DNA from: Alphaproteobacteria bacterium
GTDB taxonomy: Bacteria > Pseudomonadota > Alphaproteobacteria > Micropepsales > Micropepsaceae
Assembly (NCBI GenBank): GCA_947467345.1
Contig: CANIHD010000021.1
Span: 1-46,530, forward strand
Direction of reading: 5' to 3'
DNA: 46,530 nucleotides
Made by a program: the position numbers and the translations under genes. The notes under the pieces are model-generated. The model had not been told where the DNA came from and made no database searches. It saw only the letters and a program-made list of their open reading frames with translations. Every line of letters starts with the position of its first letter. Position 1 is the stretch's first letter. Shown one piece after another: positions 1 through 46,530 of this stretch.

Positions 1-114
1 AGCCTCGGCTACCGACCACCGGCCCCGGAAACCGCGACGCCGCCATTGCCGCCTTCCGGTTCCGCTACGCTCCACCTCCAGGCAGCAATGGCCAAGGAGG
101 AAGCAATGCACTAA
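1..114 (+). CDS. IS3-family transposase orfB, C-terminal end (partial)
   Basis: Reading from base 1 in frame 1 gives 37 residues beginning SLGYRPPAPE and ending AMAKEEAMH, then TAA. 'SLGYRPPAPE' is the typical C-terminal motif of the DDE integrase-core transposase (orfB) of IS3-family elements, where it follows 'RPHS'. The catalytic part lies upstream of the window. The right end of the element follows 34 bases later. This supports an insertion sequence reading rightward into the window; I cannot name the IS. Confidence 0.85.
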   Translation, partial: SLGYRPPAPETATPPLPPSGSATLHLQAAMAKEEAMH

Positions 115-124
115 CATTCAAACC

Positions 125-148
125 GGACCACCTAATGGGGGCCGATCA
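125..148 (-). repeat. IRR of the left IS3-family element
   Basis: About 24 bases form the terminal inverted repeat, starting TGATC on the minus strand. Its first three bases supply the in-frame TGA stop of the channel gene it has cut. It matches the IRL at 46383-46407 with one small indel and a few substitutions. Confidence 0.8.
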
Positions 149-727
149 GAATTGTTCCGGCTGTATGTCGCCTTCCACCAAATAGAGCAGTGTCGACGAC
201 ATCAGAAGCAGCACCATGCTGATTCCGACGGCGAGCAAGAGTTCGTGCCGGCGCGAATGCACCACCGTGCCGACATGGCGCATCGCGGCGGAGAAGCTCC
301 CCAATCTCGCCAATCGCAGCATGCGCAGGAGCCGAAACGTGCGCAGCAAAAAGGCTTCGCTCCCGGCCAGCGTCAAAAGAATCGGTGCGATGGCGAGAAG
401 ATCGATGAGCGCCCCGGGCGACGTGATGAAGCGCATGCGGCCACGCCAGCCGGGACCGAAACGCGGATTCTCGACGCTCACCCACACGCGGGCCAAATAC
501 TCGACCGCAAAGATAAGAGTTAGCGCCCATTCGAAGCCCAGGAACCACGCTTCCCGCCCTGCGGTGAGCGTCGCTTCCGTTTCCGCAATGGCCATGCCTG
601 CGGAGCCGACGACCAATACGCAAATCACCCTATTGACCGGCGAGAGCCCATGGTGCGGCCATGCGCTTGGTTCGGTGTGCATATAAACGATCTGCCGAAG
701 TGCAGATTTTTGACCGTCAACGCCCAT
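146..727 (-). pseudogene. Voltage-gated ion channel, pore lost by IS insertion
   Basis: 193 codons of a six-helix voltage-gated (potassium-type) channel of the inner membrane remain. S1 is near residues 33-50 and S2 near 62-80. S3 (ALIDLLAIAPILLTLAG) is followed by an arginine-rich S4 (LLRTFRLLRMLRLARLG), then S5 (ELLLAVGISMVLLLMSSTLLYLVEG). The frame stops at PEQF exactly where the IS begins, and the TGA stop is the first three bases of the IS terminus. The pore helix, selectivity filter (normally TVGYGD) and S6 are missing, so it cannot conduct. The start at 727 has a G-rich ribosome site; an ATG at 682 is possible. That the ancestor was potassium selective is inferred from the S4 type. The voltage-sensor-like fragment may still be expressed. 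Confidence 0.85.
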
Positions 728-865
728 TTCGCCCCCACGCGTTCACCATCGCGAACCTAGCCCGGTCATGTTGCCTTCACCATATAACTCGGCCTAGGTG
801 TGACGCTGAAAAATTGCGCTTATATGATGCCGAAGGGCCTCAGCGAAGTGGCATTGGAGAGTACA

Positions 866-2065
866 ATGACCAGAACGGCTGGACGCCATTTCTTGCAGAT
901 CCCCGGACCGACACCGGTGCCCGACCGCGTCCTACGCGCGATGGATTGCCCGGTCATTGATCATCGCGGGCCGGCGTTTCAAGTTCTCGGCCGCCGTGTG
1001 CTGGCTGGAATCAAGACGGTGTTTCAGACCGAGACGCACGCCTTCATCTTTCCGGCCTCTGGTACCGGCGCATGGGAAGCGGCACTGTGCAACACGCTGT
1101 CGCCCGGCGACACGGTGCTCATGTACGAGACGGGCCATTTTTCCAATCTCTGGAAAACCATGGCGGAGCGGCTGGGACTCGCGGTCCGCTTCATCGAAAC
1201 CGATTGGCGCTCCGGCATTGACGCAAGCGCCATCGGCGCGGCACTCGCCGACGATAAAACACACACGATCAAAGCCGTGTGCGTGGTGCATAACGAAACC
1301 TCCACCGGCACGACGTCGTCGATGAGCGATGTGCGCAAAGCCATCGATGCCGCGCGCCATCCGGCTTTGCTGATGGCCGATTGCGTCTCCTCGCTGGCCT
1401 CGATCGATTACCGCCATGACGAATGGGGCGTGGATGTCGCCGTAGCGTCGTCGCAAAAGGGCCTGATGCTGCCACCCGGCCTTGCCTTCAACGCGGTGAG
1501 CGACAAGGCGATGGCCGCCACCAAAACGGCGCGCCTGCCCCGCTCCTACTGGTCGTGGGACGATCAAGCCGCGCTAAACGCGAATGGGTATTTCCCTTAC
1601 ACGCCGGCGACGCCGATGCTGCACGGCCTCGCCGAAGCCATCGACATACTGCATGAAGAAGGCTTCCCGAGTGTCTTCGCGCGTCACAAGCGCCTGGCGG
1701 AAGCGACGCGGCGCGCGGTGCGCGGCTGGGGATTGGAAATTCTTTGCCGCGATGCGCGTTTCTATTCGCCGGTGGTGACGACGGTGCTGATGCCGGGCAC
1801 CCGCGGCGGCGATGCCTTCCGCGAATTGGTGCTGGAACGTTTCGATATGTCGTTGGGCTCGGGACTTTCCAAGCTCGGCGATAAGGTGTTTCGCATCGGC
1901 CATATCGGCGACACCAACGAGCTGACGATTGTCGCGGCCTTGGCAGGTGTGGAAATGGGGCTCGCCCTCGCCGGCATCCCGCATAAAAAGGGCGGTGTCG
2001 ACGCCGCCATGGCCTATCTGGCGGCGGATGCAAAAGTGCCCGAACCACAGACCATGCTGGCTTAA
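866..2065 (+). CDS. Serine-glyoxylate / alanine-glyoxylate aminotransferase family protein
   Basis: 399-residue class V PLP-dependent aminotransferase of the AGXT/SgaA group, which moves an amino group from serine or alanine to glyoxylate in the cytosol. The N-terminus has the family motif PGPTPVPDRVLRAM. SGTGAWEAAL is the PLP-phosphate loop region, and the Schiff-base lysine is about residue 198 in ASSQKGLMLPPG. I chose ATG 866 because it has GGAGAG 4-5 bases upstream and starts just before the conserved PGPTP; an upstream ATG at 800 would add 22 unconserved residues. No serine-cycle or purine-catabolism genes are adjacent, so the donor (serine, alanine or an ureido compound as in PucG) cannot be settled from context. 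It is followed by palindromic repeats. Confidence 0.88.
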   Translation: MTRTAGRHFLQIPGPTPVPDRVLRAMDCPVIDHRGPAFQVLGRRVLAGIKTVFQTETHAFIFPASGTGAWEAALCNTLSPGDTVLMYETGHFSNLWKTMAERLGLAVRFIETDWRSGIDASAIGAALADDKTHTIKAVCVVHNETSTGTTSSMSDVRKAIDAARHPALLMADCVSSLASIDYRHDEWGVDVAVASSQKGLMLPPGLAFNAVSDKAMAATKTARLPRSYWSWDDQAALNANGYFPYTPATPMLHGLAEAIDILHEEGFPSVFARHKRLAEATRRAVRGWGLEILCRDARFYSPVVTTVLMPGTRGGDAFRELVLERFDMSLGSGLSKLGDKVFRIGHIGDTNELTIVAALAGVEMGLALAGIPHKKGGVDAAMAYLAADAKVPEPQTMLA

Positions 2066-2078
2066 TTCTAGGTGCTCC

Positions 2079-2176
2079 CACCCTTCGAGACGCCGCTGCG
2101 CGGCTCCTCAGGGTGAGGTGTATATCAAGAATATCCTCATCCTGAGGAGCGCTCGGAGAGCGCGTCTCGAAGGATG
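2079..2176. repeat. Long imperfect extragenic palindrome (REP-like)
   Basis: The left arm 2079-2118 (CACCCTTCGAGACGCC ... CTCAGGGTGAGG) is the imperfect inverse of the right arm 2135-2176 (CCTCATCCTGAGGAGCGC ... CGTCTCGAAGGATG), with a 16-base AT-rich spacer. The arms could form a hairpin of about 40 bp. Similar 'CTTCGAGACGC / CTCAGGATGAGG' palindromes are widespread between genes in alphaproteobacterial genomes. A third, partial unit (GCGCGTCTCGAAAGATGAG) lies at 2285-2303. Confidence 0.8.
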
Positions 2177-2221
2177 CGGTGTATTGTCTGTGCGCACCCT
2201 CACGCAGCTACGCGCTCGCCC

Positions 2222-2252
2222 TGTCATGGCCCGGTTCAACCGGGCCATGACA
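2222..2252. repeat. Perfect 13-bp inverted repeat, possible terminator
   Basis: TGTCATGGCCCGG at 2222-2234 pairs perfectly with CCGGGCCATGACA at 2240-2252 around a 5-base loop (TTCAA). It lies between the two CGTCTCGAA-type units, so the whole gap 2066-2332 is a mosaic of palindromic repeats with no gene. There is no T-tract. It could terminate the aminotransferase transcript or be a mobile repeat unit (RAYT/REP-like); I favour the repeat. Confidence 0.7.
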
Positions 2253-2322
2253 CAGAGGGAATGGCGCCCTAGCAGGCATCCGAGGCGCGTCTCGAAAGAT
2301 GAGCCAATCTGATCGTCACAGC

Positions 2323-2362
2323 ACAAAAGAAAAGGGCTGCAACCCTTCCGGATAGCAGCCCT
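2323..2362 (-). terminator. Rho-independent terminator of the TonB receptor gene
   Basis: On the minus strand AGGGCTGC (2362-2355) pairs with GCAGCCCT (2340-2333), followed at once by TTTTCTTTTG (2332-2323). It starts 20 bases after the stop codon of the receptor gene, the standard place for an intrinsic terminator. Confidence 0.85.
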
Positions 2363-2381
2363 GGGGAAGACGAGTTTGCTC

Positions 2382-5300
2382 TTACCAGGTCTTGGTGATT
2401 GTGAAGGTCACCACACGCTGGAAGTCATTGCCTTCGCGGATGCGCGCCGAGCCTGATGTCGTGCGCGGATCATAGGTGATGTCCGAACCATAGCGGTTGA
2501 AGAGATTGTTCACGTTCAGGGCCAAACGCAGGTTCTTGAGATAGTCGTTCGCAGGCTCGTCATAGAACGTGTAGGAGACTGACAAATTCACGAAGACCTG
2601 CGACGGGTGATAGAGGCCTTCCCATTTCTGGTCCGCGTTGGAAAGCGCCGCCGCGGTGCCCGCCTTAAAGGTCTGTACGTCTTGTTGCCAGTAGGGCGCG
2701 CCTTGGTAGCAAAGCCCGCCATAAGGCGTCTTGTCTGGATGTGCAGGGCCGAAATCAGGGTGCCAGAAACACGCTGGCGGTGTAGCCGTCGTGAATTTGT
2801 GGGGGCGCCAATCGAACACGGGCGCAACACTCCAATGTCCGCCCATATCGGTCCACACGGTCGTGAAGCGTGCCGATTGCAATTGATGTCCGGAATCTTG
2901 TCCGGTCAAAACGCCCGTTCCTCGATTCTTCGCTGTGTATTTGTCAACGATCGCCGTGAGAGCGTTTGTCCGCTGGCGATCCCGCGTCAGATAGGAGAAC
3001 GCAGCGCTTTGGGAGATGGTGCCAAAACCACCCAAATCGAAATCATATCGGAAGGTGGCGTCGATACCGCCCTTCTCCAGCCAGCCGCGATTGGCGATGC
3101 CGCTGGTCTCGATGAACTTGATGAACTGTAACGCAGTTGTATCGCAGTTACATTTTCCAAGCCCGACGATTTCGTCGATGAATGCTTTAAAGGCAGCGTT
3201 CTCTGGCGCGGTGTTCTGCAGATCGGGCCGCGGCGCAACGATAAAGCGCGTGGCTCTCTGATCGGTCGTTTGTGTACCAATCGGCTGCGAACGATCGAGC
3301 GCATTCGGGTCGTTCACGCCGGGTGCGCCGGCCGTTCCGACGGTCAGCGTCCCGATCACGTTCTCCAGCTTGATGTGCCAATATTCCGCGTCAACCGTCA
3401 GCCCATTGAGGAAGCCGAAAATCGGATCATCCTGTTTCGGCGCCCAGCCAAAGCCCAACGACCATTGCTTGGAGGTTTCCGGTTCGAGTGTTTTGCCTTG
3501 CAAATAATCGAGCGAGAGATTGAGCTGCAGACCGACCGGCGCCGTGATTGAATTGAAATTTCCGAGCGTGCCGGTGTCGGCTGGTCCCGCCGCCAGTCCG
3601 CCGCCCGCAGGGCAACCGACACGACCCGGATTGAGTGCCGCTTGCAGCGTGTTCGGCGCCACCGTACCGCCCACGATACCCAGAGCGGAAACGCCAGGGC
3701 AGTTCAAATTTAACGTCACCGAACGCGCGTTCGGCACATTGTACATTTCGTTGGTCGAACGAACGAATTGATAGTCGGTAAGATTGCCAAAGCCCGGCGC
3801 GGTGAACGACGTACCGTAGGCACCGCGGAACGAGAAGCCGTAGCCGACGGTCCAATTGCCGCCGATTTTCGGCGTTCTGACCCAACCAAATTGATCGTAA
3901 TGGTCGAAGCGATAGCCGAGGTCCAATACCAAAGATTCCACCAGCGGAATACCCATATCCGCGCCGATGATGGGAACGTTCAATTGCCCGGTGATGGATT
4001 GGCTGGTGTATTTGTTGAACTGATAGCTGTGGCTCAAAATTTCTTTGTTGAACGTCGCTTCGTTGGTGTCGTTGTAGACATTGAATACCTGACTAAGAAC
4101 GCCGACCCCCACAGCGGCTCTGAGCGTACCGCCCGGAAGGTCAAAGATCGGTCCGTTGAAGGTCGCGCCATATTCCCGCTCATTGTAGACGGAATTGTCG
4201 ACGCGATCGGAGGTGATGTAGTCGAGGGTCGCTTGCGAATCGCACTGAAAGAGTGCGCGATCGCAGAACGGATTCAGGAACGGTAATGTCGCGGGCTTCA
4301 CATAAGCAGCGCGCGCCGGAAGCACACCAACTGCCGCCTGAGACGCGATCGTATTGCCCAACGCGGCGTTGAGCATGTTCACGTTCACACCATTATTGTG
4401 GTCGTTGGCGTGGGTTTCTGAAATCGACCCGAATACACTTCCGTTCCAATCAAACGGCAGCGACTGGAAATTGAAACCGAACTGCATTTGCCGATCAATG
4501 ATGTAGTTGGTGCTGAACGGCACCAGATCTGGCGTAACGGTGAAATGGGCTCTGACGACCGTTCCCGCCGGAACGCCTGTCGGATAATAGGGATTGACCG
4601 TCGGAATGGTCACGCCGTTGGCGGTGGTGACGCAGCTCGCGCACGGGCTGTAGCCGGGCAAATAAGCGTTTTGACCGCGCCGATTCTGGTAGAACGCATT
4701 GACGAAAAATTCGACCGGCCCTAGGCCATAGAAATCCTGCGTCAGCGTTTGATCGAATGTCAGCACGGCTGAGTTGTTCTGCTGCGCCGGATTCATCCAG
4801 CTATAGGTTTGCGGAGCAATCTGTGTCGTCACGCCTTTATTGGCAGTGATGAGCGTTGCCCAATTGACCGCTGGGCCGGGAGCCTGCGTACCAAAATCCC
4901 AACCCGTACCTACTGGAACCGAGAAGCAATTGGAGCAATAGCGCGTTCCCAGCGACGCCTGTAGCGCCACGCCCCCCGCGACGGTGGCGGGTAGCGAAAG
5001 TGATGAAGCTGGACTTCCGGTGCTGATGATACCGGCCTTGTTCATGCCCATGAAGGTTCGGTCGTCGAAGCCCCAGGGCTCGAAATTCGGCGTTTCGTAA
5101 TCGCGAGCTTGGCCGTAGACGCGCCCCTGTTCCCACCAATCATAGGTGATGGCGATGTCGCCCGGGCCAAGGCCCAGCCAATTGTCCCAGGTCCGGCCGA
5201 ACTGCGCCGAACTTTCAATGGTATGGCTTTCCCAACCGAGATCGGTCGAAAGACCAACGCGACCCATCAGGGTCGCACCGTCAAAGCCGCGTTTCAGAAC

Positions 5301-5846
5301 GACGTTGAACACGCCCGACACGGCGTCGGAACCGTAAGTGGCCGATGCGCCGGCGGCGAAGATGTCGATTCGTTGGACCGCAAGCGGCGCCACGATCGAA
5401 GGGTCAATATTCTGCAGGTTCGTGCCCTGCGCCGGATAGCGGCGGCCTTCAATCATCAGCAGCGCGTAGACAGCCGTGCCTGAATTGATCCCGTGGATCG
5501 TAGAGTTCTGCAGGCGTTGGCGGTTTCCGCCGGACGTCTGCGTAACGCCGACGGTTTCGACGACGGACACGGAAGGGATTTCCCGCAAGAGGTCAGCGAC
5601 AGTGACCGCGCCGGTTCTTACGAATTCTTCCGCGCCCAAGGCCGTGACGGGAACGCCGACCGCTTCTGCACCGCGAATAAGAGATCCGGTGACCGTTACT
5701 TCTTCTGCTGTGGGTGGGGCGGCGGCGGCGGCTGCCGGGGCCTGCGCGTGAGCGACACCTGCCGCCAGAGCGAATAACGAGGCCGTACCGGCCAGACGTG
5801 TCAGACGAGCAACATTAAGCGGTCCTGCAAAAGCGAATGACGTCAT
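2382..5846 (-). CDS. TonB-dependent outer membrane receptor (1154 aa)
   Basis: Large outer-membrane active transporter driven by TonB/ExbBD. Residues 1-35 form a signal peptide (LFALAAGVAHAQA). A Pro/Ala linker leads into EEVTVTGSLIRGAEAVGVPVTAL and the plug domain (about 50-180, including SVSVVETVGVTQTSGGNRQRL and the RIDIFAAGASATYGSDAVSGVFNVVLKR region, broken here for length). The rest is a 22-strand barrel with long Asn/Thr-rich loops. It ends in an aromatic C-terminus (VVTFTITKTW), as BamA-recognised barrels do. At 1154 residues it is larger than siderophore receptors and resembles the big carbohydrate/oligomer-type receptors of sphingomonads and related groups. Start: GGGGGTAAGCGC precedes the ATG. 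The substrate is unknown. Neighbouring secreted proteins and an aromatic-type permease hint at scavenging of a plant-derived or aromatic compound, which is inference. Confidence 0.92.
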   Translation of the reverse strand: MTSFAFAGPLNVARLTRLAGTASLFALAAGVAHAQAPAAAAAAPPTAEEVTVTGSLIRGAEAVGVPVTALGAEEFVRTGAVTVADLLREIPSVSVVETVGVTQTSGGNRQRLQNSTIHGINSGTAVYALLMIEGRRYPAQGTNLQNIDPSIVAPLAVQRIDIFAAGASATYGSDAVSGVFNVVLKRGFDGATLMGRVGLSTDLGWESHTIESSAQFGRTWDNWLGLGPGDIAITYDWWEQGRVYGQARDYETPNFEPWGFDDRTFMGMNKAGIISTGSPASSLSLPATVAGGVALQASLGTRYCSNCFSVPVGTGWDFGTQAPGPAVNWATLITANKGVTTQIAPQTYSWMNPAQQNNSAVLTFDQTLTQDFYGLGPVEFFVNAFYQNRRGQNAYLPGYSPCASCVTTANGVTIPTVNPYYPTGVPAGTVVRAHFTVTPDLVPFSTNYIIDRQMQFGFNFQSLPFDWNGSVFGSISETHANDHNNGVNVNMLNAALGNTIASQAAVGVLPARAAYVKPATLPFLNPFCDRALFQCDSQATLDYITSDRVDNSVYNEREYGATFNGPIFDLPGGTLRAAVGVGVLSQVFNVYNDTNEATFNKEILSHSYQFNKYTSQSITGQLNVPIIGADMGIPLVESLVLDLGYRFDHYDQFGWVRTPKIGGNWTVGYGFSFRGAYGTSFTAPGFGNLTDYQFVRSTNEMYNVPNARSVTLNLNCPGVSALGIVGGTVAPNTLQAALNPGRVGCPAGGGLAAGPADTGTLGNFNSITAPVGLQLNLSLDYLQGKTLEPETSKQWSLGFGWAPKQDDPIFGFLNGLTVDAEYWHIKLENVIGTLTVGTAGAPGVNDPNALDRSQPIGTQTTDQRATRFIVAPRPDLQNTAPENAAFKAFIDEIVGLGKCNCDTTALQFIKFIETSGIANRGWLEKGGIDATFRYDFDLGGFGTISQSAAFSYLTRDRQRTNALTAIVDKYTAKNRGTGVLTGQDSGHQLQSARFTTVWTDMGGHWSVAPVFDWRPHKFTTATPPACFWHPDFGPAHPDKTPYGGLCYQGAPYWQQDVQTFKAGTAAALSNADQKWEGLYHPSQVFVNLSVSYTFYDEPANDYLKNLRLALNVNNLFNRYGSDITYDPRTTSGSARIREGNDFQRVVTFTITKTW

Positions 5847-5919
5847 GCGCTTACCCCCGGTTTATAACGAAATACTCTCCCCTATCGGGGCCGCGTCTTT
5901 TTTTCCGACGCTTTGCACC

Positions 5920-5937
5920 GATGAACACTTGTTCATC
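5920..5937. promoter_or_regulatory. 18-bp perfect palindrome upstream of the TonB receptor (candidate operator)
   Basis: GATGAACACTTGTTCATC is a perfect dyad (GATGAACA-CT-TGTTCATC) centred about 80 bases before the receptor ATG. The gap 5847-6273 (427 bases) is otherwise AT-richer than its surroundings and holds no convincing gene. It also has a TATAAT at 5968-5973 on the plus strand, without a good -35. The position and symmetry fit a dimeric repressor or activator site; the regulator is unknown. Confidence 0.5.
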
Positions 5938-6273
5938 ACGATAACATCAAATTGTTTTGTGGTCCCATATAATTTTAGACGGCTAAATACCTGTATGTGG
6001 GATTCATGCACAGTTGCTTTGCGATGTTTGCCCCCATCGACTATTAGCTTTCTATGCGTGGCGCACGGGTGCAAGCGCGATCATTGCGGCGTGATTACGA
6101 ATCGTTTGGGAAAGCGGCTGCGGACTCGCGCGAGTGATTTGTGCGCCGCATTCAAATTCTCGCAGGTGCAATAGCAAAAGCCCTAAGCCTTGCGACACGC
6201 AGGACGATGTCATTTGCGAAATAGGAGACTCAGCTATTTCAATGCTGGCGCTCTCTCCTATAGCCTTCGCGCG

Positions 6274-7572
6274 ATGAGCAACCCACGCGAACGCGGGAAC
6301 GACGGACGCCCACATGCGAGCCGCAGGCCCGCAGGTGCAGCAGAAATTTTCGCGACAGCGGTGCGGCTCGAGGCTGCTGGGAAGCTGCCCGAGGCCGAAG
6401 CGCTCTACCGGCAGATCCTCGCGCAAGACCCGAACCATGCGGCGAGCATCGCCCGCCTGGGGGGCATGGCCACAAAAAGCGGGCGTGGCGAAATCGCAAT
6501 TTCGCTTCTTGCGAATGCCATCCGCTTGCACCCGAACGAGCCGCTATTTCGCTTCGATCTCGGCAATGCGCTTCTTCAGGCGCGCCGCGCCGAGGACGCC
6601 GCCATGGCCTACCGCCAGGCGTTGGCGCTCAAGCCGGATTTGGACGAAGCGCACCACAATCTTGGCCTTGCCCTCTGTGTCCTGGGTGATCTCGACGGCG
6701 CTTTCGCGTCGATCAGAACTGGCGCGGCCCTGCGTTCGCGGGCGGGACGCGCCGGCCCGCCTTCGACGCCCTATAAATTGCAGCATGACCGCGAACAGCT
6801 GGAATACCTGATCGCGTCCGGGCTGGTGGATGCGGACAATTTTGGCGCTTGGCGGCAGCGCTCCCCGCGCCGCTTCGACGAAGCCTTCGGTGCGCTGTCA
6901 AATATAGAAGGTGGCAACCGCCTCGCCGGCCCGGCCATAAACCCCGCGACTGACGCCGCGCATTTGCAGCGACAATGGATGGAGAACCGTCCCCAATTGG
7001 TGGTGATCGACGATCTCCTGACGCAAGACGCGCTGAGCGAGCTTCGCCGCTACTGCCTCGGCTCGACCATTTGGGGGCGCACCTATGAGGGCGGCTATCT
7101 CGGTGCGCTTCCAGAGGGCGGCTTTGCCAGTCCGCTTCTGGCGCAGATCGCTTCCGAGCTCCGCGAGCGATACCCAGCCATTGTGGGTGACAATAAGCTC
7201 ACCGAATGGTGGGCGTTCAAATATGACAGCCAGCGCAAGGGCATCAATCTTCACGCCGACTTCGCCGCGGTGAACGTCAATTTCTGGATCACCGAGAACG
7301 ACGCCAATCTCGATGCGGAAAGCGGCGGTCTCGTCGTCTGGGATTTCGCCGCGCCGCTCGATTGGGACTTTGCGACTTACAATCAGAACGAAGCCGCGGC
7401 GCGCGCGTTTCTCGCGGAAGCCGGCGCCAAGCGCATCACCATTCCCTACCGGGCCAATCGCGCCGTGATATTCGACTCCGACCTTTTCCACGAAACGGAT
7501 CAATTCCGTTTCAAGGGCGGCTATCAAAACCGGCGCATCAACATCACGCTTCTCTACGGCTGGCGTGGGTAA
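6274..7572 (+). CDS. TPR-repeat protein with C-terminal 2OG-Fe(II) oxygenase domain
   Basis: About 432 residues. The N-terminal third carries TPR units (AEALYRQILAQDPNHAASIARLGG, cut here; ANAIRLHPNEPLFRFDLGNAL; AYRQALALKPDLDEAHHNLG), a protein-binding solenoid. The C-terminal half is a non-heme iron, 2-oxoglutarate dioxygenase fold. HADFAAVNVNFW supplies the HxD metal ligands, VIFDSDLFHETDQF the distal His, and RRINITLLYG the arginine that binds 2-oxoglutarate. The expected activity is hydroxylation of a protein or peptide side chain, with the TPR part choosing the partner. Start: ATG 6274 (MSNPRERG) fits the domain boundary but lacks a clear ribosome site; ATG 6190 in the same frame is possible. 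It is divergent from the TonB receptor gene. Confidence 0.8.
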   Translation: MSNPRERGNDGRPHASRRPAGAAEIFATAVRLEAAGKLPEAEALYRQILAQDPNHAASIARLGGMATKSGRGEIAISLLANAIRLHPNEPLFRFDLGNALLQARRAEDAAMAYRQALALKPDLDEAHHNLGLALCVLGDLDGAFASIRTGAALRSRAGRAGPPSTPYKLQHDREQLEYLIASGLVDADNFGAWRQRSPRRFDEAFGALSNIEGGNRLAGPAINPATDAAHLQRQWMENRPQLVVIDDLLTQDALSELRRYCLGSTIWGRTYEGGYLGALPEGGFASPLLAQIASELRERYPAIVGDNKLTEWWAFKYDSQRKGINLHADFAAVNVNFWITENDANLDAESGGLVVWDFAAPLDWDFATYNQNEAAARAFLAEAGAKRITIPYRANRAVIFDSDLFHETDQFRFKGGYQNRRINITLLYGWRG

Positions 7573-7581
7573 ACCGAGACG

Positions 7582-8433
7582 TTACGGAGCCGGCATCTTG
7601 GGCAGCGCGAAAGGCCGCAGATCGTCGGTATAGGGCGAATTGACGTCGGCGAGATCGTCGGCGAGGAGAATTTGCGTCGTTCCGCCCACCACGGGATTGC
7701 GCTGATTCTCCAAGCTGGAAACGCTTTCGACGCGCGGATATTGCTCGTTGCGCTTGGTATAGCGCCGCGTGATCGTCCACGGCCGCGTGAAAGCGACCGG
7801 ATCTTCGATCGTGATTTCGTCCGTGATGGTGCGCGCATCGATTTTACGGATGCGCTCGGTGGCTTTGGCCTGATCGCTGAGAATGAGTCCGGTACGGTCC
7901 AGCGGCACGCCGCCCATCATGCTGATGGTCTCGACCACCAGCGTGTCGTCTTCCCAATGACCGATGGAATAGCCTTCGAAGGTGGGCCACAACTCGTCCT
8001 TAGGCGGAAACGGACGCCCATCCGTGTAGATGTAACGCAAATCCGGCCGCTCATGGATGACCCACACCATCTCGGGTCGCACAACAAACTGAATGCCGCG
8101 CGCGGGCGCCATGGTTCGCAACATGCCGGTCGGATAACCGACGGTGAGCGGGTCCAGATATTTTCCCGGCCGCACCACATCTCCGAGAAACTTGCTATAG
8201 GCCGCTTCCCAAGCTGGCTTGTAGGGCGGGTTGTCCCGCAACATCCGGTCGGTGTTGGGATTGCCCGGGCGCTCGAACAACGTGCCCGTGCCCATCCAGA
8301 CGCCGCTCCAATCCGGCAGTGCCGCGAAGGCTTTCGCTTGATCGGAGAGCGGCGCATCCGCCGCACGCGACGCCCACGGCAAAACCATTGCGGCAACAAC
8401 AAGCACAAAGCCGCATCCGCGCAGTCCGGTCAT
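7582..8433 (-). CDS. Secreted protein of unknown function (DWSGVW family)
   Basis: 283 residues with an N-terminal signal peptide (FVLVVAAMVLPWASRAADA). The mature part has the recognisable pattern PDWSGVWMGTG ... NPPYKPAWEAAY ... YPTGMLRTM ... HERPDLRYIYTDGRPFP ... GYSIGHWEDDTLVVET. This pattern is common in proteins found near TonB receptors in sphingomonads, acidobacteria and relatives. Its function is unknown; predicted location is the periplasm. It has a good ribosome site (AAAGGTGAG) and starts 10 bases after the DUF6152 gene ends, so the two form an operon. Confidence 0.8.
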   Translation of the reverse strand: MTGLRGCGFVLVVAAMVLPWASRAADAPLSDQAKAFAALPDWSGVWMGTGTLFERPGNPNTDRMLRDNPPYKPAWEAAYSKFLGDVVRPGKYLDPLTVGYPTGMLRTMAPARGIQFVVRPEMVWVIHERPDLRYIYTDGRPFPPKDELWPTFEGYSIGHWEDDTLVVETISMMGGVPLDRTGLILSDQAKATERIRKIDARTITDEITIEDPVAFTRPWTITRRYTKRNEQYPRVESVSSLENQRNPVVGGTTQILLADDLADVNSPYTDDLRPFALPKMPAP

Positions 8434-8443
8434 GACTCACCTT

Positions 8444-8845
8444 TCAATTCGGCCCTGGCCCACGCAGGCTGATGATACTGCCGTCTTCCTTCGTCACTTC
8501 GACCATCTCGCCGCCCGCGCCGCCGTCCTTGAGCGGGTGCAGCTTGATGGTCACCTTATCGCCCGGTTGCAGCGATGTCGGCTTGATGCCGGCGCGCAGC
8601 AGCACAACCGGCGCTTGTGTCTCGATACTCCATTCCACGGGCGCGCCCGCGTCGCCCGGAACGAGCACCTGAATCCAAGAATGCGGGTTTGTGTATTGGA
8701 ATTGCTTCACTGTGCCCGACAGAACTATTTCTTTATCGGCCGCGAACATCGACGCCGTGTGATGTGCCGCAGTGGGCGATGCCGCGAATGTCGCGCAACC
8801 TAGTGCAGCGCAACCAAGAGCTAACAACACGTTCAATTTGACCAT
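8444..8845 (-). CDS. DUF6152 family exported protein
   Basis: 133 residues with a signal peptide ending about APSPTAAHH (ATFAASPTAAHHTASMF in the sequence). The DUF6152 pattern follows: EIVLSGTVKQFQYTNPHSWIQV ... WSIETQAPVVLLRAGIKPTSLQPGDKVTI. This is a small beta-rich periplasmic domain of unknown role that frequently pairs with the downstream DWSGVW-type protein, as here. It is the first gene of the two-gene operon, with ribosome site AGGGGAAG before the ATG, and is divergent from the permease at 8973 across a 127-base gap that should hold both promoters. Confidence 0.8.
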   Translation of the reverse strand: MVKLNVLLALGCAALGCATFAASPTAAHHTASMFAADKEIVLSGTVKQFQYTNPHSWIQVLVPGDAGAPVEWSIETQAPVVLLRAGIKPTSLQPGDKVTIKLHPLKDGGAGGEMVEVTKEDGSIISLRGPGPN

Positions 8846-8972
8846 GGTGCTTCCCCTATGATCTCGTACCGCTCTCGGTCAGGATGGGCGTTCAGGCACA
8901 AGAGTGAACCTTGAACCCGGCCCGCGCAATACGGACACCAACGAAAATTAGCCCGCTAAGGGAGAGTAACCG

Positions 8973-10220
8973 ATGATCGCCTCGCATGACGACACGGGCG
9001 ACAACGCAACTGCGAACATTCACTGGAAAGCTTTGGCGGTCTGCGTCGTGGCCGCCATGGTCGAAGGCTATGACACCCAGGTTTTAGCCTATGTCGCGCC
9101 CCTGATCAGCCGCGAATGGGGCCTCAGGCCGGGCGCCTTCGGGCCGACATTTTCCGCAAGCCTTCTGGGCCTGATGCTGGGCTGCATGTTTGTGGCGCCC
9201 CTTGCCGACCGCCTTGGGCGCCGATGGATCATAGCGGGCTCTACCCTGGCGTATGGCATCCTCATTCTGGCGACGGCGAGTGTCGATCACCTCAACGCCA
9301 TGTTCTGGCTCCGCTTCGTCACCGGCCTTGGCCTTGGCGGCGCCTTGCCCAATCTGGCGGCGATGGCGGCCGAAAGCGCGCCCGCGCATCGGCGGACAAC
9401 CGCCGTAGCGATTCTCTTTTGCGGCTTTGGTCTGGGCTCGTTTTTGGGCAGCATCGTCGCGGCGGTCTTGATGAATTCCTACGGCTGGCAATCGGTGTTC
9501 GTGTTTGGCGGCGCGGCATCCCTCGTACTCGTACCCATCCTGGTATTTGCACTGCCGCGTACCGCGCCGGCCAAAGCGTCCGCGAAGCAGCAGCCCATTC
9601 CAGTGGCCGAGTTGTTTCGGAAAGACCGCAGGCGCGCCACCATCGCGCTGTGGATCGTCTATTTCATGGGGCTGATGGATCTGTACCTGCTGCAAAGCTG
9701 GCTGCCGACCATCGTCAATGCGCAAGGCATGTCCCTTGAGCTATCATCGATTATATCGGGGTTGATGCAAATCGGCGGCATCACCGGCGCGCTGATCATG
9801 GGCCCTATCGTCGATCGCAAGGGACACTACCCTATCCTTCCGGCCGCCTATGGTTTGGCCGCGGCCTCCATCGCTGCGATTGGCTTGACCGGAGATTCCG
9901 TGGTGCTGACCGGCGTCGCAATCTTCTGCGCTGGCTTCGGCATCGTCGGCTGCCAGAACTGCAATAGCGGCGTGGCGGCGATTTTCTATCCGGCAAATTT
10001 GCGCGCGACCGGAATTGGCTGGGCGCTCGGCATCGGACGCGCCGGTTCGATTATTGGGCCATGGGTCGTCGGCGTCCTGCTGGCGACCATGGTGGATTTT
10101 CACATCATCTTCATGTTCAGCGCGCTACCTGCGATATGCGCCGCTCTTGCCTATCTGTGGCTGGGGCGGCAGCGTGATCTGGCGCGAAGCGATGCGATTC
10201 CAGCGTTGCACATGCGCTGA
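8973..10220 (+). CDS. MFS permease, aromatic acid:H+ symporter (AAHS) type
   Basis: 415-residue inner-membrane transporter with twelve predicted helices. The early motif VAAMVEGYDTQVLAYVAPLI matches the (D/E)GYDxQ signature of the AAHS family (PcaK/BenK-like). APLADRLGRRWI is the MFS loop 2-3 motif, and the central loop near residues 195-215 is charged. Expected role: proton-driven uptake of an aromatic acid such as a hydroxybenzoate. It has a strong ribosome site (AAGGGAGAG). No ring-cleavage genes are nearby. It is followed by the damaged MFS and LysR genes. Confidence 0.85.
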   Translation: MIASHDDTGDNATANIHWKALAVCVVAAMVEGYDTQVLAYVAPLISREWGLRPGAFGPTFSASLLGLMLGCMFVAPLADRLGRRWIIAGSTLAYGILILATASVDHLNAMFWLRFVTGLGLGGALPNLAAMAAESAPAHRRTTAVAILFCGFGLGSFLGSIVAAVLMNSYGWQSVFVFGGAASLVLVPILVFALPRTAPAKASAKQQPIPVAELFRKDRRRATIALWIVYFMGLMDLYLLQSWLPTIVNAQGMSLELSSIISGLMQIGGITGALIMGPIVDRKGHYPILPAAYGLAAASIAAIGLTGDSVVLTGVAIFCAGFGIVGCQNCNSGVAAIFYPANLRATGIGWALGIGRAGSIIGPWVVGVLLATMVDFHIIFMFSALPAICAALAYLWLGRQRDLARSDAIPALHMR

Positions 10221-10266
10221 TCTGCCGTTCCGGACTCCGGCCGCAAACTTCTCCGGACTTAGGGTG

Positions 10267-10358
10267 ATGACATTGACCAGCATATCGGGAACCGAGCGAA
10301 TTTATTACGGGTGGTTTGTGCTCGCTGCCACGGCGGCGATGGAGATCATCGGCACGGG
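10267..10358 (+). pseudogene. Second MFS transporter, N-terminal fragment only
   Basis: ATG 10267 (after AGGGTG) opens MTLTSISGTERIYYGWFVLA followed by ATAAMEIIGTGA, the typical first 30 residues of a monocarboxylate-type MFS permease (YYGW at the start of helix 1). After about 10358 the frame runs through the antisense of the LysR gene and stops at 10467. Everything from the middle of helix 1 onward is missing. The approximate end given here is the inferred junction, not a stop codon. Confidence 0.7.
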
Positions 10359-10874
10359 CGCGGTCGGCCGCGTAATTTGGATGGCCAGATCGGCTTCCAT
10401 CCGGAGCACGTGCGCTGATTTCATGGCGCAATTGACGTCGACCAGAAGGCCGGGATTGGCGCGTTGAAAATCGACCAGTTTGGGCGCGATCCAGAACGTC
10501 ACGATGCCCTCGGTCACTGCCAAGCGAACTTCGCCTGTCAGTTTTTCCTCGCCCTGGTCCTTGGCCTGAAGAATTCCGAAAGAGGCCGCCTCCATCCGCG
10601 TGGCGGCCGCGACGACATGATCACCCTCGGCGGTGGTTCGCACGCCATCCACATGACGTGTCAGCAGCGCGGCCCCGAGGTCGCGCTCTAGCTCCGCCAC
10701 GCGTCGGCGAAGGGCATTTACGGATTGGCCAAGATGGTCGGCGGCGGCACGAAAACAGCCCTTTCGGACGATCTCCAAGAATATCCGAACTGCTTCCCAA
10801 TCGGGAACGACCCGCTTCTCCCCGTGGAGTGCCCGTTCCCCGAAAAGAACACCCCGTTCGTCCCTAGTTTGCAT
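10305..10874 (-). pseudogene. LysR-family regulator, C-terminal half lost
   Basis: 189 codons against the usual 290-310. The N-terminal winged helix is intact (DWEAVRIFLEIVRKGCFRAA ... SVNALRRRVAELERDLG), followed by the linker and the first half of the ligand-binding domain up to EADLAIQITRPTAP. The last 16 residues (VPMISIAAVAASTNHP) are simply the antisense of the MFS fragment, so native sequence ends about 10358. Without the second half of the effector domain it probably cannot respond to inducer, though a DNA-binding fragment could still be made. It may once have regulated a nearby transporter; that is inference. Confidence 0.8.
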
Positions 10875-10931
10875 ACCAGAACACCACCTACCGTTAGCTT
10901 TGTATCAAAATAGAACATGGGTGGGTAGAAA

Positions 10932-12148
10932 ATGACTGAGTATCCTTTACGGATGGTCCGCCACGATGGCGGATCGACCCCTGGCGAAGCGCGGCATCAA
11001 CTTGACCGTCTCGATTCCAGTAGAGTTTCAAAGCACTTAACGCTATTCCGCCCGACCGAAACCGAGCTGGGTAATGTCCTAGATCGCGCGCGTGAACGCA
11101 TCCCCAGATTAACCGATACGCGAACCGTTCTCGGCGTCGTTCGACACAATCGGGACTGTTTTTGGGCCATTTCCCGGCGTGGAAATGATTCGGTCGGCGA
11201 AGGCTTCATCGCCATGCTTCCGCTCAATGAGCGGGGGCTGAAGCAATTGGCCGCTGGCACCCTCAGGCGCAACCGGATGTGGCGCTGCTCGCCGTCCCGG
11301 GTGAGCGCCCTGCCGGCATCTATATCTGGGCGACCTTCGCCCCCGGTCGACTGGCCGGCGGCATCGCTCTGTTCATGGATCAGATCGCCAAGGCGCCCTA
11401 TGACGGCGTGAACATGTACACCCGCCCCAACACCGAAGTCGGGCACCGTTTCAATGAATCGCTCGGGTTGAAAAAGGGCGCCAAGATCGGGCCCGTATTC
11501 AACGACAATCTCTATGTTTTCACGCGCGCGCCCAAGCCCGTGCCGCTTTACGACAGCTACCGTCGCGAAGGACCGAAGAACGGCATTACCGTTACCGTCG
11601 CCCGCACCATCGACGATTTCTTGCGCGTAACCTCCATTCGCAGCGCGGTTTACATCGCCGAGCAAGAATGCCCTTACGAGGAAGAATTCGACGGCAATAA
11701 TTTTTCCGCGACCCACCTTCTGGGCTTTGTGAACGGAGAACCGGCGGGATGCCTGCGCATTCGTTTCTTTGCCGATTTCGCAAAGATCGAACGCCTCGCG
11801 GTGCGCAAAGAATTCCGCCACACACGGCTATCCTTCCAGATCGTTCGCGCCGGCTTCGAGCTGTGCAAAATGAAGGGATATCGCCGGATATATGGCCATT
11901 CGCAGAAGCGGCTGGTGAATTTCTGGAGCCGCTTCGGCTTTCGCGTGTGTGAGGGGCGCCCAGAATTCAGCTTCTCCGATTTCGACTATGTTGAAATCGT
12001 GGCGGATGTGGAACGCCATCCCAACGCCGTGACGATTGGCGCGGATCCCTATGTCATCATTCGTCCCGAGGGCCGCTGGCACGAACCGGGGATTCTTGAA
12101 GGATCGTCGAGCCGCGGCGTCTCACGCCCATCGGTCGCGGCGGGTTAA
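10932..12148 (+). pseudogene. Tandem-GNAT acyltransferase gene with a one-base frameshift
   Basis: Two reading frames join into one protein. From 10932 the frame reads to ...EGFIAMLPLNERGLKQLAAGT near 11264. The continuation (PQAQPDVALLAVPGERPAGIYIWATF, cut for length) lies in another frame that runs to 12148. One extra base in the CCC run at about 11261-11264 would restore a protein of about 405 residues. The first domain (through SLGLKKGAKIGP) looks like a GNAT fold. The second (CLRIRFFADFAKIERLAVRK ... RIYGHSQKRLVNFWSRFGFR) is a clear GNAT acetyl/acyltransferase. It could be a real pseudogene, a sequencing error or programmed frameshifting; no slippery site is obvious. It is convergent with the LuxI-type gene, 29 bases apart. 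Confidence 0.75.
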
Positions 12149-12155
12149 TCCCGCC
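12139..12155 (+). terminator. Small GC hairpin at the end of the GNAT gene
   Basis: GGCGGG (12139-12144), loop TTAAT, CCCGCC (12150-12155): a perfect 6-bp stem spanning the TAA stop at 12146-12148. It has no T-tract, so it is a weak terminator candidate between two convergent genes. Confidence 0.35.
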
Positions 12156-12177
12156 TCGATCGGCGTTAAACGCGCTG

Positions 12178-12786
12178 TCAGTACAAGCTGACGGCAACGG
12201 GAATGCCGTATTCGGCGCCGCCCATATACGTCGTCAGCAGCACGGCGCGTGACACCTCGACCGCGACAGCCAAGCGGACGCGGTCGTGTTGCGCGACCGG
12301 CAAGCCAAGCGGCGTCACCGACCAGCCGCGCTCAAGCAGGGTCGGCAGGAACTCGATATCGCAGAAAAGTGTCAGGTTCGCCTGACCGCGCTGAAGCCCG
12401 TAATCGAACATTGCGCAGAACAAATGTCCGTAACGTTCGCGCCCCTCGGATTCGTCTTCATCATCCAATGCGATCCAATGCGACATCTCATAGATCTTCG
12501 AATGGAGGTGCGTCGTGTCGGCAATGGCAAATGAAAATCTGTCTCTGAGCAAATCGACCTCTAGGGTCGGAACCAAGCGTAAAGCTGCAACGACACTCCG
12601 GCTGCTATCCGTCTCAACGACATAGACCACGTCGTCTGCTTCGCCTTGATCGACGCAATTAACCGACAGGCGCGACGCGACATCACTAGTCGCAACGCGC
12701 CCGGCCACCATCTGCCGGTGCTGAAAGAATTGTTCGAGCTGATCGGCAAAGATCGCGCGATTTGTTCGGTCGACAACGAAGATCAT
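12178..12786 (-). CDS. Autoinducer (acyl-homoserine-lactone) synthase-like, LuxI type, divergent
   Basis: 202 residues, the usual LuxI length and layout. The alignment by eye is good: HR at 23-24, VDQGEADDVVYVVE where active enzymes have DxxDAxYLL, AALRLVPT (the LRLLPT motif with its Arg), LLRDRFSF, YEMSHW (usually EMSR/EISR), then LPTLLERGWSVTPLGLPV, as in AHL synthases. Several residues normally invariant differ: the N-terminal Phe and Trp appear lost, the second Asp is Glu, and the Arg after EMS is His. Active members make acyl-homoserine lactones from S-adenosylmethionine and acyl-ACP or acyl-CoA. Given the substitutions this one may use other substrates or be inactive. No LuxR-type regulator is in the window. 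The fold is GNAT-related, like its convergent neighbour. Confidence 0.68.
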   Translation of the reverse strand: MIFVVDRTNRAIFADQLEQFFQHRQMVAGRVATSDVASRLSVNCVDQGEADDVVYVVETDSSRSVVAALRLVPTLEVDLLRDRFSFAIADTTHLHSKIYEMSHWIALDDEDESEGRERYGHLFCAMFDYGLQRGQANLTLFCDIEFLPTLLERGWSVTPLGLPVAQHDRVRLAVAVEVSRAVLLTTYMGGAEYGIPVAVSLY

Positions 12787-12945
12787 TAGAACTCGGTGGC
12801 CAAATGCGGCGGGACATTAGCCCACGAAGTTTGTTGCGAAAATTGAGCAGAATACTGCACGTTAACGATAAGAGTGTTCCACCAGTGCAACGCTCGGCCT
12901 CAGTTAACCTACTCAGCGGCGTGCAAGCTTCACCCCGAAAAGCAC

Positions 12946-12977
12946 AAAACCCCTGCCGGTTAACCGACAGAGGTTTT
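12946..12977 (-). terminator. Intrinsic terminator of the HU gene
   Basis: AAAACCCCTG (12946-12955) and CAGAGGTTTT (12968-12977) flank an inner palindrome CGGTTAACCG. On the minus strand the stem is followed by GGTTTTGTGC, as for an intrinsic terminator about 90 bases after the HU stop codon. It isolates HU from the downstream LuxI-type gene. The gap 12787-13065 holds nothing else I can support. Confidence 0.6.
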
Positions 12978-13065
12978 GATACCTATTTATTTCACCCGTC
13001 TCCGCGTTAGCCGCGAAATGCGGTTTGACGAGACGTGCGTCCGATTCGACCCTGGGCGGGTTAAA

Positions 13066-13410
13066 TCAGATTGATGTCTTCAATTCTTTGGCGACCCGGA
13101 AAGCCACCTTCTTGCTGGCTTTGATCTTGATCGCTTCGCCAGTGGCCGGATTGCGGCCCATGCGCGCGGCGCGCTTGCGAACCTGGAGAACGCCAAGTCC
13201 GTTCAACCGGATGCGGGCGCCCTTCTTCAGGTGCTTCGAGATTAGGGCAACCAAATCATTCAGCATGATATTGGCGAGCTTATTCGTGAGCTCGTGCTTC
13301 TCGGCCATTTGAGTGGCCAAATTGCGGAGGCTTACAGTTTCTACTTTAGCCTTTGCGCCGGCTTCTACTTTAGCCTTCGCGCCGGCAGCGGCGGTAGCAG
13401 TCTTAGCCAT
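13066..13410 (-). CDS. HU/IHF-family DNA-binding protein with an Ala/Lys N-terminal tail
   Basis: 114 residues. The core from about residue 26 is a histone-like HU domain (NLATQMAEKHELTNKLANIM, then LVALISKHLKKGARIRLNGLG and RKRAARMGRNPATGEAIKIK, the beta-arm that enters the minor groove). It bends DNA and organises the nucleoid. An extra tail precedes it: MAKTATAAAGAKAKVE then a second AGAKAKVE, encoded by a 24-base tandem duplication. Start: ATG 13410 with AAGGAAATCTC upstream; longer readings to 13545 have no ribosome site or similarity. Family members are usually about 90-100 residues, so the tail is the unusual part. Confidence 0.88.
   Translation of the reverse strand: MAKTATAAAGAKAKVEAGAKAKVETVSLRNLATQMAEKHELTNKLANIMLNDLVALISKHLKKGARIRLNGLGVLQVRKRAARMGRNPATGEAIKIKASKKVAFRVAKELKTSI
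13342..13389. repeat. 24-bp tandem duplication inside the HU gene
   Basis: TCTACTTTAGCCTTTGCGCC plus GGCT is followed by TCTACTTTAGCCTTCGCGCC plus GGC; the units differ by one base. It encodes the repeated AGAKAKVE of the N-terminal tail. Near identity points to a recent duplication. Confidence 0.8.
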
Positions 13411-13595
13411 GAGATTTCCTTCGTGTAGCGAATCGGAATCAGTAATGCATCTTACTCGATTTCCTCCGTAGGGAAGGCCCATCGCGCTTGTGCCACAGCG
13501 GTTTTCACACCTTGCCTGTGGATTTGTTGCGAATTTTCGGGCCAAAACGCGAAAATATCGCGCATCAGCGTTGCTGGATCGATTTTGCGCTCGCT

Positions 13596-15368
13596 TTACG
13601 AGCCGAATCGAATCGGCACCGCAGGCAATAGATCGCGCAAGGAATTGCCCAGATAGGTATCGCCTTCGAGGTCGGAGAGCCGCAACACACCCTCACGGCA
13701 CGCACCGCTCTCGATCAGCTCACGCCGCAAGCATCCTGCAAGGGCGCCGGACGAGAGGGGCGGTGTTACCAGGCCGCCATCAATCTTGACGAACAGATTG
13801 GTGAAATTCCCCTCCACAAGCTCGTCCCGCTCGTTCAGGAAAATCACCTGATCGCAGCCGGTCTCCGCGCGCAGACGCTGAAACTCCTGATCATAAAGGG
13901 CGCGCCACCCTGTCTTGTGCCGCGCCAGAAGATCGCCACTGCGCAACCGGAGCGGGGAAAGCGCATAGGTAAGGACTTCGGAAGCAGCCGGCAGGCTTTC
14001 GCATTTTATGTCCAGCCGCCCCTCTTCGCTGAGCTCAAGGCGAACGCGCGTCGGCCCCACCCTGCCCGCAACAGCGTCACGCATTGCCGCAAGCATCGCC
14101 TGCCTGTCGAATTCCAAGCCGAACACCGACGCCGAACGGGCCATCCGGTCCAGATGCAAGGCCTCACGCACAAAGCCCCGCGCCGGGTCATGAAGCAGCG
14201 TTTCGATCAGGGAGATGGGGATGCGGCCGTCGCTGTAGAACCGGGATTTGAGCAGGCATTCCTCATATTCGCCCGCCTCCTGTGAGTCGGCGACGACGGC
14301 GCTTCCGATACCCAGAACGCCGCGCCCTCCTGAAATCGTGAGTGTCCGAATCGCGACGTTGAAATCGGCGCTTCCGTCCGGCGCAAATCCCCCCACAGCG
14401 CCGCAATAGACTCCGCGCTGGTGAGGCTCCAATTCCCGAATGATCTCTTCGGCTCGGATCTTGGGCGTGCCGGTTATGGAGCCGCAGGGAAATAATGCCC
14501 GCACCAGATCCGACGGCATGGTCGGCGCGCGCAAATTGCCGGTGACGGTGGACACCATCTGATGGACGCTCGGAAAGCTTTCGATGGCGAACATCTCAGC
14601 GACGCGAACGCTGCCCGGCTCGGACACCCGGCTGAGATCGTTTCGGATCAGATCCACGATCATCAAATTCTCGGCGCGGTCCTTCTCGCTTGCCAGGAGC
14701 GCCGCTCTCAAAGCCCCGTCTTCTTCGGTCGTGGCGCCGCGTAGCGAGGTGCCTTTCATCGGACGCGCCGTCAGGACGCCGTTCCGTACGGAGAAGAATT
14801 GTTCAGGTGAAAGGCTGAGAACACTTCGCGTCCCGTCGAACACATAAGCGGCGTGCGGCGCCGCGGCGCGCATACGCAACCCGGCATAAAGCGCGAGTGG
14901 ATCGCCTGCGAAGGCGAATTCGCCGCGAATGGTGAGATTAACCTGATAGATATCACCGGCATCGATATAGGCCTTGGCCCGTTTGAAGGCTTCGGCATAG
15001 GCGGACCGCGAAGGCTCGAATCGAAGCGGCCCGGCATAGGCGCGGCCCGTCACATGCGCGGCAAACCAAGCATCCGCCGCCGTCGCACTCAGCTTTTCGG
15101 GTTTATCGAAAACGCCGAACCAGAGAAGCGGCACATCTCGGCTCTCGGGGAGTAAAGGCAAAAGCCTCTCTTCCAGGACGTAACCGAGCTCGTAGGACAT
15201 ATAGCCGGCGACGTGATGTCCGGCGGCAATTGCTCCGTGAACGGATTTAAATGCGGCCACCACTTCGCTTGGGTTTTCGGCGGTGATGATTTTCAGCGGG
15301 TTAGCAAAAACGGCGACGCTTTTATCGGTGAACCGATCCAGAACGACAAATGGAGAGGCGGAAACCAT
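13596..15368 (-). CDS. pabBC: Aminodeoxychorismate synthase component I fused to 4-amino-4-deoxychorismate lyase
   Basis: 590-residue bifunctional enzyme of folate synthesis. Residues 1 to about 355 are PabB: SGELGYVLEE-like N-terminus (MSYELGYVLEERLLPLLP), YIDAGDIYQVNLT, LSLSPEQFF, ARPMKGTSLRG (the active-site Lys of the PIKGT motif), FPCGSITGTPK and AVGGFAPDGSADFNVAIRT. It converts chorismate plus ammonia to aminodeoxychorismate. From about residue 360 it is PabC, a class IV PLP lyase (GRIPISLIETLL, HKTGWRALYD with the PLP Lys, NERDELVEGNFTNLFV, LGNSLRDLLPA) that releases pyruvate to give p-aminobenzoate. ATG 15368 has AGGAAGGAAT upstream and is preferred to ATG 15425. No pabA glutaminase gene is adjacent, so TrpG may be shared; that is inference. 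Confidence 0.92.
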   Translation of the reverse strand: MVSASPFVVLDRFTDKSVAVFANPLKIITAENPSEVVAAFKSVHGAIAAGHHVAGYMSYELGYVLEERLLPLLPESRDVPLLWFGVFDKPEKLSATAADAWFAAHVTGRAYAGPLRFEPSRSAYAEAFKRAKAYIDAGDIYQVNLTIRGEFAFAGDPLALYAGLRMRAAAPHAAYVFDGTRSVLSLSPEQFFSVRNGVLTARPMKGTSLRGATTEEDGALRAALLASEKDRAENLMIVDLIRNDLSRVSEPGSVRVAEMFAIESFPSVHQMVSTVTGNLRAPTMPSDLVRALFPCGSITGTPKIRAEEIIRELEPHQRGVYCGAVGGFAPDGSADFNVAIRTLTISGGRGVLGIGSAVVADSQEAGEYEECLLKSRFYSDGRIPISLIETLLHDPARGFVREALHLDRMARSASVFGLEFDRQAMLAAMRDAVAGRVGPTRVRLELSEEGRLDIKCESLPAASEVLTYALSPLRLRSGDLLARHKTGWRALYDQEFQRLRAETGCDQVIFLNERDELVEGNFTNLFVKIDGGLVTPPLSSGALAGCLRRELIESGACREGVLRLSDLEGDTYLGNSLRDLLPAVPIRFGS

Positions 15369-15510
15369 ATTCCTTCCTGCCGCTTCAAGAAGCCGCCTGC
15401 AAGCCGCCTTTTGAGCGCCCGGCATAGCGCAGTAACCCTCTGCCCCACCCCGGCCTTGATTGGGCCTGAAAAAATCCCACTTTGGTAAGGAAGCTCTTAG
15501 CGTTCCGCGA

Positions 15511-15539
15511 AAACCTGTCTCGCTGAAACCTGTCTCGCT
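15511..15539. repeat. Direct repeat AAACCTGTCTCGCT x2 upstream of DUF1150
   Basis: Two identical 14-base copies, 15511-15524 and 15526-15539, one base apart, about 75 bases before the DUF1150 start. This could be a binding site pair or simple slippage; nothing else is seen in 15369-15612. Confidence 0.5.
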
Positions 15540-15612
15540 CCTGGGCGTTTACCGTTCAGATCGTGTTCAGCCAAACAGTGGTAGCGTTGAAGCTAAGGAA
15601 TAGGAGGTTGCC

Positions 15613-15870
15613 ATGAGCACCGAAATTGCCAGTGACGTAGAAGTCGAAGCGCCGACCTTTGGTGGCGCTCGTCTGGCCTACATCAAGCGCATCGGCGTAA
15701 AGGAAGCACGCGCCCTTGGCGTGATTCCCTCCGACATCCGCTTGCCGGAAGGCCTGAAGCTTTACGCTATCCATGCCGCAGACGGGACGACGATCGCGAT
15801 CATGGACAATTATGACTCCGCGTATGGAGCCGCTTTGCAGAACGATCTCGTTCCGCTCAGCCTGCACTAA
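15613..15870 (+). CDS. DUF1150 family protein
   Basis: 85 residues matching the small alphaproteobacterial DUF1150 family: YIKRIGVKEARALGVIPSDI ... LPEGLKLYAIHAADGTTIAI ... DNYDSAYGAALQNDLVPLSL. Its role is unknown. In many alphaproteobacteria the gene sits beside a small heat-shock protein (Hsp20) gene, but none is present here. Ribosome site AGGAGGTTGCC is strong. Confidence 0.88.
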   Translation: MSTEIASDVEVEAPTFGGARLAYIKRIGVKEARALGVIPSDIRLPEGLKLYAIHAADGTTIAIMDNYDSAYGAALQNDLVPLSLH

Positions 15871-15878
15871 CGGACCAT

Positions 15879-15903
15879 CGCCGCCGCGCCCCACGCGGCG
15901 GCG
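15879..15903 (+). terminator. Strong GC hairpin after DUF1150
   Basis: CGCCGCCGCG (15879-15888), loop CCCCA, CGCGGCGGCG (15894-15903): a perfect 10-bp stem 9 bases past the stop codon. It lacks a T-run, but position and strength make it a likely terminator or 3' protective hairpin. Confidence 0.6.
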
Positions 15904-15983
15904 GTGTCCGCGCGTTGGAATCAGCGCGCGTCGCGCCCGAGCCAGAGCGCCTGAATCACATCAGAACGTGAAGTGTAAAAGGG

Positions 15984-16451
15984 CTAGGCCGCCTGCGAGG
16001 CAGCTGTAGGCTCGGTGAGGAGCGCGTAGAGCGCCGGCGAATCCGTGGCGGCACGCAGCTTTTCGCAAAGCGCTTGATTGCGCAGCAAACGCGATACGCG
16101 CGCCAGCGCCTTCAAATGATCGGCACCCGCGCCTTCGGGCGCGAGAAGCAGAAATACGAGATCGACGGGTTGGTCGTCCATCGCGTCGAAATCGACGGGG
16201 TGATCCAATTGCGCGAACAGACCGGTCATACGTTCGATACCGGCCATACGACCGTGCGGAACAGCACTGCCCTGTCCCATGCCGGTCGAGCCTAGGCGCT
16301 CGCGTTCCGTCAGCGTTTCAAAAATCTTGCGCTCGGGCAAACCCGTGACCAAGGCTGCCTTCACCGACAATTCCTGCAACACCTGCTTCTTGTTCGCGGC
16401 CTTCAAATGAGAGAGCACCGCGTGAGGCGAGAGCAAATCGGCTATTTCCAT
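15984..16451 (-). CDS. ptsN: PTS IIA-like nitrogen-regulatory protein PtsN (EIIA-Ntr)
   Basis: 155 residues with the fructose/mannitol-type EIIA fold. The phosphorylated His lies in GQGSAVPHGRM, with LTERERLGSTGMG before it and DLVFLLLAPEGAGADHLKAL after it. It is the end of the Ntr phosphorelay (PtsP-NPr-PtsN), which regulates potassium transport and nitrogen/carbon balance rather than importing sugar. It follows rpoN on the same strand, the conserved partner. The usual hpf gene between them is absent, leaving a 279-base gap with its own promoter. Confidence 0.92.
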   Translation of the reverse strand: MEIADLLSPHAVLSHLKAANKKQVLQELSVKAALVTGLPERKIFETLTERERLGSTGMGQGSAVPHGRMAGIERMTGLFAQLDHPVDFDAMDDQPVDLVFLLLAPEGAGADHLKALARVSRLLRNQALCEKLRAATDSPALYALLTEPTAASQAA

Positions 16452-16691
16452 GACACCCTAGATTTTCGAATCGGGCCCGGCTTTTGCCTGCCGATAGTGA
16501 TCGCTTGTTGAGTCACTCGTCGAGGAACTCATATTGCAACGAATGGGCACTTATTCGGTTCCGAAGACTGCCGCGTTCACCGCTACCGCATATCAAAACC
16601 GGTTTCGATCTCCGTCGCAGCGAACTCTGTAATCCTTATTCGCGGCGCAGTCTCGGTGGCCGATTTCACCCTTACGTCGAAAAGGCGGCGG

Positions 16692-16720
16692 ACCATATGT
16701 TGCAGCCGAACCCCTGTCAA
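16692..16720 (-). promoter_or_regulatory. Sigma-70 promoter reading into ptsN
   Basis: On the minus strand TTGACA (16720-16715), 17-base spacer, TATGGT (16697-16692). This is a consensus -35 with optimal spacing. Transcription would start about 16685, giving a leader of about 230 bases before ptsN. It suggests ptsN is expressed separately from rpoN. Confidence 0.6.
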
Positions 16721-16730
16721 TGAAATCCGG

Positions 16731-18245
16731 CTAGGCAGAAATCTGTCGCAATCGGCGCCGTTCGACCGACGAGGGAATCCGGAGGGCTTCACGGTATTTT
16801 GCGACCGTGCGCCGTGCAATGTTAACGCCGTCGGCGTTCAAAAGCGCTACAATCTTGTCGTCGGAAAGCACATCGTCGCCTTCATTATCGACCATTTCGC
16901 GGATGCGGTCGCGCACCGCCTCGGCAGAATGCGCTTCGCCGCCATACATCGCCGAGATGGAGGCCGTAAAGAAATATTTGAGCTCGAACTGCCCGCGCGG
17001 CGTTGCCATATATTTGTTCGACGTGACGCGGCTGACCGTGGATTCGTGCATACCAATCGCGTCGGCAATCGTCTTCAAATTGAGCGGGCGTAAATGCCTG
17101 ACGCCCAGCGTCAGGAATGAATCCTGCTGCCGCACGATCTCGCTCGCAACTTTCAGAATTGTGCGGGCACGCTGATCGAGACTCTTCACCAGCCAGTTCG
17201 CGCTTGTCATGCATTCGGTGATGTAGAATTTGTCTTCGCGTTTGCGCGCGACTTGCGTCACTTGCGCGAAATATCGCGAGTTGACGAGCACGCGCGGCAG
17301 CGTGTCGGTGTTGAGTTCGACATTCCAACCGCCATCCGTTCCCTCGCGTACATAAACGTCAGGAACGACTCCTTGAACCGGTTCTGAGCCGAACGCCAAG
17401 CCCGGCTTTGGCGTCAGTTCGCGAATCTCCGCGATCATGTCCACCACGTCGGCATTATCGAGCCCGCACAAAGCGCTCAATCCTGCAATGTCTCGGCGAG
17501 CCACAAGATCGAGACGCGACACCACGATCTGCATCGCGGGATCGAGCCGGTCGCGCTCCTTCAATTGCAGCGCGAGGCATTCGGCCAGATCGCGCGCAAA
17601 GACGCCGCACGGATCGAAGCCCTGCAGGGTTTTGAGCACGGCTTCGCATTCGGCTTCGGTCGCGCCCAGGCGTTCGGCCACATCGGCCAATGTCGTGCGC
17701 AAATAACCCGCTTCATCGACGGCTTCGATCAGCACGACCGCGATGAACCGTTGCGTTGCGCCTAAAGCGGCGATGCCGAGCTGGGCTTCGAGATGGTCCT
17801 TCAGCGACAGGCTTACGCCGAGATTGCCGTCGAAATCGTCTTCGCCTTCAAACTGCTTGCCAGAACCGACGCGCGTCCAATCGGTGAGCGGCGATGCTGT
17901 CGAATCTGTGGCTTCGGCCATCTTCTCGGCCCGGCCCTCATCGTAGAGATCGTCGCGACCGGCATCGAGATCGCCGGCGGCCCCGAAATCCTCTCGCTTG
18001 AGCGCCATATCGAGCGGCGTGGCATCGATGTCCGGTGTCCGAATCTCGGCCGGGCCTTCCCCGATTCGCGTGTCCATGCCTTCGGCGTCGTCGCGCTCCA
18101 GCAGTGGATTGCGCTCGAGTTCGGCTTCGACATATTGCGCGAGTTCGACATTCGACAATTGCAGCAGCTTGATCGCCTGCTGCAATTGGGGCGTCATGAC
18201 CAGCGATTGGCCCTGTTTGAGCTCGAGACGTTGCGTCAGAGCCAT
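16731..18245 (-). CDS. rpoN: RNA polymerase sigma-54 factor
   Basis: 504 residues. Region I is Gln/Leu rich (LELKQGQSLVMTPQLQQAIK, then LLQLSNVELAQYVEAELERN), region II is acidic, and the core-binding and HTH parts follow. The C-terminal RpoN box reads ARRTVAKYREALRIPSS. It recognises GG/GC (-24/-12) promoters and needs enhancer-binding ATPases. It sits 15 bases after lptB in the usual lptB-rpoN-ptsN order. Confidence 0.96.
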   Translation of the reverse strand: MALTQRLELKQGQSLVMTPQLQQAIKLLQLSNVELAQYVEAELERNPLLERDDAEGMDTRIGEGPAEIRTPDIDATPLDMALKREDFGAAGDLDAGRDDLYDEGRAEKMAEATDSTASPLTDWTRVGSGKQFEGEDDFDGNLGVSLSLKDHLEAQLGIAALGATQRFIAVVLIEAVDEAGYLRTTLADVAERLGATEAECEAVLKTLQGFDPCGVFARDLAECLALQLKERDRLDPAMQIVVSRLDLVARRDIAGLSALCGLDNADVVDMIAEIRELTPKPGLAFGSEPVQGVVPDVYVREGTDGGWNVELNTDTLPRVLVNSRYFAQVTQVARKREDKFYITECMTSANWLVKSLDQRARTILKVASEIVRQQDSFLTLGVRHLRPLNLKTIADAIGMHESTVSRVTSNKYMATPRGQFELKYFFTASISAMYGGEAHSAEAVRDRIREMVDNEGDDVLSDDKIVALLNADGVNIARRTVAKYREALRIPSSVERRRLRQISA

Positions 18246-18260
18246 CGCCGCGCCGCGCTT

Positions 18261-19052
18261 CTAGAGCGAGAAACGTTCGCCGAGATAGACTCGGCGTACG
18301 TCCTTGTCGCGAACGATGTCTGAGGGCGTGCCCTCCATGATGACCTGGCCGTCATGCATGATGTAGGCGCGGTCGATCATATCGAGAGCTTCGCGCACAT
18401 TGTGGTCCGTGATCAGGACGCCAATGCCGCGATCCTTAAGATGGCGGACCAGTTCGCGAATGTCGTTGATGGCAATGGGATCGATACCGGCAAGCGGCTC
18501 GTCCAGAAGTATATAGGCGGGATGCGTGGCCAGAGCGCGCGCGATTTCAACGCGGCGGCGCTCGCCGCCCGAAAGGGCGATCGCCGGCGTATTGCGTATG
18601 TGCGTGATCGAAAATTCCGCGAGCAGCGAATCCACCAGCGTGGCGCAGTGCGCCGCGTCGGGTTCCACCAGCTCGGCGGCAGCGCGGATATTGTCCTCTG
18701 TCGACAAGCCCCGAAAGATCGACGCCTCTTGCGGCAGATAGCCGATCCCGAGACGCGCCCGGCGATACATTGGCAGTTTGGTGATGTCGTGGCCGTCGAG
18801 TTCGATCGTGCCTTGATCGACCGGAATGAGCCCCGTGATCATGTAGAAACAGGTGGTCTTACCGGCCCCGTTGGGTCCGAGCAGGCCCACGACCTCGCCC
18901 CGCTTGAGGGTGAGGCTGACCCCACGAACGACAGGGCGCTTTTTGAAGCTTTTGCCGATGCGCGTGACCGATAGGCCCTGCCCGCCGGCAATAAGCGTCG
19001 GGAGGGGGCGCAAGCCCCCCTCTTTCTCATTCAAGCTTGGTGTTTCCGACAT
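18261..19052 (-). CDS. lptB: LPS export ABC transporter ATP-binding protein LptB
   Basis: 263 residues. Walker A GPNGAGKTT, Q-loop YLPQEASIFRGLS, signature LSGGERRRVEIARALA, Walker B YILLDEPLAGID, H-loop LITDHN. It powers LptFG extraction of LPS from the inner membrane and delivery to LptC/LptA. The first 27 residues are an extra leader before LSVTRIGKSF; an internal start is possible but no better ribosome site is visible. lptA ends 60 bases upstream. Confidence 0.95.
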   Translation of the reverse strand: MSETPSLNEKEGGLRPLPTLIAGGQGLSVTRIGKSFKKRPVVRGVSLTLKRGEVVGLLGPNGAGKTTCFYMITGLIPVDQGTIELDGHDITKLPMYRRARLGIGYLPQEASIFRGLSTEDNIRAAAELVEPDAAHCATLVDSLLAEFSITHIRNTPAIALSGGERRRVEIARALATHPAYILLDEPLAGIDPIAINDIRELVRHLKDRGIGVLITDHNVREALDMIDRAYIMHDGQVIMEGTPSDIVRDKDVRRVYLGERFSL

Positions 19053-19112
19053 TGGCCCGAGTCTTGCCTGTTCCGTATTTAAGATCGCGTAAACTTTATG
19101 AACGGAGCGATT

Positions 19113-19649
19113 TCAAGGGTTTCCGCTTCCGCCCGGTTGTCCCGCCCCTGGCGTCCCTTGCGGGTTGAACAGACCCTCGACCCGTCCACGACCCGGCGAC
19201 TGCGCGGCGTCCGCCGCACCCGCCGTAAGCCGCGCTTTGCCGGTGGCGATTTCGACCTCGAGCGCGGTTCCGCGCATCACATTGTCGTCCTTGGTCAGAA
19301 CCACGCGCCCCGTCAGACGCACCATCCGACGCGGTACATCGAAGACTGCGGCATCGCCCTTCGCTGTTCCAGAAGGCGAATCGACGATGACATTGCCGCG
19401 CGCCTCCATGCGTGAGGCTTTGCCCTGCGGCGCGGTCACCACAATTGTATCCGCGCGCAATTTCACCTCGCCCTGAACGACGATGACATTGCCGGTATAG
19501 GTGCCCGCTTCCGCGTTCAGATCGGCCGTGAAAGATTCCGCATTCACCGCGATGGGTTGCTCGGCATTGAAACCGAGCGCCGGCGGTTCGGCAGCAAGAG
19601 CAGGATGAATCATCAGGAGGCCGGCAATCGCGGCGCTGCGCAGCTTCAT
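19113..19649 (-). CDS. lptA: LPS transport periplasmic bridge protein LptA
   Basis: 178 residues with a signal peptide (AAIAGLLMIHPALAAEPPA) and the OstA-like beta-jellyroll (NAESFTADLNAEAGTYTGNV, then VVQGEVKLRADTIVVTAPQG and MEARGNVIVDSPSGTAKGD). It forms the periplasmic bridge between LptC and LptD. The low-complexity C-tail is Gly/Pro/Gln rich (FNPQGTPGAGQPGGSGNP). It overlaps the lptC stop by four bases (ATGA), indicating translational coupling. Confidence 0.92.
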   Translation of the reverse strand: MKLRSAAIAGLLMIHPALAAEPPALGFNAEQPIAVNAESFTADLNAEAGTYTGNVIVVQGEVKLRADTIVVTAPQGKASRMEARGNVIVDSPSGTAKGDAAVFDVPRRMVRLTGRVVLTKDDNVMRGTALEVEIATGKARLTAGAADAAQSPGRGRVEGLFNPQGTPGAGQPGGSGNP

Positions 19650-20344
19650 GGCGAGGTTCCGTTCAGGACCGTTGAAACCTGCCCGTCAAAGCGCAGCAGC
19701 CGCGAATCCTTGTTGAAGGTGAAGCGGTCCGCCGTGATGCGGCCGAATGCGCTGGTGGCGGTGATCTGCGTGGTGCCGCTGATAATGCCGGTGTTGAGAT
19801 CGGCGAAAGCCGATTGCGTCTCAGCTGTTAGTCCGTCAGCCGAGGCGAAGGTGATGCCGCCCGAAATCTCAAGTTGCCGCGAAACGGTGTCCACAACGCC
19901 CTTGGACGCACGCACGTGGAGCAGACCGCCGTCCGCCAGTGTGAGTTCGGCATTCACATTTTCCAGGCGAACGCGCTGTGCGCCTTTGCCGTCCTGCACC
20001 GCCGACGACGCCGTAACGACAAACGGCAAGCCTTCGTCATTGGTGCCGGTGAGACGGGGATTGACCATCGCCAAATCGTTTTCGAGTGTCCCCACGCGCT
20101 CGAACGTCATGGTAACACTGCCGGTATCGCGCGGATGCAAAGCGTACCCCAAAACCGCAAAGCCCAGCGCAAGCGCCGCCAGCGGCAGAGCGCGTTTCAT
20201 GATGCGGACAAAGGCGCTGTACCGATGAGCCTTCACCAGCGTTTCGCGCTGGGAATCACCGCGCGCGCGCGACGTGTAGCTTTGCGCCGACTGGGAGAGA
20301 CGTGCGTCCCACCGCGCCGCGCCGTTCGATTTGTGAGGGCTCAT
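19646..20344 (-). CDS. lptC: LPS export protein LptC
   Basis: 232 residues. A cytosolic N-terminus of about 48 residues precedes one membrane helix (LPLAALALGFAVLGYALH), then a periplasmic OstA-like beta-jellyroll (NPRLTGTNDEGLPFVVTASS ... GGLLHVRASKGVVDT). It receives LPS from LptBFG and passes it to LptA. It overlaps kdsD upstream and lptA downstream by four bases each. Confidence 0.9.
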   Translation of the reverse strand: MSPHKSNGAARWDARLSQSAQSYTSRARGDSQRETLVKAHRYSAFVRIMKRALPLAALALGFAVLGYALHPRDTGSVTMTFERVGTLENDLAMVNPRLTGTNDEGLPFVVTASSAVQDGKGAQRVRLENVNAELTLADGGLLHVRASKGVVDTVSRQLEISGGITFASADGLTAETQSAFADLNTGIISGTTQITATSAFGRITADRFTFNKDSRLLRFDGQVSTVLNGTSP

Positions 20345-21363
20345 CGCAAGCCCGCCCGCAGGCAGTCATGAATATCAAGAAGGCCGATGGGCCGGTTCGC
20401 CGAATCGCTGGTTTCGACCACGAACAGCTTCGTCACCTTGTGTGAGTTGGTATTCATATAGGCCAGCGCTTCGGCGGCCAACATTCCGGGCGGAATCGTC
20501 TTGGGCGATGGGTTCATCACCTCGCGTGCGGTGCGGTCGACCAGATCTGGCTGCATATGGCGGCGCAAATCGCCGTCCGTGATCACGCCGACAAGCGCGC
20601 CTCTGTCATCGACGATGCCGGCGACACCGGCAAAGCCGAAGCGGCCGGATGTCATGATGATCAGGACATCGCGCATCTTCGCATCGGGAGACGCCAGCGG
20701 CAGCTCTTCGCCTTTATGCATGATGTCGCTGACACGGATCAGCGCGCGGCCTAAAGCCCCGGCCGGATGCAAATCACGAAAATCGTCGGCCGAGAAGCCC
20801 TTACGCTCCATCAGCGCCACGGCAAGCGCATCGCCCAGCGTGAGCATCAGCGTGGTGGATGTCGTCGGCGCCATGCCAATGGGGCAGGCTTCCTGTGCCT
20901 TGGGCAGCAGCAGCGCCACGTCGGCCGCCTGCATCAGCGCCGAATCCATATTGCTGGCGATGCCGACCAGAGGGATGGCGAAGCGTTTGGCATGGGTGAT
21001 CAGCGCCGATAGCTCGGCGGTCTCGCCGGAATTGGACAGCATCAGAAGCGCATCGCGCGCCGTGAGAGAACCGAGGTCGCCATGGCTCGCCTCGGCTGGA
21101 TGGACGAATTGGGCTGGTGTGCCGGTGGAGGAAAAGGTCGCGGCGATCTTGCGCGCGATGTGCCCGCTCTTGCCCATACCGCTGACCACCACCCGGCCCT
21201 CGACGGCAGCCAGAAGGTCCAGCGCACGGCTAAAACTGCTGTCGAGCCCGTCAGCCATAAGGCCAACCGCGTCGCTGGCCAGGTTGAGAACGCGGCGCGC
21301 GGCAGCGAGATCAGCCGCCTGGCGCATCACGTTTTCCGGCTTTCTTTGCAGCGGCAAGGCCAT
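20341..21363 (-). CDS. kdsD: Arabinose-5-phosphate isomerase, KpsF/GutQ family
   Basis: 340 residues. The SIS sugar-isomerase domain (VVVSGMGKSGHIARKIAATF, then HPAEASHGDLGSL and DALLMLSNSGETAEL) is followed by two CBS domains (from about residue 205: SDIMHKGEELPLA ... VITDGDLRRHM ... REVMNPSPKTI). It converts ribulose-5-phosphate to arabinose-5-phosphate, the first step of Kdo synthesis for LPS. I chose ATG 21363 because it has GGAAAAGAACC upstream; a longer reading to 21483 adds 40 residues without similarity. It overlaps lptC by four bases. Confidence 0.93.
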   Translation of the reverse strand: MALPLQRKPENVMRQAADLAAARRVLNLASDAVGLMADGLDSSFSRALDLLAAVEGRVVVSGMGKSGHIARKIAATFSSTGTPAQFVHPAEASHGDLGSLTARDALLMLSNSGETAELSALITHAKRFAIPLVGIASNMDSALMQAADVALLLPKAQEACPIGMAPTTSTTLMLTLGDALAVALMERKGFSADDFRDLHPAGALGRALIRVSDIMHKGEELPLASPDAKMRDVLIIMTSGRFGFAGVAGIVDDRGALVGVITDGDLRRHMQPDLVDRTAREVMNPSPKTIPPGMLAAEALAYMNTNSHKVTKLFVVETSDSANRPIGLLDIHDCLRAGLR

Positions 21364-21594
21364 AGGTTCTTTTCCGGCTCGTCTTTTAGACCCGGCGGCG
21401 GCTTCGCTGGCGCAAAAAAGCCCCATAAGCGAAAATCGTGCCAAGTTGGACAGGATTATGGGCGCGCCGCCCAAAGCGATCAAGCCAGGCCGAAAATCGC
21501 CCTTAAAATCTGAATCGCTCCCCCCTCCCGATGTACGCCGCCGGGCGTGAACGGCAAGGGGTAGCGCTGCAGACGGTTAGGAAGGTCTTTTTGC

Positions 21595-22674
21595 TTAGGG
21601 AGCGGATTGGGAGGCAGCCAACTGGGCAGCCCCGGCGTTGGACAGATCGCCGAACGACACCATACGGCCGTGCTCCTCGTCCCAGAGGTGCAGATGCTTG
21701 GCGAAGAGCGTGGTGCGCAAGGTCATGACCGGCACCTCGCGGAAGGCGGCCACCTCGTCCTGGCAGCGCGCCAAATTGTAGAACGGAATGCGCGGCCGCA
21801 AATGATGGATGTGGTGCAGGCAGAGACTGGCGGTGAACCAGCGCAGCACCTTCGGCAATTTCACATAGGAACTTCCCTCCAGCGCCATGCGCGAGGAATT
21901 GGCTGAGCCATGCCGGAACCAGCGTGAAGCTTCATATTGGTGATGAAAATAATTGATGCCGAACACCAGTGCGGCGGCAATCGAAACCGACAGAAAATAG
22001 AACCACAGAAAGCGCCAGCCGAACGCCAACACGAAAAGCGCCACCAGCGCTGCGGCGTAGAGATTGGTCCATTGCGTTCCGCGCCGTTCCTTCTTGAGAT
22101 GTTTGGGCGTGTCGAACGGAAAGCGGAACAGAACCAACATCGCGAAGGGCGGGAGCACGAAAAACAGGATCGGCGGCCAGCGCATGATGCGATAGGTCAA
22201 TTGCCGGCGCGGCGAGAGGGCCTGGTATTCCTCGACGGTGAGACAATTGGAATAAATATCGTAGCCGCGCCAATCGAGATCATTGGCGACGGCATGATGC
22301 TGCAAATGAATGCGCCGGTACCAAAGATAAGGGATGAGCGAGAAGCCGCTGCAAAAAACGCCGACCCAATCATTGGCGTTGCGGTTCGCAAAAAACGAAT
22401 AATGTCTGCAATCGTGCTGAATACAGCCGATGCGCAAAAGAAGCCAGCCGCAAACCACCGCCAGCGCGATGCTGAGCCACAGATAATCCGCTGACGCCAG
22501 CCACGCGGCATAGGTGCAGATGATGAGCGGCAAAACCGAGTTCACGATCTGCCAGATCGCCTTCTGCGTATTCGCCTGCTGATAGGGAACGAGCTCCGCG
22601 TTCAAGGCGCGGTCCGACGGACGCGGCGCACTCTGCGACGCTGCACGCGCAACTAAGGCATCTAAGCTCTGCAT
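21595..22674 (-). CDS. Membrane fatty acid desaturase
   Basis: 359 residues with the three histidine boxes of the integral-membrane di-iron desaturases: HDCRHYS (box 1), HLQHH (box 2) and HHIHH (box 3), and hydrophobic hairpins between them (about 45-90 and 185-245). It most resembles acyl-lipid delta-12/omega-type desaturases, which introduce double bases' equivalent - that is, double bonds - into membrane fatty acids. The exact position of desaturation cannot be read from sequence. It lies on the same strand between rnd and kdsD, a place where these two genes are usually neighbours. It has a good ribosome site (GGGGAGCG). Confidence 0.88.
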   Translation of the reverse strand: MQSLDALVARAASQSAPRPSDRALNAELVPYQQANTQKAIWQIVNSVLPLIICTYAAWLASADYLWLSIALAVVCGWLLLRIGCIQHDCRHYSFFANRNANDWVGVFCSGFSLIPYLWYRRIHLQHHAVANDLDWRGYDIYSNCLTVEEYQALSPRRQLTYRIMRWPPILFFVLPPFAMLVLFRFPFDTPKHLKKERRGTQWTNLYAAALVALFVLAFGWRFLWFYFLSVSIAAALVFGINYFHHQYEASRWFRHGSANSSRMALEGSSYVKLPKVLRWFTASLCLHHIHHLRPRIPFYNLARCQDEVAAFREVPVMTLRTTLFAKHLHLWDEEHGRMVSFGDLSNAGAAQLAASQSAP

Positions 22675-22897
22675 TCGGCGCTCCCCGCTCCGGATCAGAC
22701 ACTGTCCACAGTTTGGAAAGATTTAATGACCCATTTAAGCGCGCTGCAAATGACTCTCGCAAGTCACTTGCACGCCGTATCCGCAAGGATTTGGGCATGG
22801 ATGCGAAATATAAGCGAGTTCGCCCGTCGGATATTACCGCCGCCGAATTTGTCATAACGCTGGCTTATAAAACCTGCCGCAATAAGCGGCACCGGCC

Positions 22898-23509
22898 TCA
22901 ATGCGCGAAAATATCGTGCTCCGGCCAGCCGGCCAAATCCAGCTCCGCGCGCGCCGGCAAAAAGTCGAAACAGGCACGCGCAAGGTCGGCCCGCCCTTCG
23001 CGCACTAGCATCACGTCAAGAATGGATTTAAGGCGGTGGAGATGGGCGACGTCATTGGCCGCGTATACCAACTGATGATCGCTGAGATTCTCGCTGCCCC
23101 AATCCGAACTCTGCTGCTGCTTCGAGATATCGATATCCAAAAGCTCTTTCACCAGATCTTTCAGACCGTGCTTATCGGTGTAGGTGCGCGCAATCTTGGA
23201 CGCGGTGCGCGTGCAGTACACGGGGCGCGGCATGACACCGAGATAACGCTTTATCGTTGCAAGGTCGAAGCGCGCGAAATGAAAAAGCTTCTCCACATTC
23301 GGATCGCCGAGAAGCCGCGTCAGATTCGGCGCGGCGTAAGCGTCGCGCGCGAACTGCACGAGATGCGCGGTGCCGTCGCCGGACGACAACTGCACCAGGC
23401 AAAGCCGATCGCGCACCGGATTTAATCCAAGCGTCTCGGTGTCCACGGCTATCGCCGGCCCAAGGTCGAGACCGGCCGGCAAATCACCTTTGTGCAGTTT
23501 GATTTTCAT
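22898..23509 (-). CDS. rnd: Ribonuclease D-like 3'-5' exonuclease (short form)
   Basis: 203 residues covering only the DEDDy exonuclease domain: AIAVDTETLGLNPVRDRLCL (Exo I), HFARFDLATIKRYLG (Exo II), QLVYAANDVAHLHRL (Exo III with the Tyr). The HRDC domains of enteric RNase D are absent, as is usual for the short alphaproteobacterial form. It is expected to trim 3' ends of tRNA and other stable RNAs. A tRNA gene lies 84 bases upstream on the same strand. Confidence 0.9.
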   Translation of the reverse strand: MKIKLHKGDLPAGLDLGPAIAVDTETLGLNPVRDRLCLVQLSSGDGTAHLVQFARDAYAAPNLTRLLGDPNVEKLFHFARFDLATIKRYLGVMPRPVYCTRTASKIARTYTDKHGLKDLVKELLDIDISKQQQSSDWGSENLSDHQLVYAANDVAHLHRLKSILDVMLVREGRADLARACFDFLPARAELDLAGWPEHDIFAH

Positions 23510-23592
23510 CGTCTCATCTTTTCAGGTGATGGCGCTTCGGCCAGAGCAGACTAATGTCCGCGTATTAACGACGCCGTTAACCGGCGCGCGTT

Positions 23593-23677
23593 TGGTGCCC
23601 AGAAGAGGACTCGAACCTCCACGCCTTGCGGCACTAGTACCTGAAACTAGCGCGTCTACCAATTCCGCCATCTGGGC
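23593..23677 (-). tRNA. tRNA-Leu (anticodon CAG)
   Basis: 85 bases including an encoded CCA. The 5' arm GCCCAGA pairs with TCTGGGC. The D-arm GGCGGAATTGGTAGACGC is typical of leucine tRNA. The anticodon stem CTAGT / ACTAG encloses loop TTCAGGT with CAG. A long variable arm follows (GTGCCGCAAGGCGT), then the T-arm GGTTCGAGTCC. All class II tRNA-Leu features are present. Confidence 0.95.
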
Positions 23678-23858
23678 AAGGGCAAGCCCTTGAGGGCCGG
23701 ATGCTTATCGGCGCCCCTCCGGCCTGTCAACGCGAGGCACACTGGCCCCGCGCCAAAAGCGGTTGATTTGGAGCCTTCGTCCGAATTGAAGTTCCTGAAG
23801 CCTGGTGTCATGAAGGTGCGGAAGTTAAGCGCGTTTCGCGCGTTAAGGGTCCAGGCGA

Positions 23859-24818
23859 ATGACGGCTCCGTTGACGAACAGGCTGGTTACGATTTTCGGG
23901 GGCTCCGGGTTCATCGGCCGGCATCTGGTGCGCGCTCTGGCGCATGAAGGCTGGCGCATCCGCGTCGCCGTCCGCCGCCCCAACGTGGCGCATTTCCTGC
24001 GCCCCGCCGGCCGGGTCGGACAAATCCAGCTTCTCAAGACCAATGTGCGCGACGATGCCCAAGTGGCGGAGGCCATCGCGGGCGCCGATGCGGTGATCAA
24101 TCTTGTGGCGATCATGAAGCAGTCCGGCGGCCAGCGTTTTGACGCGCTGCATGCCGAGGCGGCCGAGCGTATCGCGCGTCTTGCTAGGCAAGCGGGCGCC
24201 GATCGCCTGATCCATTTTTCCGCGCTTGGCGTCGGCGATGAAACGACATCGCGCTATTACCGCACCAAGGCGGAAGGCGAAGCGTTGGTGCGCCAGGAAT
24301 TTCCGGCCGCCACTATCGTGCGCCCCGCTGTGGTGTTCGGGCAGGAAGACCAGCTGTTCAACCGCTTCGCTGCGCTGATGCGGATGTTTCCGCTCTTCCC
24401 AGTGATCGGCGGCGGGCATACGCGCTTCCAGCCCGTCTTTGTGGGCGACGTCGCGGAGGGCGTGGCCGCGCTTCTACGAGACGGCAATACCGCGGGGCGC
24501 GTTTTTGAATTCGCCGGACCGGAAGAGATGACCCTGAAAGAGATGATCCAGCTCGTCGCGCATGAGACCGACCGCAAGCGCGCGCTCATTCCGCTGCCAT
24601 TCGCCATCGCCAAGGTTCTGGGCGCTGTGGCGCAATTCGTTCCCGGCGCGCCGATCACCTATGACGAGGTGCTGACACTGCAGAGCGATTCGGTTGCCAG
24701 CGGAACGCTGCCCGATCTGAGCAGCCTCGGAATTACTCCGACCGCCTCCGAAGCCATCCTGCCGTCTTACATCTGGCGCTTCCGTCCGCGCGGCCAGTTC
24801 ACGCCCGCTCCGGGTTAA
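23859..24818 (+). CDS. NAD(P)-binding epimerase, complex I NDUFA9-like
   Basis: 319-residue atypical short-chain dehydrogenase. The nucleotide-binding start is VTIFGGSGFIGRHLVRAL. ALGVGDETTSRYYRTKAEGE contains the YxxxK-like pair, and IVRPAVVFGQEDQLFNRFA is typical of the NDUFA9 branch. Alphaproteobacterial members relate to the mitochondrial complex I accessory subunit, which binds NADPH; a role in complex I assembly or quinone synthesis is possible but not shown here. It is convergent with uppP, 9 bases apart. Confidence 0.85.
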   Translation: MTAPLTNRLVTIFGGSGFIGRHLVRALAHEGWRIRVAVRRPNVAHFLRPAGRVGQIQLLKTNVRDDAQVAEAIAGADAVINLVAIMKQSGGQRFDALHAEAAERIARLARQAGADRLIHFSALGVGDETTSRYYRTKAEGEALVRQEFPAATIVRPAVVFGQEDQLFNRFAALMRMFPLFPVIGGGHTRFQPVFVGDVAEGVAALLRDGNTAGRVFEFAGPEEMTLKEMIQLVAHETDRKRALIPLPFAIAKVLGAVAQFVPGAPITYDEVLTLQSDSVASGTLPDLSSLGITPTASEAILPSYIWRFRPRGQFTPAPG

Positions 24819-24827
24819 ATTGACGGC

Positions 24828-25634
24828 TTAAAGCGACGCCATCACCGCCAGAATGGCGAGACCGGCGAGGATTCGGTACCAACCGAATGGCTTCAGACCG
24901 TAGCGGCCGACAAAGCCGATAAACGACTTCACCACGAACCAGGCGACGACGAACGACACCACAAAGCCGACCAGAATGGTCAGGCCCGCTGAGGCGTCGA
25001 GCAAATGCCGGTTCTGATAGAGGTCGAGCACCGAGGCGCCGAACATGGTCGGCACGGCGAGATAGAAGGTGAATTCCGCCGCCGCCTTGCGATCGACGCC
25101 GAGAAGCTCGCCGCCCAAAATCGTCGCGCCGGAACGCGATACGCCGGGAACGATAGCGATCACCTGGCACAGACCGATCTGCAGACATTTCATCAGCGGC
25201 AGCGTGTCGGCGTTGGTATATGTTGGCCGGGGCGCGATGCGCTCCACGAGAAGAATGACGATCCCGCCTAGGATGAGCGTTGTCGCGATGACGTAGGGCG
25301 CGATGGCGGGAGCGAACAAAACGTCCTTGATGAAATCGTGCAGCAGAACCCCGACGACAGCGGCGGGAAGAAACGCCACCAGCACGCCGGCGGTGAAATG
25401 GCGGGCGGCGGGATCGTTGGGCAGGCCCACGAGGACACGCCAGAATTTCTTCCAATAGACGGCCACCACCGAAAGAATGGCGCCGAATTGGATGACGATG
25501 GGAAACACAGCCCCCGGCGGGTGGAAACCCAGCAGGTCTTGAAAGAGCAGCAGATGCGCGGTGGAGGAGACCGGCAGAAACTCCGTCAGCCCCTCGACGA
25601 TGCCGAGGAGGATGGCGTTGACGATGTCTTGCAT
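24828..25634 (-). CDS. uppP: Undecaprenyl-diphosphate phosphatase
   Basis: 268-residue polytopic membrane enzyme (BacA/UppP). Two signature motifs are present: GIVEGLTEFLPVSSTAHLLL near the N-terminus and IVPGVSRSGATI in the middle. It dephosphorylates C55-PP to recycle the lipid carrier for peptidoglycan and other glycans, and overexpression gives bacitracin resistance in family members. ATG 25634 is chosen for its GGAGAG site; a longer start at 25661 adds nine residues. Confidence 0.94.
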   Translation of the reverse strand: MQDIVNAILLGIVEGLTEFLPVSSTAHLLLFQDLLGFHPPGAVFPIVIQFGAILSVVAVYWKKFWRVLVGLPNDPAARHFTAGVLVAFLPAAVVGVLLHDFIKDVLFAPAIAPYVIATTLILGGIVILLVERIAPRPTYTNADTLPLMKCLQIGLCQVIAIVPGVSRSGATILGGELLGVDRKAAAEFTFYLAVPTMFGASVLDLYQNRHLLDASAGLTILVGFVVSFVVAWFVVKSFIGFVGRYGLKPFGWYRILAGLAILAVMASL

Positions 25635-25875
25635 GGGCTCTCCGGCGACTCGTTTCAGCACAGGTAGCGCGAAATCTCGCGCTAAGGCGAGCCGGGAAAA
25701 CCGCTTTTGGGCGCCTGCCCGTCCGCACTCTCTCCCTCGCCATTCCTCCCCTTCGGACTAAACTTATCGTGACAGGCGCGTTTCATGCCCGGGCCAGCCT
25801 CGGGATTTCGCGCGCACGCGCGTACAACCCTAAGGAACTGTAATGTGCGAATCCGCCCAACCAAGGAGCTTCCTG

Positions 25876-26430
25876 ATGACCAAGAGACAGCAAAGCGTTT
25901 CTCGTGGAGCCAAGCTCGCCGGTGTGGCCGGAGGCGGCGCCATTGCGCTCTGCCTCGCTTTGCTCGGGTCCGTCGTGCCGACCGAGATTTTCGCTGCCGC
26001 GTCGCCGTGGAACGAAGTCGCCCCGCCACAAGGCGCCACGCCAGGCTCGCGCTTCTATCAAGCCGGCTATCGCACCGATGTCGTAGACATTCCGATCCCG
26101 GGCAATGACGGGGACCTGGAATATAAAATCAAAATGAAGGAAGGCGACACGGTCGTCTATTCCTGGGAAGTGCGCGGCGCCACCAATCCCGAGCTCTTCT
26201 ATTCCGAATTTCACGGCCACACCGAACCGCCGCCGGGCCAAAAGGGCGACGTGACCTTCTACCGGAAATCGACCGGGTTAAACGAACACGGCACGCTTAT
26301 CTCGCCGTTTCAGGGCATTCACGGCTGGTATCTGCAAAACCAAAGCGAAGGCGCGGTCACAGTGCGCCTGCGGTTGGCAGGCTTCTACGAACTCGTGCCG
26401 GGGCAGAAGGCGACGCCCGTCAACGAGTAA
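25876..26430 (+). CDS. Exported small membrane-anchored protein
   Basis: 184 residues. The single N-terminal helix (LAGVAGGGAIALCLALLGSVV) serves as an anchor or signal. The soluble periplasmic domain of about 145 residues is beta-rich: YRTDVVDIPIPGNDGDLEYK, then MKEGDTVVYSWEVRGATNPELFYSEFHGH and FQGIHGWYLQNQSEGAVTVRLRLAGFYEL (each motif cut for length in the sequence). Similar proteins are annotated only as transmembrane anchor proteins. The WYLQN/V-T-V-R-L-R-L end resembles a small beta-sandwich. AAGGAGCTTCCTG precedes ATG 25876. Function unknown; it lies between uppP and mtgA. Confidence 0.75.
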   Translation: MTKRQQSVSRGAKLAGVAGGGAIALCLALLGSVVPTEIFAAASPWNEVAPPQGATPGSRFYQAGYRTDVVDIPIPGNDGDLEYKIKMKEGDTVVYSWEVRGATNPELFYSEFHGHTEPPPGQKGDVTFYRKSTGLNEHGTLISPFQGIHGWYLQNQSEGAVTVRLRLAGFYELVPGQKATPVNE

Positions 26431-26513
26431 GAAGCGAGAAACCATTCTACTGTCGTTTACGGCGCGGTCGCGCGCGCGTATGATGGAATGAGTCGCATAA
26501 CGCTCGGGCCATC

Positions 26514-27308
26514 ATGCTCGAAATGGGCGAGACGGAAACGACCCTTCCAGTGCCAAGCTCTCGCCGCCGCTCTTCCGGCATTCGCCAATTCGCGCGCTGG
26601 TTTTGGCATGGGCGCGGCGGACGCAAGCCTTGGCTGCGCCGCACGATCGCCATCGCATTCGCATTTCTTCTGCTCTATCCGCTGGCGCTGACATTGCTCT
26701 ACCGAGTCATGCCGCCGCCGGGCACGCCGCTGATACTCTCCATTCTGATTACAGAGGGGGGCGCCGACTACCGCTGGGTGCCGCTCTCGCGCATGTCGGC
26801 TTCGCTGGTGAAGGCCGTCATCGCCTCGGAGGACGGCAAGTTCTGCTCCCATACTGGGTTCGATTGGGACGCTATCGACCGCGCCTTCGAGAACAATGCC
26901 AATGGCGGGAGGTTGCGCGGCGGCAGCACGATCAGCCAGCAAACCGCGAAAAACATTTTCATGCCCGAAAGCCGAACCATGGTGCGGAAGGCTTATGAAG
27001 CCTACGGAACCATTCTGATCGAATTCATTTGGCCCAAATGGCGCGTGATGGAGACCTATTTGAATGTCGCCGAAATGGGCCCAGGAATTTTCGGCGTCGA
27101 AGCCGCGGCCCAGCATTATTTTAAAAAGCCGGCGTCACGCATCACACCGTTCGAAGCGGCGCGCCTCACCGCCATTCTGCCCAACCCGCGCAATTACCGC
27201 GTCATCGGGCCCGGCCCCTATATTCAGCGCAGAACGGGGCAAATCCAGCGGCTTATGGGCGGTGTGACACGTGATCGCCTAGATGCCTGTGTGACGCGCT
27301 ACCGCTAG
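26514..27308 (+). CDS. mtgA: Monofunctional biosynthetic peptidoglycan transglycosylase
   Basis: 264 residues. One membrane helix (IAIAFAFLLLYPLALTLLY) precedes a GT51 domain with ASEDGKFCSHTGFDWDAI (catalytic Glu), RGGSTISQQTAKNIF and EAYGTILIEFIWPKWRVMET. It polymerises lipid II into glycan strands and lacks a transpeptidase domain, as expected for MtgA. Its length fits the family. Its proximity to uppP (carrier recycling) is functionally sensible although they are on opposite strands. Confidence 0.92.
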   Translation: MLEMGETETTLPVPSSRRRSSGIRQFARWFWHGRGGRKPWLRRTIAIAFAFLLLYPLALTLLYRVMPPPGTPLILSILITEGGADYRWVPLSRMSASLVKAVIASEDGKFCSHTGFDWDAIDRAFENNANGGRLRGGSTISQQTAKNIFMPESRTMVRKAYEAYGTILIEFIWPKWRVMETYLNVAEMGPGIFGVEAAAQHYFKKPASRITPFEAARLTAILPNPRNYRVIGPGPYIQRRTGQIQRLMGGVTRDRLDACVTRYR

Positions 27309-27335
27309 CCGATTTTTTCCTTATAACGTGACGCC

Positions 27336-27980
27336 ATGCGCCGCCTTACCCACATTCTCATGTCGCCTCCCTGCCGTCTTATCCGCCTTGCGTTGGGCGA
27401 GAAGCGCCTGGCTTACGATCCGGCCGCGCCCGACGATCCGCAAAAACATTTGCCGCTGCTGGTCGATATGGACGGAACAGTCGTCGTCGGCGTTTGGGCC
27501 ATCATAGATTATCTTGAAGGCATGCATCCCGAGCATCCGCTGGTTCCCGAAGACCCGGTGGAACGCGGTGAGGCCTTGCGCCTTCTCGACTGGACGATGA
27601 CGAAATTCCACGAAGAGGTGGCGCGACGCCTGCTATTCGAGAAAGCGTCGCGCGCTCACACGGGACATTTGCTGCGCCAGCCCCCCAATATGGAAACGAT
27701 CCGCCAGGGACGCGCCTCCCTCCTCGCCAATTTGAGCGTGGTAGCGCCACTGGCCGAGCAACGCGGGTTTCTGGCCGGGCGCAATCTATCGCTAGCAGAT
27801 CTTGCTTTAGCGGCGCATCTCTCCGCGCTCGATTATTACGGCGAAGTTCCTTGGTCGGAGCTTCCGGCGATTGGCGAATGGTATGTCCGCATGAAGTCGC
27901 GGCCATCATTCCGGATGTTGCTGAACGACCGCGTGCCCGGCCAGCCGCCGGCACTGCAATATTCCGAACTCGATTTCTGA
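27336..27980 (+). CDS. Glutathione S-transferase family protein
   Basis: 214 residues. The N-terminal thioredoxin-like half ([20 protein letters not shown], then [20 protein letters not shown] with the conserved cis-Pro/acid region) is followed by an all-helical C-terminal half ([20 protein letters not shown], the GST N-capping box). A Cys (SPPCR) takes the position of the usual Ser/Tyr, as in beta/omega-type GSTs. Substrate unknown. The stop is two bases before the queG start, so they are co-transcribed. Confidence 0.88.
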
Positions 27981-27982
27981 AA

Positions 27983-29137
27983 ATGCCTGCGCCATCTGAC
28001 GCGCACGAAGCCATTCGTGAACGCGCGATTGCCGGCGGCTTCGACGCAGTCGCTTTTGCGCGCGCGGCGCCGCAACCAGAGGCAGCGGATCGGCTCGCCG
28101 CCTACCTCGCGCAAGGCCATCATGGCGACATGGTGTGGATGGAAACCTCTGCCGCAAGGCGCGCCGATCCGACACAGCTTTGGGATGCAGCGCGCTCGAT
28201 CATTGTGCTGGGCCTGAATTACGCGCCGCATAGCAATCCGCTCGACATTCTGGAACGGCGCGAACGCGGCGCTATCAGCGTCTATGCGCAAGGCGCCGAT
28301 TATCACGACGTGGTCAAGAAACGGCTGAAAGCATTGGCCGGCTGGATGGTGCAAACTTTCGGCGGCGATGTGAAAGTGTTCGTCGATACCGCGCCTGTGA
28401 TGGAAAAACCGCTCGCGCAGCTTGCCGGTCTCGGCTGGCAAGGCAAGCATACCAATCTGGTGTCGCGCGAATTCGGCTCCTGGCTATTTCTCGGCGCCAT
28501 TTTCACGACGCTGGAATTGGCGCCCGAGACCGCGCACGAGGACAATTGCGGTACCTGCCGCAATTGCCTCGACATCTGCCCCACCAATGCGTTTCCGGCG
28601 CCCTATCAGCTCGATGCACGGCGCTGCATTTCCTATCTCACCATCGAGAACAAAGGCCACATCGCGCCGGAATTCCGCACTGCCATCGGCAACCGCATCT
28701 ATGGCTGCGACGATTGCCTGGCCGTGTGCCCGTGGAACAAATTCGCGCAAACAGCGCATGAAATCGCGTTTGCGCCGCGTCCCGAACTTGCCAATCCGCG
28801 CCTCGCCGACCTTGCCGCGCTCGATGATGCGAGCTTCCGCGAAATCTTTCGGGCGTCGCCGATCAAACGCATCGGCCGCGACCGCTTCGTGCGGAATGTC
28901 CTGATCGCCATCGGCAATTCCGGCGATGTCGCGCTGTCTAACACCGCGAAGTTTCTGCTCAATGATCCTTCCCCACTTGTGCGAGCGATGGCGGTGTGGG
29001 CGCTGAAGCAACTTCTGAGCGAAAAAGAATTCTCGCAACTCGCACATCATCATGCCGGCGGAGAAACCGATCCCGATGTCGCGAATGAGTGGGTAAGCGC
29101 TCAGCGATCCGGATTGAAATCCAGCGCTTCGATATAG
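27983..29137 (+). CDS. queG: Epoxyqueuosine reductase
   Basis: 384 residues. The cobalamin-dependent domain is followed by two 4Fe-4S motifs ([18 protein letters not shown] and [15 protein letters not shown]), then a HEAT-like repeat tail ([20 protein letters not shown]). It reduces epoxyqueuosine to queuosine in tRNA wobble position 34, the last step of queuosine synthesis. The start at 27983, right after the GST stop, fits the family N-terminus; longer upstream frames overlap the GST gene. Its 3' end overlaps the convergent TPR gene by 37 bases. Confidence 0.93.
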
Positions 29138-29871
29138 GCGCGCGCCGATTCCGCCGCGCTGGTTTTCGGCGACTTCGACAACACGCGTATCCAGTCTGCC
29201 CGCGCACCATTGCGATCGCCGGCAGCGCGCTTCATGGCGCCGCGTTCTACTAAAGCGTCGGGAAAATCGGGACTGATGGCAAGCGCTGCATCGATATCGG
29301 TGCGCGCTTCGACACGGCGTCCTAGCGCAGAGCGGGCGCTGGCGCGCAGGACAAAGGCGCTGGGATCGCTTCTGTCGAAATTGATCGCGGCATTGAGGTC
29401 GGTTTCAGCGCCGCGCCAATCCTTCTGCATCGCACGAGCCTGCGCCCGGTCTATCCATAAAGCCGGATCGCGCGGCGAAAGCTTGATCGCCTCGGCGAAT
29501 GCGTTCTCGGCCTCCTCCGCGCCCTTCGCCAGAAGCCATGCATTGCCGGCTTGATCGAAAAGAGCGGTACGGTCCCGCAAGGAACCGGCTTCCGCTTTGC
29601 GCGCGATGGCTTCGAACCGAACGGCTGCTTCCCCGGGTTGATCGAGTTCAATCAGCGCCAGCGCAGCGCAATGCTCAGCCCCTATTCCGCCGCCGCGCGC
29701 GCGCCAGCCTTGCGCCTTGTCGAAGGCTTCCTTCGGCTTATCCGCGATGGTGGCGATGCAATCGGCATAGGCGGGATCAGCCGCGAACGGCTTCTTTTCC
29801 TGAGCACCGGCAGGCGCAACCCAGGCTGCGAGGATAGCGGCAATGGCAAGGGCGAAGGCCGGGCTGCGCAT
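29101..29871 (-). CDS. Exported TPR-repeat protein
   Basis: 256 residues with a signal peptide ([20 protein letters not shown]). At least three TPR units are visible: [40 protein letters not shown] and [20 protein letters not shown]. Periplasmic, function unknown; TPRs imply protein binding. The gene ends inside the last 37 bases of queG. It starts 9 bases after the hydrolase gene stops, giving a two-gene operon with it. Confidence 0.85.
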
Positions 29872-29880
29872 CTTTATGGC

Positions 29881-30651
29881 TTATAACTCCGCGAGAAGCC
29901 CGTCCAGCGTCTCTTCAAGCAGCTTAAGATCGGCCGGCGTGGACAGCCGGTGATCGCCCTCTTTGCTTAGACTTAGGACAGGCTTTCCCGGCAAAATTTT
30001 CATCAATCGCAGCGCGTGTTCCCACGGAACATCGGGATCCTTCATGCCCTGGAGAATGCGCACCGGTCCTGCGAATGTGAGATCGCGCCCCAATACAAGA
30101 TGTTTGCGGCCGTCTTCGATCAGCGCGCGTGTGACAATATAAGGACTATCGTCATAGAGCGATGGACGCGACCACACGCCGTCCCGCATGATTTGATCGC
30201 GAATATCCTCGGGCATGTTCGCCCACATGAGCTCTTCCGTGAAATCCGGCGCCGGCGCGATCAATAAAAGCCCGCGCACTTTTTCAGGCCGCGCTTCGGC
30301 GGCAAGAAGCGCGATCCATCCGCCCATGCTGGAACCAACCAGCACTTGCGGTCCTTCTGTAAGCGCGTCGAGCACAGCGAGCGCATCGTCGCGCCAACGT
30401 CCGATCGTTCCATTTTTAAACGAACCCGATGAAACGCCATGTCCAAAATAATCGAATCGCAGGAATGCCTGGCCACGCCGCTTAGCCCATGCATGCAAAT
30501 GTGCAGCTTTGGTTCCGGTCATGTCGGATTTGAATCCGCTGAGCCAAATCACCCCTGGTGACTTCCCCGGCTCGCGCAAATAGGCAATGCTCTCACCGTC
30601 AGTGCGTAGAAATTTTTTGATGTTGGACACGATCATTTCCAGTGATGCCAT
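29881..30651 (-). CDS. Alpha/beta hydrolase, ABHD10-like
   Basis: About 256 residues. The nucleophile elbow is VLVGSSMGGWIALLAA (Ser), the acid is in RILQGMKDPDVPW (Asp), and the His is in SKEGDHRLSTP. The overall pattern (GVIWLSGFKSDMTGTKA, FLRFDYFGHGVSSG) matches the ABHD10/palmitoyl-thioesterase-like group, whose members hydrolyse thioesters or acyl esters. ATG 30651 (MASLEM) and ATG 30636 are both plausible starts. It is divergent from the GT4 gene with only about 25 bases between starts, so their promoters must overlap the opposite coding regions. Confidence 0.87.
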   Translation of the reverse strand: MASLEMIVSNIKKFLRTDGESIAYLREPGKSPGVIWLSGFKSDMTGTKAAHLHAWAKRRGQAFLRFDYFGHGVSSGSFKNGTIGRWRDDALAVLDALTEGPQVLVGSSMGGWIALLAAEARPEKVRGLLLIAPAPDFTEELMWANMPEDIRDQIMRDGVWSRPSLYDDSPYIVTRALIEDGRKHLVLGRDLTFAGPVRILQGMKDPDVPWEHALRLMKILPGKPVLSLSKEGDHRLSTPADLKLLEETLDGLLAEL

Positions 30652-30676
30652 AAGGCCCGCCGAACATAGTCGCCCG

Positions 30677-31837
30677 ATGGGGGAACGGCCAGCCATACTG
30701 CAAATCATTCCGCGTCTCGACGCGGGCGGTGCCGAACGCACCACGGTTGATATTGCCCGCGCGATTGTGCGCGCCGGCTATCGTGCGCTTGTGGTCAGCG
30801 ACGGCGGGCGGTTGGAGCACGAATTGATCGGCGTCGGCGCTCGCGTCATCGAGATGCCGGTGGCTTCTAAGAATCCGCTGACGATGTGGCTCAATAGCTG
30901 GCGCCTAGCGCGATTGATCCGCGAGGAAAGAATTGCGCTGGTCCATGCGCGCTCGCGCGGGCCGGCGTGGAGCGCCTACTACGCGGCGCGCGCCGCGCGA
31001 ATTCCTTTCGTCACCACCTATCACGGCATCTATAAAGCCCGGAACATCTTCAAGCGCTCTTACAACGCGATCATGGCGCGCGGCGACCGTGTCATCGCCA
31101 ATTCGCAATGGACCGCGCGACACATCACCTCCACCCATCGCGTGCCCGCCGGCCGTATGGTGATCATCCCGCGTGGCATCGATCTCGCGGCGTTCGATAT
31201 GGAGCGTTTGACCGCCATTCGCGTGGTGGCGATGCGTGCCCGCTGGGCCGTTTCCAACGATGCGCGAGTCGTTCTCCTTCCGGGGCGCCTCACGCGTTGG
31301 AAGGGACAGCTGATTCTGATAGCGGCTGTCGCGGCGTTGTTGAAAGCCGGACGCTGGCCGAGCGACGCACGCGTGGTGCTCGCGGGGGATGCACAGGGAC
31401 GCAGCGATTACCTGGCGGAGATTGCCGCTGCGCGCAAAGCCGCCGGGGTTGAGGGCATTGTCGTGGTCAGCGACCATATGGAGGACATGCCGGCGGCCTA
31501 TGCTGCGGCCGATATCATCGTGTCGCCCTCGACGGAGCCCGAGGCCTTCGGCCGCGTGCCGGTGGAGGCGGCCGCGATGGGACGTCCGATCATCGCCACC
31601 TCACATGGCGGGGTGGAGGAAACCGTTCTGCCGGACGAATCCGGCCTCCTGATTCCGCCGCGTAATGTCCGGGCCCTTAGCGAAGCGCTGGCCACCATGT
31701 TAGCGGCGTCCAAAGCCCATTTGGACGAGATGGGCGCCAAGGGCCGCAAACATATCGAGACCGTCTATACGGTCGAGCGCATGTGCGACGCGACGTTGGC
31801 CGTCTATGCCGAGCTGTTGCGGGGCCGGAAGAATTAG
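30677..31837 (+). CDS. Glycosyltransferase family 4
   Basis: About 386 residues with the GT-B fold. The N-terminal LQIIPRLDAGGAERTTVDIA is the acceptor-side glycine loop. LLPGRLTRWKGQ starts the donor domain, and STEPEAFGRVPVEAAAMGRP is the E-x7-E sugar-nucleotide motif, followed by VEETVLPDESGLLIPP. It is a retaining transferase, probably for LPS core or a surface polysaccharide. An upstream ATG at 30620 exists in frame; 30677 is closest to the conserved start. It stands alone, without a polysaccharide cluster. Confidence 0.9.
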   Translation: MGERPAILQIIPRLDAGGAERTTVDIARAIVRAGYRALVVSDGGRLEHELIGVGARVIEMPVASKNPLTMWLNSWRLARLIREERIALVHARSRGPAWSAYYAARAARIPFVTTYHGIYKARNIFKRSYNAIMARGDRVIANSQWTARHITSTHRVPAGRMVIIPRGIDLAAFDMERLTAIRVVAMRARWAVSNDARVVLLPGRLTRWKGQLILIAAVAALLKAGRWPSDARVVLAGDAQGRSDYLAEIAAARKAAGVEGIVVVSDHMEDMPAAYAAADIIVSPSTEPEAFGRVPVEAAAMGRPIIATSHGGVEETVLPDESGLLIPPRNVRALSEALATMLAASKAHLDEMGAKGRKHIETVYTVERMCDATLAVYAELLRGRKN

Positions 31838-31846
31838 GAATTATAG

Positions 31847-32106
31847 GTACGGGCCGAAGTGGCGCGCGCAAACATTAAGCGTCGCGCAATATCGACATGT
31901 CGATTTGCGCTACGGATCTTAGAGAAGGAAGGCACCGGTTCTTCGATCTCGTTTTCATCGATGCCGACAAAGCCAACAATTCCAATTGTTTCGCCAAGGC
32001 TCTTAAACCAACGCGCCCCGCCTCGATCATCATTGCCGACAGTGTGGCGCGCGAAGGACGCGGCGTTGACGCGGCGAGCAAGCATCCCAATATCGCCATT
32101 CCTTGA
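31847..32106 (+). pseudogene. O-methyltransferase (family 3) relic
   Basis: Two frames carry pieces of one SAM-dependent O-methyltransferase. 31847-31885 reads RAEVARANIKR, the helix after the SAM-binding strand. A second frame from about 31925 reads RFFDLVFIDADKANN then CFAKALKPTRPASIIIADSV and AREGRGVDAAS, the catalytic metal-binding DADKxNN core. The first 100 or so residues and the last 20-30 are absent, and at least one frameshift separates the pieces. This is a decayed gene between GT4 and thrS. The stretch 31838-32186 has no intact gene. Confidence 0.78.
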
Positions 32107-32186
32107 CTTTCCGCCGCCTCCGTTTACGAAAACCACTGTCCGCGTGCCACCTAGGCGCGTGAAGCCTTTGCCCTGGAGAACCGCCC

Positions 32187-34139
32187 GTGTCCGCGTCCGA
32201 CGCCGCCAACCCAGTGAATGTCACCTTGCCCGACGGCAAGGTGCTGACGCTTGGGCATGGGGCCACAGGCGGCGATGTCGCCGGCGCCATTGGCCCCGGC
32301 CTCGCCAAGGCCGCGCTGGCGGTCGAGGTCGACGGCAAGGTCTGGGATATATTACGCCCCCTCGAAGGCGATGCGAATTTGCGCATCATCACCCGCAAAG
32401 ACCCGGAAGCGCTGGAGCTGATCCGGCACGACACCGCCCATGTGCTCGCCATGGCGGTGCAAGACCTTTTCCCCGGCACTCAGATCACCATTGGGCCCAA
32501 TGTCGAGGACGGGTTCTTCTACGATTTCGTGCGCCCCACGCCCTTCACGCCCGACGATCTGCCGAAGATCGAAGCGCGGATGCGTGAGATCGTGCGCGCT
32601 GATCTGCCGACCCGCCGCGAGGTTTGGAACCGCGCCGAAGCGATCAAGCATTTCGAAGAGATCGGCGAGACCTATAAGGCCGAGATCATCCGCGACCTTC
32701 CGGGCAGCGATGTCATCACCGTCTATTATCACGGTGATTGGCACGATCTCTGCCGCGGCCCGCATTTCTCGTCCACCGGCAAGATCGGCCAGGGCTTCAA
32801 GCTGATGAAAATCGCTGGTGCCTATTGGCGTGGCGATGCCAAGAACGCACAGCTGCAACGCATCTACGGCACCGCGTGGCGCGACGAGAAAGAGCTGGAC
32901 GCCTATCTGAAGCGTCTGGAAGAAGCTGAAAAACGCGACCACCGCCGCGTCGGGCGCGAGATGGACCTCTTCCACATGCAGGAAGAGGCTGTCGGCCAGG
33001 TGTTCTGGCACGCCAAGGGCTATTCGCTGTACCGCGAACTCGAAAACTATATCCGCCGCAAACTTTCGTGGGCCGGCTATGACGAAGTCAAAACCCCGCT
33101 GCTGCTCGACCGCAAGCTCTGGGAACAGTCCGGCCATTGGGACAATTACCGCAAGAACATGTTCGTCGCGGAAGTCGATGATGAGAAGAAGACGCTTGCG
33201 GTAAAGCCGATGAATTGCCCGGGCCATGTGCTGGTCTTCAAGCAAGGCACCAAATCCTACCGCGAATTGCCCTTACGCATCGCCGAGTTCGGCTCCTGCC
33301 ATCGCTACGAGCCTTCGGGCTCGCTGCATGGGCTGATGCGCGTGCGCGGCTTCGTGCAGGATGACGCCCATATTTTCTGCACCCATGATCAGATTACCTC
33401 CGAGACCACCGCGTTCTGCCGCTTGCTCTTGGATGTCTATCGCGACCTCGGCTTTGAGGATGTGCGGGTAAAACTGTCCACCCGCCCCGAGAATCGGATC
33501 GGCAGTGACGAAATCTGGGACAAGGCCGAGAAGGCGTTGGCCGACGCCACGACGGCTGCCGGGCTCGACTTTGCCTTGAACCCCGGCGAAGGCGCGTTCT
33601 ACGGGCCGAAGATCGAATTCGTTCTGCGCGATTCCATCGGGCGCGAGTGGCAGTGCGGCACGCTGCAGGTGGACTTCAATACTGCCGACCGGCTGGGCGC
33701 GACCTATATCGCCGAGGATGGGAGCAAACACCCGCCGGTGATGCTGCACCGTGCCGTTCTGGGCTCGATGGAGCGCTTTATCGGCGTGTTGATCGAGCAT
33801 TACGCCGGCAAATTCCCGCTTTGGCTGGCACCGGTACAGGCTGTCGTGACCACCATCGTATCGGACGCCGATGCCTATGCCGGTGAGATCGCCGCCGAGC
33901 TGAAAGCCGCCGGATTGCGCGTCGAGCTCGACCTGCGCAACGAGAAGATCAACTACAAGGTGCGGGAGCACAGCCTGGCTAAAGTCCCCTATCTTCTCAT
34001 TGTGGGACGCCGCGAGGCCGAAAATCGCACTTTGACGGTCAGAAGGCTGGGGGTGGAGGCTCAGGAAAGTCTTGCGTTAACCGACGCCATTCCTATGCTG
34101 AGGGCGGATGCGGTTCCGCCCGATCTGCGGCGGCCGTAA
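32187..34139 (+). CDS. thrS: Threonyl-tRNA synthetase
   Basis: 650 residues with GTG start after CTGGAGAACC. TGS domain at about 8-68. The editing domain has [16 protein letters not shown] (HxxxH). The class II core has [13 protein letters not shown] (zinc Cys), [20 protein letters not shown] (motif 2 region) and [10 protein letters not shown]. The anticodon-binding domain runs from [11 protein letters not shown]. All domains are present at normal length. It charges tRNA-Thr and edits Ser. Confidence 0.97.
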
Positions 34140-34295
34140 TCCGTTTGTGTGTGCCTACGTTTGTTTAAACCACGGCCCACCGCAGACATTCCGGAGGAAG
34201 CCCGCCTCGCGCATTTCATGCAAGAAACTACGCGGGGCGCGCATCGAAACCTCCCGCGAAACGTTTGCGCTTGGGTCCTCTGAAGGGAGCCTAAG

Positions 34296-34838
34296 ATAGC
34301 TATCAAGAAGTTTCAGCAGCCCGCGCCGCCGTCTAAGGATGGGCCGCGCGTCAATGAAGAAATCATCTCGCGCACGATTTTGCTGATCGGAGCGGAGGGC
34401 GAAAAGTTTGGGGAAATCGGGCTCGATGAGGGCCTGGCTCTGGCGGAGGAAAAAGGTTTCGACCTTGTAGAAGTTTCGCCGGGCGCAAAGCCCCCCGTGG
34501 TCAAAATGATGGACTACGGCAAGTTCAAATACGAACAACAGAAAAAGGCAGCCGAAGCGCGCAAGCGCCAGAAGATCATCGAGATCAAAGAGATCAAGAT
34601 GCGTCCTGGTATCGACGACCACGATTACGACGTGAAGATGCGCGCCATGAAACGCTTCTTCGAGGAAGGCGATAAGGTGAAGGTCACTTTACGCTTCCGC
34701 GGACGCGAAATGGCCCATCAGCATCTGGGCATGGAATTGCTCACGCGCGTTCAGAAAGAAACGGACACGTTTGCCAAGATCGAGCAATATCCCAAGCTCG
34801 AAGGACGCCAGATGATGATGGTGCTGGCGCCGAGGTGA
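34296..34838 (+). CDS. infC: Translation initiation factor IF-3, apparent AUA start
   Basis: 180 residues. IF-3N begins with [20 protein letters not shown], and IF-3C includes [20 protein letters not shown] and [17 protein letters not shown]. It binds the 30S subunit and checks initiation. There is no ATG or GTG in frame between the stop at 34281-34283 and the conserved RVNEEI. The likely start is ATA 34296, with GGGAG six bases upstream (ATC at 34302 is the alternative). Non-standard starts let IF-3 repress its own translation in other bacteria. A TTG at 34380 would delete conserved residues. rpmI and rplT do not follow; a znuA-like gene does. Confidence 0.9.
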
Positions 34839-35758
34839 ATAACCGTCTGGCGCCCATCATCTTATTTCTCGCAGCAAGCCTTTCACCCGCGCTGGCGGCG
34901 GACCGAAATCCGCCGCCAGAAGTGGTCGCCTCCATCAAACCGGTGCATTCCGTCGTTGCCGCTGTCATCGCGGGAGCAGGTGTGCCGGAATTGCTTATGC
35001 CCGGCGGCGCCTCGCCCCACGCCTATGCGCTGAAACCTTCAGATGCGCGCAAATTGGCGAACGCGCGCGCTGTATTCTGGATCGGTCCGGAACTCGAAAA
35101 CGTTTTGCAAACCCCCATTCGAAATTTATCGACGCGCGCGCGCGTCGTAGCACTCGGCACAGCAACAGGCGTTCGCCGCCTGCCCGCGCGCCACGGCGGT
35201 GTGTGGGAAACCGACGACCCCGACCACGATCACGAAACCGGCGCTATTGACGGCCATCTCTGGCTGGACCCACGCAACGGCGCCGCCATGGCTACGGCCA
35301 TCGCTGAGAACCTGGCCGCTATCGATCCCTCACGCGCCGCGCTCTATCATCAGAACGCGGGAAAATTTCGTGCACGCATGACAACGCTTGATGCTGAACT
35401 CTCGGGAAAATTGCGCGGCCTTGAAACGAGGCACTACCTCGTCTTCCACGACGCCTACCAATATTTCGAAACCCGTTACGGCCTTTCACCGATGGGCGCT
35501 GTCGCCGTTGCGCCGGACCGCCCCGTGGGACCGCGTCGCGTCGCGGAGCTGCGTTCTCGCCTCGAAGGCAATGGCGTGGTGTGTGCTTTCTCGACGCCGG
35601 AATTTTCGCCGCGTCTGTTCAATGCGCTGACCGAAGGCACGCGCGTGAAGACAGCGGCGCTGGACGATCTCGGCGCCAATATTCCGGCCGGCCCCCTCCT
35701 CTACGAAACACTTCTAACCCGGATGGCCGACGCTGCCTCCGCGTGCTTGCGCCCGTAA
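34835..35758 (+). CDS. Zinc/metal ABC transporter substrate-binding protein, ZnuA-like
   Basis: 307 residues with signal peptide ([19 protein letters not shown]). Cluster A-I SBP motifs: [37 protein letters not shown] (first His ligand), a short His/Asp loop [23 protein letters not shown] (second His), [17 protein letters not shown] (third His). It captures Zn2+ in the periplasm. The GTG start overlaps the infC stop (GTGA), so translation may be coupled to infC. No znuB/znuC is in the window. Confidence 0.9.
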
Positions 35759-35772
35759 GGGAAGAAAAACGG

Positions 35773-36966
35773 ATGGACGCCCACCGGAAAACAGACTCCG
35801 TCTTGCGCCGGTTTCTGGCGAGTGAAACGTCCGCCGGCCTCATTCTCATGGCGAGCGCGGCTTTGGCGATGATCGTCGCCAATTCGCCGCTCGCCGCCAC
35901 CTATCACGCGATCTGGGCCGAATATTTTCTCGGCATGAATGTTCTGCATTGGATCAATGACGGTTTGATTGCCGTGTTCTTCCTGCTGGTGGGACTCGAA
36001 ATCAAACGCGAGCTTCTGCACGGTCATCTCTCCGCCTGGGAGAATCGCGCTTTGCCCGGCTTTGCCGCGGCGGGCGGAATGATTGTTCCCGCGTTGCTCT
36101 ATGTCGCAATCGCTTCGAGCTCGCCTGATAGCGGTGAGACTTTGCGCGGCTGGGCCATTCCCGCTGCTACCGACATCGCATTCTCCTTGGGCGTCCTATC
36201 GCTTCTGGGATCTCGCGTGCCCCTCTCGCTGAAAGTATTCCTGACGGCGCTTGCCATTCTCGACGATCTCGGCGCGGTGGTGATCATCGCTATTTTCTAT
36301 GCGCAAGATCTGTCCGTGCCGTATCTCGTCGGCGCTGGGGTGCTGTTGGCCACAGCTATGCTGCTCAATCGGTTCGGCGTGAAATCACTCCTCCCCTATG
36401 GCGTGATCGGAATCGCGCTATGGGCCGCCCTGCTCCATTCCGGCGTACATGCAACCATTGCCGGCGTGGCGCTGGCCACCACCATTCCAATCGACGCCAA
36501 AGACGAATCCCGTTCGCCGCTGCATCGGCTCGAACATGCATTGGCACCTTTTGTGGCGTTTCTGATTCTACCGGTGTTTGCCTTCGCCAATGCCGGCGTG
36601 ACCCTTATCGGCACGCCCGCAACTGCGTTCATAAACTCCGTCAGTCTCGGCTGTGCGCTCGGATTATTTCTCGGCAAGCAGGTGGGTGTGTTCGGCGGAA
36701 GCCTTCTCGCCATAAGGCTGGGATTGTCACGATTGCCGTCAGGCGCCAATTGGCTCCAGCTCTATGGCACCGCCATGATCTGCGGCATCGGATTTACCAT
36801 GAGCCTTTTCATCGGCCTGTTGGCCTTCGCGGGAATGCCCGAATATGAACCTTCTATAAAAGCAGGTGTGCTGGCCGGTTCCTTAATGTCAGGATTTTTA
36901 GGCTGGCTGGTGCTGCGTTTTTCCACGACGAATGCGCCGCGCGCAGATGCGACGAAAAAGGCTTAG
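35773..36966 (+). CDS. nhaA: Na+/H+ antiporter NhaA
   Basis: 397 residues, polytopic. [38 protein letters not shown] and [20 protein letters not shown] contain the Asp pair (DD) that binds and carries ions, plus the discontinuous-helix region [20 protein letters not shown]. It exports sodium in exchange for protons, for pH and salt homeostasis. ATG 35773 begins 14 bases after the znuA stop, likely the same operon. Confidence 0.94.
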
Positions 36967-37058
36967 ACCTCGCCGTCAAACGCGTTATATGGGTTCATTG
37001 CGGGCGGGGGCGGCCCTTTTCGCATTCCACAACTTCTTATTCGCATAGGAAGCTTCGC

Positions 37059-38036
37059 ATGCTGAGAGCCTATCAGCTGCTGAACGGCGGGCTAAAGGGC
37101 GTTGTGATCGGCGCGGGTGAACCTCTGCCGACGGATGCTCTGTGGATTGACATGTACAATCCCACGCCGGAAGAGCGCCGCGAAGTCGATAAAGCGCTCA
37201 GTCTCGAAATGCCGACGCGCGCCGACATGGAAGAGATCGAGATCTCGAGCCGGCTCTATCAAGAAGACAACAATCTGTTCATGACCGCTCTCGTGCTGTC
37301 GCAGACGGAAACCGATGAGCCGACATCCGGCGCGGTGACCTTCGTGCTGACGCAGGAAAAGCTGGTCACCATCCGCTATCTCGATCCGCAACCGTTTCGT
37401 ACCTTTGCGCTGCGTTGTGAGCGCGCGGTGGTTGCGACTGCCAGAGCCGAAATGGTGCTGATGCAGCTTCTGGATGCCATCGTCGACCGCATGGCCGACG
37501 TTCTGGAGAAAACCGGCGCTGATGTCGAAGGCATCTCGCGCGAAATCTTCCAGCCGGCCAAAGCGCTGGGCTATCGCTCCGACAAAGATTTCCAGCAGGT
37601 GCTGCGCGAACTGGGTCGCAAATACGATCTCTCGTCGAAGATGCGCGAAAGCCTTCTCACCATCGGCCGCATCGTCACCTTCCTGAACCAAGCCTTCGAC
37701 GGCAAGGAATTCAAGGAAGCACGAACGCATGTGAAGACATTGTCTCGCGACGTTCTCTCGCTGCAGGACCATTCGTCGTTCCTGTCGAACAAATTGACCT
37801 TCCTGCTCGACGCGACACTGGGCCTGATCAATATCGAGCAGAACACCGTGATCAAGATCATGTCGGTGGCTGCCATCGTGTTGCTGCCGCCAACCATGTT
37901 CGCGTCGATCTGGGGCATGAATTTTCACTACATGCCTGAACTCGACAAATGGTGGGGATATCCCATGGCGATCATCGCCATGATCATTTCGGCCATACTG
38001 CCTTACGTCTATTTCAAGCGCCGCGGCTGGCTCTGA
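37059..38036 (+). CDS. corA: CorA-type magnesium/cobalt transporter
   Basis: 325 residues. A long cytosolic N-terminal domain (helical, about 1-265) is followed by two C-terminal membrane helices. The first helix ends in the essential SIWGMNFHYMPEL (GMN motif), and the second in ILPYVYFKRRGWL. It forms a pentameric channel for Mg2+. Length is standard. A downstream EamA permease starts four bases after the stop. Confidence 0.93.
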   Translation: MLRAYQLLNGGLKGVVIGAGEPLPTDALWIDMYNPTPEERREVDKALSLEMPTRADMEEIEISSRLYQEDNNLFMTALVLSQTETDEPTSGAVTFVLTQEKLVTIRYLDPQPFRTFALRCERAVVATARAEMVLMQLLDAIVDRMADVLEKTGADVEGISREIFQPAKALGYRSDKDFQQVLRELGRKYDLSSKMRESLLTIGRIVTFLNQAFDGKEFKEARTHVKTLSRDVLSLQDHSSFLSNKLTFLLDATLGLINIEQNTVIKIMSVAAIVLLPPTMFASIWGMNFHYMPELDKWWGYPMAIIAMIISAILPYVYFKRRGWL

Positions 38037-38040
38037 AAGC

Positions 38041-38961
38041 ATGAGAAGCGCCGGGCGCAACATGCCGGGTGGGCCGGACAAACCCATGCTCGGCATCTCC
38101 TACAAAATCGTCGCCCATCTGATGTTCGCGGTGATGTTCGCGTCGGCCAAATCGGTCGGCGTGGCCGTGCCTATCGGTCAGGTCCTGTTTTGGCGTAGCG
38201 GCGTGGGAATCCTCGTCATCATCGCCTTCGCCGCGGCGACGCATCGCCTGGCGCTGCTGGCGACAAACCGCATCGACACCCACGCGTTCCGCTCGCTCTC
38301 GGGCGTCACCAGCATGTTTTGCAATTTCTCGGCCTTCAGCTTGCTGCCGTTGGCGGACGCCACTGCCATTGGCTTCACACAGCCGCTCTTTGTTGTCGTG
38401 ATGGCGGCCCTCATGCTGGGCGAGCAGGTGCGCGTCTATCGCTGGAGTGCCGTGATTCTGGGACTCGCGGGCGTGATCATCATCATCGGTCCGCACGCGA
38501 CGTTAGGTGGAAACCACCTCGTTGGCGCGCTGTACGCGCTGACCGGTGCGGCCCTTTCGGCTTTAGCGATGATTTTCTTGCGCCGCATGAGCGCGCATGA
38601 GCATTCGATCACCATCGCCTTTTATTTCATGCTGACCACAATAGTGCTCAGCTCTTTCAGTTTTCTCCTGGGGTGGACGCCGCTGGACAACACGCAAATG
38701 TCGGCGCTGATCCTCACCGGTTTCGCCGGCGGGATCGGTCAGTTGTGTCTCAGCTATTCCTATCGTTTTGCCGAGGCATCGGTATTGGCGCCGTTCGATT
38801 ACACGGCGCTCCTCTGGGCAGCAGCTTTGGGCTATTTCGTGTTCGGCGATTTTCCGATTCTGCAGGTTTGGATCGGGGCAGGATTCGTTATCGCAGCGGG
38901 ATTGGTGATTGTCTGGCGCGAACGGCAATTGCATCGCAAGTCAGTCGAAAGCCCCGTCTAG
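38041..38961 (+). CDS. DMT-superfamily transporter, EamA family
   Basis: 306 residues, ten predicted helices in two EamA repeats (about 20-150 and 165-295). The first repeat ends with TQPLFVVVMAALMLGEQVRV, the second with YTALLWAAALGYFVFGDFPI, each carrying the typical 'E/GD' at the loop. Members export amino acids or metabolites or take up solutes; substrate unknown. It starts four bases after corA and is probably co-transcribed. Confidence 0.88.
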   Translation: MRSAGRNMPGGPDKPMLGISYKIVAHLMFAVMFASAKSVGVAVPIGQVLFWRSGVGILVIIAFAAATHRLALLATNRIDTHAFRSLSGVTSMFCNFSAFSLLPLADATAIGFTQPLFVVVMAALMLGEQVRVYRWSAVILGLAGVIIIIGPHATLGGNHLVGALYALTGAALSALAMIFLRRMSAHEHSITIAFYFMLTTIVLSSFSFLLGWTPLDNTQMSALILTGFAGGIGQLCLSYSYRFAEASVLAPFDYTALLWAAALGYFVFGDFPILQVWIGAGFVIAAGLVIVWRERQLHRKSVESPV

Positions 38962-38964
38962 GGC

Positions 38965-39492
38965 TCACAATTTCTTGCCATATATGGCGAGCCCGTCGCC
39001 CTCATCGTGCCAATCGGGAATATCCGCTAATAGCCGATAGCCTTGCCGCTCATAGAAAGCGCGGGCCGGCGCATAGTCGGCACGGGTGGAGGTTTCCGCA
39101 ATCATGAGCACGGCGCCCAGCGCGCGCGCGGCTTCCTCGGACGCGATCTGCAAACGCTTTCCCAGCCGCGAAAACTGCGCTTGGGGATGAACCGCGATCC
39201 AATAGAGCTCGAAGCGCGCATTGGTGCCGGGAATGGGACCGAAGCAGGTGTAGCCTTCGATTCCGTTCGGCCCATCGACAAACAGAAAATGATAGCCGGA
39301 TGCCACAACTCCCTTGGCGAGATTTTCCTCCACCAGTTCGCGGGCAATTCCGATTTCATCGGCACTGAATACGCCGGTGCTGCGCACCAGGCGTTCGACG
39401 GCGTCCACATCCGCCTGCGTCGGCTGAGTGCGAAATATGTCGGATGTGGTTTCAGGCCGCAGCGTCGATGACAATGGCGATAAGTTCGGCAT
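38965..39492 (-). CDS. GNAT-family acetyltransferase of the KamA/ATP-grasp cassette
   Basis: 175 residues. The GNAT core shows ARFELYWIAVHPQAQFSRLG (strand 4 and the acetyl-CoA loop, QxxxxG-type), then RALGAVLMIAETSTRADYAP and ARAFYERQGYRLLADIPDWH. It transfers an acetyl (or other acyl) group to an amine. It starts 41 bases inside the upstream ATP-grasp gene with a clear AGGAATTGCC site at ATG 39492, so it is translationally coupled to the cassette. It is the last gene of the four-gene run from 42919. It is not obviously AblB, but an acetyl-beta-lysine product would fit the context. Confidence 0.85.
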   Translation of the reverse strand: MPNLSPLSSTLRPETTSDIFRTQPTQADVDAVERLVRSTGVFSADEIGIARELVEENLAKGVVASGYHFLFVDGPNGIEGYTCFGPIPGTNARFELYWIAVHPQAQFSRLGKRLQIASEEAARALGAVLMIAETSTRADYAPARAFYERQGYRLLADIPDWHDEGDGLAIYGKKL

Positions 39493-40420
39493 AGGCAATT
39501 CCTGCTTGGCTTGCCGCAGCGGCAAAGCCTGCATCTGGTTCCAGGCACGGGTTGGCATTTACTTCCAGGACGAACAGCTGGCCCTTTCCGTCAATCCGGT
39601 AATCGATGCGCGCGTAGCCGCGGCAGCCGAAAAGCAACCAGCATTTCTTCGCCAGCTCTTCAAGCTGTTTGTAGAGCTTGGGCTCTTTGGCTGCCCAATC
39701 GAACACGCGCGGCGTGCTGTGATAGTCGCTGGCGTTTTCGTCCCATTTCGCGGCATAGCCGACAATGCGCGGACGCGCCTCTTCCCAGTTCGAAAAGACC
39801 ATCTCGCCGATGGGAAGCACGACCGGACGGCCCGCACGTTCCACCACCGCAACGTTAAATTCCCGTCCGTCGATATACGCCTCAGCAAACCAGCGTCCGC
39901 CAAAACGCTTGATAGAGGTTGCGGCACGGCTCGAAGCATCCGCCCGCGTGGTGACGATGGCGTCGTCGTCCAGACCCAGCGAAGCGTCTTCGGTGAGCGA
40001 TTTCACAATCCAGCGTTCACCCTCGACGAGATCGAACCAATCGGGACCTTCAGCCCAAGGGGCAGTCGGAATGCCGGCGCCGCGCATGACACGCTTGGCG
40101 AGCAGCTTATTGCTGGTGGTGGCGAGACTTGCGGATGGCGCGCCGGTGAAGCGCATGCCGATTTCCTCAAGCATCTGCGCGCCCAGCGGTGAATAGATTC
40201 CCCGCCCCCAGACGGACTCAACCAAATTCACCACGAGATCCGGCGCGGCAGCCGCGACAAGGGCCTTCGTGGCTTCAAGGTCCGGCACGAAGGCCGCGCA
40301 CACCGCCTCATGTCCATTCTCGCTTAAGGTGCGCGCAATCGCAGCTGCTTGCTGCAACGTATCCTGCTCGTCGGGCGGCGCGTCCGGAGGAACGTCGGAA
40401 TGGAGAACGAGAATTCGCAT
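39452..40420 (-). CDS. ATP-grasp ligase, D-Ala-D-Ala-ligase-like (second in cassette)
   Basis: 322 residues. The N-terminal region MRILVLHSDVPPDAPPDEQD, then GAPSASLATTSNKLLAKRVM, starts the ATP-grasp domain. IVKSLTEDASLGLDDDAI is the ATP-binding Lys region, WFAEAYIDGREFNVAV the core Glu/Arg, and LFVLEVNANPCLEPDAGFAA the Mg2+-ligand strand (E-x-N). These enzymes activate a carboxyl group as an acyl phosphate and join it to an amine. It differs clearly from true Ddl and from its neighbour. It lies 49 bases after the first ATP-grasp gene and overlaps the GNAT start. Substrates unknown; beta-lysine is a candidate. Confidence 0.85.
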   Translation of the reverse strand: MRILVLHSDVPPDAPPDEQDTLQQAAAIARTLSENGHEAVCAAFVPDLEATKALVAAAAPDLVVNLVESVWGRGIYSPLGAQMLEEIGMRFTGAPSASLATTSNKLLAKRVMRGAGIPTAPWAEGPDWFDLVEGERWIVKSLTEDASLGLDDDAIVTTRADASSRAATSIKRFGGRWFAEAYIDGREFNVAVVERAGRPVVLPIGEMVFSNWEEARPRIVGYAAKWDENASDYHSTPRVFDWAAKEPKLYKQLEELAKKCWLLFGCRGYARIDYRIDGKGQLFVLEVNANPCLEPDAGFAAAASQAGIAYAELIAIVIDAAA

Positions 40421-40469
40421 GAAGCAATCTTTGCCGGTGGTTTCTGGCGCCCATAACCTTGTGGCAGTT

Positions 40470-41471
40470 CTAGGCGGTAGCCTTGCTATGCTGCAGTTCC
40501 GGATGCCGCGCCAGGAACGAATCCACGATGCGTCCGATCAATTGCTGATACGACAAACCCTGAAAGCGCGCCAGGAAACACAAATCGGAATGTTGCGGGT
40601 TCAGGCCCGCCAGCGGATTGACCTCGATGAAATGCGGGCGGCCCGCGCCGTCGCTGCGTATATCGACGCGGCCGCCATCACGGCAGCGCAAAGCGCGCCA
40701 GGCGGCTAACGCCACCTCGCCCGCCTGAATGGCTTCGCTGTCATGTGCGAGCTTGAGAACGACCTTATCTTCCCAATGTTCTTTGTTCTCGTAGCCATAG
40801 CCATGCGCGATGGCCTTTTCGGTAGCGCCGATTTCCATGATCCCGAGAATTTCGGCCTCACCTCCGGTGCCGGTTATGCCGACGGTAAATTCGCGGCCCG
40901 ATAGATAATGCTCGACCAACACGGGCTGGCGAAACCGCGTGAGCAATTCCTGAACCGTCGCTTTCAGTTCGCCGAGATTATTCGCGCGCGAGCGTTCGTC
41001 GACACCTTTGCCCGAACCTTCCGCCACCGGCTTGGCAAAAACCGGAAACGCGAGGCTGAGATCATTCACATCGCTCAAGTGCTCGACCAGCGCGAAATCC
41101 GCCGTGGGCACGCCCTGGTCCCGAACGATACGTTTGCACCAGCTCTTGTCCAAAGCGACCGACAATGTCAGCGGATCGGAGAACACGTAGGGGATGTCAT
41201 AAGCCTCCAGCAGCGCCGGCACTTGCGCCTCGCGCGCGAAGCCGCGCAGGCCTTCGCATATGTTGAACACCGCGTCCCAGCGCTCGCCGGCAACCAATCT
41301 CGCATTCAGCGCCTTCAAATGGCCGATACGAATGGGTTCATGTCCGAGCCCGGAAAGCGCTTCGCACAGGCCGGCGATGGTGACTTCGCTGTCGAACTCG
41401 GCGCTGTCCTCCTCGCTCATGCCTAAAGCAAGGTAATCGGCACGCAGGTCGTAAGTGACCCCGAAACGCAT
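40470..41471 (-). CDS. ATP-grasp ligase, D-Ala-D-Ala-ligase-like (first in cassette)
   Basis: 333 residues. MRFGVTYDLRADYLALGMSE, GERWDAVFNICEGLRGFARE and SDPLTLSVALDKSWCKRIVR lead into the ATP-grasp fold (VFAKPVAEGSGKGVDERSRA, VEHYLSGREFTVGITG, PHFIEVNPLAGLNPQHSDLC with the E-x-N metal ligands). It is a carboxylate-amine ligase. The SxKGV-like loop resembles Ddl, but the omega-loop and C-terminus differ. It is 110 bases downstream of the lysine aminomutase gene on the same strand. A longer reading to 41501 adds ten residues. Two unlike ligases in a row suggest two different peptide bonds or one bond plus a tailoring step. Confidence 0.85.
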   Translation of the reverse strand: MRFGVTYDLRADYLALGMSEEDSAEFDSEVTIAGLCEALSGLGHEPIRIGHLKALNARLVAGERWDAVFNICEGLRGFAREAQVPALLEAYDIPYVFSDPLTLSVALDKSWCKRIVRDQGVPTADFALVEHLSDVNDLSLAFPVFAKPVAEGSGKGVDERSRANNLGELKATVQELLTRFRQPVLVEHYLSGREFTVGITGTGGEAEILGIMEIGATEKAIAHGYGYENKEHWEDKVVLKLAHDSEAIQAGEVALAAWRALRCRDGGRVDIRSDGAGRPHFIEVNPLAGLNPQHSDLCFLARFQGLSYQQLIGRIVDSFLARHPELQHSKATA

Positions 41472-41581
41472 GGCGCTTAAATGCCTCTTATCCACGGCCA
41501 AACGGCCGCCTCTGACATGGCAAATCTAACATGAGACCCACCCCGGCGTACCGGGGCGGGCCCATGCTAATTGTGCGTGAA

Positions 41582-42919
41582 TTATTCTGCGGCGGCCTGA
41601 ACAGGCGGCGACTTGTCGCTTCCCAACGTGCTGCCGGGATCGGGGTAGCGATAGACCTTGCCCTCGAAATTACGGATCAGAAGATCATCGCCGTCGCGGC
41701 CCACGACAAAGTCCGGCGCCATGAGGATTTTGCCGCCACCGCCGGGCGCGTCGATGACGAACATCGGCGTCGCGTAACCTGTGGTGTGTCCACGCAAGGC
41801 CTGAATGATGTCGAGCCCCGCCTGAACGCTGGTCCGGAAATGGCCGGAACCTTTGATCGGGTCGCACTGATACAAATAATAAGGCTTCACCCGGCGCTGC
41901 AGCAAACCATGCATCAACGGCGTGATAACGGCAGGCGTGTCGTTGATGCCCTTGAGCAGCACAGTCTGGCTGCCGAGCGGAATGCCGGCATCGGCAAGAC
42001 GCGACGTCGATTCCGTAACCTCAGGCGTCAATTCCTTGGGATGGGTGAAATGGATGCTCATCCATAGCGGATGATGCTTCTTCAGCATCTTCACCAGATC
42101 TTTGGTAACGCGCTGCGGCAACACGACCGGCACCTTGGTGCCGATGCGGACGAACTCGATATGCTTGATCGCGCGTAGGCGGCCCAAAAGATAATCGAGC
42201 TTGTCGTCGCCGATGGTCAGCGGGTCACCGCCGGACAGAAGCACGTCGCGCACTTCGCTGTGCTCTTCGAGATAGGCGAGAGCCTTGTCCCAATTGCGCA
42301 CATTGAACTGGTATTCCCCGCCCGGATTGCCGACCAGGCGGGAGCGCGTGCAGTAGCGGCAATAGGTCGAGCACGTGCCCGTGGTTAGGAACAGGACGCG
42401 GTCGGGGTAGCGATGCACCAGCCCGGGCACGACCGTATCGTGGTCTTCACCCAGCGGATCATCTTCCTCACCCGGCAGCCGGATATATTCGTCGCCCGTC
42501 ATGATGTGCGTGCGGCGCAACGGTTCGGTCGCGTCGCTGAGCCCCATCAGGCTGGTGTAATAGGGTGTGATGCCGACCGGCAGCGGGCCGGTGTGGCCGC
42601 CGACAGCCTGGCGTTCGTCGGACGACAGCTCGAACACACGTTCCAGCTCGGGCAAGGTGCGGATGCGCGTCCGCAGCTGCCAGCGCCAGTCGTTCCATTC
42701 AGCCGTGGTCGTGTCGGGATAGAAGCGGCGATAGAACGCCTTTGTCTCTGTGCCTACGGGAAACCGTAAGCCTGTCTTCCTGGCGGGCGCTTCGGGCTGG
42801 GTTGCTTCGACCTTTGTCTTGCCGTTCTGTTCTTGGGTTCCGGGAACGGCTACCGGACGCGTACGATCACGACGCGATGGAGGACGAAGATCGCGTCCTC
42901 GCAAGAGCTGGAGATTCAT
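41582..42919 (-). CDS. kamA: Lysine 2,3-aminomutase
   Basis: 445-residue radical-SAM, PLP-dependent enzyme that turns L-lysine into L-beta-lysine. The Fe-S motif is CSTYCRYCTRSR (C183, C187, C190), with R192 at the lysine-carboxylate position. PLP is held by K397 in DAPGGGGK. D353 (QCDP) and D390 (VIDAP) sit exactly where Asp293 and Asp330 of the clostridial enzyme bind the lysine side-chain amine (constant offset of 60). The C-terminal RNFEGKVYRYP matches the family. These residues argue for lysine rather than glutamate as substrate, and the length and tail argue against EpmB. The first 45 residues are a Pro/Arg-rich extension. It is the first gene of the cassette. Confidence 0.9.
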   Translation of the reverse strand: MNLQLLRGRDLRPPSRRDRTRPVAVPGTQEQNGKTKVEATQPEAPARKTGLRFPVGTETKAFYRRFYPDTTTAEWNDWRWQLRTRIRTLPELERVFELSSDERQAVGGHTGPLPVGITPYYTSLMGLSDATEPLRRTHIMTGDEYIRLPGEEDDPLGEDHDTVVPGLVHRYPDRVLFLTTGTCSTYCRYCTRSRLVGNPGGEYQFNVRNWDKALAYLEEHSEVRDVLLSGGDPLTIGDDKLDYLLGRLRAIKHIEFVRIGTKVPVVLPQRVTKDLVKMLKKHHPLWMSIHFTHPKELTPEVTESTSRLADAGIPLGSQTVLLKGINDTPAVITPLMHGLLQRRVKPYYLYQCDPIKGSGHFRTSVQAGLDIIQALRGHTTGYATPMFVIDAPGGGGKILMAPDFVVGRDGDDLLIRNFEGKVYRYPDPGSTLGSDKSPPVQAAAE

Positions 42920-42996
42920 CGGTGTCTCAAGACGCTCTCTGGGTCAGATCCACAACGTCCCCCAATGGCAACGCCTATGAGGATCCGACTGGCGAT

Positions 42997-43025
42997 ACAT
43001 GTGGAAAGCCTTGGCGTTTCGTCAA
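42997..43025 (-). promoter_or_regulatory. Candidate promoter of the kamA cassette
   Basis: On the minus strand TTGACG (43025-43020), a 17-base spacer and ACATGT (43002-42997), about 78 bases before the kamA ATG. The -35 is near consensus, the -10 poor. The gap 42920-43404 (485 bases) holds no gene I can support, and 43030-43340 is visibly richer in A+T than its neighbours. A small hairpin (CCTGTT/AACAGG) lies at 43324-43342. Confidence 0.35.
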
Positions 43026-43404
43026 GTGAAAACGGGGCGAATACTGTGAGTGTCCCAAAGAGAACAAATATAAACCGCGTAATTGCCGCGCGAGTTCTTG
43101 GGCGATTCAAAAGAATAACGAAAGAACACAGAAGTTTCTCAAGTATAGGTTGCGGGTACTCTGCCGACAAAATGGAGGATTGCGAAAACAAACCGCCTCC
43201 GCTTCTCTCCATCAAACTTGCATCAGACACTACGAAAGGCCCGCAACGCTTTCTTTGCGCATCGCGGCAAAGTTCTTGCGAAGACATCGCGCGTGGAGAG
43301 CGCACGGATAAATTCGCTAACCACCTGTTGATGACAAACAGGAAATTTTCGTGGAGCCCGAAGTGCCGGCGCGAGCGAGCGCGAATGAGGCGCAGCCGAT
43401 TCGG

Positions 43405-45099
43405 CTAAGGCGTGACGCGGTAGAGCGTCAGGCTAACCGCACGGCCGTTCGAATAGTTCCGTCCGTCGATCGTCACGCGCGGCTCCGCATGCATGCCGCG
43501 CTGCGCCATCGCCGCCTGGAAGGCGCCCTGCTCCGCGCGTTCGACCACCGCCAGCCCGCCCGTTTCGGGAAGCAGCGCACCGGCGCGCGCGCCCGTTGCG
43601 AATTGCGTTGCGGTGCCCAGAAGGAAACGGGCGCTGGGTTCAGAGTATCCTGCCAGAACGACCGGCGGGTCATTGGGCAAACGCTCCTTCGCCACCGCAG
43701 CGCCGATGCGCGGCGAGATATTCAGCTCGGTCAGATTGGGCACCGCGCCGAAGCCTACCAGCGCGTAGCAAAGCATTCCGGCCAGGACCGCACTGGCAAC
43801 GCTCTCGAGGCGCCTTCCTTTGCTGGCCGCAAACACCACCGCAGTGACAACCGCAATGCCGGCAAGGCCCGCGACAGCGTAGGCCCAGGGCGGCGTGTGC
43901 CCGCCGAATTCCATCGGCGCATAGAGAGCGAACGCGATGAGCGCGAATCCTACAATGGCGAATAGAACGACAGAGGTGATCACCGCCGCCCGCTCCCAGC
44001 GCCGCATGGGTGCGGCCTCATCAGACGACAGCCACAGCGCGCCGAATATTGCGAGCGTGGGAAACGCCGGCAGCACATAGTGTGGCAATTTGGTTGGTGC
44101 GAATTCGAACATAAGCCAGGTGGTGGCGAGCCAAACCAACAGAAAGCGAATAGCTGGTTCGCGAACGTGCCTGACCGCATAATAGAGCCCCGGCAGCAGC
44201 ACCAAGCTCGCAGGCCAGAAGCTCAACGGCGACAACAAAAGATAATATCCCGGAGGGCCGCCATGGGTTTCTTGCACGCCTGCCAATTTCAGCGCGAAGT
44301 CGCGTCCCAGCGAATTGGCGTAGAAGGCGCCGTTGGTTTCGATGCCAATAGCAATCGCCCAAGGCAGAACGATTGCCGCCGCTATCGCGATGCCAGGAAG
44401 CACACGCACAGCGCGCAGCCAGGAAAAATTGCGCTCCCACAGACTCACGCCGAGTGCGGTCGCCAAACAGATGAGAATAACGATCGGTCCCTTCACCAAT
44501 ATGCCGAAGCCGAATGAACCCCAGCCCAACAACACATGGGAAAATTCCGGCTTCGCCAAACGCGCATTGGCGTGCCGGCTCAGAAAACTCCGCAGCAACA
44601 GTGATTGGCTGCCGAGCACGGTGGCCAAAAGCACCGCGTCTGTTTTTGCGATCTTCGTTTCCGCCCACACCAGAATCGTAGCGCCCAACAGGAGCGCGGC
44701 GAGAAACGCGGTTTCTGCTGGAGCGAACCAGCGCACCATCCAATAGGTCAGCGCCAAAGCGGCGGCGCCGCCCAGCAGCGAAGGAATACGATAGGTCCAG
44801 ATCTGCCCGCGCTCGGCATCGCCGGTGAGTTCGCCGAATAAAGCGGCGGACGCCGATTGCATCCAATAAATTCCGACCGGCTTCTGATCACGAGCCTCAT
44901 CCCCAAAGCGGATGGAGACGAAATCGCCGGTCTCGAGCATCTGCTTGCTGGCCTGGGCGAAGCGGCTCTCGTCGCGGTCCAGCGGCGGCAGCGTGAAAAA
45001 CCCAGGCAGCCAGGCGAGCGCTATGATCAGGAACAGATAAGCGACAGGAGTTTTTTGTAAGCGCGCGAGCAGGCCGCCATGTTCCCGTGCATTGCCCAT
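43405..45099 (-). CDS. GT39-family membrane glycosyltransferase, ArnT-like
   Basis: 564 residues with about 12 helices. The first periplasmic loop has the catalytic-type PPLDRDESRFAQASKQMLET followed by DQKPVGIYWMQS, as in ArnT/PMT enzymes (GT-C fold). It should move a sugar from a polyprenyl-phosphate donor to lipid A, LPS or a protein on the outer side of the inner membrane. The C-terminal 100 residues are soluble (from LTELNISPRIGAAVAKERLP). It is divergent from the GT2/LpxB-N pair, which would supply and move its lipid-linked donor. Aminoarabinose synthesis genes are not seen, so the sugar is unknown. Confidence 0.88.
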   Translation of the reverse strand: MGNAREHGGLLARLQKTPVAYLFLIIALAWLPGFFTLPPLDRDESRFAQASKQMLETGDFVSIRFGDEARDQKPVGIYWMQSASAALFGELTGDAERGQIWTYRIPSLLGGAAALALTYWMVRWFAPAETAFLAALLLGATILVWAETKIAKTDAVLLATVLGSQSLLLRSFLSRHANARLAKPEFSHVLLGWGSFGFGILVKGPIVILICLATALGVSLWERNFSWLRAVRVLPGIAIAAAIVLPWAIAIGIETNGAFYANSLGRDFALKLAGVQETHGGPPGYYLLLSPLSFWPASLVLLPGLYYAVRHVREPAIRFLLVWLATTWLMFEFAPTKLPHYVLPAFPTLAIFGALWLSSDEAAPMRRWERAAVITSVVLFAIVGFALIAFALYAPMEFGGHTPPWAYAVAGLAGIAVVTAVVFAASKGRRLESVASAVLAGMLCYALVGFGAVPNLTELNISPRIGAAVAKERLPNDPPVVLAGYSEPSARFLLGTATQFATGARAGALLPETGGLAVVERAEQGAFQAAMAQRGMHAEPRVTIDGRNYSNGRAVSLTLYRVTP

Positions 45100-45282
45100 A
45101 AAAGAAGGGGTCCCTTCGCGCGCCCGAAAACCCGGCGCGGGCCTATTTCTGGTCGCCGTCCACTTGTATAAGGCGCGGCGCCGGCCGGTGGAATGCGTCG
45201 CCAGAGGATTTCCGCCGCCCCGAGGCAGCTAGGTTAAATCGCAGCTAAAAACTCATATGCGAGTTTAAGGGCGCCGCCGGAC

Positions 45283-46017
45283 ATGACGAATAATATTGCT
45301 GTTTCGGTTGTGGTCCCGGTCAAGGATGAGGCCGGAAATGCGGCTGCCTTGGCGCGCGAGATTGCCGGGGTTCTGCAAGCCTCACGGCCCGGCGCCCATG
45401 AAATTCTGTTCATTGACGATGGCTCGACCGATTCCACCGTGGCGGAGCTGATGGCGTTGCGCGCCGAACTGCCCCAGCTGCGTGTCATCTCGCACGGTCG
45501 CAATCTCGGTCAGAGCCGCGGGGTGCGCACAGGCGTGCAGCACGCGCGCGGGGGGCTGATCGTCACGCTGGACGGCGACGGGCAGAACGACCCCGCCGAT
45601 ATTCCCAAACTCCTGGCGCTGTTCGAGCAAGGCAGCCAGCGCCTCGGCATGGTAGCGGGTCAGCGCCTGAAGCGGCAGGACACATGGCGCAAGCGCATGG
45701 CCTCGCGCTATGGCAATGCCGTGCGCCGCTGGACGCTCGGCGACGACGCACGCGACACGGGCTGCGGCCTGAAGGCGATCAGGCGCGATGTCTATCTCGA
45801 CCTCCCTTATTTCGATCACATGCACCGCTATCTCATCACGCTGGTGATGCGCGAAAATCACGAGGTGCAATTTGTCGATGTCGGCCACCGCGCGCGCGGG
45901 GCCGGAATTTCAAAATACGGCGTATGGGACCGCGCTCTGGTGGGCATGTCAGATCTGCTTGGCGTCGTCTGGCTTAAGCGCCGCTTCCGCGGACCGGCGG
46001 ACACAAAGGAGTTGTAG
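45283..46017 (+). CDS. Glycosyltransferase family 2, polyprenyl-phosphate sugar synthase-like
   Basis: 244 residues. GT-A fold: VSVVVPVKDEAGNAAALARE, EILFIDDGSTDSTVAELMAL, LIVTLDGDGQNDPADIPKLL (DxD region), DTGCGLKAIRRDVYLDLPYF. It resembles DPM1/ArnC without C-terminal membrane helices. It would load a nucleotide sugar onto undecaprenyl phosphate at the cytosolic face, the donor for an ArnT-like enzyme. The stop is one base before the next ATG. Confidence 0.9.
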   Translation: MTNNIAVSVVVPVKDEAGNAAALAREIAGVLQASRPGAHEILFIDDGSTDSTVAELMALRAELPQLRVISHGRNLGQSRGVRTGVQHARGGLIVTLDGDGQNDPADIPKLLALFEQGSQRLGMVAGQRLKRQDTWRKRMASRYGNAVRRWTLGDDARDTGCGLKAIRRDVYLDLPYFDHMHRYLITLVMRENHEVQFVDVGHRARGAGISKYGVWDRALVGMSDLLGVVWLKRRFRGPADTKEL

Positions 46018-46018
46018 A

Positions 46019-46303
46019 ATGAATCAGGTGATGATGTTCCTGCGCGATCCGTGGAACATACTCGGCATATTCGGGCAGGCGCTGTTCGCGTCGCGCTTCT
46101 TGATCCAGTGGTTCAAGAGCGAGATGGAACGGCGCAGCGTCATTCCGCTGGCGTTCTGGTATTGCAGCCTCGGCGGCGGCGTTCTGCTCTTGACCTATGC
46201 GATCTATCGCGAGGAGCCGGTGTTCATCGCCGGCCAGGCCTTCGGCCTTATCGTCTATGTTCGCAACCTCTATCTCATCTTTCGCGAGCGTAAAGCGGCT
46301 TAG
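46019..46303 (+). CDS. LpxB N-terminal-domain (LAB_N) small membrane protein
   Basis: 94 residues, three predicted helices. The domain normally precedes lipid-A-disaccharide synthase but here stands alone: NILGIFGQALFASRFLIQWF, KSEMERRSVIPLAFWYCSLG, then GVLLLTYAIYREEPVFIAGQ and VRNLYLI. Such stand-alone proteins often sit beside DPM1-like GT2 and ArnT-like genes and are thought to help flip lipid-linked sugars, which is inference. Its ATG starts two bases after the GT2 stop, a tight operon. Confidence 0.88.
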   Translation: MNQVMMFLRDPWNILGIFGQALFASRFLIQWFKSEMERRSVIPLAFWYCSLGGGVLLLTYAIYREEPVFIAGQAFGLIVYVRNLYLIFRERKAA

Positions 46304-46382
46304 GAATGGGCGCTGTGCCAAACCTCGTGCTAGTTTCCGCCTTCGCCGTCATCCCGTGGGGTTCGCTATGATGAGATGGTTT

Positions 46383-46407
46383 TGATCTGCCCCCTTCAGA
46401 GTGGTCC
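46383..46407 (+). repeat. IRL of the right IS3-family element
   Basis: About 25 bases starting TGATCTGCCCCC. It pairs with the IRR at the left edge of the window. It starts after ATGATGAGATGGTT, which could be the first codons of a gene cut by this copy. Confidence 0.8.
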
Positions 46408-46445
46408 ATCGACTATTTTAGTCTGGACCCTGAAGGAGAAGACAA

Positions 46446-46530
46446 ATGGGCAAGAAGCACGGGCCTGAGGAGATTATCGGTAAGCTGCGCGAGGCCGAGA
46501 TTATTCTAGCGCAAGGCGGGACGACGGGGG
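46446..46530 (+). CDS. IS3-family transposase orfA, N-terminal part (partial)
   Basis: ATG 46446 after AAGGAGAAGACA opens MGKKHGPEEIIGKLREAEII then LAQGGTT, the typical helix-turn-helix start of IS3-family OrfA proteins, which bind the terminal repeats. It runs off the window. Together with the orfB end at 1-114 it could represent the two ends of one IS type. Confidence 0.88.
   Translation, partial: MGKKHGPEEIIGKLREAEIILAQGGTTG

Follow-up and report, generated by a model that had tools for sequence, protein, structure and literature searches.

The divergent LuxI-family gene at 12178..12786 (minus strand) of the window, the whole 46.5-kb stretch of DNA analysed, probably encodes a protein that has ceased to make AHL, a relic left over from a quorum-sensing pair that has come apart; this reading, drawn from sequence comparison, is given a probability of about one half. 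Its 202-residue product has the predicted AHL synthase fold and keeps R24, D46, R70 and E100, while positions 28, 34, 49 and 103 carry alanine, serine, glutamate and histidine. If it is a relic, a quorum-sensing circuit has been caught mid-dismantling, with receptor and synthase apart, a stop codon in one and the SAM site erased in the other. The gene is the sole LuxI of its genome (G000; 2.49 Mb, 25 contigs, 96% complete), which is smaller than the genomes of LuxI- or LuxR-bearing congeners.

Membership of the LuxI family is supported by sequence and by predicted structure. The reading frame starts at an ATG aligned with the start of its relatives, and its product scores 30.1 bits against Pfam PF00765 (Autoind_synth; cut-off 24, E 4e-7). 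Among solved synthases it matches RpaI (E 3e-17), BjaI (E 1e-11) and MesI (E 6e-10), so that the Pfam match and the RpaI and BjaI matches together place membership far above chance. The motifs LRLVPT, LLRDRF and PLGLPV are present and, with these matches, bear out the LuxI pattern (LRLVPT, LLxxxF, PLGLPV) on which the original prediction was built. If the gene is a relic, a match to the Pfam LuxI profile above its cut-off does not amount to AHL production, which calls for caution in annotation.

An AlphaFold2 model built with 17 relatives reached a pLDDT of 83 and a pTM of 0.80, and its eleven top structural matches are all AHL synthases. VIA-align Z scores to AHL synthases range from 15 to 21.9, compared with at most 14 for other GNAT folds, the highest being that to RpaI (21.9 over 195 residues). 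The structure prediction proposed as a check thus returned an AHL synthase fold with its best scores, about 21, to RpaI, MesI and BjaI, and on this model the product is a LuxI-family protein closest to the RpaI/BjaI/MesI group. These acyl-CoA-dependent enzymes (PDB 6wn0, 5w8a and 6wns) superimpose with Z of 20.6-21.9 over 190-195 residues at an rmsd of 2.5-2.8 Å, sharing R24, D46, R70, E100 and the PLGLP motif. Unlike them, and at 21-26% identity, the query lacks F28, W34, D49, R103, most of the SAM loop and a linked luxR.

The maximum-likelihood tree groups the query with the LuxIs of G003, G063 and G065, all from its own bacterial family, with clade supports of 98/89, 99/88 and 100/95. At 2.08, its end branch is the longest in the tree (the nearest sisters have 0.55 and 0.85), and because of this length its exact position is unsure. 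The nearest LuxI, both by sequence (32%) and in the tree, is that of the genus-mate G003. By sequence, the gene is a rapidly changed native LuxI of the family rather than a distant GNAT; the original prediction had named clustering outside the autoinducer synthase family as the outcome that would overturn it, and by tree and fold the protein clusters inside. No close relative was found in genome_contigs when the query was searched alone, nor in viral_contigs, and phage protein families gave no match.

Residues of the LuxI active site are extensively altered. R103, D49 and the other invariant residues serve SAM binding and acylation, as established by mutagenesis of LuxI and RhlI and by the structures of EsaI, LasI and others, and we know of no AHL synthase that works without the residues lost here. 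The classical positions R24, F28, W34, D45, D48, R69, E97 and R100 correspond to 24, 28, 34, 46, 49, 70, 100 and 103 in this protein. Ten invariant LuxI positions are listed in one account (PMC5281573) and eight in another (PMC7862692); four of the eight are kept here and four are lost, through the substitutions F28 to Ala, W34 to Ser, D49 to Glu and R103 to His. The replacement of the arginine after EMS by histidine and the alteration of the N-terminal Phe and Trp had both been noticed in the original prediction and hold, to which D49 to Glu and the loss of most of the loop 28-48, neither named there, are now added.

In an alignment of 108 relatives, 33 of them fetched by whole-protein search and the remainder by motif, the query deviates at 17 of the 31 columns conserved at 80% or more. 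At columns conserved at 95% or more it deviates at 8 of 15, the runner-up among the relatives deviating at 3 of 15. R103 and D49 are invariant in the aligned relatives (108/108 each), and the 33 from the whole-protein search, which are free of motif bias, agree (33/33 for both). As a further check against that bias, homologues were sampled class-wide with the Pfam profile, the weakest matches included: Asp49 was present in all and Arg103 in all except one shortened homologue, which carries lysine. Codon 103 of the query (CAT, His; 12478..12480, minus strand) therefore departs from an arginine found in 108/108 aligned relatives and in nearly all distant homologues sampled. Neither H103 nor E49 was seen in any other LuxI examined, and among the sequences sampled no relative shares the altered residues. 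For a full-length sole LuxI with R100 and D48 replaced, no precedent appeared in the literature searched or in this limited set of sequences, and uniqueness is not claimed.

Loss is clearest in the N-terminal SAM-binding loop, as indicated by a drop in identity and a collapse in model confidence over the same region. Its equivalent, codons 21-53 (12628..12726, minus strand), is scrambled. Identity to the G003 sister LuxI is 55% over residues 1-20, 18% over 21-53, 33% over 54-108, 33% over 109-135 and 31% over 136-180, compared with 55, 61, 53, 48 and 31% between the two nearest normal sisters, so that over residues 1-20 and 136-180 the query is as close to its sister as normal sisters are to one another. 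Where both sisters have the same residue, the query retains it at 4 of 20 sites within 21-53 and at 38 of 74 elsewhere (p 0.02), a concentration that gave p 0.21 when the comparison was repeated with three sisters. Under the same 17-sequence alignment, pLDDT over residues 31-50 is 47-49 in the query versus 88-95 in the sister LuxI; outside the loop the predicted fold is confident.

No luxR gene lies in the 46.5-kb window, and in this respect the predicted absence of a LuxR partner stands; it does not extend to the genome, where one autoinducer-binding LuxR-type gene, the sole one of G000, lies on another contig (C4:75850-76580; 1441-2169 of locus L018) with an in-frame TAA. The TAA is codon 69, four codons past the conserved ligand-pocket Trp, and the G003 gene has Tyr at this position. 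The receptor groups with the luxI-linked LuxR of G003, its best match (support 96/96; 49% identity), and the solo LuxR of G002 groups with it as well. Its branch of about 0.5 reflects an ordinary rate, so that apart from the stop the gene looks intact, and the break is either recent or an error. G000 thus holds no functional LuxI/LuxR pair in the sense of a synthase with an intact cognate receptor, usually linked. Neither a luxI remnant beside luxR nor a luxR remnant beside luxI was found. Two short words, CGTTAACG and TGGAACACT (or its reverse complement), are shared by the regions upstream of luxI (12860-12881) and luxR (L019 8720-8786), each once in the window and with spacing that differs between the two genes; no claim of a shared regulatory site is made, since the comparison was by eye and such sharing is near chance level.

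The genus-mate G003 retains the arrangement that G000 appears to have lost. Its luxR and luxI (L020 6651-7376 and 7464-8111) are linked, intact and canonical, with all canonical residues present, whereas in G000 the two genes are unlinked, the luxI eroded and the luxR interrupted by a stop codon. Among six other genomes of the genus, G003 alone has a LuxI match and the other five have none; one of these, G002 (99% complete), carries only the intact solo LuxR.

The surroundings of luxI are also damaged. A GNAT gene converges on it, as the original prediction stated, with 29 bases between the stop codons; rather than the tandem GNAT described there, it is a broken, frameshifted copy in which Pfam recognises a single GNAT domain. 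Its 5' part (10932..11266, plus strand, frame 3) matches residues 10-123 of the intact 424-aa G002 copy, its 3' part (11270..12148, plus strand, frame 2) carries the recognised domain, and the frameshift falls between about 11252 and 11270. Next to it lies a truncated LysR-type regulator gene (10305..10874, minus strand) of 189 aa versus about 351 aa, cut past the position matching residue 173 of 351, with homology to relatives stopping at 10356. In relatives, an intact GNAT gene of about 420 aa, found in many genomes and widespread in the bacterial family, adjoins a divergent LysR gene. The proposed survey of neighbours therefore turned up a conserved LysR-GNAT pair of which luxI is not part, and the implied functional pairing of luxI with GNAT was rejected: relatives pair the GNAT gene with LysR and have no luxI next to it, and here both members of that pair are broken. 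In G002, genes for an isochorismatase-family protein and a TPP enzyme adjoin the LysR-GNAT pair.

On the other side, hupB, pabB and the genes that follow as far as 23.5 kb are intact and keep synteny with the congeners G002 and G004, neither of which has luxI or the GNAT gene at the corresponding place; rpoN is also among the intact, syntenic housekeeping genes next to the broken pair. This places luxI on the border of a rearranged region with broken accessory genes. Between hupB and luxI, a terminator-like hairpin followed by T-rich sequence (12945..12978, minus strand) is probably the end of the hupB transcript.

The original prediction had left three outcomes side by side: a non-standard signal, an acylated product, or inactivity. 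The last is favoured by the lost residues and loop, by the damage to the neighbouring genes and by the stop in luxR, a different acyl product being conceivable but less favoured. A plausible course begins with a native family LuxI that has lost its SAM-positioning and acylation residues and kept the GNAT-like fold and the acyl-thioester side. The luxR-luxI pair, linked in G003, would have become separated in G000, leaving luxR on another contig with a nonsense codon; the signal circuit may then have fallen into disuse, the SAM site of luxI would have lost constraint, and AHL would cease to be made. Against a relic stands the retention of R24, D46, R70 and E100. Against decay stand the frame, open over 202 codons, and the GC content by codon position (0.64/0.40/0.68), which is a normal coding signature. 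When neutral substitution was simulated with either sister as the starting point until the loss was as great, only 4-5% of runs stayed free of stops, indels not counted; the estimate is rough, using fixed base frequencies and the sisters in place of the ancestor. That the losses cluster in the SAM loop fits selective loss of one function better than uniform decay.

The same observations lend some weight to a second, tentative explanation, in which the LuxI-fold protein was repurposed, dropping SAM binding and keeping the acyl-thioester site, and now either transfers acyl groups to another amine or serves as a regulator without catalytic activity. The open frame, the coding signature and the low odds under pure decay are in its favour, as are the focus of the losses on the SAM loop, with residues 1-20 and 136-180 diverged as in normal sisters, and the confident predicted fold outside the loop. 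A precedent by analogy is TslI of Methylobacterium extorquens AM1, a truncated LuxI homologue that two other LuxI enzymes need in order to produce AHL (PMC2680597, PMC12502750). Both proteins are LuxI homologues and incomplete synthases; TslI is a truncated protein in control of two other luxI genes, whereas the query is full length, point-altered and the sole LuxI. A TslI-like role, the control of other LuxI synthases, accordingly finds no partner in G000, which has no second LuxI. The altered residues occur in no relative sampled, which leaves no conserved alternative active site to point to, and the adjacent genes are broken and show no conserved linkage to luxI. The more specific proposal that such a SAM-free protein has been maintained after loss of the pair, as an other-amine acyltransferase or a non-catalytic regulator, is somewhat more doubtful again; a kept protein of this kind would be a rare LuxI fold without SAM chemistry.

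Continued AHL synthesis at low or altered activity, with His103 and Glu49 replacing Arg and Asp and the loop folding differently, appears improbable from the sequence. In its favour, R24, D46, R70 and E100 are kept, histidine and glutamate are conservative in charge type, and the predicted fold is the same, nearest to the acyl-CoA-using RpaI/BjaI group. Functional solo LuxI enzymes also exist: AgpI of Archangium gephyra is a solo synthase that produces AHLs in E. coli (PMC7862692), and like the query it is a LuxI without a usable LuxR partner. AgpI, however, keeps all eight conserved residues, four of which are lost in the query. Among the residues lost are ones kept by every aligned relative, active or uncharacterised, the loop is modelled without confidence, and G000 has no intact receptor gene to use a signal.

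Errors of assembly or base calling in a metagenome-type contig are a very unlikely source of these unusual residues and gene breaks: the frameshift in GNAT and the stop in luxR are each single-base events, but more than 12 separately changed codons without a stop exceed random error, the LysR truncation is a rearrangement rather than a base error, and the intact syntenic housekeeping genes beside the broken LysR and GNAT genes argue against a generally poor assembly. A compensating pair of frameshifts was also considered for the odd loop and rejected, as the other two frames hold no LuxI motif.

Several LuxI genes in other genomes show features of their own. In G063, a canonical LuxI (L188 6678-7397) adjoins sugar-transferase genes of the exopolysaccharide type, with no LuxR recognised in the 14 kb of sequence covered, and is possibly a true solo LuxI. 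Paired luxI genes about 2.4 kb apart occur in G010 (L030), G091 (L038/L045), G104 (L042/L046) and G103 (L044/L047), and in G103 and G104 one luxI of each pair lacks W34 and F28 (L042, L047). The small genome G239 carries two shortened LuxI-like ORFs, L233 (on C47) and L234 (on C73), with the N-terminal loop largely missing, one of them having lysine at the R100 position. Like the query, they are without much of the N-terminal loop, but there it is shortened and here substituted, and D49 is kept in both.
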